61,962 nucleotides of DNA from Rhodanobacter denitrificans (GTDB lineage: Bacteria; Pseudomonadota; Gammaproteobacteria; Xanthomonadales; Rhodanobacteraceae): positions 1 to 61,962 of the forward strand of contig JAFIHF010000065.1 of the NCBI GenBank assembly GCA_017848855.1. The letters run 5' to 3'. This document shows, piece after piece, positions 1-61,962 of the stretch; the stretch's first letter is position 1, and the number at the start of each line of letters is the position of its first letter. Under the pieces are notes generated by a model. The model did no database searches, was not told where the DNA came from, and worked only from the letters and a program-made list of their open reading frames with translations. The position numbers and the translations under genes were made by a program.

Positions 1-170
1 AAGCGACGCCGCGGGGTGTCGTTTTCTCTTGGCTACTTCTCTTTGACTCCGGGCATCCTGCCCTACGCCCTTCGGGCCGGCTTCGCCGTTCGCACGCGCT
101 CCTGCGCGTGCGTGGACAAGCAAAAGAGAAGTAGCTCGGGCGCCGGCAGGCGCACGAAAACGCTTTGAAA
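1..170 (-). repeat. Composite hairpin repeat, copy 1 (module B, partial)
   Basis: This is the first of four copies of a composite intergenic repeat; it reads on the minus strand and is cut by the window edge. A 13-bp closing stem (32-44 with 123-135) encloses several smaller hairpins. The largest of these is a 9-bp stem with loop tcct at 91-112. Related copies lie at 22838-23321, 23460-23705 and 61544-61962. The arms differ between copies but still pair. No protein is supported here. Confidence 0.8.
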
Positions 171-184
171 CTTGCGATAAAGCA

Positions 185-245
185 GAGGCCAGAGCCCCCT
201 CACCCCAACCCTCTCCCCCAAGCAAGGCTTGGGGGAGAGGGAGCA
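185..245. repeat. CTCTCCCCC-type palindrome (module A)
   Basis: A 14-bp perfect stem (209-222 with 228-241, loop 223-227) is flanked by the CCCTCACCCCAACC tract. It sits directly downstream of the putA stop codon and could act as its terminator or RNA stabiliser. The same element recurs near 22838, 23660, 33380, 33478, 52888, 52950 and 61544. Confidence 0.8.
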
Positions 246-251
246 GAAGCG

Positions 252-3200
252 TCACTCGCCGATGGTCAGCAACGACGCATTGCCGCCCGCCGCCGTGGTG
301 TTGATGGTGAGCGTGCGCTCACCCGCGAAGCGCAAGAGGTAATGCGGGCCGCCAGCCTTGGGGCCGGTGCCGGAGAGGCTTTCGCCGCCGAACGGCTGCA
401 CGCCGACCACCGCGCCGATCTGGTTGCGGTTGACGTAGCAGTTGCCGATGCGGGCGTGGCTGCGGATGTATTCCACGGTGTCGTCGATGCGGCTGTGCAC
501 GCCCAGGGTGAGGCCGTAGCCGGTGGCGTTGATCTGCTCGACCACCTGCTTCAGTTCGCTGCCCTTCCAGCGCAGCACGTGCAGCACCGGGCCGAACACT
601 TCGCGCTTCAGCGTGGACAGCGCGGGGATCTCGTAGGCGCGCGGGGCGAAGAAGGTGCCGTGCGCGGTGGCGGCCGGGTCGAGCGCCACCTCGGCGATCT
701 TTTTCGCCTCCTTGTCCATGCGCGCGGCGTGCTCCACGAGGATCTGCTTCGCGTCCTCGTCGATCACCGGGCCCACGTCGGTGGAGAGCTGGCCGGGGTC
801 GCCCACCTTCAGTTCGGCCATCGCGCCGGCGAGCATGGCGATCACCTTGTCGGCGATGTCTTCCTGCACGAACAGCACGCGCGCGGCGGAGCAGCGCTGG
901 CCGGCGCTCTGGAACGCGGAGGCGATCGCGTCCTTGACGATCTGCTCGGGCAGGGCGGAGGAGTCGGCGATCATCGCGTTCTGGCCGCCGGTCTCGGCGA
1001 TCAGCGCGGCGATCGGCGCGTTGCGCGCGGCCAGCGCGCGGTTGATCGCCCACGCGGTTTCGGTGGAGCCGGTGAAGGCCACGCCGGCCACGCGCGGGTC
1101 TTTCGTGAGCGCCGCGCCGACCACGGCGCCGTCGCCGGGCAGGTATTGCAGCACGGCCTCGGGCACGCCGGCTTCGTGCAGCAGCTTCACCGCGGCGTAG
1201 CCGATCAGGCTGGTCTGCTCGGCGGGCTTGGCGATCACGCTGTTGCCGGCGGCGAGCGCGGCGCTGACCTGGCCGAGGAAGATCGCCAGCGGGAAGTTCC
1301 ACGGGCTGATGCAGACGAACACGCCGCGGCCGTTCAAGAACAGCTGGTTGCTCTCGCCGGTGGGGCCGGGCAGCTGCTCGGGCTGGCCGAACAGGCGGCG
1401 CGCCATGGTGGCGTAGTAGCGCAGGAAGTCGGCGGCCTCGCGGATCTCGGCGATGGAGTCGGGCAGGCTCTTGCCGGCCTCGCGCACGCACAGCGCGATG
1501 AACTCGGCGCGGCGCGCTTCGAGTTGTTCCGCCGCGTGTTCGAGGATCGCGGCGCGGCTGGCGGCGGGCAGGCGGTCCCAGTCGGGTTGGGCGGCGACAG
1601 CGTTCGCCAGCGCCTGATCGACCAGCGCGGCGTCGGCGGCGACGTAGCTGCCCACGGTCTGGCGGCGGTCGGCGGGGTTGGTCACCTGCACGGTGGGGCC
1701 GTTGCCGGTGGCGCCCGGCACCAGCGGTGCGGCGGTCCACGGGCCGCTCTTGGCGTTGATGGCCTCGGCGGCGGCCTTCAGTTCGTTGTCGTTGGAGAAG
1801 TTGATGCCCATGGAATTCTTCCGCAGTTCACCGTAGAGATTCACCGGCAGGGGGATGCGCGGGTGGGGGATGGAGGCGAAGCGGCGCACCGTTTCGCAAG
1901 GGTCGGCAACCAGCTCGCGCACCGGCAGGGTCTCGTCCACCACGCGGTTGACGAAGCTGGTGTTGGCGCCGTTTTCCAGCAGGCGGCGCACCAGGTAGGG
2001 CAAGAGATCCTCGTGCGTGCCCACCGGCGCGTAGACGCGGCAGGGCACGTTGAGCTTGTCCGCGCCGATCACCTCGGCGTAGAGGTCGGTGCCCATGCCG
2101 TGCAGGCGCTGGAACTCGAACGGACGGCCGCGCGCGATGTAGTGCACGGCGGCGATCGAGTGCGCGTTGTGGGTGGCGAACTGCGGGTAGATCAGCTCGC
2201 TGCCGGCGTCGAACAGCTTGCGCGCGCAGGCGAGATAGGAGACGTCGGTGTTCGGCTTGCGCGTGTACAGCGGGTAGCCGGCCAGGCCCTGTTCCTGCGC
2301 GCGCTTGATCTCGGCATCCCAGTAGGCGCCCTTCACCAGGCGCACGTACCAGCGGCGGCCGGCGGCGCGCGCGGTCTCGATTAGCCAGTCGATCACGAAC
2401 GGGGTGCGCTTGGAGTAGGCCTGCACCACGATGCCGAGGCCGTTCCAGCCGGCCAGCGAGGGGTGGGCGAACACGTCGCCGATGATGTCCAGCGACAGTT
2501 CGAGGCGGTCGGCTTCCTCGGCGTCCACCGACAACGCGATGCCCTGCTGCATCGCCAGCTGCGAGAGTTCCAGCAGCTTGGCGGTGAGGTCGCGGCGGGC
2601 GATTTCGCGCTTGGCCACCTCGTAGCGCGGGTGCAGCGCGGACAGCTTCACCGAGATCGAGGGCGCGTCGGTGTGGTTCGCGAACGGGCCGCGCGCGCCG
2701 ATGCGGGCGATCGCGAGGCGGTAATCTTCCTGGTAGCGCTCGGCGGTCTCGCTGGTGAGCGCGGATTCGCCCAGCATGTCGTAGGAATAGCGGTACATCG
2801 CGTATTCCTTCTTCGCGCAGCGGTCCAGCGCCTCGTCGATGGTCTGCCCCATCACGAACTGGTGGCCCATGATGCGCATGGCCTGGCGTACGGCGAGGCG
2901 GATCGCCGGCTCGCCGGCGCGGCCGGCGAGGCGCTTGAGCGCGCCGGTGAAGTCGCGGCGGGTTTCCTCGGCCAGGTTCACCAGGTGGCCGGTGAGCATC
3001 AGGCCCCAGGTGCTGGCGTTGACGAACAGCGACTCGCTCTGGCCCAGGTGTTTCTTCCAGTCCGCGTCGCCCAGCTTGTCGCGGATCAGCTTGTCGGCGG
3101 TGGCCTTGTCGGGAATGCGCAGCAGCGCCTCGGCCACGCACATCAAGAGCACGCCTTCCTCGGAGGAGAGGTCGTACTGGCGCATGAAGGATTCCACTGC

Positions 3201-3407
3201 ACTCTGGTCCTTGGCGCGGGCACGCACGCGGGTGACCAAGCCGGCGGCCACGTCGATCACCTGCTCGCGCTCGGCGGGCGGCAGGGTGGCCTGGGCGAGC
3301 AGGTCGTTGACCGCTTCGGTTTCGTCGCGCAGCCAAGCGGCGGTGATGCGCGCGCGGGCGGGCTCGGCGCCGGCGGGGAGTTCGGGGCTGAGGATGGGCG
3401 CTGTCAC
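252..3407 (-). CDS. putA: Bifunctional proline dehydrogenase / P5C dehydrogenase
   Basis: PutA oxidises proline to glutamate in two steps, FAD-dependent then NAD-dependent, at the cytoplasmic side of the membrane. The N-terminal half is the proline dehydrogenase barrel, with the RRWYVRLVKGAYWD stretch. The C-terminal half is an aldehyde dehydrogenase with the ETGGQNAMI glutamate region and the catalytic cysteine in GQRCSA. From the GTG at 3405-3407 it is 1051 aa. This is the short type, without the N-terminal ribbon-helix-helix DNA-binding domain of E. coli PutA (about 1320 aa), so it should not repress its own gene. An upstream ATG at 3447-3449 overlaps a likely -10 box, which is why I prefer the GTG. 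It is divergent from the oxidase operon. Confidence 0.95.
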   Translation of the reverse strand: MTAPILSPELPAGAEPARARITAAWLRDETEAVNDLLAQATLPPAEREQVIDVAAGLVTRVRARAKDQSAVESFMRQYDLSSEEGVLLMCVAEALLRIPDKATADKLIRDKLGDADWKKHLGQSESLFVNASTWGLMLTGHLVNLAEETRRDFTGALKRLAGRAGEPAIRLAVRQAMRIMGHQFVMGQTIDEALDRCAKKEYAMYRYSYDMLGESALTSETAERYQEDYRLAIARIGARGPFANHTDAPSISVKLSALHPRYEVAKREIARRDLTAKLLELSQLAMQQGIALSVDAEEADRLELSLDIIGDVFAHPSLAGWNGLGIVVQAYSKRTPFVIDWLIETARAAGRRWYVRLVKGAYWDAEIKRAQEQGLAGYPLYTRKPNTDVSYLACARKLFDAGSELIYPQFATHNAHSIAAVHYIARGRPFEFQRLHGMGTDLYAEVIGADKLNVPCRVYAPVGTHEDLLPYLVRRLLENGANTSFVNRVVDETLPVRELVADPCETVRRFASIPHPRIPLPVNLYGELRKNSMGINFSNDNELKAAAEAINAKSGPWTAAPLVPGATGNGPTVQVTNPADRRQTVGSYVAADAALVDQALANAVAAQPDWDRLPAASRAAILEHAAEQLEARRAEFIALCVREAGKSLPDSIAEIREAADFLRYYATMARRLFGQPEQLPGPTGESNQLFLNGRGVFVCISPWNFPLAIFLGQVSAALAAGNSVIAKPAEQTSLIGYAAVKLLHEAGVPEAVLQYLPGDGAVVGAALTKDPRVAGVAFTGSTETAWAINRALAARNAPIAALIAETGGQNAMIADSSALPEQIVKDAIASAFQSAGQRCSAARVLFVQEDIADKVIAMLAGAMAELKVGDPGQLSTDVGPVIDEDAKQILVEHAARMDKEAKKIAEVALDPAATAHGTFFAPRAYEIPALSTLKREVFGPVLHVLRWKGSELKQVVEQINATGYGLTLGVHSRIDDTVEYIRSHARIGNCYVNRNQIGAVVGVQPFGGESLSGTGPKAGGPHYLLRFAGERTLTINTTAAGGNASLLTIGE

Positions 3408-3447
3408 GATGGGTCGATGTCGGGTAGGAGAGGGCAGGAAACGGCGC

Positions 3448-3453
3448 ATTGTA
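3448..3453 (-). promoter_or_regulatory. Possible -10 box of putA
   Basis: TACAAT on the minus strand lies about 41 nt upstream of the chosen GTG. No good -35 is visible at 16-18 bp, so this is only a candidate. Confidence 0.35.
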
Positions 3454-3553
3454 CGCGCATGCCGGCGGCCTGCCGCGGCCGAATCCCGGCCATGCAGCGC
3501 CGCATGGTGGCGGCGTTCGCGGGGCTGATCCAGCGCAAGCCCCTGCGACATTC

Positions 3554-3582
3554 TTGCCCCTTGCGTTTTTGCCACCTATTAT
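3554..3582 (+). promoter_or_regulatory. Candidate sigma-70 promoter of the DUF2244-cta operon
   Basis: TTGCCC (3554-3559), a 17-bp spacer and TATTAT (3577-3582) precede the DUF2244 start by about 30 nt. It is the only promoter-like pair in the 204-bp divergent gap between putA and this operon. Confidence 0.5.
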
Positions 3583-3611
3583 CGAGACCGCTCCTGGCAC
3601 GCCGGATCTCC

Positions 3612-4100
3612 ATGATCGTGCTACGACCAGCCGCCGCCGGCTTGCCGCGCGTGACGATATGGCTCAGGCCCAATCGCACGCTCAGCCGCCGCGGCCTGCG
3701 TCGGCTGGTCATGCTGCTGGTGGCGCTGGTGCTGGCGACGGCCGTCCTGGGCGCGTGGCAGGGGAATGTGTTCGCTCCGCTGTTCGCGCTGGTCGAGTCG
3801 TCCGCCGTGGCCATCGCCTTGCGCGTGGCCTGGCGAACCGGCGACCGCGGCGAGCGCATCACCCTCGACCACGCGTCGCTGGAGGTGCAGTCGCTGCCGG
3901 GGCGGCAGTGCGTGCGTTTCCAGTCGTACTGGGTGCGTGCGCGGCTGGATGAAGGGGGAAACGGATGTCGTCGCCTGCTGCTGTCGTCGCACGGGCGCGA
4001 GCTGGAAATCGGCGCCTTCCTGGCCGAACAGGAGCGGGTCGAGCTGTTGCGCAAACTCACGGTGCTGCTGGGCGAGGTCAACCACCAGCCGCGCGGATAG
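3612..4100 (+). CDS. DUF2244 family membrane protein
   Basis: A 162-aa protein of the DUF2244 family, whose genes often sit just upstream of ctaC in proteobacteria. Two hydrophobic segments lie near residues 35-75, followed by a soluble C-terminal part ending in a leucine-rich helix (VELLRKLTVLLGEV). The start ATG follows the promoter candidate at 3554-3582; a much longer in-frame reading from 2463 would run antisense through putA and is rejected. It lies 20 bp ahead of ctaC, so it is probably co-transcribed. The biochemical role of the family is not established; position suggests a role in oxidase biogenesis. Confidence 0.8.
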   Translation: MIVLRPAAAGLPRVTIWLRPNRTLSRRGLRRLVMLLVALVLATAVLGAWQGNVFAPLFALVESSAVAIALRVAWRTGDRGERITLDHASLEVQSLPGRQCVRFQSYWVRARLDEGGNGCRRLLLSSHGRELEIGAFLAEQERVELLRKLTVLLGEVNHQPRG

Positions 4101-4120
4101 GTTCAACAAAGGGCGAGAGC

Positions 4121-5098
4121 ATGACATCTGGCAGCATCAGGACTGACGCACCCCGGACGCATCGAGGCCGGACGGCCGGCATCCGGCGCATCGTGGCGGC
4201 GTCGTTGGCTCTCGTGCTGGCGCTGGGCGCCGGCCTCGCGCAGGCCGATCCGCACCCGTGGCAGCTCAACATGACGCGCGGCTCGACCACCTGGTCCGGC
4301 GAGGCGTACTTCCTCAACAACGTCGCGCTGGGCGTGTGCGTGGTGATCGGCGTGCTGGTGTTCGGCGCGATGTTCATCGCCATGTTCCGCTTCCGCAAAT
4401 CGCGCGGCGCGGTGGCGGAGAAGTGGTCGCACAACACCACGGTGGAGATCATCTGGACCGCGATCCCGGTGATCATCCTGGTGGTGCTGGCCTGGATGTC
4501 CACCGGCGGCCTGGTCTCGTTCGCGAACACCACCGGCGCGCAGATGACGGTGAAGGTCACCGGCTACCAGTGGAAGTGGCGCTACGACTACGTCGACTAC
4601 CTCGGCAAGCCGGTCAGCAAGGTCGACTACATGTCCAAGCTCGACGCGCTCTCGGACAAGACCCGCCAGCTCGACTCGGGCATGGACCCGTACGCGGTGA
4701 AGACCGGCGACGAGAACACCTACCTGCTGAACGTGGACAAGCCGCTGGTGCTGCCCATCCACACCAAGATCCGCTTCGTGATCACCAGCGACGACGTGAT
4801 CCACTCGTGGTGGGTGCCGGAGTTCGGCTGGAAGATGGACGCGATCCCCGGCATCGTCAACACCGCCTGGACCAACATCAGCAAGCCCGGCACCTACCGC
4901 GGCCAGTGCGCCGAGCTGTGCGGCCAGGACCACGGCTTCATGCCGATCGTGGTGAAGGCGGTTTCGCCGGAGGACTTCGCCAAGTGGCTGGCCGCGCAGC
5001 AGCAGGCGAATGCGCCCGCCGCGCCGGCGCCGGCCGCGAGCGCCGCCGCGCCCGCCACCGCGCAGGTCGCGCCCGCCGGCTCCGGCGAGCACGGCTGA
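4121..5098 (+). CDS. ctaC: Cytochrome c oxidase subunit II
   Basis: Subunit II carries the CuA centre that accepts electrons from cytochrome c. From the ATG at 4121 it is 325 aa, with a signal-like segment near residues 20-45, then two membrane helices and a periplasmic cupredoxin domain. The CuA ligands are visible: H228 in the VIHSWWVPEF stretch, then C263, C267, H271 and M274 in CAELCGQDHGFM. The last 30 residues are an Ala/Pro-rich tail without a fused cytochrome c domain, so this is an aa3-type rather than caa3-type subunit. The ribosome site GGGCGAGA precedes the start. It is the second gene of the operon. Confidence 0.97.
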   Translation: MTSGSIRTDAPRTHRGRTAGIRRIVAASLALVLALGAGLAQADPHPWQLNMTRGSTTWSGEAYFLNNVALGVCVVIGVLVFGAMFIAMFRFRKSRGAVAEKWSHNTTVEIIWTAIPVIILVVLAWMSTGGLVSFANTTGAQMTVKVTGYQWKWRYDYVDYLGKPVSKVDYMSKLDALSDKTRQLDSGMDPYAVKTGDENTYLLNVDKPLVLPIHTKIRFVITSDDVIHSWWVPEFGWKMDAIPGIVNTAWTNISKPGTYRGQCAELCGQDHGFMPIVVKAVSPEDFAKWLAAQQQANAPAAPAPAASAAAPATAQVAPAGSGEHG

Positions 5099-5174
5099 GC
5101 GCGCCGTCCACCCACGCAAGCGGCAGCCGCCCGCGGCTGCGCCCACGACAGAACACAGGTAGAGGTGCAAGGCC

Positions 5175-6791
5175 ATGGCCCACGAAGCCGCCCACGATCA
5201 CCACGACGACCACCACCACGCCCCGCAGGGCTTCTTCCAGCGCTGGGTGATGTCCACCAACCACAAGGACATCGGCACGCTGTACCTGATCTTCTCGCTG
5301 ACGATGTTCTTCATCGGCGGCAGCTTCGCGATGGTGATCCGCGCCGAGCTGTTCAAGCCCGGCCTGCAGCTGGTGCAGCCGTACTTCTTCAACGAGATGA
5401 CCACCATGCACGCGCTGGTGATGATCTTCGGCGCGATCATGCCGTCCTTCGTGGGCCTCGGTAACTGGATGATCCCGCTGATGATCGGCGCGCCGGACAT
5501 GGCGCTGCCGCGCATGAACAACCTCTCGTTCTGGATCCTGCCGTTCGCGTTCGCGCTGCTGCTGTCCACGCTGTTCCTGCCCGGCGGCGGCCCGGCCGGC
5601 GGCTGGACGATGTATCCGCCGCTGTCGCTGCAGAGCGGCTCGCTGGCCTACGCGGTGTTCGCGATCCACCTGATGGGCATCAGCTCGATCATGGGCGCGA
5701 TCAACATCATCGCCACCATCCTCAACATGCGCGCGCCGGGCATGGATCTGCTGAAGATGCCGGTGTTCGTGTGGAGCTGGCTGATCACCGCGTTCCTGCT
5801 GATCGCGGTGATGCCGGTGCTGGCGGGCGCGGTGACCATGCTGCTCACCGACAAGTACTTCGGCACCAGCTTCTTCAACCCGCACGGCGGCGGCGATCCG
5901 GTGCTGTACCAGCACGTGTTCTGGTTCTTCGGCCACCCCGAGGTCTACATCATGATCCTGCCGGCGTTCGGGATCATCTCGGAGATCATCCCCACCTTCG
6001 CGCGCAAGCCGATCTTCGGCTACCGCGCGATGGTGTACGCGATCGCCTGCATCGCCTTCCTGTCGTTCATCGTGTGGGCGCACCACATGTTCGCGGTGGG
6101 CATGCCGGTGGGCGCGGACATCTTCTTCATGTACGCGACGATGCTGATCGCGGTGCCGACCGGCGTGAAGGTGTTCAACTGGGTGGCCACGATGTGGGGC
6201 GGCTCGATGACGTTCGAAACGCCGATGCTGTTCGCGATCGCGTTCGTGATCCTGTTCACCATCGGCGGCTTCTCCGGCCTGATGCTGGCGCTGGTGCCGG
6301 CCGACTTCCAGTACCACGACACCTACTTCGTGGTGGCGCACTTCCACTACGTGCTGGTGACCGGCGCGGCGTTCGCGATCATGGCGGCCACCTATTACTG
6401 GCTGCCGAAGTGGACCGGCCACATGTACAGCGAGTTCTGGGGCAAGGTGCACTTCTGGTGCTCGGTGGTGTTCGTCAACGTGCTGTTCTTCCCGCAGCAC
6501 TTCCTCGGCCTTGCCGGCATGCCGCGCCGCATCCCCGACTACAACGTGGCGTTCGCCGACTTCAACATGATCAGCTCGATCGGCGGCTTCCTGTTCGGCG
6601 CCTCGCAGCTGATCTTCCTCGGCGTGATCGTGCACTGCGCGTTCTTCTCGAAGAAGAAGGCCACCGATCGCGTGTGGGAAGGCGCGCGCGGGCTGGAGTG
6701 GACGCTGCCGTCGCCGCCGCCGCACCACAGCTTCACGGTGCCGCCGGTGGTGCACGACGAGGAGCTCGCGCACGGTCACGTGAGCGATTGA
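5175..6791 (+). CDS. ctaD: Cytochrome c oxidase subunit I
   Basis: The catalytic heme-copper subunit, 538 aa with twelve expected membrane helices. Typical landmarks are present: [14 protein letters not shown] near the N-terminus, the CuB/Tyr region [17 protein letters not shown], and [10 protein letters not shown] near the heme ligands. The N-terminus is unusually His-rich ([15 protein letters not shown]), which may only reflect metal loading. It follows ctaC by 76 bp. In related genomes the next gene is usually ctaG, the CuB chaperone; here it is a 44-aa ORF. Confidence 0.98.
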
Positions 6792-6812
6792 CCGGCGCGG
6801 AGCACGCGGCAC

Positions 6813-6947
6813 ATGGCCAATCACGTCGCTGACGGGCAGTTCGAGCGGACGCGCCGCCACGGCGTGCGCCGCACCGTGACGGTGCTGGCGATCGTGGTCG
6901 GCGCCTTCTACCTGCTGTCGTTCGCGCAAATTCTGTTGATGAAATAG
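6813..6947 (+). CDS. Small single-helix membrane protein in the cta operon
   Basis: A 44-aa ORF with an Arg-rich N-terminus (RTRRHGVRRT) and one membrane helix, then a short end ILLMK. It fills the gap between ctaD and ctaE. Tiny membrane proteins at this place are known in other oxidase operons, so it may be an assembly factor or accessory subunit. Alternatively, its RRTV...FA pattern resembles the first helix of CtaG (Cox11), and it could be what is left of that gene. I cannot decide by eye. Confidence 0.6.
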   Translation: MANHVADGQFERTRRHGVRRTVTVLAIVVGAFYLLSFAQILLMK

Positions 6948-6994
6948 TCGAGGCGACCCGTCGCCTCACCGGGGAAACTCCACGGAGTCTCAGC

Positions 6995-7882
6995 ATGGCC
7001 CAGCAGCACGACATCTACTACGTACCGAGCAAGAGCCAGTGGCCGATCGTGGCCGCGGTGGTCATGTTCCTCACCATGTTCGGCGCGGCGCACTGGCTGA
7101 ACGCGGAGCCCGGCGAGAGCGGCTTCGGCAAGACCGTGATCACGCTCGGCGCGGTCGGCGTGATCGGCATGTTCTTCGGCTGGTTCCATTCGGTGATCAA
7201 GGAATCGCTGGCCGGCCTGTACAACCCCCAGGTGGACACCTCGTTCCGCATGGGCATGATGTGGTTCATCTTCTCCGAGGTGATGTTCTTCGGCGCGTTC
7301 TTCGGCGCGCTGTTCTACATCCGCAACTTCTCGGTGCCGTGGCTGGGCGGCGAAGGCCACGGCGTGCTCACCCACCAGTTCCTCTACGACAGCTACAGCG
7401 GCGCCTGGGGCGCGGCCGGCGGCAACGGCCCGCTGCACGTCGGCGGCCCGTTCAGCACCGTGGCGCCGTGGGGCCTGCCGCTGCTGAACACGGTGATCCT
7501 GCTCAGCTCCAGCGTCACCGTGACGATCGCGCACCACGCGCTGCGCGGCGGGCACCGCGGCCGCATCCTGCTGTTCCTCGGCCTCACCGTGCTCTTGGGC
7601 GCGAGCTTCCTGTTCTTCCAGGCGCACGAGTACATGGAGGCGTACAAGGAGCTCAACCTCACCCTGCACAGCGGCGTGTACGGCTCCACCTTCTTCATGC
7701 TCACCGGCTTCCACGGCCTGCACGTGACCCTGGGCACGATCATGCTGGCGGTGATCTGGCTGCGCGTGCTGAAGGGCCACTTCAGCAAGGAACACCACTT
7801 CGGCTTCGAGGCGGTGGCGTGGTACTGGCACTTCGTCGACGTGGTCTGGCTGTGCCTGTTCCTGTTTGTATATATCCTCTGA
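6995..7882 (+). CDS. ctaE: Cytochrome c oxidase subunit III
   Basis: Structural subunit III, 295 aa with seven membrane helices. It has the family landmarks FRMGMMWFIFSEVMFF, FLFFQAHEYMEAY and the C-terminal WYWHFVDVVWLCLF. A clear ribosome site (CGGAG) lies before the ATG. It ends the first half of the oxidase cluster: a strong terminator follows 16 bp after the stop codon. Confidence 0.97.
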   Translation: MAQQHDIYYVPSKSQWPIVAAVVMFLTMFGAAHWLNAEPGESGFGKTVITLGAVGVIGMFFGWFHSVIKESLAGLYNPQVDTSFRMGMMWFIFSEVMFFGAFFGALFYIRNFSVPWLGGEGHGVLTHQFLYDSYSGAWGAAGGNGPLHVGGPFSTVAPWGLPLLNTVILLSSSVTVTIAHHALRGGHRGRILLFLGLTVLLGASFLFFQAHEYMEAYKELNLTLHSGVYGSTFFMLTGFHGLHVTLGTIMLAVIWLRVLKGHFSKEHHFGFEAVAWYWHFVDVVWLCLFLFVYIL

Positions 7883-7898
7883 GCCGCGGTGTTTCGTG

Positions 7899-7936
7899 GC
7901 CGCAAAAAAACCGCCCGCGGGCGGTTTTTTTGCGGC
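7899..7936. terminator. Bidirectional intrinsic terminator after ctaE
   Basis: A near-perfect palindrome: GCCGC, seven A, then the GC-rich core CCGCCCGCGGGCGG, seven T, and GCGGC. Having A and T runs on the two sides makes it work in both directions. It serves ctaE on the plus strand and the convergent DUF2909 gene on the minus strand. Confidence 0.9.
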
Positions 7937-7965
7937 TGCGGAGCCGGCGCGCCGTGCGGCTACAC

Positions 7966-8181
7966 TCAGCGGCCGACGTCGTGCGGGTTCAGCCAGCCCA
8001 TCCAGATGCCGAACACGACCATGCCGATCAAGAGCAGCGACAGCGCGATGCGGCGGGTCAGCGCCCAGGCCATGCGGCGGTCGTCGTCCTTGTCGGTCAT
8101 CATGTAGTACAGCGCCTGGGCGAGGCTGAAGATCACCACCAGCAGCAACACCACCACCGCGTATTTGTAGATGGGGCCCAC
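7966..8181 (-). CDS. DUF2909 family twin-helix membrane protein
   Basis: A 71-aa protein with two membrane helices joined by a charged loop (MTDKDDDRRMAW), the pattern of DUF2909 proteins found in oxidase clusters. The start codon is GTG at 8179-8181. It is convergent with ctaE, shares the terminator at 7899-7936, and is divergent from the SURF1 gene. Function unknown; its constant position suggests a link to oxidase assembly. Confidence 0.8.
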   Translation of the reverse strand: MGPIYKYAVVVLLLVVIFSLAQALYYMMTDKDDDRRMAWALTRRIALSLLLIGMVVFGIWMGWLNPHDVGR

Positions 8182-8237
8182 GTGATTGATCCGGCAGATT
8201 TCGGTGCAGGCAGTATAGCCATCGCGGGCGCTGCGCC

Positions 8238-8972
8238 GTGCTAGGCGGATTCCGCCGCCCGCCGTGGTGGGCGATCCTGCTGACCGCCGCCGCGGCCGTG
8301 CTGTTCGTGCGCCTGGGCTTCTGGCAGCTGCATCGTGCCGCCTACAAGGACGACCTGCTGCGGCGCTATGCCGCGGCGGCCGTGGCGCCGGCGCAGGACT
8401 TCGCCGCGGTGGCCGCGCGGCCGCCCACGGACGCCTATCCGCGCGTGCGGGTGCAGGGCCGCTACCTCGCCGATCGCATCTACCTGCTGGACAACCCCAA
8501 GCACGACGACCGCGGCGGCGTGGAGGTCTACGTGCCGCTGCGCGTGCCGGGCGGGGATCGCCTGCTGCTGGCGGACCTGGGCTTTCTGCCCGGCGACGGC
8601 ACCGACCGCACGCCGCAACTGCCGCCGCTGCCGCAGGACGTGCAGAGCCTGCGCGGCCTGTACGTGCCGCCGCCGGGGCACGGCTTCGAGATGGGCGGCG
8701 ACGCGCTGCCGCGGCAGGCGACGTGGCCGAAGAAGACGATCTATTTCGACATGCGGCAGATCGCCGCCGACCTCGGCGCGAAGCTGTATCCGCGCGTGCT
8801 GAGCCTGGACCCCGACCCGGCCTCGATCTACGTGCGCGTGCACGCGCTGGACTTCGGCGACATGCCGCCGGCGCGCCATCGCGCGTACGCGTTCCAATGG
8901 TTTTCCTTCGCGATCGCCGTGGTGGTGATCCTGCTGGTGCTGAGCCGCAAGCGCGGTTCGCGCCGTTCCTGA
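8238..8972 (+). CDS. SURF1 family oxidase assembly protein
   Basis: SURF1 (Shy1) proteins help insert heme A into subunit I. This 244-aa protein has the classic plan: an N-terminal helix (about 10-28), a periplasmic domain, and a C-terminal helix (about 215-236) preceded by HRAYAFQWFSFA. The motifs GFWQLHRA and GRYLADRIYLLDN match the family. The start is GTG at 8238. It heads the second part of the oxidase cluster, followed by three closely packed genes. Confidence 0.92.
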   Translation: MLGGFRRPPWWAILLTAAAAVLFVRLGFWQLHRAAYKDDLLRRYAAAAVAPAQDFAAVAARPPTDAYPRVRVQGRYLADRIYLLDNPKHDDRGGVEVYVPLRVPGGDRLLLADLGFLPGDGTDRTPQLPPLPQDVQSLRGLYVPPPGHGFEMGGDALPRQATWPKKTIYFDMRQIAADLGAKLYPRVLSLDPDPASIYVRVHALDFGDMPPARHRAYAFQWFSFAIAVVVILLVLSRKRGSRRS

Positions 8973-8987
8973 CCCGTGGATGTTCCG

Positions 8988-9560
8988 ATGAATGCCGCCG
9001 ACCCCGCCGCGCTGCGCAAGAGCCGCCTGAAGCTGTTGCTGGTCGCCTCGATCTTCGCCGCGCCGTTCGTGCTGGCGCTGCTGCTCACGCTGGCGGGCTG
9101 GCAGCCGGGCGCGAAGGGCAACGGCCTGCCGATCCTGCCGCAGCGCAACTTCGCCCAGGAGCAGCTCCCGGTACGCCTCGCCGACGGCAAGGACTGGGCC
9201 TGGCGCGACAGTGAGCCGCGGCTCACCCTGGTCGCGCTGCCCGGGCCGGACTGCGCCGCGCGCTGCTACGCCGCGCTGACCGCGATGGCCAAGGCGCGCG
9301 TGCTGCTCAACCGCAACCAGTCGCGGCTGCGCCTGCTCTACGTGGGCACGCCGCCCGCGGATGCGCGGCAGCGCGCGGGCATGGCGAACTACTGGCAGCT
9401 GGGCGCGGATACCGACGGCAAGCTGGCCGCGTGGCGGCCGACCTCGCCCGACAGCGTGAGCGCCGTGCTGGTGGAATCCGATGGCACCGCGCTGGCGCGC
9501 TATCCTGCCGGTTTCGATCCGGCCGGTTTGTTGAAGGATCTGCAGAAGGTCATCAAGTGA
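8988..9560 (+). CDS. Membrane-anchored thioredoxin-like protein of the oxidase cluster
   Basis: A 190-aa protein with one N-terminal helix (about 15-40) and a periplasmic domain resembling a degenerate thioredoxin/Sco fold. A CAARC sequence occupies the place of a Cys-X3-Cys pair ([13 protein letters not shown]). Such a pair could bind copper as in Sco1 or act as a redox pair. Proteins like this lie between SURF1 and ctaA in xanthomonads, usually annotated as hypothetical. The ATG at 8988 is preferred to GTG 8976. Its stop overlaps the ctaA start by one base. Confidence 0.7.
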
Positions 9561-10723
9561 TGTCGTTGCACGTGGGAAAAATCCTGCGCTGGCTGTCGCT
9601 GCTGGCGGCCGTGTTCGCGTTCGGGCTGGTGATGTTCGGCGCCTTCGTGCGCCTGTCCAACGCCGGCCTGTCCTGCCCCGACTGGCCCACCTGCTACGGC
9701 GAGGCGACCTGGCCGCAGCACGCGCAGGCGGTGGCGCAGGCCGACGCCGCGTTCCCGCAGCGCCCCTACGAGGCGCACAAGGCCTGGCGCGAGCAGGTGC
9801 ACCGCATGCTGGCCGGCACGCTGGGCGTGCTGGTGCTGGCGCTGGCGCTCGCGGCCGCGTGGCGGCGGCGCTGGGCCGTGCTGGCGCTGGCGGGCAGCGC
9901 GGCGCTCGCCGCGGTGGGCGTGGCGATGTACATGCAGGGCGAGCATCGCTGGTCCTCGCTGTTCGCGGTGTGCGCGATCGCGCTGCCGCTGGCGGCGGCG
10001 CTGGCGCTCAAGCGGCCGGCGGCGTGGCGCGTCTGCCTCGTGGCGCTGGGCGTGATCGTGTTCCAGGCCATGCTCGGCATGTGGACGGTGACCCTGCTGC
10101 TCAAGCCCATCGTGGTGACCGGACACCTGCTGGGCGGCATGACCACGTTCGCGCTGCTCGGCTACGCGGCGGTGCGCTTCGGCGGCGTGGGCGCGGTGGA
10201 CGACGCGCTGGCCGGCCTGCGCAGGCTGGTGGTCCTCGGCATCGTGCTGCTCGCCTGCCAGATCGCGCTGGGCGGCTGGACCTCGTCGAACTACGCGGCG
10301 CTCGCCTGCGGCACCGGACCGGCGGCCTTCCCGCAGTGCCTGGGCCAGTGGTGGCCGCCGGGCGATTACCGGCAGGGCTTCATCCTGTGGCGCGGCATCG
10401 GCGTCAACTTCGAAGGCGGCATCCTCGACGGGCCCGCGCGCACCGCGATCCAGATGGTGCACCGGCTCGGCGCGCTGGCGGTGTTCTGCTACCTCGGCTG
10501 GCTGTCGCTGCGGCTGGCGCGGCGCGGCCTGCGCGGCTACGGCCTCGCGATCGCCGCGGCGCTGCTCTGCCAGGTGCTGCTGGGCATCAGCAACGTGCAC
10601 TTCGGCCTGCCGCTGCCGGTGGCCACCGCGCACAACGGCATGGCCGCGCTGCTGCTGTTCGCGCTGGTGGCGACGCTGGCGCGCACGCAGCGGCGGCACG
10701 ATGCGGCGGGAGCCCGACGATGA
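9560..10723 (+). CDS. ctaA: Heme A synthase (COX15/CtaA)
   Basis: CtaA oxidises the methyl group of heme O to the formyl group of heme A. The 387-aa protein has about eight membrane helices in two related halves. Conserved family sequence is seen at [16 protein letters not shown] after helix 1, at EQVHRMLAG, and at [11 protein letters not shown] in the second half, where the His residues are heme ligands. Cys pairs occur in both halves (CPDWPTC and [11 protein letters not shown]). Start and stop overlap both neighbours, giving translational coupling. Confidence 0.95.
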
Positions 10724-11622
10724 AAAACATGCTGGGCGAATACCTGCAGCTGACCAAGCCGCGCGTGGTGGCGCTGCTGGTGTTCTGCGCGGTGATCGGC
10801 ATGTTCCTCGCGGTGCCGGGTATCCCGCCGTGGCGCGCGCTGGTGTGGGGCACGCTGGGCATCTGGCTGGCCTCGGGCTCGGCGGCGGCGTTCAACCACC
10901 TGATCGACCAGCGCATCGACAAGCTGATGGCGCGCACGGCGCGGCGCCCGCTCGCCACCGGCCACCTGCAGCCGCGGCAGGTGCTGGTGTTCGCGATCGC
11001 GATGGGCATCGTCTCGATGCTGGTGCTGGCGCTGCTGGTGAATGGGCTCACCGCCTGGCTCACCTTCGGCGGCTTGATCGGCTACGCGCTGGTCTACACG
11101 GCGTACCTCAAGCGTGCCACGCCGCAGAACATCGTGATCGGCGGCCTCGCCGGCGCGATCCCGCCGGTGCTGGGCTGGACCGCGGTGACCGGCGCGCTGC
11201 ATCCGTTCGCGCTGCAGCTGTGCCTGATCATCTTCGTGTGGACGCCGCCGCACTTCTGGGCACTGGCGATCTTCCGCCGCGACGACTACGCGCGCGCCGG
11301 CGTGCCGATGCTGCCGGTGACCCACGGCGTGGAATACACGCGCTGGCAGGTGCTGTTCTACACCGTGCTGCTGGTGCTGGTGACCCTGCTGCCGGCGATC
11401 ACCGGCTACAGCGGCTGGCTCTACCTCGGCGGCGCGGCGGTGTTGGGCGCGGGCTTCCTGTACTACGCGATCCGCCTGCTGAACCCGCCGGACCCGTTCT
11501 TCGCGATGCGCGTGTTCAAGTACTCGATCGTCTATCTGATGGCGTTGTTCGCGTTCCTGCTCGCCGACCACTGGCTGGTGGCGCCGCTGCGGCAGGGGCT
11601 GGTGTTCAAGGCGGTGGGGTGA
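10720..11622 (+). CDS. ctaB: Protoheme IX farnesyltransferase (heme O synthase)
   Basis: CtaB adds a farnesyl group to heme B, giving heme O, the substrate of CtaA. The 300-aa polytopic protein of the UbiA superfamily shows the first Asp-rich motif NHLIDQRID and the second region [17 protein letters not shown]. The sequence [14 protein letters not shown] at the N-terminus is typical. The ATG overlaps the ctaA stop in an ATGA arrangement. It closes the oxidase cluster; a two-component pair starts only 28 bp later with no visible terminator. Confidence 0.96.
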
Positions 11623-11650
11623 ACGCGGCCTCGCCGCGCGGAGGGCCGCG

Positions 11651-12316
11651 ATGCGCCTGTTGATCGTCGAAGATTCGCCGACCCTGGGCCCGGACCTGCG
11701 CACCGCGCTGGCGCGCGACGGCCACGCGGTGGACCTGGCGGCCGATGGCGAGGAAGCGCTGCGCTACCTCGCCGCGTATCGCTACGACGTGGTGACGCTG
11801 GACCTGATGCTGCCACGCCTCGACGGCTGGGCCGTGCTGCGCCGGCTGCAGGGCCGCGAGGGCGGCACGCGCGTGCTGGTGCTGTCCGCGCGCGACCAGG
11901 TGGAGGATCGCGTCGAGGCGCTGAACCTCGGTGCCGACGACTACCTGGTGAAGCCCTTCGCCTATGCGGAACTGGCGGCGCGGCTGCACGCGCTGGCCCG
12001 CCGCGGCGACGCGCCCGCGCCGCGGCTGCAGGCCGGGCCGCTGGTGCTCGAACCGCACGCGCGGCTGGCGCGGGTGGGCGAGGCGGCGCTGCCGCTCAGC
12101 CCCAAGGAGTACGCGCTGCTGGAGGCGCTGATGAGCCAGCGCGGCAAGGTGCTGTCGCGCGCCGCGCTGTTCGAGTCGATCTACGATGCGCGCAGCGAAG
12201 CCTCCGACAAGGTGATCGAGGTGCTGATGAGCACGCTGCGCGGCAAGCTCGCCCAGGCGGGGCTGCCGGAGCTGATCGAGACGCGGCGGGGCTTCGGCTA
12301 TGTCGTGGCTGGCTGA
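11651..12316 (+). CDS. OmpR-family response regulator
   Basis: A 221-aa regulator with a receiver domain (about 1-115) and a winged-helix DNA-binding domain (about 125-219). The phospho-acceptor is D51 in VVTLDLMLPRLDG; the conserved Lys is in DYLVKPF. The winged helix ends with ETRRGFGYVV. The gene overlaps its histidine kinase by 17 bp and precedes an RND efflux operon, the usual layout of metal-sensing pairs such as CusRS or CzcRS. It may be partly read from the ctaB transcript. Confidence 0.93.
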   Translation: MRLLIVEDSPTLGPDLRTALARDGHAVDLAADGEEALRYLAAYRYDVVTLDLMLPRLDGWAVLRRLQGREGGTRVLVLSARDQVEDRVEALNLGADDYLVKPFAYAELAARLHALARRGDAPAPRLQAGPLVLEPHARLARVGEAALPLSPKEYALLEALMSQRGKVLSRAALFESIYDARSEASDKVIEVLMSTLRGKLAQAGLPELIETRRGFGYVVAG

Positions 12317-13715
12317 GCGGCTGGCCGGCTCGATCCGCGCGCGCCTGCTGCTGAGCCTGTGCGGCGGCCTCGGCCTGCTGCTGCTGGCCACCTTCGTGCT
12401 GCTCGACCTCGGCATCGACCGGCAGATCCACGGCCGCTTGGACGATGCGTTGCTTGGCCGTGCGCGCGGCATCGCCGCGGTGCTCGAATCCCATCCGCCC
12501 GCGGCCGCGCTGGCCGAACTGCAGGCGTTCAACCCCGGCTACGCCGACAGCGGGCACACCGACTTCCTGCAGATCTGGGACGCGCGCGGGCGTACCCTGC
12601 TCGCCTCGGCCAGCAACGCCGCCGCCAACCTGCAGCCGCCGCCCGCGGCGGTGGCGGCGAACGCGCCGCTGTTCTACGACCTGCGCCTGCCCGACGGCCA
12701 CAGCGGCCGCGCCGTGGCGCTGCGGCTCAACGTGGGCCGGCACGGCGCGGACGCGGTGCTGGCAGTGGCGCAGGAGCGCACCGACGTCGATGCGCTGGAA
12801 GGGCAGGTGCATCTCGCGCTGGTCGCCGCCGCGATCGGCACCATCGTGCTGGCCGCCTTGCTCGCCGTGCTCGCGGTGCGCGGCGGCCTGCGCCCACTGC
12901 TGGAATTCGGCGCGCGGGCGCGCGGCGGCGCGCCGGCCGGCGAGGCGCTGCCGCCCGAACGCATGCCGCGCGAACTGCGGCCCTTCGCCGAGAGCCTCAA
13001 CGCCGCCTTCCGCCAGCTGCGCGAGGCGCTCGAACGCGAGCGGCGCTTCGCGCGCGACGTGGCGCACGAGCTGCGCACCCCGCTGGCGGAGATGCGCATG
13101 GCGGTGGAGCTGGCGCAGCGCGACGCGGGCGACCCGGCGCCGCTGCACGGCGCGCTGGGCGCGATCGAGCGCATGCGCCGCTGCATCGACGGCCTGCTGG
13201 CGCTGTCGCGCTACGAGGCCGGCCTGGACCGCCCGCAGCTCGAACCGCTGGAACTGGCCGGCCTGCTGCGCCGCGCGCTGGCCACGGCGCAGCCGCCGGC
13301 GGCGCGCAACGCGGTGCGGATCGAGGCCGCGCTGCCGCGCGAATGCTGGGTGAGCTCGGACACCGCGCTGCTCGAACGCATCGTCGACAACCTGCTGCTC
13401 AACGCCGCCGAATACGCGCCGCCGGACAGCCGGGTGCGCGTGCGGCTGGAGCCGGCGGACGACGGCCTGCGGCTGTGCATCGAGAACCCGGCGCCCGCGC
13501 TGGAAGCCGCCGACCTGGCGCACCTGGGCGAGCGCTTCTGGCGCAAGTCGGCCGCGCGCGAAGCCAGCCGCCACGGCGGGCTGGGCCTCGCGCTGGCGCG
13601 CGCGCTGGCCGGCGTGCTCGGCCTGCGGCTCGCGTTCGCGCTGGAGCACGGCGTGTTCCGCGCCAGCCTGGAGCCCCTGCGCGAAATCGCCGCACTCATG
13701 CAACCCGAGTCTTAA
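12300..13715 (+). CDS. Sensor histidine kinase
   Basis: A 471-aa membrane kinase. Two helices (about 15-33 and 175-200) flank a periplasmic sensor domain of about 140 aa. The HisKA motif RFARDVAHELRTPLAEM carries the phospho-histidine H256. The ATPase domain has the N-box DNLLLNAAEYA and a GGLGLALARAL G-box; the D/F boxes are short. The periplasmic part shows no obvious Met/His metal cluster, so the signal cannot be named. It is coupled to the regulator upstream and lies 62 bp before the efflux adaptor. Confidence 0.92.
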   Translation: MSWLAERLAGSIRARLLLSLCGGLGLLLLATFVLLDLGIDRQIHGRLDDALLGRARGIAAVLESHPPAAALAELQAFNPGYADSGHTDFLQIWDARGRTLLASASNAAANLQPPPAAVAANAPLFYDLRLPDGHSGRAVALRLNVGRHGADAVLAVAQERTDVDALEGQVHLALVAAAIGTIVLAALLAVLAVRGGLRPLLEFGARARGGAPAGEALPPERMPRELRPFAESLNAAFRQLREALERERRFARDVAHELRTPLAEMRMAVELAQRDAGDPAPLHGALGAIERMRRCIDGLLALSRYEAGLDRPQLEPLELAGLLRRALATAQPPAARNAVRIEAALPRECWVSSDTALLERIVDNLLLNAAEYAPPDSRVRVRLEPADDGLRLCIENPAPALEAADLAHLGERFWRKSAAREASRHGGLGLALARALAGVLGLRLAFALEHGVFRASLEPLREIAALMQPES

Positions 13716-13777
13716 GCCCGTTCAAAGCATGCCGCACCGATGCTTGGCGTCCGATCGCACAGGCATCGAGGTAGGAC

Positions 13778-14830
13778 ATGCGGCATGGGTTGCTGGGATT
13801 CGCGCTGGGCGTCGCCTTGCTGCCGTTGGCGGCGTGGGCGCAGGAACGCGCGCCGAGCGCCGCGCAGCGCCAGGCGCTGGGCATCGAGCTGGGCAAGGCC
13901 GAGGCTGCGCGCGACTTGCCGGTGGACGGCCTGCCGGCCATCGTGCAGGCGCCGCTGGACGACAGCGCGGTGGTCACCGCGCCCTACGCCGGCGTGGTGC
14001 TGCAGGTGCTGGTGCGCGAGGGCGACGCAGTGCGGCGCGGCCAGCCGCTGGCGCGCGTGCAGAGCCGCGAGGCGATGACGCTGGGCGCCGATCTGGTCGC
14101 GGCGCGCGGCGAGTCCCGCCTCGCCGATGCGCAGGCCGCGCGCGACCGCCAGCTGCTGGCTGAAGGCATCATCCCCGCCGCCCGCGCGCAGGCCGCAGAG
14201 GCGCGTCGCGACGCGGCGGCCGCGCGGCTGCGCGAGCTGCAGGCCGCCGCCGCCGTGGCGCCGCCCGCGCAAGGCGGCGCGCCGGGCGTCTACGAGCTGC
14301 GCACGCCGCGCGACGGGCGCGTGATCGAGCGCGCGCTGCGCCCCGGCGAGCCGGTCGCGCTGCTGGCCAAGGCCTTCGTGGTGGCGCGCCGCGACCGCGT
14401 GCTGCTGGAGCTGCACGTGCCGGCGCGGCATGCGGCGGCGCTGCGCACCGGGCTGGGCGTGCGCCTGCGCGACGGCGTCGAGGGCCGCGTGGTGGAAGTG
14501 GGCGGGGCGGTCGATGCGGCCAGCCAGACGGTGCCGGTGCGCGCCGAAGTGGCGGACGGACGCCTGCTGGCCGGGCAGCAGCTCAGCGCCACCCTGCTGC
14601 TGCCCGCACCACCCGGCGCGGTGCGGCTGCCGTCGCGCGCGCTGGCCGAGCACGCCGGCGGCGACGCGGTGTTCGTGGCCGGGCCGCGCGGCTTCAGCGC
14701 CGTGCCGGTGGAGCTGCTGGCGCAGACCGCCGACGGCTACAGCGTGGTGCGCGGCGCGCTCAAGCCCGGCGCCGAGATCGTGGTGGCCGGCGCCGGCGCG
14801 CTGGGCGCGCTGCCGGCGGCGGGGCACTGA
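13778..14830 (+). CDS. RND efflux periplasmic adaptor subunit
   Basis: A membrane-fusion protein of 350 aa that links the inner-membrane pump to the outer-membrane channel. It has a signal peptide (cut near AWA-QE), a lipoyl half (APYAGVVLQVLVREGDAVRRGQPLARV), an alpha-hairpin rich in Ala and Arg, the second lipoyl half (ELRTPRDGRVIERALRPGEPV), and beta-barrel sequence. It lacks the N-terminal His/Met metal-binding extension of many CusB/CzcB proteins. It is the first efflux gene, one base before the pump. Confidence 0.9.
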   Translation: MRHGLLGFALGVALLPLAAWAQERAPSAAQRQALGIELGKAEAARDLPVDGLPAIVQAPLDDSAVVTAPYAGVVLQVLVREGDAVRRGQPLARVQSREAMTLGADLVAARGESRLADAQAARDRQLLAEGIIPAARAQAAEARRDAAAARLRELQAAAAVAPPAQGGAPGVYELRTPRDGRVIERALRPGEPVALLAKAFVVARRDRVLLELHVPARHAAALRTGLGVRLRDGVEGRVVEVGGAVDAASQTVPVRAEVADGRLLAGQQLSATLLLPAPPGAVRLPSRALAEHAGGDAVFVAGPRGFSAVPVELLAQTADGYSVVRGALKPGAEIVVAGAGALGALPAAGH

Positions 14831-14831
14831 C

Positions 14832-17800
14832 ATGCTGCGCCGCCTCGTCGAAGCCGCGCTGTCGCACCGCTGGCTGGTGCTGCTGGTCGCGGTGGCCGCG
14901 ATCGCCGGAGGCGCGTGGGCGTACGCGCAGCTGCCGATCGACGCCTATCCCAACATCGCGCCGACCCAGGTCAAGCTGATCCTGAAGGCGCCGGGGATGA
15001 CGCCGGAGGAAGTCGAGACGCGCGTGGTGGCGCCGCTGGAGCTGGAGCTGCTCGGCATCCCGCAGTCGCAGATCCTGCGCTCCACCGCCAAGTACGGCAT
15101 CGCCGACATCACCCTGGATTTCGAGGACGGCACCGACATCTACTGGGCGCGCCAGCAGGTCACCGAACGCTACGCGGCGGCGCAGGACAGCCTGCCCGGC
15201 GGCATCGCCGGCGGCCTGGCGCCGATCGCCACGCCGCTGTCGGACATGTTCATGTTCACCCTCGAAGGCGGCAACCTCAGCCTCGCCGAGCGGCGCACCC
15301 TGCTGGACTGGACCATCCGGCCGGCGTTGCGCACGATCCCCGGCGTGGCCGACCTCAACGCGCTGGGCGGCGAGGTGCGCAGCTTCGTGGTGGAACCCGA
15401 CCGCGCGCGGCTGTCGGCGGCCGGGCTGCATTTCCGCGACGTGGTCGACGCGATCGGGCGCAACAACCGCAACGACGGCGCCGGCCGCCTGCGCCAGGGC
15501 GACGACGCGCTGATCGTGCGCGCCGAGGGCGCGGTGCGCGGGCTGGACGACCTGCGCCGCGTGGTGGTGGCCACGCGCGGCGGCGTGCCGGTGCGAGTGG
15601 CCGACGTGGCCACGGTGCACATCGGCAGCCTGACCCGCTACGGCGCGGTCACCCGCGACGGTGCCGGCGAGGCGGTGGAAGGCCTGGTGGTGGGCCTGCG
15701 CGGCACCGACGCCTCGCGCGCGGTGGCGCAGGTGCGGGCTCGGCTGGACGCCCTGCAGGCCACGCTGCCGCCCGGCGTAAAGCTGGAGGTGTTCTACGAC
15801 CGCGGCGCGCTGATCGAGCGCGCGGTGGGCACGGTGAAGCACGCGCTGCTGGAGGCGGTGGTGCTGGTGGTGGTGTTGCTGCTGCTGTTCCTCGGCGACG
15901 CGCGCGCGGCGCTGGTGGTCTCGCTGACCCTGCCGATGGCGGCCCTGCTCACCTTCCTGCTGATGCACCTGGCCGGCATGAGCGCGAACCTGATGAGCCT
16001 GAGCGGCCTGGCCATCGCGATCGGCATGCTGGTGGACGCCGCGGTGGTGGTGGTGGAGAACGCGATCAGCCGGCTGGCACGCGAGGAGGGCGGCAGGGCC
16101 TTGCCGCGCCTGCACCGCATCTACCGCGCGGTGGTGGAAGTGGCCAGCCCGGTGACCGCGGGTGTGGTCATCATCTGCCTCGTGTTCCTGCCCCTGCTCA
16201 CGCTGGAAGGGCTGGAGGGCAAGCTGTTCGGCCCGGTGGCGCTGACCATCGTGTTCGCGCTGCTGGCCTCGCTGCTGCTGTCGCTGACCCTGGTGCCGGT
16301 GCTGTGCTCGTGGCTGCTGCGCGACTCGGCGCATGCCGAGCCGTGGCTGATGCGCGTGCTCGAACGCGGCTACACGCCGCTGCTGGACTGGTCGCTGGCG
16401 CACGGCCGCCTGCTCGGCGCGGCGGCCGGCGCGGCGCTGCTGCTGGGCGCGCTGGCCTGGCTGGGCACCGGCAAGGCGTTCATGCCGACGATGGACGAGG
16501 GCGACATGCTGATGCAGCTGGTCAAGCGCCCCTCGGTGAGCCTGGAAGCCTCGCGCGACCAGGATCTGGCGATCGAGCGCGCGATCCGCGCGCGCCTGCC
16601 CGAGGTGGAGCACGTGGTGGCGCGGCTGGGCTCGGACGAGCTGGGCCTGGACCCGATGGGCCTCAACGAAACCGACATGTTCCTGCAGCTCAAGCCGCGC
16701 CAGCAGTGGCGCGTGCCCGAGCGCGACTGGCTGGAGGAACAGCTGCGCGCGGTGATGCAGGATTTTCCCGGTGTCGACTACGGCTTCACCCAGCCGATCC
16801 AGATGCGCGTGTCGGAGATGCTCACCGGCAGCCGCGGCGACGTGGCGGTGAAGGTGTTCGGCCCCGAGCTGGGCACGTTGAACCGCCTCGCCGACGGCAT
16901 CGCGGCGATCCTCGAGCGCACCCGCGGCAGCCAGGACGTGATCGCGCAGACGCAGGAAGGCATGCGCTACCTCGGCGTGCGCATCGACCGCGAGGCGGCG
17001 GGACGCTACGGCCTGGACGTGGCGGCGGTGCAGGACGAACTGCGCGCGCAGCTGGAAGGCTGGCAGGCCGGCACGGTGATCGAGCAGCAGCGCCGCACCC
17101 CGGTCAGCGTGCGCGGCGCGCGCAGCGTGGCCGACGCCCCGGCGCTGTTCGGGCAGCTGAGCCTGGCGCGCGGCGACGGCGGCGAAGTGCCGCTGGATCG
17201 CGTGGCCGCGCTCGCGCCCGTGGCCGGCCCGGTGGCGGTGCGCCGCGAAGCGGGCTCGCGCTACGCGCTGGTGCAGGCCAACGTGGCCGGGCGCGACCTG
17301 GTCGGCTTCGTCGAGGAAGCGCGCGCCGCGGTGGAGAAGGAGCTGCACCTGCCGGCGGGCTACCGCATCAGCTGGGGCGGGCAGTTCGAGAACCAGCAGC
17401 GCGCCGCGGCACGCCTCGCGGTGGTGGTGCCGGTGGCGCTGGCGCTGATCTTCCTCGTGCTGTTCTCCACCTTCGGTTCGCTGCGGCAGGCCCTGCTGAT
17501 CCTGTGCAACGTGCCGTTCGCGCTGGTCGGCGGCATCGTGGCGCTGTGGCTGTCGGGGCAGTACCTGTCGGTGCCCGCCTCGGTCGGTTTCATCGCGCTG
17601 CTCGGCATCGCGGTGCTCAACGGCCTCGTACTGGTGTCGCACTTCAACGAGCTGCGCGTGGCGGGCCTGCCGATGGCGCAGGCCGTGCGCGAAGGCGCGC
17701 TGCGGCGCCTGCGCCCGGTGCTGATGACCGCCTCCATCACCGCGCTCGGCCTGGTGCCGCTGCTGTTCGCCAGCGGCCCCGGCGCGGAGATCCAGCGCCC

Positions 17801-17906
17801 GCTGGCGGTGGTGGTGATCGGCGGCCTGACCAGTTGCACCGCGCTGACCCTGCTGTTGCTGCCGGTGCTGTTCCGTCGCTTTGGCGAGGCGAGCCGAGTG
17901 CCATGA
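14832..17906 (+). CDS. Heavy-metal RND pump (CusA/CzcA family)
   Basis: A 1024-aa proton-driven pump with twelve helices and two large periplasmic loops, forming the core of a tripartite efflux system. Family landmarks include YPNIAPTQVKL near the N-terminus and FMPTMDEGDMLMQL before the second half. In helix 4 the sequence AIGMLVDAAVVVVEN holds D402 and E409, but the position of the first of the two CzcA aspartates is alanine (A396). A single Asp there is the CusA pattern, suggesting Cu(I)/Ag(I) rather than Co/Zn/Cd. This is inference from one site. It overlaps the DUF3240 gene by 4 bp. Confidence 0.93.
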   Translation: MLRRLVEAALSHRWLVLLVAVAAIAGGAWAYAQLPIDAYPNIAPTQVKLILKAPGMTPEEVETRVVAPLELELLGIPQSQILRSTAKYGIADITLDFEDGTDIYWARQQVTERYAAAQDSLPGGIAGGLAPIATPLSDMFMFTLEGGNLSLAERRTLLDWTIRPALRTIPGVADLNALGGEVRSFVVEPDRARLSAAGLHFRDVVDAIGRNNRNDGAGRLRQGDDALIVRAEGAVRGLDDLRRVVVATRGGVPVRVADVATVHIGSLTRYGAVTRDGAGEAVEGLVVGLRGTDASRAVAQVRARLDALQATLPPGVKLEVFYDRGALIERAVGTVKHALLEAVVLVVVLLLLFLGDARAALVVSLTLPMAALLTFLLMHLAGMSANLMSLSGLAIAIGMLVDAAVVVVENAISRLAREEGGRALPRLHRIYRAVVEVASPVTAGVVIICLVFLPLLTLEGLEGKLFGPVALTIVFALLASLLLSLTLVPVLCSWLLRDSAHAEPWLMRVLERGYTPLLDWSLAHGRLLGAAAGAALLLGALAWLGTGKAFMPTMDEGDMLMQLVKRPSVSLEASRDQDLAIERAIRARLPEVEHVVARLGSDELGLDPMGLNETDMFLQLKPRQQWRVPERDWLEEQLRAVMQDFPGVDYGFTQPIQMRVSEMLTGSRGDVAVKVFGPELGTLNRLADGIAAILERTRGSQDVIAQTQEGMRYLGVRIDREAAGRYGLDVAAVQDELRAQLEGWQAGTVIEQQRRTPVSVRGARSVADAPALFGQLSLARGDGGEVPLDRVAALAPVAGPVAVRREAGSRYALVQANVAGRDLVGFVEEARAAVEKELHLPAGYRISWGGQFENQQRAAARLAVVVPVALALIFLVLFSTFGSLRQALLILCNVPFALVGGIVALWLSGQYLSVPASVGFIALLGIAVLNGLVLVSHFNELRVAGLPMAQAVREGALRRLRPVLMTASITALGLVPLLFASGPGAEIQRPLAVVVIGGLTSCTALTLLLLPVLFRRFGEASRVP

Positions 17907-18214
17907 CTCAAGTGTTGAAACGACTCACCCTGATCGCTCCGCGCAGCATGGAGGCGGCGCTGGCCGCCGCCCTGCTGGAAATGGAACCGGTGCTGCCGGG
18001 CTTCACCACCGCCGCGGTGCAAGGGCATGGCGAGGGCTTCACCCGCGCGAACACGCACGAGCGCGTGCGCGGCCGCGTCGATCGCCTGCTGCTGTGGCTG
18101 GTGCTGCCGGCCGACGACGTGCCGCGCGTGCTGGCGCAACTGCAGCAACGCCTGCAGCACAGCCAGATCGTGTGGTGGGTGGAGCCGGTGGATGCGATGG
18201 GGAGGCTGGCATGA
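17903..18214 (+). CDS. DUF3240 family protein
   Basis: A 103-aa soluble protein of the DUF3240 family, which occurs almost only beside heavy-metal RND operons. The sequence looks PII-like in size and layout (TLIAPRSMEAALAAALLE, then VDRLLLWLVLPADDV, ending in IVWWVEPVDAMGRLA), so a ferredoxin-like fold that senses metal or nucleotides is plausible but unproven. ATGA overlaps with both the pump and the channel gene make it part of the same translation unit. Confidence 0.85.
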   Translation: MTQVLKRLTLIAPRSMEAALAAALLEMEPVLPGFTTAAVQGHGEGFTRANTHERVRGRVDRLLLWLVLPADDVPRVLAQLQQRLQHSQIVWWVEPVDAMGRLA

Positions 18215-19509
18215 AACGGATCGCCTGCGTGCTGGCGCTGTGGGCCGGCGTGGCGGCCGCGCAACAGGCCGCGCCGGACACCAGCCTGCCGCCGGAGGAG
18301 CTGGTGCTCAACGCCATCGACGCCACGCCCGAAGTGCGCATCGCCGAGGCCGGCCTCGCGCGCGCGGAGGCGGAGCAGCGCATGCGCCAGGCCGGCCCGC
18401 ACGAGGCCCAACTCACGCTGATTCCGCAGCGCCGCCGCGTGGACGGCGCGGGACGCTACCGCGAGTGGGAGGCGGACCTGTCGCGCGGCGTGCGCTGGCC
18501 CGGCAAGGCCCGGCTGGATCGCGAGATCGGCGCCAGCGGCCGCGAGGCCGCCCGGCTGCTGCTGGAGGACGCGCACCACGCCGCCGCGCGCCGCCTGCTG
18601 ATGCTGTGGTCGGATTGGCAGCGCGCCGGCAGCGCCGTGCTGGTGCGCCGCCAGCAGGAAGCCGTGTGGCAGCGCGAGCTGGACGCGGTGGGCCGGCGCG
18701 TGGCGCTGGGCGACGCGGCGGTGCGCGACCGCATGGCGATCGAGGCCGCGCTGGCGCAGGCGCGGGTGGCCGTGCTGGAGGCGCAGGCGGAGGAGGCGCG
18801 CAGCCGCCTCGCGCTGGCCAGCCTGTTCCCCACGCTGCCGCTGCCCGAGCAGCTGCGTCTGCCGGAGGCGCCGCCCGCGCTGCGCGGCACGGATGCCGAG
18901 TGGGTGGCGACGATCCTCGCGCGCAGCCACGAGATCGGCGCCGCCGCGGCGCTGGCGCGGCAGAAGGACGCGGAGGCGCGGCGCGCCCGTGCCGACCGCC
19001 TGCCCGATCCGGTGCTCGGCCTGCGCGTGCTGGACGAGCAGGGCGGCCGCGAGCGTGCGCTCGGCGTCACCGTGTCGATCCCGCTGGGCACGGCCTACCG
19101 CGGCGCCACGGCCGCGGCCGCCGGCGCCGATGCGCTGGCCGCCGAGGCGAGCCTCGCGGGCGTCCGCCGCGACGTGGCGGAAGGCGCGCGCCAGGTGGTG
19201 GATGCCGCGCGCAGCATGCACGGCGTCTGGCAGCGCCAGCACGAAGCCCGGGCCGCCGCCGAAGCCAGCGCGATGAAGGCCGCGCGCGCGTATGCGCTGG
19301 GCGAAGGCACGCTCACCGAGGTGCTCGCCGCGCGGCGCCTCGCGCAGGACGGCGCGCTGGCGGAACGGCGCGCGCTGGTCGACGCGATCGAGGCGGCGAT
19401 GCGCGTGGAGGTGGATGCGCACGAACGCTGGCATCGCCACGACGACGGCGAGCCGGGCGAGGTGGCGATGGAATCCCGGGTGCGCCTGCCCGTATTGGGC
19501 GGCGAATAG
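18211..19509 (+). CDS. TolC-family outer membrane channel of the RND system
   Basis: A 432-aa outer-membrane efflux protein with a signal peptide (cut near VAAA-QQ) and two long Ala/Glu/Arg-rich coiled-coil halves, as in CusC/CzcC. It completes the adaptor-pump-channel set encoded in the order B-A-DUF3240-C. The start ATG overlaps the DUF3240 stop. No terminator is visible after the stop; the next 684 bp are the mgtA leader. Confidence 0.9.
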   Translation: MKRIACVLALWAGVAAAQQAAPDTSLPPEELVLNAIDATPEVRIAEAGLARAEAEQRMRQAGPHEAQLTLIPQRRRVDGAGRYREWEADLSRGVRWPGKARLDREIGASGREAARLLLEDAHHAAARRLLMLWSDWQRAGSAVLVRRQQEAVWQRELDAVGRRVALGDAAVRDRMAIEAALAQARVAVLEAQAEEARSRLALASLFPTLPLPEQLRLPEAPPALRGTDAEWVATILARSHEIGAAAALARQKDAEARRARADRLPDPVLGLRVLDEQGGRERALGVTVSIPLGTAYRGATAAAAGADALAAEASLAGVRRDVAEGARQVVDAARSMHGVWQRQHEARAAAEASAMKAARAYALGEGTLTEVLAARRLAQDGALAERRALVDAIEAAMRVEVDAHERWHRHDDGEPGEVAMESRVRLPVLGGE

Positions 19510-19554
19510 GGCGACGCGCCATCGCATCCATCGTCGAACACGATCACGCATGCG

Positions 19555-19583
19555 TTGACGCGCCCGCGCTCGCCCGGCAAAAT
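19555..19583 (+). promoter_or_regulatory. Candidate promoter of the mgtA leader transcript
   Basis: TTGACG (19555-19560), a 17-bp spacer and CAAAAT (19578-19583) would start a transcript near 19590. That leaves a leader of about 600 nt before mgtA. The -35 fits well and the -10 fits at four of six positions. Confidence 0.5.
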
Positions 19584-19672
19584 ACGCGAGTCGCGCGCGC
19601 GGCAGCACCTGCGCCGGCATCCTGTCCTGACTAACCAAGGCATATGGACGTTTACCCTAGTCGCAACGTCGA

Positions 19673-19815
19673 CACCCGCTTGCTTCGGGTGCCGGCAATG
19701 CATCACAAGCTGAACGCCTGCGGCAGCCGCCAGCGGTCGGCCGGTCTTTTCCTCGACTAGGAAACGCCGGCCCATCCCCCGACGGCGCCGCGCGCCGTAA
19801 CCGAGGAGATGGGCC
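19673..19815 (+). promoter_or_regulatory. Structured leader with mutually exclusive helices
   Basis: Three perfect helices are visible. H1 pairs 19673-19678 with 19686-19691. H2 pairs GGCCGG (19739-19744) with CCGGCC (19767-19772) and, inside it, TTTCCT with AGGAAA around loop CGACT. H3 is an outer 8-bp stem, GGCCCATC (19769-19776) with GATGGGCC (19808-19815), enclosing ACGGCGC/GCGCCGT (19782-19798). H2 and the outer stem of H3 both need bases 19769-19772, so only one can form. H3 covers the end of the AGGAG ribosome site and the spacer before the ORF at 19817. This is the layout of a translational switch, possibly sensing Mg2+. Confidence 0.6.
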
Positions 19816-19816
19816 C

Positions 19817-20020
19817 ATGAAGCTCCTTCGCGATTTTCTCCGCCTGCGGACTCCCCGCCGCAGCCTGTTCGCCGTTCGCCGCGAGGCGCAGCGGGATTTC
19901 GTCGTGACCGTGCCGGCGCCGCTGGCGGCCCCGGCCGTCGAGCCGTCGCGCCAATTCGAGTTGCGTACCGTCGCACCGTTGTCGTCGCCGCGTCATCTGC
20001 AACTGGCATCCAGTCACTGA
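19817..20020 (+). CDS. Leader ORF 1 upstream of mgtA
   Basis: A 67-aa ORF with a good ribosome site (AGGAG, 19804-19808). The N-terminus is basic (RDFLRLRTPRRSLFAVRR) and the middle is Pro/Ala-rich (VPAPLAAPAVEPS). It resembles no family I know. It lies in the leader of mgtA, downstream of a helix that can hide its ribosome site, and its stop overlaps the start of a second small ORF. In enterobacteria, proline-rich leader peptides in mgtA/mgtCBR leaders control transcription into the coding region; a similar role is inferred here. It could also be a stand-alone small protein. Confidence 0.5.
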   Translation: MKLLRDFLRLRTPRRSLFAVRREAQRDFVVTVPAPLAAPAVEPSRQFELRTVAPLSSPRHLQLASSH

Positions 20021-20136
20021 TGAACGCATGCGTGCCCCGCAAGTGCTGGCCTCCACCAGTGCGACGGCGGCGCAGCTTGTGCCCGGCGGTCCGCACGACC
20101 GCCGTCTGCATCACAGCGGACGTTCCGTCCAGCTAG
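20020..20136 (+). CDS. Leader ORF 2 upstream of mgtA, with Pro-Pro-Pro
   Basis: A 38-aa ORF whose ATG overlaps the stop codon of leader ORF 1, so it would be translated by coupling. It contains WPPPVRRRRS: three prolines (slow for ribosomes without EF-P) followed by four arginines. Two perfect hairpins form within its second half (20084-20104 and 20118-20130) and another begins at its stop codon (20136-20151). Ribosome position on this ORF would decide which of them can form. The reading frame is short, so its reality rests on context only. Confidence 0.35.
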   Translation: MNACVPRKCWPPPVRRRRSLCPAVRTTAVCITADVPSS

Positions 20137-20151
20137 CCGGCCCGCGCCGGC
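20084..20151 (+). promoter_or_regulatory. Row of three perfect hairpins before mgtA
   Basis: CGGCGGTC/GACCGCCG (20084-20104, loop CGCAC), GGACG/CGTCC (20118-20130, loop TTC) and GCCGGC/GCCGGC (20136-20151, loop CCGC). None is followed by a T run, so they are not ordinary intrinsic terminators. They may control Rho access or translation of mgtA, which starts at 20194. Confidence 0.5.
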
Positions 20152-20193
20152 ACGCTGCCGCGGCGCGGATCCGATAAGGAACGGTAGCGATCC

Positions 20194-22833
20194 ATGAGCA
20201 AGTCCTATTCCCGCCCCACCGTCAAGGCGGCGGCGCCCGCGCCCACGCACGTCGTCGCGGCGCAGGAAGCGTTTCGCGACAACGAGTCGCTGCTGGCCGC
20301 GCTCGGCACGTCCGTGCACGGCCTGGACGCGGAGCGCATCACCGAGCGCCTGCATCGCGACGGCGTCAACGAGGTCTCGCACGAGAAGCCGCCGCACTGG
20401 TCGCTGCAGCTGCTGCACGCGTTCAAGAACCCGTTCATCGTGGTGCTGCTGGTGCTGGCCGGCGTGCAGATCTTCACCGACGGCAGCGACCTCACCGGGC
20501 CGATCATCATCGCGGTGATGGTGGGCATCAGCGTGCTCCTGAGCTTCACCCAGGAATACCGCTCCTCGCGCGCCGCCGAGAAACTGAAGGCGATGGTGCG
20601 CAACACCGCCACGGTGACGCGGCAGGCCTCCGACGGCCACAGCGAGCAGATCGAGGTGCCGGTGGGCGAGCTGGTGGTGGGCGACATCGTGCATCTGGGC
20701 GCGGGCGACATGGTGCCCGCCGACCTGCGCCTGCTCAGCGCGAAGGATCTGTTCATCAGCCAGGCGATCCTCACCGGCGAATCGCTGCCGGTGGAGAAGG
20801 CCGCGCCCGCGCAGGCACACGGCGAGGGCGCGGGCGGCAACCCGCTGGACCTGCCCACGGTCTGCTACATGGGCACCAACGTGATCTCCGGCACCGCCAG
20901 CGCGGTGGTGGTGGCCACCGGCGCGCGCAGCTACCTCGGCTCGCTGGCGCACAGCATGACCGGCCAGCGCGTGCAGACCAGCTTCGATCGCGGCGTGAAC
21001 TCGGTGAGCTGGCTCTTGATCCGCTTCATGGCGGTGATGGTGCCGATCGTCTTCCTCATCAACGGGCTGGACAAGCACAACTGGACCGAGGCGTTCCTGT
21101 TCGCGCTGTCGGTGGCGGTGGGCCTCACGCCGGAGATGCTGCCGCTGATCGTCACCGCGAACCTCGCCAAGGGCGCGATCGCGATGTCCAAGCGCAAGGT
21201 GGTGGTGAAGCGCCTGAACGCGATCCAGAACTTCGGCGCGATGGACGTGCTGTGCACCGACAAGACCGGCACGCTGACGCTGGACAAGATCGTGCTGGAG
21301 CGCCACCTCGACCTCGACGGCGAGGAGAGCGACGAGGCGCTGGAATACGGCTACCTCAACAGCCGCTTCCAGACCGGCCTGAAGAACCTGATGGACAAGG
21401 CGGTGCTGGAGCACCGCGACCTGGAGCCGATGGCCGCGCGCTACCGCGTGGTGGACGAGATCCCGTTCGACTTCCAGCGCCGGCGCATGTCGGTGGTGGT
21501 GGCGAACGGCGGCAGCGAGCACCTCTTGATCTGCAAGGGCGCGGTGGAGGAGATGCTCTCGATCTGCGCGCACGCGCAGGTGGGCGGCGTGGTCGAGCCG
21601 ATGACCGACGAGCGCCGCCGCGAGATCAAGGCGATGACGCACCGCTTGAACGAGGACGGACTGCGCGTGCTGGTGGTGGCGGTGCGCCGCGCGCCGGCCG
21701 CCGAGCGCGCGTGGAGCGTGGCCGACGAGAACGGGCTCACCGCGGTGGGCTGCCTCGCCTTCCTCGATCCGCCGAAGGACTCCGCCGCCACCGCGATCGC
21801 CGCGCTGCACGCGCACGGCGTCGAGGTGAAGGTGATCACCGGCGACAACGAGGCGGTGACGCGCAAGATCTGCCGCGAGGTGGGACTGGACGTCACCCAC
21901 TCCGTGCAGGGCCGCGACATCGAGCCGTTGGACGAGGGCGCGCTGGACGCATTGGTCAAGCGCACCACGGTGTTCGCGAAGATGTCGCCCCTGCAGAAGG
22001 CGCGCGTGGTGAAGTCGCTGCAGCGCCAGGGCCACACCGTGGGCTTCCTCGGCGACGGCATCAACGACGCGCCCGCGCTGCACGACGCCGACGTGGGCAT
22101 CTCGGTGGACACCGCCACCGACATCGCCAAGGAGTCGGCCGACATCATCCTGCTGGAGAAGAACCTGATGGTGCTGGAGGAGGGCGTGCTGGAAGGCCGC
22201 GTCACCTTCGGCAACATCATCAAGTACATCAAGATGACCGCCAGCTCGAACTTCGGCAACATGTTCAGCGTGCTGGTGGCGAGCGCGTTCCTGCCGTTCC
22301 TGCCGATGCTGCCGCTGCAGATCCTGGTGCTGAACCTGCTGTACGACATCTCGCAGCTGTCGATCCCGTTCGACCGCATGGACGACGACTACCTGCGCCG
22401 CCCGCGCAAATGGGACGCCAGCGACATCGGCCGCTTCATGGTGTGGATCGGCCCGGTCAGCTCGATCTTCGACATGACCACGTTCTGGCTGATGTGGCAC
22501 GTGTTCGGCGCGAACTCGGCAGAACACCAGGCGCTGTTCCAGTCCGGCTGGTTCATCGAAAGCCTGCTCACGCAGACCCTGATCGTGCACATGATCCGCA
22601 CCCGGCGCATCCCGTTCCTGCAGAGCGCGGCGGCCGCGCCGGTGCTGGGGCTCACCACCGCGATCATCGTGATCGGCATGCTGATCCCCTTCACCGACCT
22701 GGGCGCGAAGATCGGCATGCTGCCGTTGCCGGGTGTCTATTTCGCGTGGGTGGCGGCCACCGTGCTCACCTATTGCGCGCTGACGCAGCTGGTGAAGGTG
22801 ATCTATATCCGGCGTTACGGGCGCTGGCTGTAG
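20194..22833 (+). CDS. mgtA: P-type Mg2+-importing ATPase
   Basis: MgtA/MgtB P3B-type ATPase, 879 aa, bringing Mg2+ into the cytoplasm when it is scarce. The phosphorylated Asp is D356 in CTDKTGTLT; the actuator motif ILTGESLPVEK and the hinge GDGINDAPALHDADVGISVD are present. The N-terminal region and ten helices match MgtA. AAGGA lies 13 nt before the start, slightly far, which fits control by the leader. No PhoPQ genes are in the window. The gene is followed by repeats, not by mgtC. Confidence 0.95.
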   Translation: MSKSYSRPTVKAAAPAPTHVVAAQEAFRDNESLLAALGTSVHGLDAERITERLHRDGVNEVSHEKPPHWSLQLLHAFKNPFIVVLLVLAGVQIFTDGSDLTGPIIIAVMVGISVLLSFTQEYRSSRAAEKLKAMVRNTATVTRQASDGHSEQIEVPVGELVVGDIVHLGAGDMVPADLRLLSAKDLFISQAILTGESLPVEKAAPAQAHGEGAGGNPLDLPTVCYMGTNVISGTASAVVVATGARSYLGSLAHSMTGQRVQTSFDRGVNSVSWLLIRFMAVMVPIVFLINGLDKHNWTEAFLFALSVAVGLTPEMLPLIVTANLAKGAIAMSKRKVVVKRLNAIQNFGAMDVLCTDKTGTLTLDKIVLERHLDLDGEESDEALEYGYLNSRFQTGLKNLMDKAVLEHRDLEPMAARYRVVDEIPFDFQRRRMSVVVANGGSEHLLICKGAVEEMLSICAHAQVGGVVEPMTDERRREIKAMTHRLNEDGLRVLVVAVRRAPAAERAWSVADENGLTAVGCLAFLDPPKDSAATAIAALHAHGVEVKVITGDNEAVTRKICREVGLDVTHSVQGRDIEPLDEGALDALVKRTTVFAKMSPLQKARVVKSLQRQGHTVGFLGDGINDAPALHDADVGISVDTATDIAKESADIILLEKNLMVLEEGVLEGRVTFGNIIKYIKMTASSNFGNMFSVLVASAFLPFLPMLPLQILVLNLLYDISQLSIPFDRMDDDYLRRPRKWDASDIGRFMVWIGPVSSIFDMTTFWLMWHVFGANSAEHQALFQSGWFIESLLTQTLIVHMIRTRRIPFLQSAAAAPVLGLTTAIIVIGMLIPFTDLGAKIGMLPLPGVYFAWVAATVLTYCALTQLVKVIYIRRYGRWL

Positions 22834-22837
22834 CTTC

Positions 22838-23321
22838 AGCCCCCTCTCCTCCAACGGATTCATCGTTGGGGGAGAGGGTTGGGGTGAGGGGGCTTTGCTT
22901 CTGCTTCTGTGCTCTCGCAAGTTTCAGAGCGGTTTCGTGCGCCTGCCGGCGCCCGAGTTACTTCTCCTTTGCTTGTCCACGCACGCGCAGGAGCGCGTGC
23001 GAACGGCGAAGCCGGCCCGAAGGGCGGAGGGCAGGATGCCCGGAGTCAAGGAGAAGTAACCAAGAGGAAACGACACCCCGCGGCGGCGCTTTCCGTCCAT
23101 CCATGGACGGAAAGTCCGTGAGCCGTGGCCGGGCTTTTCGGCCGGGCATCCTGCCCGGTCGAAAAGGCGAGTCCATCCGTGGACTCGCCGGCTGCGCGGC
23201 CTGATCGTCCACGTCTCACCGCCGCCGAGGGGCCCCGGGAAAAGCAGCGCGCTCCAAGCGCGCAGAAGCAACAGCACCCCACCCCAACCCTCCCCTGCAC
23301 GCAGGGGAGGGAGATACAGCG
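22838..23321 (+). repeat. Composite hairpin repeat, copy 2 (modules A-E)
   Basis: The most complete copy in the window. Module A is the CTCTCCCCC palindrome (22838-22893). Module B has closing stem GTTACTTCTCCTT (22957-22969) with AAGGAGAAGTAAC (23048-23060), enclosing several hairpins. Module C has a hairpin near 23090, then TTTTCG-CCGGGCA (23135-23148) with TGCCCGG-CGAAAA (23152-23165), and GGCGAGTCCA (23166-23175) with TGGACTCGCC (23180-23189). Module D ends with GCGCGCT/AGCGCGC, and module E with a CCCTCCCCTGC palindrome. ORFs across it are not credible proteins. With copy 3 it occupies most of the 972-bp gap between mgtA and the Na/Pi gene. Confidence 0.85.
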
Positions 23322-23459
23322 CGAGGGGAGGCGAAGCGCTGCGAGGCTTTGTTCCTCAGTTTCCAGATACGTCGCGGGGTGGCCGCTGTAGGGCGACGTG
23401 TCGACGAGCATTGGTCCAATCCCCTCGACACGGCGGGCTTGTAGGGTCGGCGGATTGAA

Positions 23460-23705
23460 CAGGCCATTTCTCTTGGTTACTTCTCTTGACTCCGGGCATC
23501 CTGCCCTACGCCCTTCGGGCCGGCTTCGCCGTTCGCCACCGCTCCTGCGGTGGCGTGGGCCAGCAAAGAGAAGTGACTCGGGCGCCGGCAGGCGACCGAA
23601 ACCGCTCTGTCGCTTGCCGCAGACGAGCCAAGGTGCGGAACCGAAAGGCAGTCGCGAGCACCCGCCCCTCACCCCAACCCTCTCCCCCAAGGTGAGAGGG
23701 GGCAA
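23460..23705 (-). repeat. Composite hairpin repeat, copy 3 (modules A-B, inverted)
   Basis: It reads on the minus strand, so it faces copy 2. The closing stem is GTTACTTCTCTT (23476-23487) with AAGAGAAGTGAC (23566-23577), including one G-U type pair. The inner hairpin CGCCACCGC/GCGGTGGCG keeps the loop tcct of copy 1 but has different arms. It stops after module B; modules C-E are missing. The stretch 23322-23459 between copies 2 and 3 shows no gene or repeat that I recognise. Confidence 0.8.
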
Positions 23706-23805
23706 CACTTGGCGCGACAGGCGACCAGAACCGCCCTGTCGCTCGCGGCAGGCGTACAACCCCACCTTCAACCATGCGCAAGCAGCAAAGAACCCGGAGC
23801 CCATC

Positions 23806-25464
23806 ATGAAAGGAACCCTGACCCTGCTCGACATCGCAGGCTACGTGGCCCTGCTGCTGTGGGGCACGCACATGGTCACCAGCGGCGTGCTGCGCGGCTA
23901 CGGCAGCGCGTTGCGCCGCTGGCTGGGACGCTACCTCGGCCATCGCGGCGCCGCGTTCTGCTTCGGTCTGGGCATGACCGCGCTGCTGCAGAGCAGTACC
24001 GCCACCGGCATGATGGCCACCTCGTTCGCCGCGAACGGCTTCCTCGGCCTGGTGCCGGGGCTGGTGGTGATGCTGGGCGCGAACGTGGGCAGCACCCTGG
24101 TGGTGCAGCTGCTGTCGTTCGACATCGCGCTGGTGGCGCCAGTGCTGGTGCTGCTCGGTTTCGTGGTGTACCGGCGCAGCGACGACGCGCGCTACGAGAA
24201 TCTGGGCCGCTGCGCGATCGGCCTGGGCCTGATGCTGCTGGCGTTGCACATGCTGGTGCTGTCGATGGCGTCGGTGGAGGACACCGCCTTGCTGCGCACC
24301 GCGCTGCACAGCCTCGCCGGCGAGCCGGTGCTGGCCCTGCTGGTGGCGGCGCTGCTCACCTGGGCCTGCCATTCCAGCGTGGCGGTGGTGCTGCTGATCG
24401 CTTCGCTGGCCACCGCGCGCGTGGTCGACGCGCAGGGCGCGTTGGCGCTGGTGCTGGGCGCGAACCTGGGCGGCACCCTGCCGGCGCTGTTCGACGCCGG
24501 CACGCCGGTGGCGCGCCGCCTGCCGCTGGGCAACCTGCTGATGCGCGCGTTCGGCTGCGTGGTCTGCTTGCCGCTGCTGCATCCGCTGAGCGGGTGGCTC
24601 GCGCAGCTGGGCGAGTCGCCGGCGCGCATCGCGGTGAACTTCCATACCGCGTTCAACCTCGCGCTGGCGCTGCTGTTCATCCTGCCGGTGCAGCGGCTGG
24701 CGCAGCTGTTGGTGCGCCTGCTGCCCGAGCCGCCGCAGCCGGCCGACGCCGGCGTGCCGCAGTACCTCGACGAGGGCGCGCTGGATGCCGCCAACGTGGC
24801 GCTGGCGAACGCCGCGCGCGAGGCCATGCGCATGGCCGACATGGTGGAGAACATGCTGAAGGGCCTGGTCGAGGTGTTCGGCAGGGACGATCGCGCGCGC
24901 GCCGCCGCGATCAGCGGCAAGGACGCGATCCTCGACCGGCTCGGCGTGGCGATCCGCGAATACCTCGCCGAGCTGGGCAACGAGTCGCTGAACGCCGAGG
25001 ACGGCGAGCGCAGCCAGGAGATCCTCGGCTTCGTGATCAACGTGGAGCACATCGGCGACATCACCGCGAACAACCTGATGGAGTTCGCGGCGAAGAAGGC
25101 CGCGCGCGGCCAGGACTTCAGCGCCGACGACATCCAGGACCTCGCGCGCATGCACGCGCAGGTGATGGAGAGCCTGCGGCTGGGCTGGGCGGTGTTCCTG
25201 CGCAGCGACGTGCGCGCCGCGCAGCAACTGGTGGCACGCAAGGAGCTGCTGTGGCGGCTGGAGAACGAGATCTCCGAACGGCACATCCGTGCGCTGCGCG
25301 AGCGCCGCGACGACGGCGGCGCGGGCGACGTCTACCTGCGCATCCTGCGCGACCTCAAGCGCATCCACTCGCACCTGGCCGCGCTGGCTTATCCGGTGCT
25401 GGAGCGTGCCGGCCTGCTGCAGGACCGCCTGCGCGCAAGCGCCGCGAACGAGGCGGCGCGTTGA
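23806..25464 (+). CDS. Na+/phosphate cotransporter family protein with PhoU domain
   Basis: A 552-aa NptA/YjbB-type protein that moves phosphate across the inner membrane. The two Na/Pi repeats are visible: QSSTATGMM with GANVGSTLV in the first, CHSSVAV with GANLGGTLPALFD in the second. A PhoU-like helical domain (about residue 325 to the end) follows, with NVEHIGDITANNL. E. coli YjbB is of similar size (543 aa) and works as an exporter. The start ATG follows AGCCCATC without a strong ribosome site. It is convergent with dedA. Confidence 0.88.
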   Translation: MKGTLTLLDIAGYVALLLWGTHMVTSGVLRGYGSALRRWLGRYLGHRGAAFCFGLGMTALLQSSTATGMMATSFAANGFLGLVPGLVVMLGANVGSTLVVQLLSFDIALVAPVLVLLGFVVYRRSDDARYENLGRCAIGLGLMLLALHMLVLSMASVEDTALLRTALHSLAGEPVLALLVAALLTWACHSSVAVVLLIASLATARVVDAQGALALVLGANLGGTLPALFDAGTPVARRLPLGNLLMRAFGCVVCLPLLHPLSGWLAQLGESPARIAVNFHTAFNLALALLFILPVQRLAQLLVRLLPEPPQPADAGVPQYLDEGALDAANVALANAAREAMRMADMVENMLKGLVEVFGRDDRARAAAISGKDAILDRLGVAIREYLAELGNESLNAEDGERSQEILGFVINVEHIGDITANNLMEFAAKKAARGQDFSADDIQDLARMHAQVMESLRLGWAVFLRSDVRAAQQLVARKELLWRLENEISERHIRALRERRDDGGAGDVYLRILRDLKRIHSHLAALAYPVLERAGLLQDRLRASAANEAAR

Positions 25465-25516
25465 TGCGCCCGGCCGTGCTTCCTCCCCGGCTTGCGAAGT
25501 GGCAGGAGCGCGCCGC

Positions 25517-26137
25517 TCAGTCGTCCCGCTCGATGCGCTGGCGGCGGTAGCGCCACCACAGCCACACCAGGCCCAGCAGCGCCAGGCCCAGCAGCAGCCA
25601 CATGCTGTTCTGGCCGCGGCGCACCCAGGTCATCAGCCACACGTGGTTGTCGGCGCCGAAGTAGCCCAGGTACACCCACACCGGCACGCTGATCAGCGCG
25701 GCGAGGCCGTCGATCAGCACGAAGCGCAGCAGCGACACCCGCCGCGTGGCGCCGGCGGAGAGGTAGATGGTGGTGCGCATGCCGGGCAGGAAGCGGGCCA
25801 CGAACAGCACGCGGTTGCCGTAGCGCGCGAACTTGTGCTGCACCACCTCGAAGCGCTCCGGCGGGAGCATGCGGGCGATCCAGCGCCACTGCAGCATGCG
25901 CGCGCCGTAATGGTGGCCGAGCATGAACACGGTGGCGTCGCCCAGCAGCACGCCGGCCATGCACAGCGCGAACATCGCGTGCACGTTGGCGTAGCCCAGC
26001 CCGGCGATCACGCCGCCGGCGACCAGGGTCACGTCCTCCGGCAAGGGCAGGCCGAGGCCGCAGATCGTCAGCGCGATCCACACCGCGGCGTAGCCGTTCT
26101 CGGCGAAGATCGTGATCAGTCGTTCAAGCAGATCCAT
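25517..26137 (-). CDS. DedA family membrane protein
   Basis: A 206-aa DedA/SNARE-associated (VTT domain) membrane protein. Family members act in lipid carrier recycling and membrane potential maintenance. Landmarks are LPEDVTLVAGGVI with its acidic residues, and VARFLPGMRTTIYLSAG with the essential Arg residues. The C-terminus is basic (RYRRQRIERDD). It starts 62 bp after the end of dnaG on the same strand, in the place where many gammaproteobacteria have rpoD. Confidence 0.88.
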   Translation of the reverse strand: MDLLERLITIFAENGYAAVWIALTICGLGLPLPEDVTLVAGGVIAGLGYANVHAMFALCMAGVLLGDATVFMLGHHYGARMLQWRWIARMLPPERFEVVQHKFARYGNRVLFVARFLPGMRTTIYLSAGATRRVSLLRFVLIDGLAALISVPVWVYLGYFGADNHVWLMTWVRRGQNSMWLLLGLALLGLVWLWWRYRRQRIERDD

Positions 26138-26199
26138 CGGCGTCCCTGCAGCGCGTGTGCACGGATGATCCCACATCGGGCACGGCGAACGGCATCGAT

Positions 26200-27936
26200 T
26201 CAGCCCGGCGCGGCGACGGGCCGCACGCGCGCGGCCAGCAGCTCGCGCAGCTCGGCCTTTTCGGCGGCATCCAGCGGGCCTTGCTGCATCTTCGCGTGCA
26301 GCGCGGCGCGGCGCAGTGCCACCGCCTGCTCGTCCATGCGCGCCAGCGCTTCCAGGAATTCCACGCGCTGGGCTTCGGGCTCGCCCACCACGGCGGTGGC
26401 CATCAGCTTCTGCAGCGCGGGGTATTCCGCGCGATCGGCGAAGTGCTCCACCAGCATCGCGGCGTTGATGCCGGGGCGGCTGCGGGCGAGGTCCAGCAGC
26501 TCGGCGAGCAGGCCCACGCCAGGCTTGTCGAGGTTGCAGAAGCGATAGGGCTTCTCCACCTGGTCGGCCACGCCGGGCTGCGCCAGCAGCAGGGCGATCG
26601 CGCTGCGCACCAGCGAGCGCTGCGCGGTGGTGGGCCGCTGCACCGCGCGCTGCGCGGCGGGATTGGCCTGCAGGCGTGCGCTGGCGCCGCTGCGTTTTTC
26701 CAGCTCCTGCGCCATCAGGTCGCGGAACGCGCCGTCGGGCAGCCGCGCGATCAGCGGTCGCGCGCGCTCGGCCAGCCGTGCGCGACCGTCGAGGCTGGCG
26801 GTGTCCACGTCGCGCGCCAGCTCGTCGAAGAAGTAGTCGGACAGCGGCGTGGCGTTTTTCAGCCGCTGCTCGAAGCCTGCCTTGCCCTCCTTGCGCACCA
26901 GCGTGTCCGGGTCCTCGCCCTCGGGCAGGAACAGGAAATACGCCTGGCGCCCGTCGCGCAGGCGCGGCAGCGCGGCATCCAGCGCCTTCCACGCGGCGGC
27001 GCGGCCGGCGCGGTCGCCGTCGAAGCAGAACACCACGTCGGGCGCGGCGCGGAACAGCAGCTCGGTGTGCTCGGGCGTGGTGGCGGTGCCCAGCGTGGCC
27101 ACCGCGATCGGCAGCCCCGCCTGGTGCAGCGCGATCACGTCCATGTAGCCCTCCACCACCACGATGCGTTCGAGCTTGGGGTTGGCCTGCTTCACCTGCC
27201 ACAGCGCGAACAGCTCGCGGCCCTTGTGGAACAGCGGCGTCTCGGGCGAGTTGAGGTACTTGGGAGATTGCTCCGAACTCAGCACCCGGCCACCGAACGC
27301 GATCACGCGCCCGCGGCGGTCGAGGATGGGAAACATCAGCCGCTCGCGGAAGCGGTCGTATTTGCCGCCGCGCTCGCCCGAGGAAACCATGCCCGCTTCG
27401 CTGAGCAGCTCCATCCGCCGCGGCGTGTTGCCCAGCGCCTTGATCACGCCGTCGTAGCCGGCCGGCGCCCAGCCGAGGCGGAAGCGCGCGATGGTGTCGG
27501 CGTCCAGCCCGCGCTTCCTGCAATACGCCTGCGCGTCGGCGCTGCCGGGCAACTGGTCCTGGTACCAGCGCGCGCTGGCGTCGAGCAGGGTGTAGAGGTC
27601 GGTCTTGTCCTCGCGCGGGCGCTCGTCGCGGCCGCCCTCGCGCGGCACGGTGAGGCCCACCGACTGCGCCAGCTCCTCCACCGCATCGGGGAACTCCAGC
27701 CGCTCGTAGTCCATCAGGAACTTGATCGCGCTGCCGTGCGCGCCGCAGCCGAAGCAGTGGAAGAACTGCTTGGCCGGGCTGACATAGAACGAGGGCGTGC
27801 GCTCGTCGTGGAACGGGCAGCAGGCGGTCCACTCGCGCCCGGCCTTCTTCAGCGGCACGCGCCGTTCGATCACGTCGACGATGTCGACGCGGGCGAGCAG
27901 TTCGTCGATGAAGCTGTCGGGGATCAGGCCGCGCAT
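26200..27936 (-). CDS. dnaG: DNA primase
   Basis: Makes RNA primers at the replication fork. At 578 aa it has the three standard parts: CHC2 zinc domain with C40, H43, C61 and C64; the RNA polymerase core with TOPRIM (IVVVEGYMDVIAL and FCFDGDRAGRAA); and the C-terminal helicase-binding domain (from about residue 430). In related genomes it follows rpsU and yqeY on the same strand. Here two oppositely oriented genes (28067-29069) separate it from yqeY, so it needs its own promoter within 27937-28066; I could not pick one. Confidence 0.97.
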   Translation of the reverse strand: MRGLIPDSFIDELLARVDIVDVIERRVPLKKAGREWTACCPFHDERTPSFYVSPAKQFFHCFGCGAHGSAIKFLMDYERLEFPDAVEELAQSVGLTVPREGGRDERPREDKTDLYTLLDASARWYQDQLPGSADAQAYCRKRGLDADTIARFRLGWAPAGYDGVIKALGNTPRRMELLSEAGMVSSGERGGKYDRFRERLMFPILDRRGRVIAFGGRVLSSEQSPKYLNSPETPLFHKGRELFALWQVKQANPKLERIVVVEGYMDVIALHQAGLPIAVATLGTATTPEHTELLFRAAPDVVFCFDGDRAGRAAAWKALDAALPRLRDGRQAYFLFLPEGEDPDTLVRKEGKAGFEQRLKNATPLSDYFFDELARDVDTASLDGRARLAERARPLIARLPDGAFRDLMAQELEKRSGASARLQANPAAQRAVQRPTTAQRSLVRSAIALLLAQPGVADQVEKPYRFCNLDKPGVGLLAELLDLARSRPGINAAMLVEHFADRAEYPALQKLMATAVVGEPEAQRVEFLEALARMDEQAVALRRAALHAKMQQGPLDAAEKAELRELLAARVRPVAAPG

Positions 27937-28066
27937 AGAGGCCCTAGTTTAGGCCATGGGGGCGCAGCGGCCACGCAGGGGTGGCGGCCCGGCCAAACCG
28001 CGCCCCGGCGTGCGGCGGCGCCCGTGCTGCTGGTTAGCATGCAATGGCCATGACAGGGGAGCGACG

Positions 28067-28711
28067 ATGATGGAAGGCTCGGCAGTGCGCTTTCGCGCGG
28101 CCACGGCGCAGGACGCGGGGGCCGCGGTGCCGCTGATCCACAGCTCCGGCCCTGCGGCGTTCGACTACGTTTTCGCGCTGCCCGGCCACTGCGATGCGCA
28201 GGCCTTCCTGCGCCGTGCCTTCGTCGACGGCGCCGGCGAATTCGGCTGGCGCAACCATATCGTCGGCGAGCTGGAGGGCGTGGTGGTGGCGGTGGGCGCG
28301 GGCTACGGCGGCGAGACGGCGCTCAAGTTCACGCTGGCCGCGGCGCGGCAGATCTTCGCCCACTACGGCCTGCGCCACGCGCCGGGCGTGATCGCGCGCG
28401 GGCTGCGCGTGGAGCGGATGATGCCGCCGCCGGCACGCGGCATGCACTACCTCGCGCACCTTGGCGTGTCGCCGGCGCTGCGCGGGCAGGGCATCGGTCG
28501 GGCGCTGATCGACGAACTGATCCGGCGCGGCCTGCAGCAGGAGCGGCGGCGCATGGTGCTGGACGTGGCCGCGAGCAACCCCCGCGCGCAGGCGCTGTAC
28601 GCGCGGCTGGGCTTCGCGGTCACCGGCGAACGGCACTCCACGCTGGCGAACGCGCAGGGCACGGTGCCGGATCATCGGCGGATGGAGCGGGTGGTGGGCG
28701 GCGACGCTTGA
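28067..28711 (+). CDS. GNAT family N-acetyltransferase
   Basis: A 214-aa acyltransferase of the GNAT fold. The acetyl-CoA loop is seen in HLGVSPALRGQGIGRALIDEL, followed by VAASNPRAQALYARLGFAV. The substrate cannot be told. The double Met start follows a good ribosome site (AGGGGAGCG). It is divergent from dnaG and forms, with the next small gene, an insertion on the opposite strand inside the rpsU-yqeY-dnaG group. Confidence 0.85.
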   Translation: MMEGSAVRFRAATAQDAGAAVPLIHSSGPAAFDYVFALPGHCDAQAFLRRAFVDGAGEFGWRNHIVGELEGVVVAVGAGYGGETALKFTLAAARQIFAHYGLRHAPGVIARGLRVERMMPPPARGMHYLAHLGVSPALRGQGIGRALIDELIRRGLQQERRRMVLDVAASNPRAQALYARLGFAVTGERHSTLANAQGTVPDHRRMERVVGGDA

Positions 28712-28772
28712 GGCTTGCGATGCGCAGGCGCGGTAGGCAAGCTCTCGCGGATCGGATTCGGGGAAGCGGGCG

Positions 28773-29069
28773 ATGCTGTTGACGGCGATGCGGCTGCAGC
28801 GGCAGCGCGCGATCGTGCGCGCGTTCGAGCAGGCCGGCGCGGTCACGGCGGACAGCGCGCGCAGCGCGGAGCAACTGGGTTTGCCGATGACCTTCGCCTG
28901 GCAGCAGCTGGCCAGCCTTGCCGTGCTGCGCAGCCCCGCGTCGGGGCGCTGGTTCCTGGATCGCGCGAACTGGCGTCAGCTGTGCCGGCGCCGCTGCGCG
29001 CTGGCCGCGGCGGCGGTGGCCGTGCTCGCGATGGCGGCGCTGTTCGCCTGGTCGCTGCGCTGGCGCTAG
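28773..29069 (+). CDS. Small protein with helix-turn-helix-like N-terminus and one membrane helix
   Basis: A 98-aa protein I do not recognise by family. Residues 1-70 are helical and look like a winged helix (QRAIVRAFEQAGAV, then MTFAWQQLASLAVLRSP, then GRWFLD). Residues 75-95 form a membrane helix, so it would be a tail-anchored protein. It is downstream of the acetyltransferase and convergent with yqeY, ending 9 bp before that gene's stop codon. Confidence 0.6.
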   Translation: MLLTAMRLQRQRAIVRAFEQAGAVTADSARSAEQLGLPMTFAWQQLASLAVLRSPASGRWFLDRANWRQLCRRRCALAAAAVAVLAMAALFAWSLRWR

Positions 29070-29078
29070 CTCGCCGGC

Positions 29079-29525
29079 TCAGTCCGCCAGCTTCGCCTTG
29101 ATCCGCGCCGAAACCTGGGCCATGTCGGCGCGGCCGGCGGCCTGTTCCTTCACCGCGGCCATCACCTTGCCCATGTCGCGCGGCGAGCTGGCGCCGGTCG
29201 AGGCGATGGCGGCGGCGATCAGGGCGTCCAGCTCGGCGTCGTCCAGCTGGGCGGGCAGGTAGGCCTCGATCACCGCCATCTCGGCGCGCTCCACGTCGGC
29301 GAGATCCTCGCGGCTGGCGGCGGCGTACTGGCTCACCGAGTCGCGGCGCTGCTTGAGCATCTTCTCCAGCACGGCGAGGGTCTGGGCGTCGTCCAGCTCG
29401 ATGCGCTCGTCCACCTCGCGCTGCTTGATCGCGGCCAGCACCAGCCGGATCACGCCCAGGCGGTGCTTGTCGCCGCCGCGCATGGCGGCCTTCATGTCCT
29501 CGGTGAGCTGCTGCTTGAGCGTCAT
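29079..29525 (-). CDS. GatB/YqeY domain-containing protein
   Basis: A 148-aa YqeY-family protein. The family resembles the C-terminal tRNA-binding domain of GatB, but its function is not settled. Features: LTEDMKAAMRGGDKHRLGVIRLVL at the N-terminus (shown in part by all members) and SPRDMGKVMAAV near the C-terminus. It lies downstream of rpsU on the same strand, separated by 184 bp that hold a strong hairpin. Confidence 0.9.
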   Translation of the reverse strand: MTLKQQLTEDMKAAMRGGDKHRLGVIRLVLAAIKQREVDERIELDDAQTLAVLEKMLKQRRDSVSQYAAASREDLADVERAEMAVIEAYLPAQLDDAELDALIAAAIASTGASSPRDMGKVMAAVKEQAAGRADMAQVSARIKAKLAD

Positions 29526-29571
29526 GGCGGGCGTCCGGGGTGGCGAAGAGGGGATTTTACGGAAACGACGA

Positions 29572-29601
29572 AGCCGGCGTTGCCTTGCGGCAACACCGGC
29601 T
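29572..29601 (-). terminator. Hairpin between rpsU and yqeY
   Basis: AGCCGG (29572-29577) pairs with CCGGCT (29596-29601) and GTTGCC (29579-29584) with GGCAAC (29589-29594), loop TTGC. On the minus strand it is followed by TTCGTCGTTT, a weak T tract. It may reduce transcription from rpsU into yqeY, giving ribosomal protein S21 in excess. Confidence 0.6.
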
Positions 29602-29709
29602 GGTCGTGTCCGAGTGCTTGCGGCGGCTGCGAGGAACCGCGCCGGCCGCGTAGCTGCATGCGCGGCGTGAAGACGCGCGCTCTGCCGCCGGGGCGGCAGC
29701 GGCAGGAAC

Positions 29710-29925
29710 TCAGTACAGGCGCGTCTTGCGCGAGACGTCGCGCGAGAGGCGGCGCAGGTGGCGCTTCACCGCGGCGGCACGCTTGCGCTTGCGCTCCTGG
29801 GTGGGCTTTTCGTAGAACTCGCGCTTGCGGGTTTCGGCCAGCACACCGGCCTTCTCGCAGGTACGCTTGAAACGACGCAGCGCGACTTCGAACGGCTCGT
29901 TCTCGCGGACTTTGACGTTGGGCAT
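29710..29925 (-). CDS. rpsU: 30S ribosomal protein S21
   Basis: bS21, 71 aa, the usual length. The sequence is almost invariant: [19 protein letters not shown] at the start and a Lys/Arg-rich C-terminal half. It binds the 30S platform near the anti-Shine-Dalgarno. The ribosome site GGAG lies 7 nt before the ATG. A strong sigma-70 promoter is at 29985-30014. It is divergent from tsaD, as in most proteobacteria. Confidence 0.98.
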
Positions 29926-29968
29926 GGATACTCCGGGTGGTAATCTGTCCCGCTTCCGGGACTGTTGA

Positions 29969-31078
29969 ATGCGGCGAGCCGCGAAGTATAGCGTGCCTGA
30001 CGAGCAATTTTCAAAGCCGAACCCTGCCCCCCGCCTGCCCGCGACGGGCAAGCCGGTGCTGGGCATCGAATCCTCCTGCGACGAGACCGGCGTGGCGATC
30101 CTGCGCTGGCAGCCGGACGCCCCGGGCAAGGGCTTGCTGGCGCACACCCTCTACAGCCAGGTGAAGCTGCACGCCGACTACGGCGGCGTGGTGCCGGAGC
30201 TGGCCAGCCGCGACCACGTGCGCAAGCTGCTGCCGCTGGTGCGCGAGGCGTTGAAGCAGGCCGGGCTGACCCCGGCCGACCTCGGCGGGGTGGCCTACAC
30301 CGCCGGCCCCGGCCTGGTCGGCGCGCTGCTGGTGGGCGCGGCGGCGGGGCGGGCGCTGGCCTGGGCGCTGGGCGTGCCGGCGGTGGGCGTCCATCACATG
30401 GAAGGGCATCTCTTGGCGCCGCTCTTGGAAGATGACCCGCCCGAGCCGCCGTTCGTGGCCCTGCTGGTTTCCGGCGGGCACTCGATGCTGGTCGAGGTGA
30501 AGGCGATCGGCGACTACCGCATCCTGGGCGACACGCTGGACGACGCCGCCGGCGAAGCCTTCGACAAGACCGCCAAGCTGATGGGCCTGCCGTACCCCGG
30601 CGGCCCCGCGCTGGCCAAGCTGGCCGAGCAGGGCCGGCCCGGCACGTTCCGCTTCTCGCGGCCGATGACCGACCGGCCCGGGCTGGACTTCAGCTTCTCC
30701 GGCCTCAAGACCCAGGTGCTGCTGGCCTGGCAGCACTCCGACCGGGGCGAACAGACCCGCGCCGACATCGCCCGCGCGTTCGAGGAGGCGATCGTCGACA
30801 CCCTGCTGATCAAGTGCCGCCGCGCGCTGCAGGCCACCGACACCCACCGGCTGGTGATCGCCGGCGGCGTGGGCGCCAACCGCCGCCTGCGCGCCGAGCT
30901 GGCCGCGGCGGGCGAGCAGGACGGCTTCCGCACCTACTTCCCGCGCCTCGCGTTCTGCACCGACAACGGCGCGATGATCGCGCTGGCCGGCGCGATCCGG
31001 CTGGCGAGCGGCCAGCAGCAGAGCGAAGCGGTGGAGGTACGGCCGCGCTGGAATCTGGAAGATCTGCCGGCGGCCTGA
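29969..31078 (+). CDS. tsaD: tRNA N6-threonylcarbamoyladenosine transferase subunit
   Basis: TsaD transfers the threonylcarbamoyl group to A37 of ANN-decoding tRNAs, working with TsaB and TsaE. Motifs: [13 protein letters not shown], the metal-binding [25 protein letters not shown], and the C-terminal [13 protein letters not shown]. The ATG at 29969 gives 369 aa. Homologues start just before LGIESSCDE, which would be a GTG at 30056 (340 aa, close to the 337 aa of E. coli). The rpsU promoter lies between these two starts, so the shorter form is quite possible. Neither start has a clear ribosome site. Confidence 0.95.
29985..30014 (-). promoter_or_regulatory. Promoter of rpsU
   Basis: On the minus strand TTGAAA (30009-30014), an 18-bp spacer and TATACT (29985-29990) are close to consensus. 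The predicted leader is about 50 nt. The promoter lies inside the first codons of the longest tsaD reading frame, which casts doubt on the ATG at 29969. Confidence 0.75.
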
Positions 31079-31098
31079 CGGAAACCGCCGGCGCGGCA

Positions 31099-31434
31099 TT
31101 ACTCCAGGATCGCGCGTACCGCGTCGAGGGCTTCCGCGACCAGTGCGTCCGGCGCTTTTTCAATGCGCCTGAAGGTGCGTGCCCGTGCATCGACGGTGCA
31201 CGTCTGATCACACAGGATCACGCCTTGCGTCGCGGTTCCGGCCCCCATCAAGGTCACGCTGAAGCCGTTTTCGCGCGATGCGGTGCCGCCCTGCGTGATC
31301 GGCGCCACCAGCAGCAGGCCGGATGCCTTGTTGAAGGCATCCGCCGAAAGCACGAGCACGGGGCGCGAGCCGCGGATTTCCCTGCCGTGAGTCGGATCGA
31401 GGCTCAATTCGAGGATGTCGCCGCGCTGCGGCAT
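31099..31434 (-). CDS. PemK/MazF-type toxin (endoribonuclease)
   Basis: A 111-aa MazF-like mRNA interferase. RGDILELSLDPTHGREIRGS and RPVLVLSADAFN are the family N-terminus with its active-site Arg. TQGGTASRENGFSVTL and GVILCDQTCTVD follow. The ATG at 31434 fits the family start; a GTG at 31446 overlaps the antitoxin stop codon (GTGA) and would add four residues, the usual coupled layout. It is the second gene of the pair and is convergent with tsaD. Confidence 0.9.
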   Translation of the reverse strand: MPQRGDILELSLDPTHGREIRGSRPVLVLSADAFNKASGLLLVAPITQGGTASRENGFSVTLMGAGTATQGVILCDQTCTVDARARTFRRIEKAPDALVAEALDAVRAILE

Positions 31435-31442
31435 GCCGCGGG

Positions 31443-31694
31443 TCACAGCTGCTCGCGCCCGGTCGGCTCGTCCGCGAGCCAGCTTTCTTCGCGATGCCAG
31501 CGTGCGGGCGAACTCGGGCTGGCGGCAAGGCGTTCGGCCAGGCTGCGCCTGGCCGGCGCAACCGACAGCACGCGGCCATGCACCGACAGCTCGACGACCG
31601 AGCCAGCTTCCACGGCAAGCGTCTGGGCGATGGTCTTGGGGATCGACAGGATGATCGAGCCGCCGGATTGGCGAAGCGTGGCCGTGCACGACAT
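31443..31694 (-). CDS. AbrB/MazE-type antitoxin
   Basis: An 83-aa antitoxin. The N-terminal half is a swapped-hairpin DNA-binding domain (TLRQSGGSIILSIPKTIAQTL, then GSVVELSVHGRVLSVAP). The C-terminal half is disordered and Pro/Glu-rich, and would wrap the toxin. The N-terminal part should bind the palindrome at 31708-31725 just upstream and repress the operon. Confidence 0.88.
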   Translation of the reverse strand: MSCTATLRQSGGSIILSIPKTIAQTLAVEAGSVVELSVHGRVLSVAPARRSLAERLAASPSSPARWHREESWLADEPTGREQL

Positions 31695-31707
31695 GGCAGG
31701 TACCCAA

Positions 31708-31725
31708 GTTTTATCTGAGTAAAAC
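31708..31725. promoter_or_regulatory. Operator of the toxin-antitoxin operon
   Basis: The perfect palindrome GTTTTA-TCTGAG-TAAAAC lies 14 bp upstream of the antitoxin ATG. It is AT-rich in GC-rich surroundings, as expected of an AbrB-type autoregulatory site. Confidence 0.65.
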
Positions 31726-31785
31726 TCTAGGCGCGCACGGGACAAAGCGCAAGCGCGGCTTGCCGCCCTCCGGCTTGCCATCGCC

Positions 31786-32505
31786 TCACCACTGCGTGCG
31801 CCCCGGCAGCAGCCCCTTCAGCTCCGCGTCGGTGAGGTTGCGCCATTGGCCCGGTTTCAGGTGGCCGAGCTTCACGTTGACGATGCGCACGCGGCGCAGC
31901 TGGGTGACGCGGTAGCCGAACGCGGCCGCCATCAGGCGGATTTGCCGGTTCAGGCCCTGGGTGAGCACAATGGCGAAGCCGAACTTCGCGATCTTGCGCG
32001 TGCGGCAGGGTTTGGTCATCTGACCGTGCACGCGCACGCCGCGCGCCATGCCGGCGAGGAATTCGTCGGTGACCGGCTTGTTCACCGCCACCAGGTATTC
32101 CTTCTCGTGGCCGTTCTCCGCGCGCAGGATCTCGTTGACGATGTCGCCGTTGCTGGTGAGCAGGATCAGCCCTTCCGAATCCTTGTCCAGCCGGCCGATT
32201 GGGAAGATGCGCTGCGGGTGGTCGACGAAGTCCACGATGTTGCCGGCCACGCTTTGGTCGGTGGTGCAGGTGATGCCCACCGGCTTGTTCAGCGCGATGT
32301 AGACCGCCTTCTTCGCGGCCGGCGTGGCGGCGAGCACGCGCGCCTTGACCAGCTCGCCGTCCACGCGCACCTCGTCGCCCTCCAGCGCCTTGGCGCCGGT
32401 GCCGACGACCTCGCCGTTGATGGTGACGCGGCCGGCGAGCAGCCATTCGTCCGCCTCGCGGCGCGAGCACAGACCGGCTTCGCTGATGAATTTGTTGACG
32501 CGCAT
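31786..32505 (-). CDS. rluF: 23S rRNA pseudouridine synthase, RluF/RluB type
   Basis: A 239-aa pseudouridine synthase. It has an S4 RNA-binding domain (MRVNKFISEAGLCSRREAD) and the catalytic domain with the active Asp in FPIGRLDKDSEGLILLT. The ending (GLNRQIRLMAAAFGYRVTQLRR) fits the RsuA/RluB/E/F group; RluF, which modifies U2604, is the nearest by length and sequence feel. An alternative is RluB. It lies 92 bp downstream of the ABC permease, separated by a large palindrome. Confidence 0.85.
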   Translation of the reverse strand: MRVNKFISEAGLCSRREADEWLLAGRVTINGEVVGTGAKALEGDEVRVDGELVKARVLAATPAAKKAVYIALNKPVGITCTTDQSVAGNIVDFVDHPQRIFPIGRLDKDSEGLILLTSNGDIVNEILRAENGHEKEYLVAVNKPVTDEFLAGMARGVRVHGQMTKPCRTRKIAKFGFAIVLTQGLNRQIRLMAAAFGYRVTQLRRVRIVNVKLGHLKPGQWRNLTDAELKGLLPGRTQW

Positions 32506-32523
32506 GAAGGTCGTCCCTTTTTT

Positions 32524-32600
32524 GTAGGAGCGCACCCTGTGCGCGATCACTTTTCGTGAGGTGTGGATCGAGAGCATTCGCGCACAGGGTGCGCTCCTAC
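32524..32600. repeat. Palindromic element with 23-bp perfect arms
   Basis: The arm at 32524-32546 (begins GTAGGAGCGCACC) is the exact reverse complement of 32578-32600, with a 31-nt centre. Each arm also folds on itself (GCGCA...TGCGC). The right arm contains the stop codon of the ABC permease gene (32597-32599). This sequence family is widespread in xanthomonads and pseudomonads as far as I recall. It may end the permease transcript. Confidence 0.85.
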
Positions 32601-33376
32601 GACCGCAAGCCCACGCCGCGCTTCAACAACTGCAGCCCGAACGCGGCGAGCGCGGCCACGAAAGCCAGCATCACCACGAAGGCCCAGCCCACGTGCACGT
32701 CGCTGATGCCGAGCACGCCGTAGCGGAACGCGTTGACCATGTACAGGATCGGGTTGATCCGCGAGATCGCCTGCCACGGCTCGCCCAGCATCTGGATCGA
32801 ATAGAACACGCCGCCGAGGTAGGTGAGCGGAGTGAGGATGAAGGTGGGCACCAGCGCGATGTCGTCGAACTTCTTCGCGTACACGGCGTTGACGAAGCCG
32901 GCCAGCGAGAAGATCACCGCGCCCAGCAGCACCGAGGCGAAGGTGATGGCCGGATGTGCGATGCGCAGCGAGGTGAAGAACAGCGCGATGCCCAGCACCA
33001 GCACGCCCACCGCGAGGCCGCGCACCACCGCGCCGGCCACGTAGCCGGTGAGGATCACCCAGTTCGGCATCGGCGACACCAGCATCTCCTCCACCGCGCG
33101 GCTGAACTTCGCGCCGAAGAACGAGCTGGAGATGTTGCCGTAGCTGTTCGTGATGATGCTCATCATCACCAGCCCCGGCACGATGTACTGCATGTAGGTG
33201 TAGCCGCCCTGGATGGTGCCGATGCGGCTGCCGATCAGCTTGCCGAAGATCACGAAATACAGCGTCATCGTGATCGCGGGCGGGATCAGCGTCTGCGTCC
33301 AGATGCGCAGGATGCGCACGATCTCGCGGCGCACGATGGTGTTGAGGGCGACCAGGTTGGCCGATGCGTTGCTCAT
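32597..33376 (-). CDS. ABC-2 type transporter permease (YadH-like)
   Basis: A 259-aa permease with six helices of the ABC-2 family. The sequence TLIPPAITMTLYFVIFGKLIG at the first helix and EEMLVSPMPNWVILTGYV before the middle helices match YadH. It pairs with the ATPase at 33526-34488, but the two genes are separated by 149 bp holding two large palindromes. The C-terminal codons run into a repeat, so the last residues (GLRS) may be repeat-derived. The substrate is unknown. Confidence 0.9.
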   Translation of the reverse strand: MSNASANLVALNTIVRREIVRILRIWTQTLIPPAITMTLYFVIFGKLIGSRIGTIQGGYTYMQYIVPGLVMMSIITNSYGNISSSFFGAKFSRAVEEMLVSPMPNWVILTGYVAGAVVRGLAVGVLVLGIALFFTSLRIAHPAITFASVLLGAVIFSLAGFVNAVYAKKFDDIALVPTFILTPLTYLGGVFYSIQMLGEPWQAISRINPILYMVNAFRYGVLGISDVHVGWAFVVMLAFVAALAAFGLQLLKRGVGLRS

Positions 33377-33379
33377 GCT

Positions 33380-33524
33380 CTCGATTCTCTCCCTCTCCCC
33401 CGGCTGCGCCGGGGGAGAGGGTTGGGGTGAGGGGGGTCTTGGCTGTTGTTCTGGATATGGGCGTGGAGGCGAAGAGCGCCCCCTCACCCCAGCCCTCTCC
33501 CCCAACGGCGTTGGGGGAGAGGGA
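33380..33524. repeat. Two opposed CTCTCCCCC palindromes between ABC genes
   Basis: The first palindrome (about 33382-33436) and the second (about 33478-33524) point in opposite directions around a 40-bp spacer. The second touches the stop codon of the ATPase gene. In the transcript they would form two strong hairpins, or one very long one, between ATPase and permease cistrons, and so could set their ratio. Confidence 0.8.
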
Positions 33525-33525
33525 G

Positions 33526-34488
33526 TCATGCAGCTACCTTGTCGCGGCCCTGCTCCACCAGCCGCACGAACAGCTCCTCCAGCCGGTTGGTCTTGTTGCG
33601 CATCGAGGTCACCGTGACGCCGTGCGCGGTGAGCGCCGCGAACAGCGAGTTGAGGTCGTGGGTGCGCGCCATCTCCGCCTCCAGCGTGTGCTCGTCCACG
33701 CGGCGCAGCGCCACGCCGGGCAGCACGGGCAGGCCGTCCGGCACGCGCGTCACGTCGAGCACGAAGGTCTCCACGTCGAGTTTGGCCAGGAGCCGCTTCA
33801 TCGAGGTGTTCTCCACGATCGTGCCGTGGTCGATGATCGCGATGTTGCGGCACAGCTGCTCGGCTTCCTCCAGATAGTGCGTGGTGAGGATCACCGTGGT
33901 GCCGGCCGCGTTGATGCCGCTGACGAACTGCCACATCGAGCGGCGGATCTCGATGTCCACGCCGGCGGTGGGCTCGTCGAGGATCAAGAGCTTCGGCTCG
34001 TTCATCATCGCGCGGGCGATCATCAGGCGCCGCTTCATGCCGCCCGACAGCTCGCGCGCCTGGTGGCGGGCCTTGTCCCACAGGCGCAGCTCCTTCAGGT
34101 ATTTCTCCGCGCGCTCGGCGGCGATCCTGCGCGGGATGCCGTAGAAGCCCGCCTCGTTGACGCAGATGTCGAACGGTTTCTCGAACTGGTTGAAGTTGAT
34201 CTCCTGCGGCACCAGGCCGATCAGCTTCATCGCCTCGTTGCGCTGCCGGTTCACCGACACGCCGAACACATGCGCGTCGCCGCCGCTGGCGTTCACCAGC
34301 GAGGAGAGGATGCCGATCAGGGTGGATTTGCCGGCGCCGTTGGGGCCTAGCAGGGCGAAGAAGTCGCCGGGCTGCACGGTCAGCGAGACGCCCTTGAGCG
34401 CCTCCACGCCGTTGCCGTAGGTCTTGCGCAGGTTGTCGACGACGAGCGCGGGGGCGGTACTCGAATACGACAGGCTCATGGGCTGCAT
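33526..34488 (-). CDS. ABC transporter ATP-binding protein (YadG-like)
   Basis: A 320-aa ATPase with Walker A GPNGAGKSTL, signature LSGGMKRRL and Walker B LLILDEPTAG, plus a C-terminal extension of about 80 aa typical of YadG. It energises the permease at 32597-33376. The start ATG may be 34488 or 34479. A TATAAT at 34508-34513 on the minus strand predicts a very short 5' leader. It is divergent from the ferredoxin reductase gene. Confidence 0.92.
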   Translation of the reverse strand: MQPMSLSYSSTAPALVVDNLRKTYGNGVEALKGVSLTVQPGDFFALLGPNGAGKSTLIGILSSLVNASGGDAHVFGVSVNRQRNEAMKLIGLVPQEINFNQFEKPFDICVNEAGFYGIPRRIAAERAEKYLKELRLWDKARHQARELSGGMKRRLMIARAMMNEPKLLILDEPTAGVDIEIRRSMWQFVSGINAAGTTVILTTHYLEEAEQLCRNIAIIDHGTIVENTSMKRLLAKLDVETFVLDVTRVPDGLPVLPGVALRRVDEHTLEAEMARTHDLNSLFAALTAHGVTVTSMRNKTNRLEELFVRLVEQGRDKVAA

Positions 34489-34507
34489 CGGAGTGGGCGA
34501 GCCTCTT

Positions 34508-34513
34508 ATTATA
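34508..34513 (-). promoter_or_regulatory. Possible -10 box of the ABC operon
   Basis: A consensus TATAAT on the minus strand, 20 bp before the ATPase ATG at 34488. No acceptable -35 is seen. The overlapping TATTAT on the plus strand could serve the divergent ferredoxin reductase gene. Confidence 0.4.
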
Positions 34514-34573
34514 GCGGGCCAACCTTCGCCGCCCGGTGCCGCCGGACGCACGCACCGTTTCCGGAACCCGCCC

Positions 34574-35320
34574 ATGGCCGACCATTTCCAGCTACGCCTC
34601 GCCGACAGCCGCATGCTGGCGCCCAGCGTGCGCCACCTTGCGTTCGAGCGCGTGGACGGCCAACCGCTGGCGTTCACCCCCGGCCAGTTCCTGCAGATCC
34701 ACTTCCACTACGACGACGGCACGCCGACCAAGCGCAGCTACTCGGTGGGCACGGTGGGCGACGGCGCCTCGCCAGTGCAGCGTGTCGAAATCGCGGTGAG
34801 CTACGTCGACGGCGGCGCGGCGACCAAGCTGCTCGGCGAGCTGCCGATCGGCGGCGTGGTCGACGCCAGCGGCCCCTACGGCCGCTTCTGCCTGCAGGCC
34901 GCCGACGCGCACCCGCGCTACCTGCTGATCGCCACCGGCACCGGCGTCACCCCCTACCGCGCGATGCTGCCACAGCTCGAACAACTGCTGGCCAAAGGCG
35001 GCCGCGAAGTGGTGCTGCTGTACGGCGCGCGCAACGAAACCGAGCTGCTCTACGGCGAGGAGTTCGAAGCCTTCGCGCAGGCGCATCCCGGCTTCACCTT
35101 CCACGGCTGCCTCAGCCGCCAGCCGCGCGCGGTGCCGCGCCCTGGCGACCGCAGCGGCCACGTGCAGGGCGTGCTGGCCGAACTCGCGCCGCACGCCGAC
35201 CGCGACATCGCCTATCTCTGCGGCAACCCCGACATGGTCGACGCCGCCTTCGCCGCACTGAAGGAATACGGCTTGCCGGTGGCGCAGATCCGGCGTGAGA
35301 AGTACGTCTCGTCGCGATAA
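34574..35320 (+). CDS. fpr: Ferredoxin-NADP+ reductase
   Basis: A 248-aa flavoenzyme exchanging electrons between NADPH and ferredoxin or flavodoxin. The FAD-binding motif is KRSYSVGT, the NADP-binding loop is LLIATGTGVTPYRAML, and the C-terminal motifs are AYLCGNPDMVD and EKYVSSR. Length fits bacterial Fpr. It stands alone, divergent from the ABC exporter, and is followed by a 504-bp space. Confidence 0.9.
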   Translation: MADHFQLRLADSRMLAPSVRHLAFERVDGQPLAFTPGQFLQIHFHYDDGTPTKRSYSVGTVGDGASPVQRVEIAVSYVDGGAATKLLGELPIGGVVDASGPYGRFCLQAADAHPRYLLIATGTGVTPYRAMLPQLEQLLAKGGREVVLLYGARNETELLYGEEFEAFAQAHPGFTFHGCLSRQPRAVPRPGDRSGHVQGVLAELAPHADRDIAYLCGNPDMVDAAFAALKEYGLPVAQIRREKYVSSR

Positions 35321-35824
35321 GAGCTGCCCATCGCACAACAGGACGATCGCAGTCGCGGCACTTTCCGGTGCCCATTCGCGGGCTGCGCGGCATTTCCGGT
35401 GGATATCGACGCACGCCCTGCCGTCGCCACCCCGTCCGTGCCACCGCATATTCCGAAATTGCTTGAAGCCCTTCCCGGGATGCGCGGGTACAAAGCCGCG
35501 CTCCGGTTTGCGTGCACGCATCGGACAGGCGGGGGGGCAGGGGCGGCTCGGCTGGTGCATGGCGACCAGCTTTTGTTCCGGGTCAAGGATTGGCCGCCGA
35601 CTCGTGATGTCAGCCTGCGCCTTCAATGCTTGTAGGTTTACTGTCACAATGTGACACGGTTCGCAGAATGTTCTGCTGAATTTCGTCAGTCACGGCGTGA
35701 TGGATGGCTCGGATTTTCATTGTGCGGACCTCGCGAATCCGCTTGCCGACAGCGTTTCCATGCGTGGCATGTAAGTTGCTTGAGTGTCGCAACCATTAAG
35801 GTTTCTGCCTTCGCAGCCGCAGCC
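35321..35824 (+). other. Intergenic space before the fimbrial operon
   Basis: 504 bp without a supported gene. A 78-aa reading frame at 35399-35635 has no ribosome site or recognisable content. The right part holds the palindrome at 35642-35656. The stretch 35657-35824 could be a leader; the first fimbrial gene also reads open from 35651, but the signal peptide argues for a start at 35825. Confidence 0.5.
35622..35656 (+). promoter_or_regulatory. Candidate promoter and operator of the fimbrial operon
   Basis: TTCAAT (35622-35627), 17 bp, and CACAAT (35645-35650) make a weak sigma-70 promoter. The -10 lies within the perfect palindrome TGTCACA-A-TGTGACA (35642-35656). A protein bound there would block transcription. 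The half-sites are not in CRP order (TGTGA-N6-TCACA), so another regulator family is likely. Confidence 0.4.
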
Positions 35825-36397
35825 ATGATCGCCGCTCCGATTCCCACCGTGAAAACATGCCGCTGGCGCACCGTCGTCGCCGCCGCCGTCGCGTGTCTCC
35901 TCGGCATGGCGTCGGTTTCCGCGGCGTTTGGGGGAAGTGCGACCGGGGCCATGGACGTGCGGCTGCGGCTGGAATCGAGCTGCGAGTTCATCACTGGGAA
36001 CATGGACGGCGCATTGCTGGATTTTGGCCGCACGGCAGGCGGCGCCCGGTCGCCAGTCGAGGGGCAGGCGTTTTCGGCAAAGGGCGCTGCCGTCGTGACC
36101 GTTGTCTGTTCCGGCTCGTTCACGGGAGGGAATGCGCCGGTGCTGACCGTCGGCAACGGCATGCATGCGCAAGGAGCGCAGCGCTACCTGGTGGGGCCCG
36201 ATGACGAGCGCATCGCCTACGACCTTTACGCCGATCCCGCGCAACACGTGCTGCTCGATCCCCTGACCCCGGTGCAACTGGCGATCCCTACGGCGGGCGT
36301 GCCGGCGCATTTTTCCATCTATGGCCGTATCCCGGACATCGGAGATCCCATTGCCGGGCGCTACACCGATGTCGTGTGGCTGACCTTGTCCTATTGA
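35825..36397 (+). CDS. Spore coat U domain pilin-like protein
   Basis: A secreted 190-aa SCPU-domain protein, the fold of archaic chaperone-usher pilins. A signal peptide is followed by the domain with its Cys pair (SSCEF and VVCSG), a GALLDFG turn, and the C-terminal donor-strand region GRYTDVVWLTLSY. The ATG at 35825 is chosen because it starts the signal peptide; no strong ribosome site is seen. It is the first gene of the operon, 10 bp before the chaperone, and probably a minor subunit. Confidence 0.82.
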   Translation: MIAAPIPTVKTCRWRTVVAAAVACLLGMASVSAAFGGSATGAMDVRLRLESSCEFITGNMDGALLDFGRTAGGARSPVEGQAFSAKGAAVVTVVCSGSFTGGNAPVLTVGNGMHAQGAQRYLVGPDDERIAYDLYADPAQHVLLDPLTPVQLAIPTAGVPAHFSIYGRIPDIGDPIAGRYTDVVWLTLSY

Positions 36398-36407
36398 TCG
36401 AGACGGA

Positions 36408-37154
36408 ATGCCCCTCATGAAGCTCATGTCATCGCTGGTGCTCGCCTTGGGACTGCTAGGCGCCGTGGCACAGCCGGTTGCGGCTGCATCGCTGCGGATT
36501 TCGCCGATCGGCCTCGATCTGGCTTCCAGCGAACGCGCGGGGTCGATGACGCTGGTGAACACCGGCGCCGATCCGGTCAATCTCCAGCTGCGCATTTTCA
36601 AGTGGACGCAGGTGAATGGCGAAGAGGTGTTGACGCCTACCACCGAAATGCTGGTCAGCCCGCCGGCCACGAGCATTCCTCCCGGCGCTTCGTACACGGT
36701 GCGCGTGGCGCGTGAGTCGAATGCGCCGGTACACGATGAACTGAGCTATCGCGTCTTCATCGACGAGCTGCCCAAGCCCGTCGATCCGCGCACCCTGGGC
36801 CAGGGTGTCTCGATGGTGCTGCGCACGTCGCTGCCCGTATTCGTGGTCGATCCCAAGGCCTTCGCCAAGCTCACGTGGCGGGTGTGGGAGGATGCCGATG
36901 GCCTGCACGCGGAGGCCACCAACAGCGGACAGCGCCACGCCAAGATCGTGGGCCTGACCGTGCGACCCGAGAGTGGTGCGCCGCTGGTCTTCGGTGCAGG
37001 GCTCAACGGCTACGTGCTGTCCGGTTCACACAAGCGCTTCGACCTCAAGCTGAAGCCCGGCACCAAGCCGCTCGCGACCGGCGAGGCCGTGAAACTCACT
37101 GCAAGCGATGGCGGTCAAGCCATCGAGGAAAGCCTGCATGTCGAAGATCGCTGA
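36408..37154 (+). CDS. Fimbrial chaperone (PapD/CsuC family)
   Basis: A 248-aa periplasmic chaperone that caps pilin subunits by donor-strand complementation. Signal peptide (cut near VAAA-SL), then two Ig-like domains. The motifs LRISPIGLDL (strand A) and SYRVFIDELP (end of strand F/G region) are those of the archaic CsuC group. Its end overlaps the usher start by 17 bp. Confidence 0.9.
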   Translation: MPLMKLMSSLVLALGLLGAVAQPVAAASLRISPIGLDLASSERAGSMTLVNTGADPVNLQLRIFKWTQVNGEEVLTPTTEMLVSPPATSIPPGASYTVRVARESNAPVHDELSYRVFIDELPKPVDPRTLGQGVSMVLRTSLPVFVVDPKAFAKLTWRVWEDADGLHAEATNSGQRHAKIVGLTVRPESGAPLVFGAGLNGYVLSGSHKRFDLKLKPGTKPLATGEAVKLTASDGGQAIEESLHVEDR

Positions 37155-39588
37155 TCGACTTGCGGTTCGCCTCCTCTGTATTGCCGTCAGTTCCTGTTTC
37201 AGTGCCTTGGCCCATTCCGCGCCGCTGCCCGCGACGCTTTCGGCGGGCGAACCCATGTCGCCGATACAGTCGACCCCGCCCGAGCCGCCAAGCACCGCCG
37301 GCGACAACCAGCTCATGGTGCTGGAGGTGGTGCTCAACAATACCGACACGCACGAACTGTTGACCGTCAGGCATGAAACGGACGGTAGTTTCAGCGCCAG
37401 GGCCGACGACCTGCGGCGTCTGCGCCTGAAGATCGACCCGGCGTTGCCGTCGGATGCCATGGTGCACCTGCGCGACCTGCCTGGCTTGGCCGTGCGTTAT
37501 GACGTGGCCAACCAGACCCTGGCGCTGCAAGCGCCGGACGCATTGATGGATACCTACGACGTGCAGTTGGGCGGTACTCCGCAGCGAACCAACCTCGCTG
37601 CGATCCACCCGATGACCTCGGCGATCCTCAACTACGGGTTGTACGACACCAACGAGGGCGGCAGGAACCATCTCTCGGGCAGCTTCGAGGGATTGCTGAG
37701 CACTCGTGCGGGTGTTTTCTCGACAACCGCGATCTACAACCAGGGCATGGTCGCCGGCTACGACAGGACCGTGCGCCTGGACAGCCGCTGGCGCTATGTC
37801 GATGCCGCGAAAATCCGCTCCTATACCGTCGGCGATTTCGTCAGCAACGCGCTTTCGTGGACCAACAGCGTGCGTCTGGCGGGCTTCCAGTTCTCCAGCG
37901 CGTTCGATCAGCGCCCGGACATCGTGACCGCAGCGCTGCCGCAGTTCTCCGGGTCGGCGGCGCTCCCGTCCACCCTGGACCTGTACGTCAACCAGCAGCG
38001 CGTGTTTGCCGGCGACGTCCCGGCCGGCCCGTTCCAGCTGAAATCGTTGCCCTACGTATCGGGCGGCAACGTCACTCTCGTCGCCACGGACGCGACCGGT
38101 CGCCAGGTCACCACGACGCAGGCGTACTACTACAACGCGCAACAGTTGCGGCAGGGCGTGTTCGAGTATTCGTTCGACGTCGGCGTACCGCGGTTGAACT
38201 ACGGGTTGCGGTCGTCCGAGTACGACCAGACGGTGTTCGCCTCGGGCTCGATGCGCTACGGCCTGACCAACCGCACCACGGTCGAGGGGCATGCGGAATC
38301 GTCGGCCGACGGCCTGGCCAACATGGGCGGCGGCATCGTGCAGGGCCTTGGCGGCTACGGCACGATCAGCGCCTCGCTGGCCGGCAGCCATTACAAGAGC
38401 TGGACCGGCAGCCAGGCCTCGATCAACCTGCAGGGCCAGATCGATGACGTGCGCCTGTACGTCGGCACCCAGCGTACCTTCGGCGACTATTTCGATCTCG
38501 CGCGCGTGTCCGGCTATCGCTACCAGCGCAGCCATCCATGGTTCAACGTGGGCGGCGTCGCCGATCCGAGCCAGACGGCCGAGGCCACGGCAGTCGACCG
38601 CGCCGGCATCAGCTTCACGCCCTGGTTCGATCCGACCTCGGTCAATCTCAGCTACAACCGCATCAGCTACGCCGGCGGAACGCTGCGCACGGTCAACATG
38701 TCGCTTTCGCGCGCGCTGACCCACCGCGTCAGCCTGTTCGCCAATGCCTACACCGGTCTGGGCAATCAGGCCGATCGTGGCGTCTACCTGTCGGTAAGCG
38801 TCAACCTCGACCACAACATCACCACCCAGTCCACGATCACCAGCGACAACGGCCACATGGGCTACACCCAGCAGGTCAATGGCCTGGCCGGGCAGCGGCA
38901 GGGCGACGTGGGCTGGGGCGCTGCCGGCAGCTACTACGCCGACGCGCCGTCACAGGGAAATGCCTACCTCAGCTGGCGCACCAACTATGCGCAGCTGCGT
39001 GGCGACGTCTATCAATACGGCGGCAGCACCCGTACCGACCTGTCGATGGAAGGCTCGCTGGTGGCTGCGGGCGGCGGCGTATTTGCGGCACCCCAGATAG
39101 GCGATGCCTACGCCATCGTGACCAACGCCGGCCCCGGCTCCAAGGTGATGCAGGGCGGCGTGCTCATCGGCCAGGCGAACGGCAGCGGCCGGTTGTTCCT
39201 GCCGAACATCACGCCCTACTACGAGCAGCATGTCTATCTCGACCCGTCCACGCTGCAGGACGGCTGGCAGCCCGCCGTCACCGAGCGGGTCGCGGTGGCC
39301 GGTTATCGCCAGGGCACCGTCATCGATTTCGGCGCCAAGCGGATCCACGACGCCGTGGTGACCCTGCTCGGCAAGGACGGCAAGCCCATCGCGCCGGGCT
39401 ATACCGCGCAGCTGGCGGGCGGCGGGAGCGCGATGGTCGGTTACGGCGGCCAGGCCTATTTCCAGGAACTGAAGCCCCATAACCAGATCACCATCGACCT
39501 CGGTCCGGCAGGCACCTGCTCGGCGCGTTTCGATTACGACATGCAAGGGAAGCCGCAACAGCAGATAGGGCCCGTGACATGCCAGTGA
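37138..39588 (+). CDS. Outer membrane fimbrial usher
   Basis: An 816-aa usher that secretes and assembles pilins through a 24-strand barrel. N-terminal chaperone-binding domain (to about 150), barrel with the middle plug, and C-terminal domains ending RFDYDMQGKPQQQIGPVTC with the Cys pair typical of the archaic group. Signal peptide at the N-terminus (cut near AHS-AP). The ATG at 37138 lies within the end of the chaperone gene, so translation is coupled. Confidence 0.93.
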   Translation: MSKIADRLAVRLLCIAVSSCFSALAHSAPLPATLSAGEPMSPIQSTPPEPPSTAGDNQLMVLEVVLNNTDTHELLTVRHETDGSFSARADDLRRLRLKIDPALPSDAMVHLRDLPGLAVRYDVANQTLALQAPDALMDTYDVQLGGTPQRTNLAAIHPMTSAILNYGLYDTNEGGRNHLSGSFEGLLSTRAGVFSTTAIYNQGMVAGYDRTVRLDSRWRYVDAAKIRSYTVGDFVSNALSWTNSVRLAGFQFSSAFDQRPDIVTAALPQFSGSAALPSTLDLYVNQQRVFAGDVPAGPFQLKSLPYVSGGNVTLVATDATGRQVTTTQAYYYNAQQLRQGVFEYSFDVGVPRLNYGLRSSEYDQTVFASGSMRYGLTNRTTVEGHAESSADGLANMGGGIVQGLGGYGTISASLAGSHYKSWTGSQASINLQGQIDDVRLYVGTQRTFGDYFDLARVSGYRYQRSHPWFNVGGVADPSQTAEATAVDRAGISFTPWFDPTSVNLSYNRISYAGGTLRTVNMSLSRALTHRVSLFANAYTGLGNQADRGVYLSVSVNLDHNITTQSTITSDNGHMGYTQQVNGLAGQRQGDVGWGAAGSYYADAPSQGNAYLSWRTNYAQLRGDVYQYGGSTRTDLSMEGSLVAAGGGVFAAPQIGDAYAIVTNAGPGSKVMQGGVLIGQANGSGRLFLPNITPYYEQHVYLDPSTLQDGWQPAVTERVAVAGYRQGTVIDFGAKRIHDAVVTLLGKDGKPIAPGYTAQLAGGGSAMVGYGGQAYFQELKPHNQITIDLGPAGTCSARFDYDMQGKPQQQIGPVTCQ

Positions 39589-39959
39589 ATCGTTCCCTCC
39601 CGATGCTGCTGTGCGTGGGCCTCGCCTTGCTGGTGCTGGCATGGCCGGCGCATGCGCAGGATCAGTTGGGCGACACCGCCCACCTTTACCCGCTGGGTTC
39701 GCCGGCGCTCGGTGCGCGTGGCCGGCCGCGGGCCTTCGGGCGGCTGTTCGTGCAACTGGAAGTGGTGCCCACTTGCACGTTCGATGCCGGCCGCATCCCG
39801 CAGCCGGTGACGATCCATTGCACGCGCGGCGTGCTGTATCGCGCGCGGATTCTCAACGATGCCGATGCGGCATTCGACGCGACCCGGATGTTCGCGCCGG
39901 GTACGGGCGGCAGCGGACTGGTGCGCATCGGTGCGCAACGCCTGGAAGTGGAGTTCTGA
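39579..39959 (+). CDS. Short SCPU-like subunit (half domain)
   Basis: A secreted 126-aa protein overlapping the usher by 10 bp. After the signal peptide (cut near AHA-QD) it has the first half of an SCPU domain: QLEVVPTCTFDAG and VTIHCTRGVLYRARILND. The second half, with the GxYxDTVxVTV donor strand, is replaced by a short end (IGAQRLEVEF). It may be a terminator or adaptor subunit that is not itself extended, or a shortened gene copy. Confidence 0.7.
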   Translation: MPVNRSLPMLLCVGLALLVLAWPAHAQDQLGDTAHLYPLGSPALGARGRPRAFGRLFVQLEVVPTCTFDAGRIPQPVTIHCTRGVLYRARILNDADAAFDATRMFAPGTGGSGLVRIGAQRLEVEF

Positions 39960-39961
39960 TC

Positions 39962-41023
39962 ATGCTGTCAACCGCGTCATCGTTGTTGCGTCGCTGCCGG
40001 CAGGGCCTGCTGAGCCTGCTGGCCTGCGGCGGGGTCATGAGCAGCGTGCTGATGGCTGGCCTGATCGGCACGCCGCTGGCATTGGTCTCGCCGCCGGCCA
40101 TGGCGACGTGCACGATGACGGGCAGCACCAGCGCGACTTTCACCTACACCGCGGCCACCATCAGCAATGCGGCCGCGCTGCCGTTTGCCAACACATGGTC
40201 GTGTGTGGGCAACGGCGGCGCCAAGGGCAACAGCCCAAACGTCTGCTACGAGTCGACATTCGGTGGCACCGTCGCCAATGGCGGCAGCACGATGACGTAC
40301 ACGGTGGGGCTCAACGATGGCCTGAACACCATTGCCAGCATGGTCAACGGGCACCTGTACGGCAGCACGAACGGCAGCAACAACAACGTACTCACGAATC
40401 CTGCGACTGGTACTAATTCGCTGGCACCGACGCTCACCGTGACCGTGCCGGCTGGGCAGGCCGTGGGCAAGCCGGTCGGCACCTACTCGACCAACAATCT
40501 GCAGTTCATGTTCGACGAACAGGGCAACTACGGCGCCTGCGAAGGAAACTTCAATCCATCCAGCGCCAACTGGGACGCCATCGGCCCGGTGACCTACACG
40601 GCCAACTTCGTGGTTCCCCCCGTCTGCACGCTGGTTTCAACCACCACGGTCGACTTCGGCAACATCCAGGGCGCTACCACGGTGGCGGCGGGCGGCATAT
40701 CCGCCACCGGCGCGGTTGCCGTGCAGTGCAACCAGGGGGCGGCCTACACGGTGTATCTGGGTAACGGCAACAACTACACCACCACGCGCCGGATGAAGTC
40801 CGGTACCAGTTACCTCCCTTACGCGCTGTACCAGAACAGCGCCCACACCATTGCCTGGAACGCGACCAACGTCGGCACTGTCGGCGGCGCAGGCGGCGTC
40901 AACGGCACCGGCAACGGCAGCAGCCAGACGCTGACGGTGTACGCGTGGATTCCGCCCGGCACCGTCGTGCCGGCCACCCTCGGCACCTATACCGACACCG
41001 TCGTTGTCACGGTGAACTACTGA
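39962..41023 (+). CDS. Two-domain SCPU fimbrial tip protein (CsuE-like)
   Basis: A 353-aa secreted protein with two SCPU-like domains: a divergent N-terminal one (from CTMTGSTSATFTYTAATIS) rich in Asn, Ser and Thr, and a standard C-terminal one (VVPPVCTLVSTTTVDFGNI to GTYTDTVVVTVNY). This is the plan of the CsuE tip adhesin. The long N-terminal signal region (about 45 aa) is unusual. It starts 2 bp after the previous gene. Confidence 0.82.
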   Translation: MLSTASSLLRRCRQGLLSLLACGGVMSSVLMAGLIGTPLALVSPPAMATCTMTGSTSATFTYTAATISNAAALPFANTWSCVGNGGAKGNSPNVCYESTFGGTVANGGSTMTYTVGLNDGLNTIASMVNGHLYGSTNGSNNNVLTNPATGTNSLAPTLTVTVPAGQAVGKPVGTYSTNNLQFMFDEQGNYGACEGNFNPSSANWDAIGPVTYTANFVVPPVCTLVSTTTVDFGNIQGATTVAAGGISATGAVAVQCNQGAAYTVYLGNGNNYTTTRRMKSGTSYLPYALYQNSAHTIAWNATNVGTVGGAGGVNGTGNGSSQTLTVYAWIPPGTVVPATLGTYTDTVVVTVNY

Positions 41024-41220
41024 ATCCTGCCGCCATGATCGCTCGCTCAACGACCAATACGCCGCATCAGCGGCGACCAGCCACCGGACCGCCTGCCGGC
41101 GGCCGCAGTTGTCCGGGCGCGGGGGCCTCGGACGACGCGATCAACGCCCCGGCCTGCTGCAGGCCATTGCAGTCGTCTCGGAAGAAATCCACGTTTCACC
41201 ATCAAACAGAGGACATCACC

Positions 41221-41742
41221 ATGCGCAAGACCACTATCACCCTGGGCCTGATCACTGCCCTGCTCGCCGCCCCGGCTTTCGCCGGTTCGATCACCGGCAA
41301 CCTGACCGTCCAGGCCAACGTCGTGGCCGGTTGCAACCTCAACACGAAAGCTGCCGCCGGTAACGGCAACGGCCTGCTTGACTTTGGCAACATCACCTCG
41401 ACCCTTGCGGCGAACGATGCCAACACCAAAACCACCGGCAGCTACGGCGTGTCGGTGGTCTGCACCAACACCACGCAATATACGGTGTATGCAAACAACG
41501 GCGCGAATGCTTCTAGTGGCCAGAACAACATGAAGGGTCCGGGCGGTGCGCTGTTGCCGTACAACCTGTACTCGGATGCACCCGGTGGTAACTTGTTCCC
41601 GACCTCGTCCGCCGCGGCGTTGAGCTACACGGGTAACGGTACGGCGCAGACCGTCGACTTCTATGGTCGGATTCCCGCGGGTGCCCTGCTGCCGGCACCA
41701 GGTCTCTACACCGACACCGTGACCGTCACGATCGCCTACTGA
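41221..41742 (+). CDS. Major SCPU pilin (CsuA/B-like)
   Basis: A 173-aa pilin with a clean signal peptide (cut AFA-GS), Cys pair (GCNLNT and VVCTNT), GLLDFGNI and the terminal GLYTDTVTVTIAY. Good ribosome site (AGAGGA) and its own 197-bp upstream gap suggest stronger expression than its neighbours, as expected of the main shaft subunit. Confidence 0.85.
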   Translation: MRKTTITLGLITALLAAPAFAGSITGNLTVQANVVAGCNLNTKAAAGNGNGLLDFGNITSTLAANDANTKTTGSYGVSVVCTNTTQYTVYANNGANASSGQNNMKGPGGALLPYNLYSDAPGGNLFPTSSAAALSYTGNGTAQTVDFYGRIPAGALLPAPGLYTDTVTVTIAY

Positions 41743-41862
41743 TCGGGTTTGCTATAACCGCATGGAATCGGTATCGCTTGCATGGTGTTCTTCATGGGCG
41801 CCATGCAGGCGGCCGGTTTTCGAATGGAGCAGTTCACTCGTGCCGCATTCCGGGATCCCGTC

Positions 41863-42396
41863 ATGACCCGATCCACAATGGTGGCAATTCTGCTTGCGGG
41901 CGTGCTGGCCTGCCCGGCGGTTCGCGCCGGCGACCAGCATGGTGCGGTATCCGTCGTCGCGGCGGTCACCAGTTCCTGCAATATCGGCGGCGATCCGTCG
42001 CTGAAGCTGGCGCGCGGCCTGCTGGATTTTGGCCTGCACCGCGTGGTTGACGTGGTGGCGATTCGGGGCAGCCGCAGCCTTTCACAGCCGGTCAAGGGCG
42101 ACATGCTCCTGCAATGCACCAGTGTGGATGTCGCTCCGGAGGTTTCCTTCGGCTACGGCCTGCATGCCACCGGCAAGCAGCGCAACCTGGAAGGTCCCAA
42201 CGGTACGCTGATTCCCTACGAGCTGCTGCGCGGCGGCAGCGCCAGTGACGGCTTCTGGGACGACCAGTCGTACCCGGTCGACATCGTCGCCGGTCGGCCT
42301 GGCAGCATTCCTGTCTATGGCCGCATCGTCTCCCTGCCTGCCAATGCCGGGGACGGGCTTTATACCGACACCGTTACGGTGCAGGTCGATTTCTAG
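41863..42396 (+). CDS. SCPU domain pilin-like protein
   Basis: A 177-aa secreted SCPU protein. The ATG at 41863 begins the signal peptide (cut near VRA-GD); a longer frame from 41782 exists but adds an unlikely N-terminus. Cys residues in SSCNIGG and LQCTS, GLLDFGLHRV, and the ending GLYTDTVTVQVDF fit the family. It closes the fimbrial cluster; the next operon has its own promoter 28 bp later. Confidence 0.82.
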   Translation: MTRSTMVAILLAGVLACPAVRAGDQHGAVSVVAAVTSSCNIGGDPSLKLARGLLDFGLHRVVDVVAIRGSRSLSQPVKGDMLLQCTSVDVAPEVSFGYGLHATGKQRNLEGPNGTLIPYELLRGGSASDGFWDDQSYPVDIVAGRPGSIPVYGRIVSLPANAGDGLYTDTVTVQVDF

Positions 42397-42411
42397 CAGC
42401 CCTTCCATCAA

Positions 42412-42429
42412 TGTAAAGCATACTTGACA
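42412..42429. promoter_or_regulatory. Operator 1 of the XRE-NatAB operon
   Basis: TGTAAAG-CATA-CTTGACA, a palindrome with one mismatch. Its right half is the -35 hexamer TTGACA (42424-42429). It is 47 bp from operator 2, about four and a half helical turns. Confidence 0.7.
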
Positions 42430-42453
42430 TATCGCCGGAGGCGAGGCTAGGCT
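42424..42453 (+). promoter_or_regulatory. Promoter of the XRE-NatAB operon
   Basis: Consensus TTGACA (42424-42429), 18-bp spacer, TAGGCT (42448-42453). It lies between two copies of the same palindrome, so it is probably repressed, most simply by the XRE protein at 43904-44098. Confidence 0.65.
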
Positions 42454-42458
42454 GCGCA

Positions 42459-42476
42459 TGTAAAGGACACTTTACA
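42459..42476. promoter_or_regulatory. Operator 2 of the XRE-NatAB operon
   Basis: The perfect palindrome TGTAAAG-GACA-CTTTACA is placed at the expected transcription start, just after the -10 box. Same half-sites and same 4-bp centre as operator 1. Confidence 0.75.
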
Positions 42477-42491
42477 GTCCTGGGGTATCCC

Positions 42492-42857
42492 ATGCGCAAG
42501 TCGTTTCCAGCAGTCAAGACGATAACCCGGCCCCTGTCCGCGTTCTCGCTGTCGGTCGCCGCCATCGCCGAATGCACGGTCGAGGACACGGCGACCGACT
42601 ACCGCCCGCTGTTGAGGCAGGCGGACATGCCGATCCTGAAGGTCTCACCGTACTGCGCGCCGGATTTCGACGCCGCCGCGGCGGTGAGCAAGCAGCCGGC
42701 GATGAGCGAGACACAGAAGGCCTCGTACTACCAGACGCTGTTGGCGAATGCGCCACGGGCGAAGGTCGTGTCGATCGCGCCCTCGCGGTATTTCGCGATG
42801 CTCGACCGGCCGGCGGAGTTCCGGCAGGCGCCGGGCGATTTCCCGGCTTCCTGGTGA
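42492..42857 (+). pseudogene. Remnant of an alpha/beta hydrolase (C-terminal part)
   Basis: A 121-aa frame resembling only the last third of an alpha/beta hydrolase: a DYRPLLRQADMPILKV strand, then AKVVSIAPSRYFAMLDRPAEF. In working enzymes of this type the catalytic His precedes FAMLD (SRHFAMLD); here it is Tyr. The nucleophile part is absent, and two prolines (QAPGDFPAS) stand where Leu is usual. It sits directly after the operator pair and could still be translated as the first cistron. An alternative is a small, repurposed protein. Confidence 0.55.
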
Positions 42858-42867
42858 GGGCGCGCTG

Positions 42868-43479
42868 ATGCGACGGTTCACGGAAAGGCAGTACCAGCGC
42901 CAGTTGATGGTGGCGATGGCCTTGTATGTCGGCTTCATGCTGCTGGCCTGGCCCTCGGTGCGGAGCGTCGGCAGCGTGCCGCTGAAAGTGTTGCTGGCGC
43001 TGCTGCCGGCGGCGCTGATGCTCTACGTGATCGGCCTGATGGCACGGCGCATCCTGCACAGCGACGAGCTGGAGCAGCGCACGCACCTGGTTGCGCTGGG
43101 CGTGGCCACGGCGCTGGTGGGGGCGGCCAGCCTGGTCGGCGGTTTTCTCGCTGCGGCGAAGCTGGTGCAGCTGGACGGCACCGTGCTGATCTGGGTGTTC
43201 CCGCTGCAACTGATGGCCTACGGCTTCACGCGCTGGCGGGTGAACCGGCGCTACGGCCACGACGCGGCCTGCGCCGAGGGCGGTTACTCGTTCCGCCAGC
43301 GCCTGATGCTGTTCCTCGCGCTGATGGCGGCGGTGGCGCTGGCCGGGTACTGGCGCCACGGCGCTTTCGACCTCGGCATGCTGGCAGGCATGGGCGCGGC
43401 CTTGGTGGTGGCGCTGGCATGGCAGGCGTATCGCTACTGGCAGCGGCGCCACGTGCCGTCCGAGGAGCGGGTGCGATGA
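42868..43479 (+). CDS. Multi-pass membrane protein of the XRE-NatAB operon
   Basis: A 203-aa protein with about six predicted helices in two blocks, around a charged loop (TRWRVNRRYGHDAA). After the second helix it has the pattern RRILHSDELEQRTHL, shared with the next gene (RHMLRQDELQQRIEL) and with 44116-44511 (RRCDELRRRLELEA). The three therefore look like paralogues, similar in kind to small membrane proteins that pair with XRE regulators. Function unknown. Ribosome site GAGGG; ATGA overlap with the next gene. Confidence 0.65.
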   Translation: MRRFTERQYQRQLMVAMALYVGFMLLAWPSVRSVGSVPLKVLLALLPAALMLYVIGLMARRILHSDELEQRTHLVALGVATALVGAASLVGGFLAAAKLVQLDGTVLIWVFPLQLMAYGFTRWRVNRRYGHDAACAEGGYSFRQRLMLFLALMAAVALAGYWRHGAFDLGMLAGMGAALVVALAWQAYRYWQRRHVPSEERVR

Positions 43480-43907
43480 ACGGCCACGAGGGTTCCGGCG
43501 CGAACGGGAAACAGGCGCGCACGCTGGCGCGGCGCTACCTGCGCGAGTTCGTTCCGGCGATGCTCGGCTACGTGATCCTGCTGCCGGTCTCGATCGTGCT
43601 GCTGCTGCGCGCCGGGCTGCCGACCGCCGGGAAAGTGGCGGTCGCCCTGCTGCCGGTGCTGCCGATGGTGTTCGTGGTGCGCGCGATGTTGCGGCACATG
43701 CTGCGCCAGGACGAGCTGCAGCAGCGCATCGAGCTGCAGGCGGTGGCGATCACCTGCGCGGTGGTCGGCATGGCCACGTTCAGCCTCGGCTTCCTGCAGA
43801 ACGTGCGGCTGCTGCCGTCGCCGCCGTGGGCCATGTTGTGGGTGCTGCCGCTGATGATCGGCGTGTACGGCGTGGTCCGCTTCCTGTTGGCGCGCCGCTA
43901 CCGATGA
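43476..43907 (+). CDS. Four-helix membrane protein of the XRE-NatAB operon
   Basis: A 143-aa protein with four helices in two hairpins. The central motif RHMLRQDELQQRIELQAVAI is the signature shared with its neighbours: a Arg/Glu-rich turn placed at the cytoplasmic side. I do not recognise a characterised family. It overlaps its neighbours on both sides by 4 bp (ATGA). Confidence 0.65.
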   Translation: MNGHEGSGANGKQARTLARRYLREFVPAMLGYVILLPVSIVLLLRAGLPTAGKVAVALLPVLPMVFVVRAMLRHMLRQDELQQRIELQAVAITCAVVGMATFSLGFLQNVRLLPSPPWAMLWVLPLMIGVYGVVRFLLARRYR

Positions 43908-44098
43908 ACAACCACGTGCGCGAACTGCGCGGCGAGCAGGGCTGGTCGCAGGCGGATCTCGCCGAGCGGCTGGAGGTGTCGCGGCAGACCATCAACGCGA
44001 TCGAGACCGGCAAGTACGACCCCAGCCTGCCGCTGGCGTTCAAGATCGCGAAGCTGTTTGGACGTCCGATCGAATCCATCTTCGATCCGGGCGAATGA
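43904..44098 (+). CDS. Small XRE-family transcription regulator
   Basis: A 64-aa helix-turn-helix protein: LRGEQGWSQADLAERLEVSRQTINAIE holds the five-helix core in part, and KYDPSLPLAFKIAKLFGRPIESIF completes it. Such one-domain XRE proteins commonly regulate a membrane protein or transporter gene beside them. It is the likely reader of the two TGTAAAG palindromes upstream. No sensing domain is present, so a membrane partner may provide the signal. ATGA overlap with the previous gene. Confidence 0.88.
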   Translation: MNNHVRELRGEQGWSQADLAERLEVSRQTINAIETGKYDPSLPLAFKIAKLFGRPIESIFDPGE

Positions 44099-44115
44099 GG
44101 AGCCAGGAGGGTGTG

Positions 44116-44511
44116 ATGCGAAACGGTGAAATCTGGCGTTATCTGCGCCGTGCACTGCCGGCCATGCTGCTGATCATCGTGGTGGCGGCGCTGATGTTGC
44201 ATTTCCGCAAGTCGCTGGGGCCGTTCGGAAGGAGCGGATTCCTCGTCGCGCTGATGCTCAGTTATGTCTGGGCCGGCTGGGTGGAGTTCAGCCAGCTGCG
44301 GCGCTGCGATGAATTGCGCCGGCGGCTGGAGCTGGAGGCGATGATGCTGTCCTTCATCGTCGCGACAGGCGTGATCCTCGGCTTGTTCTTTGCGAATGCG
44401 CTGAAGCTGCTGGCGGTTTCGTTCGCTGCGGCGCCATTCGTGATGGTTGGCAGCTATGTCGCCTGTCAGCTGTGGACACGCTTGCGCTACCGCTACTGGG
44501 CGCTGCTGTGA
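44116..44511 (+). CDS. Four-helix membrane protein, third paralogue
   Basis: A 131-aa protein with the same plan as 43476-43907, including QLRRCDELRRRLELEAMML between helix pairs. A very good ribosome site (AGGAGG, 44105-44110) five bases before ATG 44116 decides the start; an ATG at 44095 overlapping the XRE stop would be less well placed. Function unknown. Confidence 0.65.
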   Translation: MRNGEIWRYLRRALPAMLLIIVVAALMLHFRKSLGPFGRSGFLVALMLSYVWAGWVEFSQLRRCDELRRRLELEAMMLSFIVATGVILGLFFANALKLLAVSFAAAPFVMVGSYVACQLWTRLRYRYWALL

Positions 44512-44765
44512 TGGCGCCGCGGCGGGGGCAAGCCGTGCGTTGGAGCCTTGGCCTCGCACTGGCATTGGCGCTGACGGCATGGGTGGCGCGACCGACCGTG
44601 CCGGTACGACTGACGCTGATGCCGGACGGGGCGCACGAACTGGTAGTGGAAGGGCCGTGGCGGAGCCGGCTCAGCCTGCGTGTGGCCTGGCATCTCGCGC
44701 CGGCGTGGCAGGCGCTGCTTTCGATCTGGCTGGAGACGGACATGGCAAGGGGAAATCGCACATGA
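44511..44765 (+). CDS. Small protein with one N-terminal helix
   Basis: An 84-aa ORF whose start overlaps the previous stop by one base and whose stop overlaps the next start (ATGA). It has one helix (about 10-28) and a short soluble part with two strands (VPVRLTLMPDGAHELVVEG). Family not recognised. The gene overlaps on both sides are the main support. Confidence 0.5.
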   Translation: MAPRRGQAVRWSLGLALALALTAWVARPTVPVRLTLMPDGAHELVVEGPWRSRLSLRVAWHLAPAWQALLSIWLETDMARGNRT

Positions 44766-46342
44766 GAGTGAGTGGACGCACGGCCTTGCGCATCGCCATC
44801 GTGGCGGCGGGATTGGGTTTCCTGGGCTGGAGCCAGTGGCATGCGCGTCATGCGACGGAAACCGGGAGTACGTTGACGACGGACGCCGCCAGGACGACGA
44901 GTGCCGTCGCAGTGAAACCCGCGCCGCCGCGCACATGGCAAGTCGGCAAGCTCACGCTGACCGCCTGCGACCTCGGCCAGCCGAACAGCGGCCTGAGCAC
45001 CGCGGCGTGGTGCGGCACGCTGGCGGTGCCGGAGAACCGCGCCGCGCCGCAGGGCCGCAAGATCAACCTGAAGCTGGCGGTGCTGCGCTCCGGCGCGCAG
45101 GTCGCGAACAAGGACATGCTGGCCTTCCTCGCCGGCGGTCCGGGGCAGGCGGCCACCGATTACGCCGGGCCGATCGCCGCGATGCTGGAGCCGCTGCGCG
45201 CGCACCGCGACATCCTGCTGCTCGACCAGCGCGGCACCGGCGGCTCGAATGCGCTGGACTGCAAGAACGACGGCAAGAACGCGGCGAGCGAGGACACCGG
45301 CTTCGATCCCGCCAAGCTGCGCGCCGAGGCGGCGGCTTGCCTGAAGCAGGTGCAGGCGCATGCCGACCCGCGCTACTACACCACCAGCGACGCGGTGCAG
45401 GACCTGGACGACGTGCGCCGCGCGCTGGGCGTGCCCGAGTTCGACCTGGTCGGCGTCTCCTACGGCACGCGGGTGGCGCAGCAGTACGCGCGCCGCTATC
45501 CGGACGCGGTGCGCAGCATGGTGCTGGACAGCACGGTGCCGAACAGCGTGGTGCTGGGCGAGGATTTCGCGCGCAACCTCGACGACGCGCTGCAGGCGCA
45601 GTTCGCGCGCTGCGACGCGGACGCCGCCTGCAAGGAGCGCTTCGGCAAGCCGTACCAGACGCTGGTGCAGCTGCGCGACGCGCTGCGCGCGAACCCGCAT
45701 CCGGTCAGCTTCCGCGATCCGCAGACCTACCGCACCGTGCAGCGCGTGCTCAGCGACGACGCGCTGGTCAGCGTGGTGCGCATGTTCGCCTACGCGCCGC
45801 CCACCGCCGCGCTGCTGCCGCTGTCGATCGACGCCGCCGCGCACGGCGACGTCGGCCCGCTGCTGGGCCAGGCCAAGCTGCTGACCGTGGACATGGCCGA
45901 CCTCGCCGGCAGCGGCATGTCGTACTCGGTGATCTGCAGCGAGGACGCCGACCTGCTCGCCGCGCGGCCGCAGGACGCGGACACCCTGCTCGGCAACCAC
46001 ATGGTCGACGCCTACCGGGCGATCTGCTCGGTGTGGCCGAAGGGCGCGCGGCCGGCGGATTTCCACCAGCCACTGAAATCCGCCAGGCCGGTGCTGTTGC
46101 TGGCCGGCCAGTACGACCCGGTGACGCCGCCGCGCTACGCCGAGGAGGTGGCGAAGCACCTCGCGAATGCGCGCGTGCTGCTGTTCAAGGGCCAGGGCCA
46201 CAGCGTGCTGGCGACCGGTTGCGGGCCACAGCTGGTGCAGCACTTCGTCGAGCATCCCGATCCGAAGGCGCTGGATGCGGGTTGCCTCGACCGCCTGCAG
46301 CCGGTGCCGTTCTTCATCGACTTCAATGGAGCCACGCCATGA
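44762..46342 (+). CDS. Exported alpha/beta hydrolase with TAP-like C-terminus
   Basis: A 526-aa hydrolase with an N-terminal helix (about 8-26) that exports it or anchors it in the inner membrane. The catalytic Ser is S233 in LVGVSYGTR, Asp is D452 in LLAGQYDPVTPP, and His is H480 in KGQGHSVL. FLAGGPGQAA and LLDQRGTGGS are typical of proline iminopeptidase and tripeptidyl-aminopeptidase (TAP) relatives. It probably removes residues from the N-terminus of peptides in the periplasm. In this operon it precedes an exporter, which suggests peptide processing or detoxification. Confidence 0.88.
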   Translation: MRVSGRTALRIAIVAAGLGFLGWSQWHARHATETGSTLTTDAARTTSAVAVKPAPPRTWQVGKLTLTACDLGQPNSGLSTAAWCGTLAVPENRAAPQGRKINLKLAVLRSGAQVANKDMLAFLAGGPGQAATDYAGPIAAMLEPLRAHRDILLLDQRGTGGSNALDCKNDGKNAASEDTGFDPAKLRAEAAACLKQVQAHADPRYYTTSDAVQDLDDVRRALGVPEFDLVGVSYGTRVAQQYARRYPDAVRSMVLDSTVPNSVVLGEDFARNLDDALQAQFARCDADAACKERFGKPYQTLVQLRDALRANPHPVSFRDPQTYRTVQRVLSDDALVSVVRMFAYAPPTAALLPLSIDAAAHGDVGPLLGQAKLLTVDMADLAGSGMSYSVICSEDADLLAARPQDADTLLGNHMVDAYRAICSVWPKGARPADFHQPLKSARPVLLLAGQYDPVTPPRYAEEVAKHLANARVLLFKGQGHSVLATGCGPQLVQHFVEHPDPKALDAGCLDRLQPVPFFIDFNGATP

Positions 46343-46508
46343 GAAAGCCGTACGTACCGGCCGATGCCGTGTTGTTGGCCGCGGCTTTCGTCGCCGCGGC
46401 CGTGCTGGATGCGCCGCATGTCATCACCCAGATCCTGCTGCCGCTGCTGGTCGTGTTTTCCGTGGTGACCCGCAGGCGGGGCGCCTGTTTCAAGCGGGGG
46501 GAACAGTC

Positions 46509-46512
<4 letters not shown>
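46339..46512 (+). CDS. Small two-helix membrane protein
   Basis: A 57-aa ORF with two hydrophobic stretches (VLLAAAFVAAAVL and ILLPLLVVFSVV) and a basic end. It overlaps the hydrolase (ATGA) and the ATPase gene (GTGA). It may be an accessory subunit of the exporter. Family not recognised. Confidence 0.5.
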
Positions 46513-47239
<727 letters not shown>

Positions 47240-47243
<4 letters not shown>

Positions 47244-48445
47244 GCGCCGCGACTTCGAAAGTGCGCCGCGCCGGCGCCGTGCTCACCGTGTTCCTGAAGG
47301 AAGTGCGCGAGAACCTGCGCGACCGCCGCACCCTGACCGGCGCCTTCCTCACCGGCCCGCTGCTGGGGCCGCTGCTGTTCGTGCTGTTGATCAACGTGCA
47401 GGTCAACCGCGAGCTCGACAAGGCGGACCAGCCCTTGCACGTGCCGGTGATCGGCGCGCAGTACGCGCCGCATCTGGTCGATGCGCTGAAGCAGGGCGGC
47501 ATCGTGCCGGAGCCGGCGGTGGCCGATCCGGGCGCGGCGGTGCGCCAGCAGGATGCCGACGCGGTGCTGCGCATCGCCGCCGACTACGGCGCGGCCTGGC
47601 GCAAGGGCGAGCCAGTGCAGGTGGAGCTGTTCTACGATTCCTCGCGGCGCGACACCGGCAGCGCGGTGGAGCGGCTGGGCAAGCTGGTGGAAAACTACGC
47701 GCGCCAGCAGGGCGCGATGCGGCTGGTGGCGCGCGGGCTGGCGCCGGGCACGGCGTGGCCGGTGCAGGTGGCGCGGCGCGACCAGGCCACGCCGCAGTCG
47801 CGCGCGGTGCTGATGTTCGCGATGCTGCCGTACTTCTTCGTGATCACCCTGTTCCTCGGCGGCATGTATCTGGCGATCGACCTCACTGCGGGCGAGCGCG
47901 AGCGGCAGTCGCTGGAGCCGCTGTTCGCGAACCCGGTGGCGCGCTGGAAGATCCTCGTCGGCAAGCTCGCGGCGATCTGCGTGTTCTCGCTGGCCAGCCT
48001 CGCGATCACCCTGCTCGCGTTCGCCGTGGTCGGCCGCTTCATCCCCGCCGCGAAGCTGGGCATGGAGCTGGACCTCGGCTGGCATTTCGCCGGCACCGTG
48101 CTGCTCTTGATGCTGCCGCTGGTGCTGCTGCTGGCCTCGCTGCAAACCCTGGTGGCCGCGTTCGCCAAGAGCTACCGCGAGGCGCAGACCTACCTCTCGC
48201 TGCTGATGATGGTGCCGCTGATCCCCAGCCTCGTGCTGAGCTTCCTGCCGGTGAAGGCGCAGGCGTGGATGTACGCGGTGCCGCTGCTCGGCCAGAACCT
48301 CGGCATCATGCAGCAGCTGCGCGGCGACGGCGTCAGCGGCGAACAGTTCGCGTTGTGCCTTGCCGGCACCTTGGTGGCGGCGTTGTTCGCGGTAGGCGTC
48401 ACCGCGCAGCTGTATCGCTCGGAGAAGCTGGCGATTTCGGGCTGA
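47240..48445 (+). CDS. ABC transporter permease (NatB-like)
   Basis: A 401-aa permease with one N-terminal helix, a large extracytoplasmic domain (about 45-185) and five to six C-terminal helices. TVFLKEVRENLRDRRTL at the start and GMYLAIDLTAGERERQSLEPLFANP after the domain match NatB. NatAB of Bacillus exports Na+, but many relatives move drugs or peptides; the adjacent peptidase favours the latter. It ends the operon and is followed by a 23-bp-arm palindrome. Confidence 0.9.
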
Positions 48446-48467
48446 GCGTCGCGCACGCTCCCGCCGT

Positions 48468-48534
48468 CGTGGGTCGGGATTCATCCCGACAGGCCATCCG
48501 CGGCAAGTCAGGTCGGGATGAATCCCGACCCACG
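48468..48534. repeat. Palindromic element with 23-bp perfect arms (GTCGGGAT family)
   Basis: 48468-48490 (begins CGTGGGTCGGGATT) is the exact reverse complement of 48512-48534, centre 21 nt. Each arm folds again on itself (GTCGGGA-TTCA-TCCCGAC). It lies between the convergent natB-like gene and the alpha/beta hydrolase, where it can end both transcripts. Same architecture as the element at 32524-32600, but different sequence. Confidence 0.85.
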
Positions 48535-48544
48535 GGGTGAGGTT

Positions 48545-49396
48545 TCACATGGCGGCGTGCCGCAATACCCACTCCGCCACCACCTGCGGCTGTTCGAGCT
48601 GCAGGTGGTGGCCGCCATGCAGGTGTTCGGTCGCGATGCGTGGCACGCAGGCGGCGCGCGCCGCCATCATCGCGGCGGGCAGGTAGGGCGTGGCCGGTTG
48701 CGACAGCAGCAGGGCGGTGGGCGCCGCGATGCCGGCGAGCAGGGCGCGGATCTGCGGCTCGGCGAGCCGGATCGCGGTATGGCGGGTGAGGCGCGGGTCG
48801 CTGCGCCATTGCCAGCCGCCGTCGGTCTCGCGCAGGCCGCGTTCCACGATCGGGCGGGCGAGTTGCGCGTCGAGGCCGCTGGCCATGGCGCGGGCGCGCG
48901 CGGCCTGTTCGGCGTCGCGGAATACGCGCAGCGTCTTGCCGTTCGCGGGCGGCGCGGCGAGCGCGTCGCGGTAGCGCTGCAAGGTGTGCGCGCCGTCGTC
49001 GCCCAGCGGGCCGAGGCCTTCGATCAGGTGCAGGCGTTCGATCCGCGCCGGCGCGGCGGCGGCCACCAGCGAGGCGATGCCGGCGCCCAGCGAATGGCCG
49101 AGCAGGCGGCAGCGCGGCAGCGCCAGCGCATCGAGCGCGGCCAGCACCGCGCGCACGTAGTCGAGGAAGTGGTAACCGACGCCTGCGGGCAGGTGGTCCG
49201 AGTGGCCGTGGCCGGGCAGTTCCAGCGCGATCACGCGGAACCGCGGCGCGAGCAGCGGCGCCAGCCGGGCGAAGCTGCCGGCGTTGTCCAGCCAGCCGTG
49301 CAGGGCGACGAGCGGCGGCGCCGCGGGGGCGCCCCATTCCAGCGCCGCGAGCGTGAGATGGGGCAGCGCGAGGCGGCGTTCGCGTGGTGTGGTCAT
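48545..49396 (-). CDS. Alpha/beta fold hydrolase
   Basis: A cytoplasmic 283-aa hydrolase. The oxyanion region is ALHGWLDNAGSF, the nucleophile is in LLGHSLGAGIAS, and the His in HLHGGHHLQLEQP. The tail resembles the epoxide hydrolase and esterase groups; a substrate cannot be named. The start ATG at 49396 fits the homologous N-terminus better than upstream choices. The repeat element at 49424-49542 lies just before it. Confidence 0.85.
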   Translation of the reverse strand: MTTPRERRLALPHLTLAALEWGAPAAPPLVALHGWLDNAGSFARLAPLLAPRFRVIALELPGHGHSDHLPAGVGYHFLDYVRAVLAALDALALPRCRLLGHSLGAGIASLVAAAAPARIERLHLIEGLGPLGDDGAHTLQRYRDALAAPPANGKTLRVFRDAEQAARARAMASGLDAQLARPIVERGLRETDGGWQWRSDPRLTRHTAIRLAEPQIRALLAGIAAPTALLLSQPATPYLPAAMMAARAACVPRIATEHLHGGHHLQLEQPQVVAEWVLRHAAM

Positions 49397-49423
49397 GCGC
49401 AGAACCTGTTTCTTGAGAGAATT

Positions 49424-49542
49424 TTGCTCGTCATTCCTGCCCAAGCAGGGTTTTCAACAGACGCATGCCTGGTCATCCGGCGACTTTGCGCTTGCATGGC
49501 CCAAAGACACTGGATCCCAGCCTGCGCTGGGATGACGAGCAA
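49424..49542. repeat. MITE-like element with 14-bp inverted ends
   Basis: TTGCTCGTCATTCC (49424-49437) and GGGATGACGAGCAA (49529-49542) are inverted ends with one mismatch, 119 bp apart. Inside, ACTGGATCCCAGCCTGCGCTGGGATGA resembles the widespread CTGGATTCCCGC...GGGAATGAC repeats of proteobacteria. No ORF. It sits between two minus-strand genes. Confidence 0.65.
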
Positions 49543-49561
49543 GAAACGGATCCGGGCATCC

Positions 49562-50599
49562 TTAGCAATCCGGCCAGCCCTTCAGGTGGCGACGCGCCAG
49601 CGTGGCGAGGCTGCGCACCTGTTCGGGGCCGTCGTTGAGTGCGGGGATGTAGCGCAGCTCCCTGCCGCCGGCGGCGGTGAAGAAGTCGCGGTTCTGCATC
49701 GCGATCTCTTCCAGCGTTTCCAGGCAATCCACCGCGAAGCCGGGGCAGGCCACGTCGAGCCGCTTCACGCCTTCGCCGGCGAGGCGGCGCACGGTGGCGT
49801 CGGTGTACGGCCCCAGCCAGCGCTCGCGGCCCACCCGCGACTGGAAGCTCAGCACGAGCTGCGTTTCGTCCAGCCGCAGCCGCTCGCGCAGCAGGCGCGC
49901 GGTGGCCTGGCATTGCTCGGGATACGGGTCGCCGAGGCGCGCGTAGCGTTCGGGGATGCCGTGGAAGGAGAGCAGCAGCCTGTCGCCGCGGCCGTGCTGC
50001 GCCCACCAGGCTTCGATGCTCGCGGCCAGCGCCTCGATGTGCGCGGGCTCGGCGTGGTAGTCGTTGACGAAGCGCAGTTCTGGCGGCCAGCGCAGCGCCT
50101 TCAGCGCATCGGCCACCGCGTCGATCACCGAGCCGGTGGAGGTGGCCGAATATTGCGGATACAGCGGCAGCACCAAGAGGCGGCGCACGCCTTCCCCTTG
50201 CAAGGCCGCGATGGTCTTGCCCACCGCCGGCGCGCCGTAGCGCATCGCCAGCGCCACCCGCACGGTGTCGCCCAGCTCGGCCTGCAGCGCACGCGCCAGC
50301 GACTCGCTGCGCCAGCGCAGCGGGGAACCTTGCGCGTCCCAGATGCGTCCATAGGCATGCGCGGAGCGCCGCGGGCGCACGCGCAGGATCACCCCGTGCA
50401 GGATCGGCCACCACTTCCAGCGCGGGTAGTCGATCACCCTTCGGTCGGACAGGAATTCGGCCAGGTACGGCCGCAGCGCCTGCGCGGTGGGCGCGGTGGG
50501 CGTGCCCAGGTTCACCAGCAGCACGGCTGTCTGAACGGCCGCCGCCGCGGCAGGGATGGAATGGCCGGCGGGGCCGGTATAGTGATCGTGGTCGGGCAT
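49562..50599 (-). CDS. hemH: Ferrochelatase
   Basis: HemH inserts Fe2+ into protoporphyrin IX, the last step of heme B synthesis, and so supplies CtaB. The 345-aa protein has VLLVNLGTPTAPTA at the start, LLLSFHGIPERYARLGDPY with the catalytic His, and the C-terminal motif LDVACPGFAVDCLETLEEI with Cys and Glu. The ATG at 50599 is chosen; a frame from 50659 adds a poor N-terminus. It is divergent from the SYLF gene. Confidence 0.95.
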   Translation of the reverse strand: MPDHDHYTGPAGHSIPAAAAAVQTAVLLVNLGTPTAPTAQALRPYLAEFLSDRRVIDYPRWKWWPILHGVILRVRPRRSAHAYGRIWDAQGSPLRWRSESLARALQAELGDTVRVALAMRYGAPAVGKTIAALQGEGVRRLLVLPLYPQYSATSTGSVIDAVADALKALRWPPELRFVNDYHAEPAHIEALAASIEAWWAQHGRGDRLLLSFHGIPERYARLGDPYPEQCQATARLLRERLRLDETQLVLSFQSRVGRERWLGPYTDATVRRLAGEGVKRLDVACPGFAVDCLETLEEIAMQNRDFFTAAGGRELRYIPALNDGPEQVRSLATLARRHLKGWPDC

Positions 50600-50679
50600 C
50601 GTGGCGCGGGCGGTGAAACCGCCGTGAGTCTGCCACAAGCGCGACGCGCATCCCCGCAACCCCCACGACGGAGCTGCCC

Positions 50680-51372
50680 ATGTTCAAGACAACCCTGCAT
50701 CGCCTGCTGCTGGTCGGCGCCGCGCTGCTGTTGCCGGCGATGGCCGCACATGCCGACGACCTCACCCCGGAGCAGCGCGCGCAGAACGCGGTGCGCGTGC
50801 TGAACGAGATCCAGCAGGCGCCGGACAAGGCGATCCCCAGCGACCTGCTCAAGGATGCGCGGGCGATCGCGGTGATCCCGGACGTGTTGAAGGTCGGTTT
50901 CGTGTTCGGCGGCCGCCGCGGCGAGGGGCTGATCTCGGTGAAGAACCCGGACGGCACCTGGTCCAACCCCAGCTTCATCTCCTTCGGCGGCGGCAGCGTG
51001 GGCTTCCAGATCGGCGTGTCGTCCACCGACGTGATCCTGGTGTTCCGCAGCCAGCGCGGGGTGGATTCGATCGTCAACGGCAAGTTCACCGTGGGCGCCG
51101 ACGCCTCGGCCGCGGCCGGCCCGGTGGGCCGCACCGCCTCGGCCGCCACCGACCAGCAGCTGAAGGCGGAGATCTACTCCTACTCGCGCGCGCGCGGCCT
51201 GTTCGCCGGCGTGGCGCTGGACGGCTCGGTGCTGAAGATCGACTACGACGCCAATGCGGCGGTGTACGGCGCCGGCATCACCCCGCGGCGGATCTTCGAG
51301 GGCGGCGTGGGCAACGTGCCGCAGGCGGTGGTGAAGTTCCGCGATGCGCTGGAAGAGTACACTTCCAGATAA
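50680..51372 (+). CDS. SYLF/Ysc84 domain lipid-binding protein
   Basis: A 230-aa secreted protein: signal peptide (cut near AHA-DD) and a SYLF domain. Family sequence is evident in [25 protein letters not shown], the [17 protein letters not shown] stretch and the final NAAVYG. In eukaryotes SYLF domains bind phosphoinositides; bacterial members probably bind membranes from the periplasm. It stands alone, 68 bp before tatA. Confidence 0.88.
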
Positions 51373-51440
51373 CCGCCTTGTGCGAAGATCGGCGGTCGCC
51401 GGCGGAGCCGTTTCCGCCCCTGGCTGCCTCGAGGAACATC

Positions 51441-51698
51441 ATGGGTTTTGACAGCATCTGGCATTGGCTCCTGCTCCTGGTCATCGTGCTGCTGATCTTC
51501 GGCACCAAGAAGATCGGCAACATCGGCTCGGACCTCGGCAACGCCGTGCGCGGCTTCAAGAAGGCCATGCACGGCGACGAGGAGGACAAGGCGAAGGAAT
51601 CGCAGCAGGCGAAGGAGCAGCTGCGCGCCGATCCGCCGGCGGCCGCGTCGGCGAACGCCAGCACGCAGGAACAACGCGACTCGCACGAGTCGAAGTAA
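51441..51698 (+). CDS. tatA: Twin-arginine translocase subunit TatA
   Basis: TatA oligomers form the passage for folded proteins. At 85 aa it has the N-terminal helix ([19 protein letters not shown]), the amphipathic helix ([15 protein letters not shown]) and an acidic, Gln-rich tail. The ATG at 51441 follows GAGGAAC. First of tatABC; 21 bp to tatB. Confidence 0.95.
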
Positions 51699-51719
51699 GC
51701 GCGGGCGGGTTTTGCGGCG

Positions 51720-52142
51720 ATGATCGAGATCAGCTTCGGCAAGCTGGTGCTGCTCGCGCTCGTCGCGCTGATCGTGCTCGGCCCCGAGAAGCTGCCCGGC
51801 GCGGCGCGCACCGCGGGTGCGCTGCTGCGCCGCGTGCGCAACGGCTGGGACAGCGTGCGCGCCGAGGTGGAGCGCGAGCTGGAAGTGGAAGAGATCAAGC
51901 GCGCCGCGCGCGAGGCCGCCGCGCAGGCCGAGGCCGCGCAGAACGAGTTCAAGGACAGCGTGCAGCAGGTGCGCGAGCCGGTCGACGAGGCGGTGTCGGC
52001 CTTGAAGGCCGCCGCGGCGCCGGAGCCAGCCACGCAGGCCGCGCCCGAGCCGGCGTCCGCGCCCGAATTGCAGCAGGCGTTGCCGCTGGGCGAGCCGTCC
52101 ACCGCGCCGGCCGCGAAGGAGTCCGCGCATGGCGGCCACTGA
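51720..52142 (+). CDS. tatB: Twin-arginine translocase subunit TatB
   Basis: TatB receives the twin-arginine signal peptide with TatC. The 140-aa protein has the short helix with the TatB-type Glu/Pro pair (VLGPEKLPGAARTAG), a long amphipathic helix and an Ala/Pro-rich tail of about 60 aa. It overlaps tatC by 14 bp. Confidence 0.94.
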   Translation: MIEISFGKLVLLALVALIVLGPEKLPGAARTAGALLRRVRNGWDSVRAEVERELEVEEIKRAAREAAAQAEAAQNEFKDSVQQVREPVDEAVSALKAAAAPEPATQAAPEPASAPELQQALPLGEPSTAPAAKESAHGGH

Positions 52143-52884
52143 TCCCGACGATCTCGGCGACGACCTGCAGCAGGGCCTGTTCTCGCACCTGATCGAGCTG
52201 CGCTCGCGTTTGCTCAAGGCGGTCGCCGCCGTGCTGCTGGTGCTGGTGGCGCTGGTGCCGTTCGCGAACCGGCTGTACTCGGAGCTCGCCGCGCCGCTGG
52301 TGGCGCGCCTGCCGCAGGGCGCGCACCTGATCGCCACCGAGGTGGCCAGTCCGTTCATCACCCCGCTCAAGCTCGCGTTCTACACCGCGCTGTTCATCAG
52401 CATGCCGGTGATCCTGTACCAGCTGTGGGCCTTCGTCAGCCCCGGCCTGTACAAGCACGAGAAGCGCCTCGCGCGGCCGCTGCTGGTCGCCGCGCTGGCG
52501 CTGTTCTACTGCGGCTGCGCGTTCGCGTATTTCCTGGTGCTGCCGGCGGCGTTCCGCTTCCTTACCGCGGTGACCCCCGCGGGCGTGGAGATGATGACCG
52601 ACATCACGCACTACCTCGACTTCGTGATGCTGATGTTCTTCGCGTTCGGCCTGTGCTTCGAGGTGCCGGTGGCGGTGGTGATCCTCGCCGCGGTGGGCGT
52701 GGTGGACCTCGCCAAGCTGCGCAACGCGCGCCGCTACGCGATCGTGGGCGCGTTCGCGGTGGCCGCGATCATCACCCCGCCCGACATCACCTCGATGATC
52801 ATGCTCGGCATCCCGATGTGCCTGCTCTACGAGCTGGGCATCCTCGCGGTGCGCTGGTTGCTGCCGGGCAAGGCAGCGGGCTAG
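52129..52884 (+). CDS. tatC: Twin-arginine translocase subunit TatC
   Basis: TatC is the receptor for twin-arginine signals: 251 aa, six helices. Landmarks are HLIELRSRLLKAV at the N-terminus, ASPFITPLKLAFYTALFISMP in part, and FGLCFEVPVAVVIL. It closes tatABC. Two palindromes follow before the convergent sulfatase gene. Confidence 0.96.
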   Translation: MAATDPDDLGDDLQQGLFSHLIELRSRLLKAVAAVLLVLVALVPFANRLYSELAAPLVARLPQGAHLIATEVASPFITPLKLAFYTALFISMPVILYQLWAFVSPGLYKHEKRLARPLLVAALALFYCGCAFAYFLVLPAAFRFLTAVTPAGVEMMTDITHYLDFVMLMFFAFGLCFEVPVAVVILAAVGVVDLAKLRNARRYAIVGAFAVAAIITPPDITSMIMLGIPMCLLYELGILAVRWLLPGKAAG

Positions 52885-52887
52885 AAG

Positions 52888-53003
52888 CGCCCCCTCACCC
52901 CAATCCTCTTCCCCGGCGCAGCCGGCGGAGAGGGGGCAGAGCACACGACTCCCTCTCCCCCAACGGCTTCATGTTGGGGGAGAGGGTTGGGGTGAGGGGG
53001 CCT
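52888..53003. repeat. Two CTCTCCCCC-type palindromes after tatC
   Basis: One imperfect copy (about 52888-52937) and one strong copy (about 52950-53003) whose arms CTCTCCCCCAACGGC and the complementary GTTGGGGGAGAG make a hairpin of 12 bp or more. They fill the gap between convergent tatC and the sulfatase gene, where they probably terminate both. Confidence 0.8.
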
Positions 53004-53008
53004 CTGCC

Positions 53009-55207
53009 TTACTGGACGTTGGCAGCCGCTGCCGGCGCAACCGTCGTTGCCGCCGCCGCAGGCGCCGAGCTGGCCGCTGCCGGCAAGGGCTCCACCTTGG
53101 CGTTGTCGTCGGGCCGGAGCGCCAGTCCGCCGTGCTTGTACAGGTCGCTGGCCACCTGGTAGTAGGCGATCGCGGTGTTCACCAGGTCCTGCCTGATCGG
53201 CTGCACGGGCGTGGCGTCGCCGGTGGCGAAGTCGGGCTTGAGCTGTTCCAGCCGCTGGCGCGGTTCGAGGACGGTGAGCGTGTCGCCGCGCACGTAGCCC
53301 AGCTTCTCGTAGGTGCCGGGGAAGGCGTGTCCCTGCGCCGGCGTGCGCTGGAACACGTCCTGGCCGAAGAAGCGCGAGCGGTAGCTGAAGTCGAGCAGGC
53401 CGAGCAGGGTGGGCGGGATGTCGAGCTGGCCCATCAGTGCGTTCACGCGCCGGGGCTTGAACTGCGCCGGCGCGTAGATCCACAGCGGGATGTGGTAGCG
53501 GTTGATCGGGATGCTGGTCTTGCCCGCGCTGGAGGCGCAGTGGTCGGCGGTGATCACGAACACGGTGTCGGCGAAGTACGGCTTCGCACGCGCGCGCTTG
53601 ATAAAGTCCTCGATCGACCAATCGGTGTAGGCCACCGCGCCCGGCCGCGACGGCGCCTGGAACTTCACCCGGTCGGCCGGATAGGTGTACGGCCGGTGGT
53701 TCGAGGTGGTCATGACGTGCAGGAAGAACGGCTTGCCCGCGGCGTGGATCTCGTCCATCTGCCGCAGCGCCAGCGTGTAGAGATCCTCGTCGGCCACGCC
53801 CCACACGTTCTGGCTGTGGATGGGCATGTCCTTCGGGATCGCGCTGCGGTCCACGGTCTTGTAGCCGTTGTGGCCGAAGAAGTAGTTCATGTTGTCGAAG
53901 TAGCCGTAGCCGCCGTAGACGAACTCCGACACGTAGCCGCGGTCGTTGAACACGCTGGCCAGCGAGAACAGGTTCTCGTTGTCCTTCTCGCGCACCAGCG
54001 AATCGCCCGGCGTGGGCGGCACCGACAGCGACAGCGCCTCCAGCCCGCGCACGGTGCGCGTGCCGTTTGCGTAGAGGTTGTCGAAGAAGATGCTCTTGTC
54101 GACCAGCGAATCGAGGAAGGGCGTGAGGTGCTCGGTGTTGCCGAAGGTGCCGAGGTAATCGCCGGACAGGCTCTCCACGCTGATCAGCACCACGTTCAAG
54201 TGCTTCTCCGGCCCGTTGGCGCGGATCGCGCGGGTGAGGTCGCGCGGGTCGTCGCTGGTGAAGCTCGCGTTCGGCGCCTTGAGATCCTCGCGGATCAGCT
54301 TGAACGCCTCCGCGTCGGGCAGCGAGCGGTAGAACTTCTTGTAGTCGAGGTGGCTGGAGCGGAACGCCGCGAAGAACTGGTAGATGCCGTTGCCGGCCAG
54401 CTCGTTGACGTAGTTGTTCGCGGTGCGGTCCTTCATCTCGCCGTTGACCGCGGCCACCGAGACCACGGTGAGCAGCAGCCACACCAGCGGCACGCGCGCA
54501 CGCTGCAAGAGCGTGCTGCCGGAGTCCTGCGCGCGCAGGCCGCGCCGCGAGAGCACGAACACCACCAGCGCCAGCACCACCAGCAGCGACAGCCAGGTGC
54601 CGACCGGATAGGACTCGCGGATGTTGCCGATCACCTCGGTGGTGTAGACGAGGTAGTCCACCGCGATGAAGTTGAAGCGCGAGCTGAACTCGTTCCAGAA
54701 CACCAGCTCCGACGCCGCCACGAACAGCAGGCCGTACAGCAGCGCGAGGCCCAGGATGTACAGCCCCCACTGCCCGCTGGCGCGGCTGTAGGCCAGCGCT
54801 GGCAGCGGCAGGAAGAACAGGAACACCGGGATCAGCGGCCGCACGTCCTTCAGGTGCGCGTGCCACATGAGGTGCAGCACGCCGAAGCAGGCGGCGAACA
54901 GCAGCACCAGGATCGCCAGCCAGGCCAGCCAGCGCGCCAGCCCCGTCACCGTCGCGCGGCGGGTCGGCACCAGCCACAGGAACAGCACCATCGGCCAGGC
55001 GAGGTACAGGAAAGTAATCAGGTCGTAGCCCAGTCCCACGCCGAACGCGTACAGCCAGTGCAGCGGATTCGGCGCCACGTTGCTGCCCGACATCACCAGC
55101 AACACGATGCGGGTGACGAAGGAGATCGCGAGGTAGGTGATGCCGAGCCACCACAGCGGCCGGAACCGCTGGCGCAGCGGCGAGGGGGAGAACAGGGCGC
55201 GCGACAC
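53009..55207 (-). CDS. LtaS-like membrane sulfatase / phosphoglycerol transferase
   Basis: A 732-aa protein with five N-terminal helices (to about 250) and a large periplasmic domain of the LTA synthase/alkaline phosphatase superfamily. LNVVLISVESLSGDYLG opens the domain; the nucleophile Thr is probably in NGTRTVRGLEAL; FVITADHCASSAGK and HIPLWIYAP supply metal ligands. In Gram-negative bacteria such enzymes transfer phosphoglycerol or phosphoethanolamine to periplasmic glucans or lipids. The GTG start at 55207 has a GGAG site. A Pro/Ala-rich tail of 30 aa is unusual. Confidence 0.88.
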   Translation of the reverse strand: MSRALFSPSPLRQRFRPLWWLGITYLAISFVTRIVLLVMSGSNVAPNPLHWLYAFGVGLGYDLITFLYLAWPMVLFLWLVPTRRATVTGLARWLAWLAILVLLFAACFGVLHLMWHAHLKDVRPLIPVFLFFLPLPALAYSRASGQWGLYILGLALLYGLLFVAASELVFWNEFSSRFNFIAVDYLVYTTEVIGNIRESYPVGTWLSLLVVLALVVFVLSRRGLRAQDSGSTLLQRARVPLVWLLLTVVSVAAVNGEMKDRTANNYVNELAGNGIYQFFAAFRSSHLDYKKFYRSLPDAEAFKLIREDLKAPNASFTSDDPRDLTRAIRANGPEKHLNVVLISVESLSGDYLGTFGNTEHLTPFLDSLVDKSIFFDNLYANGTRTVRGLEALSLSVPPTPGDSLVREKDNENLFSLASVFNDRGYVSEFVYGGYGYFDNMNYFFGHNGYKTVDRSAIPKDMPIHSQNVWGVADEDLYTLALRQMDEIHAAGKPFFLHVMTTSNHRPYTYPADRVKFQAPSRPGAVAYTDWSIEDFIKRARAKPYFADTVFVITADHCASSAGKTSIPINRYHIPLWIYAPAQFKPRRVNALMGQLDIPPTLLGLLDFSYRSRFFGQDVFQRTPAQGHAFPGTYEKLGYVRGDTLTVLEPRQRLEQLKPDFATGDATPVQPIRQDLVNTAIAYYQVASDLYKHGGLALRPDDNAKVEPLPAAASSAPAAAATTVAPAAAANVQ

Positions 55208-55266
55208 GGGCAGCTCCAGAAGAAGGGATACGAAGAGGCGCCGGCATGGTCGGCGCCAAGGCGGGC

Positions 55267-55294
55267 GTTATACCCGCAGGGACTTAGATGTTAC
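55267..55294 (-). promoter_or_regulatory. Candidate promoter of the sulfatase gene
   Basis: On the minus strand GTAACA (55289-55294), a 16-bp spacer and TATAAC (55267-55272). The -10 lies in the centre of a small palindrome, GCGGG...CCCGC (55261-55277). Confidence 0.35.
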
Positions 55295-55300
55295 ATAGTT

Positions 55301-56521
55301 TCATTTTCGCAGGTCGGCAATCGCGGCGACGCGGGCGCGCTCCATCGCCGCGCCGATCGCCGGCCCCGCGAGCCCCTGCGCCACGAACGGCGCCGCGGTC
55401 ACCGCCGCCGCGGCCGCGCGGGCCTGCCGGAGATACGCGGCCGGCGGGTAGTCGTCGCACTCGTGGCCCAGCCGGCCGCGCTTGTCGGCGAGGCAGGCGG
55501 CGAGGAAGGTTTCCAGCCGCTCGGGTCGGCGCAACGCGTCCAGCGCGGCCAGCAGCTTCAGCACCGTGGCGGGCTTCAGTTCCAGCGCGCGGTGCGCGTT
55601 CAGGTGCTCGCGGCAGACCAGCTCGGCCAGCGCGGCGTGTTCGGTCGGCACCTTCAACCGCGCCGCGAGCTGGCGCAGTGGCGCCACGCCGCGCTGCTCG
55701 TGCATCACGTGCCGCGGCAGTTCGTCGGCTGGCGTCAGCGCCTTGCCGAGGTCGTGGGTGAGCGCGCAGAAACCGACCAGGTCGTCGCCCGGCGCGAGCG
55801 CCGCCGCGGCATCCAGAACCAGCTCCATGTGCGCGCCGGTGTCGATCTCGGGATGGAACTCCGCGCGCTGCGGCACGCCATACAGCGCATCGACCTCGGG
55901 AAACAGCACGCGCAGCGCGCCGGCCGCGCGCAGCACGCGCAGGAACGCGGACGGCTGCGCCTCGGCCAGTGCCTTGCGCGTCTCCGCCCACACCCGCTCG
56001 GGCACCAGGTGATCCACCTCGCCGTCGGCCACCATCTGCCGCAGCAGCGCCATGGTTTCCTCGGCCACGGTGAAGCCCAGCGGCGCGAAACGCGCGGCGA
56101 AGCGCGCCACCCGCAGCAGGCGCACGGGATCTTCCACGAATGCCGGCGCGACATGGCGCAGCACGCGCGCTTCGAGGTCGCGCACGCCGCCGTAGGGATC
56201 GATCAGCGCGCCGTGCTCGTCCTGCGCGATCGCGTTGATCGTGAGGTCGCGCCGCGCCAGGTCGTCTTCCAGCGTCACCGCCGGATCGGCCTGGAACACG
56301 AAGCCGTGGTAGCCGCGCCCGCTCTTGCGCTCGGTGCGCGCCAGCGCGTGTTCCTCGCCGGTTTGCGGGTGCAGGAACACCGGGAAATCCTTGCCCACCG
56401 GCTTGTAGCCCAGCGCCAGCAGATCCTCCGGGCGCGCGCCCGTCACCACGTAATCGCGGTCGCCCTCCGGCCGTCCCAGCAGCTTGTCGCGGACCGCGCC
56501 GCCGACGAGATAGATGCGCAT
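55301..56521 (-). CDS. cca: CCA-adding multifunctional tRNA nucleotidyltransferase
   Basis: Adds or repairs the 3' CCA of tRNA. At 406 aa it is of the class II, gammaproteobacterial type with a C-terminal HD domain. The nucleotidyltransferase motif is [13 protein letters not shown] then [19 protein letters not shown] follows. The HD part has [21 protein letters not shown], in part, and [17 protein letters not shown]. Start ATG 56521. Lies upstream of the sulfatase gene on the same strand, 93 bp apart. Confidence 0.95.
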
Positions 56522-56562
56522 GGAGGCGATTGTGGCATGCGGGGGCCGGGAACCCGGAGCGG

Positions 56563-56661
56563 TCAGGGCGCGTCTTTACGCACCTGCGCATCCATGAACC
56601 GCTCGATCGCTTCGAGGATGTGCGCGAGATAGTCGGGCAGGCGCTGCGGATCGGCGGTCAT
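56563..56661 (-). pseudogene. Truncated HepT-like (DUF86) toxin remnant
   Basis: Only 32 codons remain: DPQRLPDYLAHILEAIERF matches the first helix of DUF86/HepT proteins, which are normally 110-140 aa with an R-X4-6-H RNase motif near the C-terminus. Here the frame stops right after (VRKDAP), and no continuation is seen in any frame before cca. Its ATG overlaps the end of the nucleotidyltransferase gene (ATGA), so it keeps the operon layout of a HepT/MntA pair. Confidence 0.7.
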
Positions 56662-56948
56662 ACCGGCTGCGCTTCGGCGAGCACCCGGGCGCGGAACTTG
56701 TCCGGCAGCGCGTTGGGCGTCAGCACGTCCACGGGCACGCCGAGCAGCATTTCCAGCTTGTAGCTGATCGCGCCGAGGTCGAACAGCGTGGTTTCCGGCG
56801 TCGGGTCGACGAGCAGGTCGAGGTCGCTCCCTTCGGCATCGGAGCCGTGCAGCACCGAGCCGAAGACGCGCGCATTGCGGGCACGGTGGGCCTCCACGAT
56901 GCGGCGGATCGCGGCGCGATGATCCAGCAGGGCGGCGGATGGTTTCAC
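56658..56948 (-). CDS. MntA-like minimal nucleotidyltransferase antitoxin
   Basis: A 96-aa MNT-fold protein with the motif FGSVLHGSDAEGSDLDLLVD; G30, S31, D42 and D44 are the expected nucleotide and metal residues. Members modify their HepT partner by adding AMP to a Tyr beside the RNase site, which silences the toxin. Here the toxin is broken, so this antitoxin has lost its neighbour. The start is GTG at 56948. Confidence 0.88.
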   Translation of the reverse strand: MKPSAALLDHRAAIRRIVEAHRARNARVFGSVLHGSDAEGSDLDLLVDPTPETTLFDLGAISYKLEMLLGVPVDVLTPNALPDKFRARVLAEAQPV

Positions 56949-57009
56949 GGGCGTCTCGGTGCAATCGAATCGAGGTCAGCGTGCACTTTCCCGCCCGCTT
57001 GGGCAAGGG

Positions 57010-59079
57010 TCAGCGGTTGGCCTTGTTCACCGTGGCTGCCGCCGCCGACACCTGCACCGAACTCGCGGGCGCGGGCGGCGGCACGGGGCAGTCCACCGGC
57101 TTGCGTGCGCTGAGGCTGTTCGGCAGCTGGTAGGGCTGGCCGATCGGGGTGAGCCGGTCGGAGATCGGCAGCACCGAGCCGTGCAGGCGCCAGCCGTACA
57201 TCACGCTGTAGTCCATCACGCGCGCCACGTATTCGCGGGTTTCCTTGTACGGAATGGTGGCGATGAACAGGTCGGGCGGCAGCGCGCTGCGCGCGGCCAC
57301 CCACTGGTCGACGCGGTTCGGGCCGGCGTTGTAGGCGGCGCTGGCGAGCCAGGGCGCGCCGTTGAAACGCGCGGCCATCTGCGCGAGGTAGCGCGTGCCC
57401 AGCGCGATGTTGGTCGCGGGGTCGTACAGGCTGTCGCCGCCGGCCCACGCCAGTCCGTTGCGCTTCGCCACCAGGGCGGCGGTGGCGGGCACCAGCTGCA
57501 TCAGGCCGCGGGCGTCGGCGCCGGAACGCGCGTCGCTCATCCACGCGCTTTCCGAACGCAGGATGCCGTAGGCCCAGGCGGGGTCGATGCCGGCCTGTTC
57601 GGCCTGCGGCACCACGCCGTCCTGGCTGGCCAGCGGGAAGCGCAGCGTGTAGTAGCGCATCGCCTCGCCGCGGTTGAGGGTGAACGCCGCGCGGTCGTAC
57701 CAGCCGCGACGGTTCGCCAGCTCGACGGCCAGCAGCCGGGTGCGCTCGTCGGCGCCGTCCAGCGCGCGCGCCCATTCGCGCCGCGCCAGTTTCGGCAGGT
57801 CCACCGCGTACAGTTCGAACGCGCGCAACAGGCCGGGTTGCGCCAGCAGCGCCTGTTCCTGCTGCGGGTCGTCGAGCGGTGCGCGCGGGCAGATCACGTA
57901 GGGCTGCTTGAGCTGGTCGGCGGCGAGGAAGCCGAAGAACGTGGTTTCGCCGGCGAGTTCGGCATAGATCGCCTGCGCCTGTTCGGCTTGGCCGGTGGCG
58001 GCCAGCGCGCGGGCGCGGAACCATCGCCATTCGGCGTCCTGCTGCTGCTCCGCCGGCATCGCCGCGATCGCCGCCAGCACGGCGGGCCAGTCCTGCTTGG
58101 CCAGCGCCACGCGTGCGCGCCACTCGCGGGTGGCGGCGGTCTGCGCGGCGGCGGGCAGGGCGATCAGGCGTGCCAGCGCGTTGGTGTCGAAGTCGGTGGC
58201 GTGGAACAGCGCCAGCGCGCGCAGGATCGTGTCGCGCTGGCTGGCGCTGAAGTGGAAGCGCGTCTGCAACTGCTGCCATGCCGCGTCGGCGGCGGGCGTG
58301 TCGCGGCGCGCCTGGCGCTGCAGCGCCAGCGCGGCGGCCTGGCGCGCGCGCGCGGTGTCGGGCCAGTTCGCAGCGGCGGCCACGGCGGCGGCCGGATCGC
58401 GCAGCGCCTGCGCCAGCCACTGCGCTTCCTGGTTCTGCGGCGCGGGCAGCCAGGTGGCCAGCGCGGCGATGGTGCCGCCCTTGCCGGCGTCGGCGGCGCG
58501 GTCGATGCGCGCCCACAACCGCGGCGCGGTGAGCAGGCCCTGGTCGTGCGCGGCCTGCAGCACGGGGTCGCAGGCGCCGGGCAGTTCGGCCCGGGTCCAC
58601 AGTTCGGCCAGGTCGCGGTCGAAGTCCAGCGTGGCGCCGCCGGCCATGCGCGCCTGCAGCGCGTCGCAGGCGAGCGCGTCGCCGAGGCCGGGCTGGTACA
58701 GCTCGAGGAAGCCGCTCCAGTCCTGACGCCGCGCGAGCTCCAGCAGGAAGTCGCGGCGCAGGTCCTGCGCGGGGATCAGCTCGGGATACTGCGCGAGATA
58801 CGCCTGCACCGTGGTCAGGTCGGTCTGGCGCAGGTCGTGCTCCAGCGCGGCGGCGGGCAGGTAGGGATAGAGCGGGTAGTCGCGCAGTTTCGCGGCGTAC
58901 GCGCGCCAGCCGTCGCCGCCCTGCTGCGCCGCCGTCCAGGCCTGCTTGAACGCGCTGCGCTGCGCTTCGGTGGGCGTGGCCGCGTGCACGCCGAGGGCAG
59001 CGAGCAGGGCGCCGCAACCGAGCAGCAAGGTCGACAGGCGGGTGAGGGGATGGCGCCGCGGCGCTGCCTTCGCAAACAT
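57010..59079 (-). CDS. slt: Soluble lytic murein transglycosylase (Slt70-like)
   Basis: A 689-aa periplasmic enzyme that cleaves peptidoglycan to anhydromuropeptides. Signal peptide (cut near VHA-AT), a long alpha-superhelix (to about 480), and the GH23 catalytic domain: YGILRSESAWMSDARSGADA with the catalytic Glu, GLMQLVPATA, and WLASAAYNAGPNRVDQW. The C-terminus has a Pro/Ala-rich tail. The ATG at 59079 begins the signal peptide. Divergent from the GH17 gene. Confidence 0.93.
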   Translation of the reverse strand: MFAKAAPRRHPLTRLSTLLLGCGALLAALGVHAATPTEAQRSAFKQAWTAAQQGGDGWRAYAAKLRDYPLYPYLPAAALEHDLRQTDLTTVQAYLAQYPELIPAQDLRRDFLLELARRQDWSGFLELYQPGLGDALACDALQARMAGGATLDFDRDLAELWTRAELPGACDPVLQAAHDQGLLTAPRLWARIDRAADAGKGGTIAALATWLPAPQNQEAQWLAQALRDPAAAVAAAANWPDTARARQAAALALQRQARRDTPAADAAWQQLQTRFHFSASQRDTILRALALFHATDFDTNALARLIALPAAAQTAATREWRARVALAKQDWPAVLAAIAAMPAEQQQDAEWRWFRARALAATGQAEQAQAIYAELAGETTFFGFLAADQLKQPYVICPRAPLDDPQQEQALLAQPGLLRAFELYAVDLPKLARREWARALDGADERTRLLAVELANRRGWYDRAAFTLNRGEAMRYYTLRFPLASQDGVVPQAEQAGIDPAWAYGILRSESAWMSDARSGADARGLMQLVPATAALVAKRNGLAWAGGDSLYDPATNIALGTRYLAQMAARFNGAPWLASAAYNAGPNRVDQWVAARSALPPDLFIATIPYKETREYVARVMDYSVMYGWRLHGSVLPISDRLTPIGQPYQLPNSLSARKPVDCPVPPPAPASSVQVSAAAATVNKANR

Positions 59080-59221
59080 GCAAACTCCATTGAACAGGCT
59101 TTTGGTGATCCCTGCGCGGATTGTAGTGGAAGCGCCTGAATGCATCGGCGCGCAGCGCGGCTTGCGTGCGCGGCGCGCCTGATAAGCTGGCGCACCTTGC
59201 TCCCGTTCGCGCAGGTTCGGC

Positions 59222-60829
59222 ATGTCGTTTTCCCCCTCGTTCCGCGACCGTCGCCTGGTCGCCTGGCTGACCCTGGTGCTGCTTGCCTTGGCCGGTGCGG
59301 CGTGGTGGTGGTGCAAGGGTCGTGCGGTGAACCTGCCCGACGCGCCTTCGGCGCGCATCGCCTGTGTTTCCTACGCGCCGTTCCGCGAGCCGGGCGAGAC
59401 GCCGCTCGATCCGCGTGCCTTCGTCAGCCCCGCGCGCATCGACGCCGACCTGCGCGCGCTGTCCACGCGCTTCGATTGCGTGCGCACGTATTCGCAGGGG
59501 CAGGGCCTGTCCGCGGTGCCTGGCATCGCGGCGCGCTACCACATGCAGGTGTTGATGGGCATCTGGCTGGGCCGCGATGCGAAGGCGAACGCCGAGCAGG
59601 TGGCGCTGGGCATTGCCACCGCGCGCAAGTACCCGCAGGTGCTGCGCGGGGTGATCGTGGGCAATGAGGTGCTGCTGCGCGGCGAGCTGTCGAGCGCGCA
59701 GATCGCCGGCTACCTGCGCGAGGTGCGCGCGGCGCTGCCGGCTTCGATTCCGGTGAGCTACGCCGACGTGTGGGAATACTGGCTGCGCCATCCCGAACTG
59801 GCCGGCGTGGTGGATTTCGTCACCATCCACATCCTGCCGTACTGGGAGGACCAGCCGGTGCCGCCCGAGCGCGCAATCCGGCACGTCGAGAACGTCTACG
59901 CAAAGCTCGGGCAGGCGTTTCCCGGCAAGCGCGTGATGATCGGCGAAACCGGCTGGCCCAGCGAGGGCCGGCCGCGCCGCGACGCCGTGGCGAGCCGGGT
60001 GAACGAGGCGCGCTACCTGCGCGAATTCCTCCGCTACGCGGCCAGCGTGGACATGCCGTACAACGTGATCGAGGCCTTCGACCAGCCGTGGAAACGCGCG
60101 CAGGAAGGCACCGTGGGCGGCTACTGGGGCATCTTCGATGCGCAGGCGCGGCCGAAGTTCGCGATGCAGGGGCCGGTGGTGGAGATCCCGCGCTGGCGGC
60201 TGGGCTGGCTGGCCGGCGCGGCGGGCGCGGCGCTGTTCGTGCTGCTCGGACTGCGCCGCCGGCGCTGGGAGCGGCGGCGCGGCTGGACGGCGCTGGCGCT
60301 CGCCGGCTTCGCCAGCGGCTGCGCGCTGGCCTGGCAGTGGCGGCAGATGATCCATGCCTGCCGCGACGACTGGGAATGGACGCTTTCGCTGGCCGTCTGC
60401 CTCGCCGCGCTGCTCACCGCGCTGCGGCTGGCAAACTGGCTGGCCGGGCGGCTGGCGGGCGCGCCGTTCAAGCCCGCGCCGGCGGGGCGGTTGCGCTTCG
60501 GCTGGCTGTTCGTGCTCGCGCTGTACGGCCTGCTGCTGGTGTTCGACGGCCGCTACCGCGACTTCCCGCTGGGCCTGTTCGCCTTGCCCTGCGTGGGCTA
60601 CGCGCTGACCGCGTGGCTGGACGAGCGCGTGCGCGCGCCCTCGCGCGAGGCGGTGTTCCTCGCCGCGTGGCTGCCGCTGCTGGCCGCCGTGGTGGTGGCG
60701 CTGGAGCTGGGCGAGAACCCGTCGACCTGGCTGTGGCTCGCGCTCAACCTCGCGATCGCGCTGCCGGTGCTGCGGGCCGCATGGCAGGCGCGCGCCACCC
60801 GAACGCGCACAGGCGATATGCTCGACTGA
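59222..60829 (+). CDS. GH17-like beta-1,3-glucan enzyme with C-terminal membrane helices
   Basis: A 535-aa protein: one N-terminal helix (about 13-30), a periplasmic GH17-type barrel (about 40-310), and about seven C-terminal helices. The nucleophile Glu is in MIGETGWPSEGR and the acid/base Glu in VIVGNEVLLRG, both typical of clan-A glucanases. Related proteins in Pseudomonas and rhizobia act on cyclic or linear beta-glucans as transglucosylases. With the LtaS-like sulfatase nearby it may belong to periplasmic glucan metabolism, which is only an inference. Confidence 0.82.
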   Translation: MSFSPSFRDRRLVAWLTLVLLALAGAAWWWCKGRAVNLPDAPSARIACVSYAPFREPGETPLDPRAFVSPARIDADLRALSTRFDCVRTYSQGQGLSAVPGIAARYHMQVLMGIWLGRDAKANAEQVALGIATARKYPQVLRGVIVGNEVLLRGELSSAQIAGYLREVRAALPASIPVSYADVWEYWLRHPELAGVVDFVTIHILPYWEDQPVPPERAIRHVENVYAKLGQAFPGKRVMIGETGWPSEGRPRRDAVASRVNEARYLREFLRYAASVDMPYNVIEAFDQPWKRAQEGTVGGYWGIFDAQARPKFAMQGPVVEIPRWRLGWLAGAAGAALFVLLGLRRRRWERRRGWTALALAGFASGCALAWQWRQMIHACRDDWEWTLSLAVCLAALLTALRLANWLAGRLAGAPFKPAPAGRLRFGWLFVLALYGLLLVFDGRYRDFPLGLFALPCVGYALTAWLDERVRAPSREAVFLAAWLPLLAAVVVALELGENPSTWLWLALNLAIALPVLRAAWQARATRTRTGDMLD

Positions 60830-60851
60830 TTCCATTGCGAGGATCGACAAC

Positions 60852-61535
60852 ATGCGACTGGACAAGCAACGCATCGTGGTGACCGGCGCCTTCGGCACCC
60901 TGGGCGCGGCGGTGGTGCGCGCCGCGCTGGACGCGGGCGCCGCGGTGGCGGCGATCGACCGCGCGCCGGTGCCGGCGAACCTGGCTGCGGCGCACGGCTT
61001 CGGCGGCGTGGACCTCGCCGACACCGCGGCGGCCAAGCAGGCGATCGACGCGGCCGCCCAGGCAATGGGTGGCCTCGACGCGCTGGTCAACATCGCCGGC
61101 GCGTTCCGCTGGGAGACGCTGGCCGACGGCGACCCGGACACCTGGGACCTGCTCTACCGGATCAACCTGCGCACCGCGGTCGCGGCGAGCAAGGCCGCGC
61201 TGGCGCACCTGCCCGACGGCCGCGGGCGCATCGTCAACATCGGCGCGAACTCGGCGCTGAAGGCCGGCGCGGGCGTGGGCGCCTACACCGCGTCGAAGTC
61301 GGGCGTGATGCGCTTCACCGAATCGCTGGCCGAGGAACTGAAGCCGCGCGGCATCACCGTCAACGCGCTGCTGCCCAGCATCATCGACACGCCGCCGAAC
61401 CGCGCCGACATGCCGAAGGCGGACTTCGACGCCTGGGTGAAGCCCGAGCAGTTGGCGGGCGTGATCGTGTTCCTGTTGTCGGGTGCGGCGTCGGCGATCA
61501 CCGGGGCGCTGATTCCGGTGACCGGGCGGGTGTGA
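60852..61535 (+). CDS. SDR family oxidoreductase
   Basis: A 227-aa short-chain dehydrogenase. The NAD(P)-binding TGAFGTLG is at residues 11-18, and the catalytic Ser, Tyr and Lys are S134, Y145 and K149 (YTASK). D36 after the second strand (AAIDRAP) points to NAD. The C-terminus is short (GALIPVTGRV), typical of small 3-oxoacyl reductase-like SDRs. Starts 22 bp after the GH17 gene, so probably co-transcribed; substrate unknown. Confidence 0.88.
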   Translation: MRLDKQRIVVTGAFGTLGAAVVRAALDAGAAVAAIDRAPVPANLAAAHGFGGVDLADTAAAKQAIDAAAQAMGGLDALVNIAGAFRWETLADGDPDTWDLLYRINLRTAVAASKAALAHLPDGRGRIVNIGANSALKAGAGVGAYTASKSGVMRFTESLAEELKPRGITVNALLPSIIDTPPNRADMPKADFDAWVKPEQLAGVIVFLLSGAASAITGALIPVTGRV

Positions 61536-61543
61536 TCTGCCTT

Positions 61544-61962
61544 TCTCCCTCTCCCCTTTGGGGAGAGGGTTGGGGTGAGGGGCGGGTGCTCGCGAGAATC
61601 TTTCACTTCCGCAGTTTGGCTCGCCTGCGGCGGGCTTTCGGACGCCTGCCGGCGCCCGAGCTACTTTCTCTTTGCGTGCCCAAAGAGAAAGTAGCCAAAG
61701 AGAAAGGGCACCCCGCGGCGACGCTTTCCTTCCATCCATGGACGGAAAGTCCGTGAGTCGGGGCCGGGCTTTTCGAGCGGGCTCCTGCCCGCGCGAAAAG
61801 GCGTTGCCCTCCCTGGCAATGCCCGCTGCGCGGCCTCCTCGTCCCCGCCTCACCGTCGCCGAGGGGCCCCCGGGAAAAGCAGCGCGCTCCCAGCGCGCAG
61901 AAGCAACGGCAAGATCAAGAGCACCCCACCCCAACCCTCCCCTGCACGCAGGGGAGGGAGAT
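61544..61962 (+). repeat. Composite hairpin repeat, copy 4 (modules A-E, short form)
   Basis: Module A at 61544-61582. Module B is a simple hairpin: GCTACTTTCTCTTTG (61660-61674) with a perfect 15-bp complement (61681-61695) around a 6-nt loop; the roughly 75-90-nt interior of the other copies is missing. Module C: TTTTCG-GCGGGC (61770-61782) with GCCCGC-CGAAAA (61787-61799) and GGCGTTGCC (61800-61808) with GGCAATGCC (61815-61823). D and E follow to the window edge. No gene is supported in 61536-61962. Confidence 0.85.

Follow-up and report, generated by a model that had tools for sequence, protein, structure and literature searches.

A two-ended composite repeat of the Rhodanobacteraceae with covarying hairpin arms, nearly fixed GGA/TCC loops and a module related by sequence and fold to the core of tRNA-linked repeats

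The REP, BIME and REPIN repeats of bacteria associate with RAYT transposases, and the BOX elements of Streptococcus pneumoniae are modular composites whose middle modules vary between copies. The tRNA-linked repeats (TLRs) of E. coli were described in 1978 and, by the account of Stenum et al. (2021, PMC8144298), had no known function before their study. As given in the passages of that study available to us, E. coli has 22 TLRs, homologues of rrB were reported in at least 31 species from 12 genera, all of them Enterobacteriales, and the RrB RNA binds CsrA through its GGA loops; the scores of the 19 tRNA-operon TLRs as CsrB-type RNAs are lower than 0.01, and the phenotypes are modest. The same passages record the wide use of the rrnB T1-T2 stretch on plasmids and make no mention of TLR mobility. 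In our literature search for 'tRNA-linked repeat', this paper was the sole match among the best-ranked papers. In Xanthomonas, according to the consulted parts of another report, an RsmA-sequestering RNA named RsmU derives from a 3' UTR (PMC7694677). Here we describe a long non-coding composite repeat, spread among soil bacteria, that shares features with several of these systems, and for which a literature search found no description.

The window analyzed in this study is a stretch of 61,962 nt from Rhodanobacter denitrificans, which constitutes contig C31 of a 3.49-Mb draft (the source genome). A previous sequence-only reading had proposed four separate copies of a chain of hairpins in this window, with arms that differ between copies and stay paired. 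The arms it quoted are present in the sequence where it had placed them and the chains of hairpins are real, but the division into four copies has to be redrawn. The stretches at 22838-23321 and 23460-23705 are the two inverted ends of a single composite (approximately 22842-23705), and the proposed first and fourth copies are the ends of two further composites truncated by the contig edges, so that the window contains three elements. The 696-nt strand from 22925 to 23620 folds back end to end (z = -27.8, 20 shuffles), and the complete composite is flanked by an upstream gene ending at 22833 and a downstream gene starting at about 23806. Its modules are arranged in the order A, stem with B, C, spacer, stem' with B', and A'. 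Terminal inverted repeats are present at the ends (AGCGGTTTCG...CGAAACCGCT), and no target-site duplication is evident in the flanks that were inspected. Members of the family measure about 0.5-0.9 kb and consist of two inward-facing multi-hairpin halves. Each half carries a terminal repeat, a closing stem and, in most cases, a multibranched domain, either C or C', its mirror homologue. Where 22842-23705 has the spacer, other copies have in their right half C', a diverged mirror unit with the fold of C. Hairpin cassettes can occupy the loops of the composite, and module B is one such cassette. No part of the window reached the gathering score of an Rfam family, and the search for a known RNA family at 22800-23800 returned just four weak matches with E values up to 1. 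A coding remnant in the spacer was discarded by a by-eye check, as the frames are not kept between species, and the element contains no protein.

The complete composite (22842-23705, plus strand) begins a few bases past the stop codon of the upstream gene with the left A hairpin, a REP-like structure at 22842-22891. The left terminal repeat TCGCAAGTTTCAGAGCGGTTTCG and the hairpin CGCCTGCCGGCG follow at 22914-22956, and the left closing stem (22957-23060) pairs 22957-22969 with 23048-23060 and holds module B in its loop. Module B (22980-23048), the TLR-core homologue, has its GGA loops on the plus strand and scores 90.3 bits with R1, a covariance model built from 48 B copies with E. coli excluded. 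The multibranched module C (23076-23232), delineated by fold, covariation and loops, comprises a closing helix, hairpin C1, a long-range helix, hairpins C2 and C3 and a small hairpin (z = -6.7), with the separate hairpin C4 at 23247-23263 recognized by fold and covariation. The loops of module C present TCC on the plus strand and GGA on the opposite one. Next come an inner REP-like hairpin (CACCCCACCCCAACCCTCCCC..GGGGAGGGAG, 23274-23313), which is missing from some other copies, and the conserved spacer (23340-23464), all of these features lying on the plus strand. The right half is oriented on the minus strand and comprises the right closing stem (23476-23577; 23476-23487 paired with 23566-23577), module B' in the loop of this stem (23487-23555, GGA strand minus, 91.5 bits with R1) and the right A' hairpin (23665-23705). 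The cut composite at the contig start (1-241, minus strand) retains part of C, a closing stem (33-45 with 122-134), module B (44-112, model R1), the terminal repeat and an A hairpin (about 196-241) directly past the 3' end of a minus-strand gene. The third composite (61544-61962, plus strand) is a left half truncated by the contig end, with an A hairpin, a short stem without B (about 61660-61695), C and the inner hairpin.

The A hairpins (CCCTCTCC..GGAGAGGGTTGGGGTGAGGGG) are a separate, independent REP-like repeat, which also forms REPIN-like inverted pairs without the composite at about 33380-33533 and 52883-53006 in the window. REPINs mobilized by a RAYT are expected to have a linked or co-resident Y1 transposase; such mobilization was rejected on the grounds that none of 30 Y1 loci has the A repeat and that 7 of the 15 genomes of the genus lack a Y1 match. 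Another repeat, the CACTG MITE with ends CACTGSTGTCCGGAATATT, occurs at 69 places in the source genome (at most two mismatches), sits in REP-like palindromes and shows duplications of about 9 bp in some copies, as judged by eye. Inside it, some copies contain the composite (L034, L035, L060, L047, L028, and L192) and others just a short REP pair; L189-L191 represent a small form. The CACTG MITE was also considered as the element itself and was rejected, since its ends find no match in composite-rich genomes such as G001, G002, G003, G005, and G007.

The composite is present in dozens of copies in the source genome, with at least 65 matches to the B half and at least 49 to the C half; both counts are lower bounds because 40 candidates were scored in each case, of 293 and 172, respectively. 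Many of the matches on other contigs are located at contig starts or ends of the draft. The 484-bp left part (22838-23321) has matches in 40 of 61 genomes, namely the source genome and 60 relatives. Within the genus, 14 of 15 genomes have a match, and the one that does not (G012) is an 85% complete genome of 1.5 Mb. The exact B core was found in at least 98 stretches, and the matches listed include named records of Rhodanobacter, Dyella, Fulvimonas, and Dokdonella. A search of two collections for plasmids or phages that carry this 484-bp stretch gave no match at an E value of 1e-5.

Comparison of orthologous sites revealed both empty and shared places. The 22838 site is empty in G001, G003, G004, and G014, and in G007 it contains no composite and a lone, less perfect A-like hairpin. 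The 61540 site is empty in the five relatives compared (G001, G004, G007, G011, and G014), and the window-start site has an A hairpin alone in G007, where short tandem units of CCCGAAT adjoin elements. A long GGCTTT array lies beside the element at another locus, L067. In G011 the 22838 site is occupied by an element with a C' right half and without B, which implies either an exchange of halves and modules or two separate hits on the site. The orthologous elements of G000 and G011 are not alike in their halves and modules. Several other sites are common to different species, and some elements are old residents. The earlier suggestion of a mobile non-coding element is thus supported as far as a dispersed non-coding element is concerned.

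The covariation of the hairpin arms proposed from the window is confirmed by the family. Using the structure of the 22838-23321 copy alone, 44 of 71 pairs change on both sides in 73 diverse copies, in which 89.9% of 5007 cells pair. Double changes are found in 615 cells compared with a shuffled mean of 204, and the covariation score of 0.324 drops to 0.121 upon shuffling (none of 500 shuffles reaches the observed value) and to at most 0.073 when the partner is slid. Orthologous copies across species contain 28 double changes versus 4.9 expected, which are not 28 independent events since species recur among the comparisons, and which show that the covariation is not solely a matter of shuffling between paralogues. 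The 24 locus pairs supplied for this analysis yielded 14 unit comparisons, since a comparison required an identical model label on both units. In the seven closer ones (93-100% identity) single changes occur but double changes do not, and all 28 double changes fall in the seven distant ones (82-90%), as stepwise compensation predicts; unpaired sites change more than paired ones. While the arms of C1-C4 take 55, 44, 55, and 42 distinct sequences in 118 copies, TCC is found within the central ten bases of these hairpins in 110/117, 109/117, 117/118, and 89/118 copies, respectively, and GGA in their loop regions in none of the 117-118 copies examined per hairpin. Of 99 aligned copies of module B, 95 carry GGA in hairpin 1 and 95 in hairpin 4. 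The arms therefore stay complementary as their sequence drifts, and the loops are nearly fixed, with GGA on one strand and TCC on the other, a pattern that may fit the earlier suggestion of a protein-binding array. In a few copies an extra hairpin is found inside the C1 or C2 loop.

A preference for G-U pairs is expected for an RNA structure selected on one strand. The 80 copies of module C have 5315 Watson-Crick, 49 G-U, 60 A-C, and 194 other cells, compared with 2707, 176, 17, and 108 in the RNase P RNA of 30 relatives, a control taken on the sense strand with the Rfam structure; in 11 genomes of the genus the control has 48 G-U and 4 A-C cells. The C' unit (38 copies) has 79 G-U versus 45 A-C cells, 53 of those 79 falling in three doubtful pairs, and module B (99 distinct rows of a model-fitted alignment) has a G-U to A-C ratio of 34:29, or 30:13 when the loop-adjacent pair is excluded. 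Single changes between orthologues lead to G-U in 11 cases, to A-C in 22 and to other mismatches in 38. In module C, flips of the G-C to C-G kind are more numerous than transition-type changes (295 vs 97), the opposite of RNase P (94 vs 159). The suggestion of a structured RNA, in its ordinary one-strand form, is consequently not sustained for module C, as its G-U cells are not commoner than A-C cells, and the constraint looks symmetric for both strands. Such pairing without wobble is consistent with selection on both strands, with DNA hairpins or with a copying process.

By sequence and fold, module B can be identified as a homologue of the TLR core represented by rrB and rttR of E. coli. With model R1, rrB scores 57.5 bits (E = 1.8e-11), and three rttR repeats are matched at E = 4-5.5e-4; the B copies of the window score 90-92 bits, two of them being part of the R1 seed. 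Weaker R1 matches are located within module C of L147 (32.6 bits) and L175 (32.8 bits). The core sequence and fold of TLRs are present in the window B, and the 3' end identical to that of an upstream tRNA or rRNA is absent from the window, so that B, lying in a stem loop without tRNA or rRNA linkage, represents a TLR-core homologue in a new setting rather than a TLR. Among the pairs of the B hairpins, 13 of 22 change on both sides in a set (A2) that was picked for intact arms with GGA and is biased towards pairing, as is one earlier hairpin set chosen by best arms.

Within the class, model R1 matches 80 of 229 genomes, which represent 72 of 196 genera. In a phylum sample it matches 38 of 200 genomes, 11 of them within the class and 27 outside, of which 21 come from one family. 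In that family, f195, the 21 genomes have up to 21 matches each. The exact 33-base B core was detected outside the Rhodanobacteraceae in Idiomarina zobellii, Aliiglaciecola, and Alteromonas, as well as in MAGs labelled Thioalkalivibrio, Nitrococcus, Sedimenticola, Chromatiaceae, and others, some of which are perhaps mis-binned. Outside the family B stands alone, without the composite. The RtT family (RF00391) matches L320 once (58.2 bits), where B sits in the T-loop of a tRNA 3' fragment, and L381 twice; at L323 we read B as lying within a partial 5S rRNA copy, and in several Thioalkalivibrio records B is inside A-type REP hairpins. This layout recurs in E. coli K-12, at rttR next to tyrV and between both rrnB terminators. 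B often occupies hairpin loops, such as tRNA T-loops.

At the orthologous site Z, the elements of G011 and G007 are nearly identical, except that one contains B (~66 bp) in its right stem and the other lacks precisely this module. The 98 distinct B junctions comprise 40 after GA, 46 after CA (almost all of these in the stem of the composite), 1 after TA and 11 after other letters, and no target duplication was seen at these junctions. Among 19 class-level copies, 16 follow GA, 2 CA and 1 GC; ten of these have, in our reading, the surroundings of a tRNA T-loop. Of 20 B loci retrieved, 13 contain a tRNA match. At L314 (about 7742-7813), a B core after GA interrupts an apparent reading frame that we take to be a transposase.

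The 82 element sites include 37 between convergent, 35 between tandem and 3 between divergent genes, with 7 unclear, compared with 82 convergent, 204 tandem, and 78 divergent adjacent gene pairs in eight orthologous regions used as a control; orthologous sites in different species were counted apart, and gene orientation at the 82 sites was called by a simple third-position G+C script. The elements are thus located where transcription enters from one side or from both, and seldom between divergent genes. The source genome encodes CsrA. Across the class, CsrA was matched in 72 of 80 genomes with B and in 122 of 149 without it, a weak association (one-sided p = 0.07), and three of the eight B-bearing genomes without a CsrA match are at least 95% complete (G072, G182, and G254). 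Among the matches listed, five genomes (G121, G185, G192, G205, and G285) have B downstream of csrA, on its strand and at a distance of no more than ~0.65 kb; tRNA genes adjoin B in at least three of these and may fully account for the proximity.

Our preferred reading, which is tentative and which we would not call probable, is that the composite serves as a two-sided 3'-end decoy or shield for CsrA/RsmA. We infer that read-through transcripts would arrive from either side; the fold would hence be constrained on both strands, and the lack of wobble preference would arise because the transcripts of both strands need it. Whichever transcript forms, its folded halves would expose several GGA-loop hairpins that would bind CsrA/RsmA in the way published for rrB, and the repeats could then act as dispersed bidirectional RNA decoys or shields at 3' ends. 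Module B would spread by insertion next to A, often into hairpin loops, and recombination between repeats would mix the copies. In favour of this reading we count the structure with its covariation, the near-fixed loops, the position of the sites, the kinship of B with TLRs and its precise presence or absence at site Z, the published CsrA binding of RrB, the csrA gene of the source genome and the 3'-UTR precedent in Xanthomonas. Pairing without wobble is also consistent with a constraint at the DNA level, which speaks against the decoy, as do the weak class-wide association of CsrA with B and the eight B-bearing genomes lacking a CsrA match, the modest phenotypes and very low scores published for TLRs of tRNA operons, the G-U excess of C' (most of its G-U cells being in three doubtful pairs) and the missing terminal duplication. 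The enrichment between convergent genes, the near absence between divergent ones and the very stable folds could also be produced by a bidirectional transcription barrier or an mRNA 3'-end stabilizer with no specific protein partner; we give this possibility little chance, as it leaves the fixed GGA/TCC loops and the kinship with TLR cores unexplained.

A selfish element whose hairpins matter as DNA, in cruciform or single-stranded form, and which is moved by a trans-acting transposase or replication enzyme, would be a REPIN- or MITE-like passenger surviving best at 3' ends. We consider this rather unlikely, although it would account for the absence of a wobble preference in C, the usual occurrence of B after GA or CA and the absence of an observed target duplication, the empty sites, the A-type REP hairpins that adjoin the composite and the nesting of some composites in the MITE with terminal repeats CACTGSTGTCCGGAATATT. 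It has to be set against the lack of a linked transposase, the Y1 loci without the A repeat in their stretches, the several composite-rich genomes among the seven without a Y1 match, the restriction of the CACTG repeat to just 6 of 31 genomes, the long residence of several elements and the fixed GGA/TCC loops, which it does not explain. Neutral upkeep, in which one arm is recopied from its partner by template switching during replication, or whole hairpins are swapped between repeats by gene conversion, with no selection on structure, appears improbable to us. Template switching can create and maintain stems, as stated in the consulted part of one study (PMC8794818), and the purely Watson-Crick pairing, the excess of flips and the differing halves and modules of G000 and G011 would suit such a process. 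However, double changes are confined to the distant orthologues, paired sites change less than unpaired ones, and the copying model, as outlined in the portion seen of a further study (PMC8604942), predicts loop inversion, whereas the loop regions of C1-C4 never show GGA.

Beyond the decoy reading of the composite, TLR cores may be one visible branch of an unrecognized class of mobile cassettes made of hairpins. These would insert next to A without target duplication, typically into the loops of hairpins (tRNA T-loops, 5S rRNA, REPs and stems of larger repeats), keep their GGA loops, let their arms drift and build composites acting as dispersed bidirectional CsrA/RsmA decoys, a generalization that we regard as unlikely at present. 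The analysis ties an abundant repeat of the Rhodanobacteraceae to the TLRs of E. coli and to the rrnB T1-T2 stretch, and provides rules for the cassettes that can be tested, namely a position after GA or CA, a fixed GGA and free arms. Covariation without wobble may mark a structure that both strands require or that is maintained in the DNA itself, and either case bears on the reading of covariation as evidence for RNA.

Among the described systems, the BOX elements resemble the composite in their modular build, and their host is unrelated. MITEs share with it the non-coding nature, the terminal inverted repeats and the many copies, but no target-site duplication is established for the composite. 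The A hairpins resemble REP, BIME and REPIN repeats as intergenic palindromes in inverted pairs, whereas the composite is far longer, is multibranched and has no linked RAYT that we could find. Xanthomonas, the host of RsmU, belongs to the same order as the organism of the window. RsmU, likened here by its description, is likewise a 3'-UTR RNA, sequestering a CsrA homologue, but it is a single processed mRNA tail, in contrast to the dispersed repeat (PMC7694677, as described in the parts consulted). The TLRs rrA/rrB/rrF and rttR of E. coli lie in duplicated 3' ends of tRNA or 5S rRNA genes, a terminal duplication that defines them and is absent here, whereas B in the window lies inside the stem loop of a long intergenic composite; both cores contain four hairpins in matching order with GGA in hairpins 1 and 4, and both end in GGAGTA or a similar sequence.
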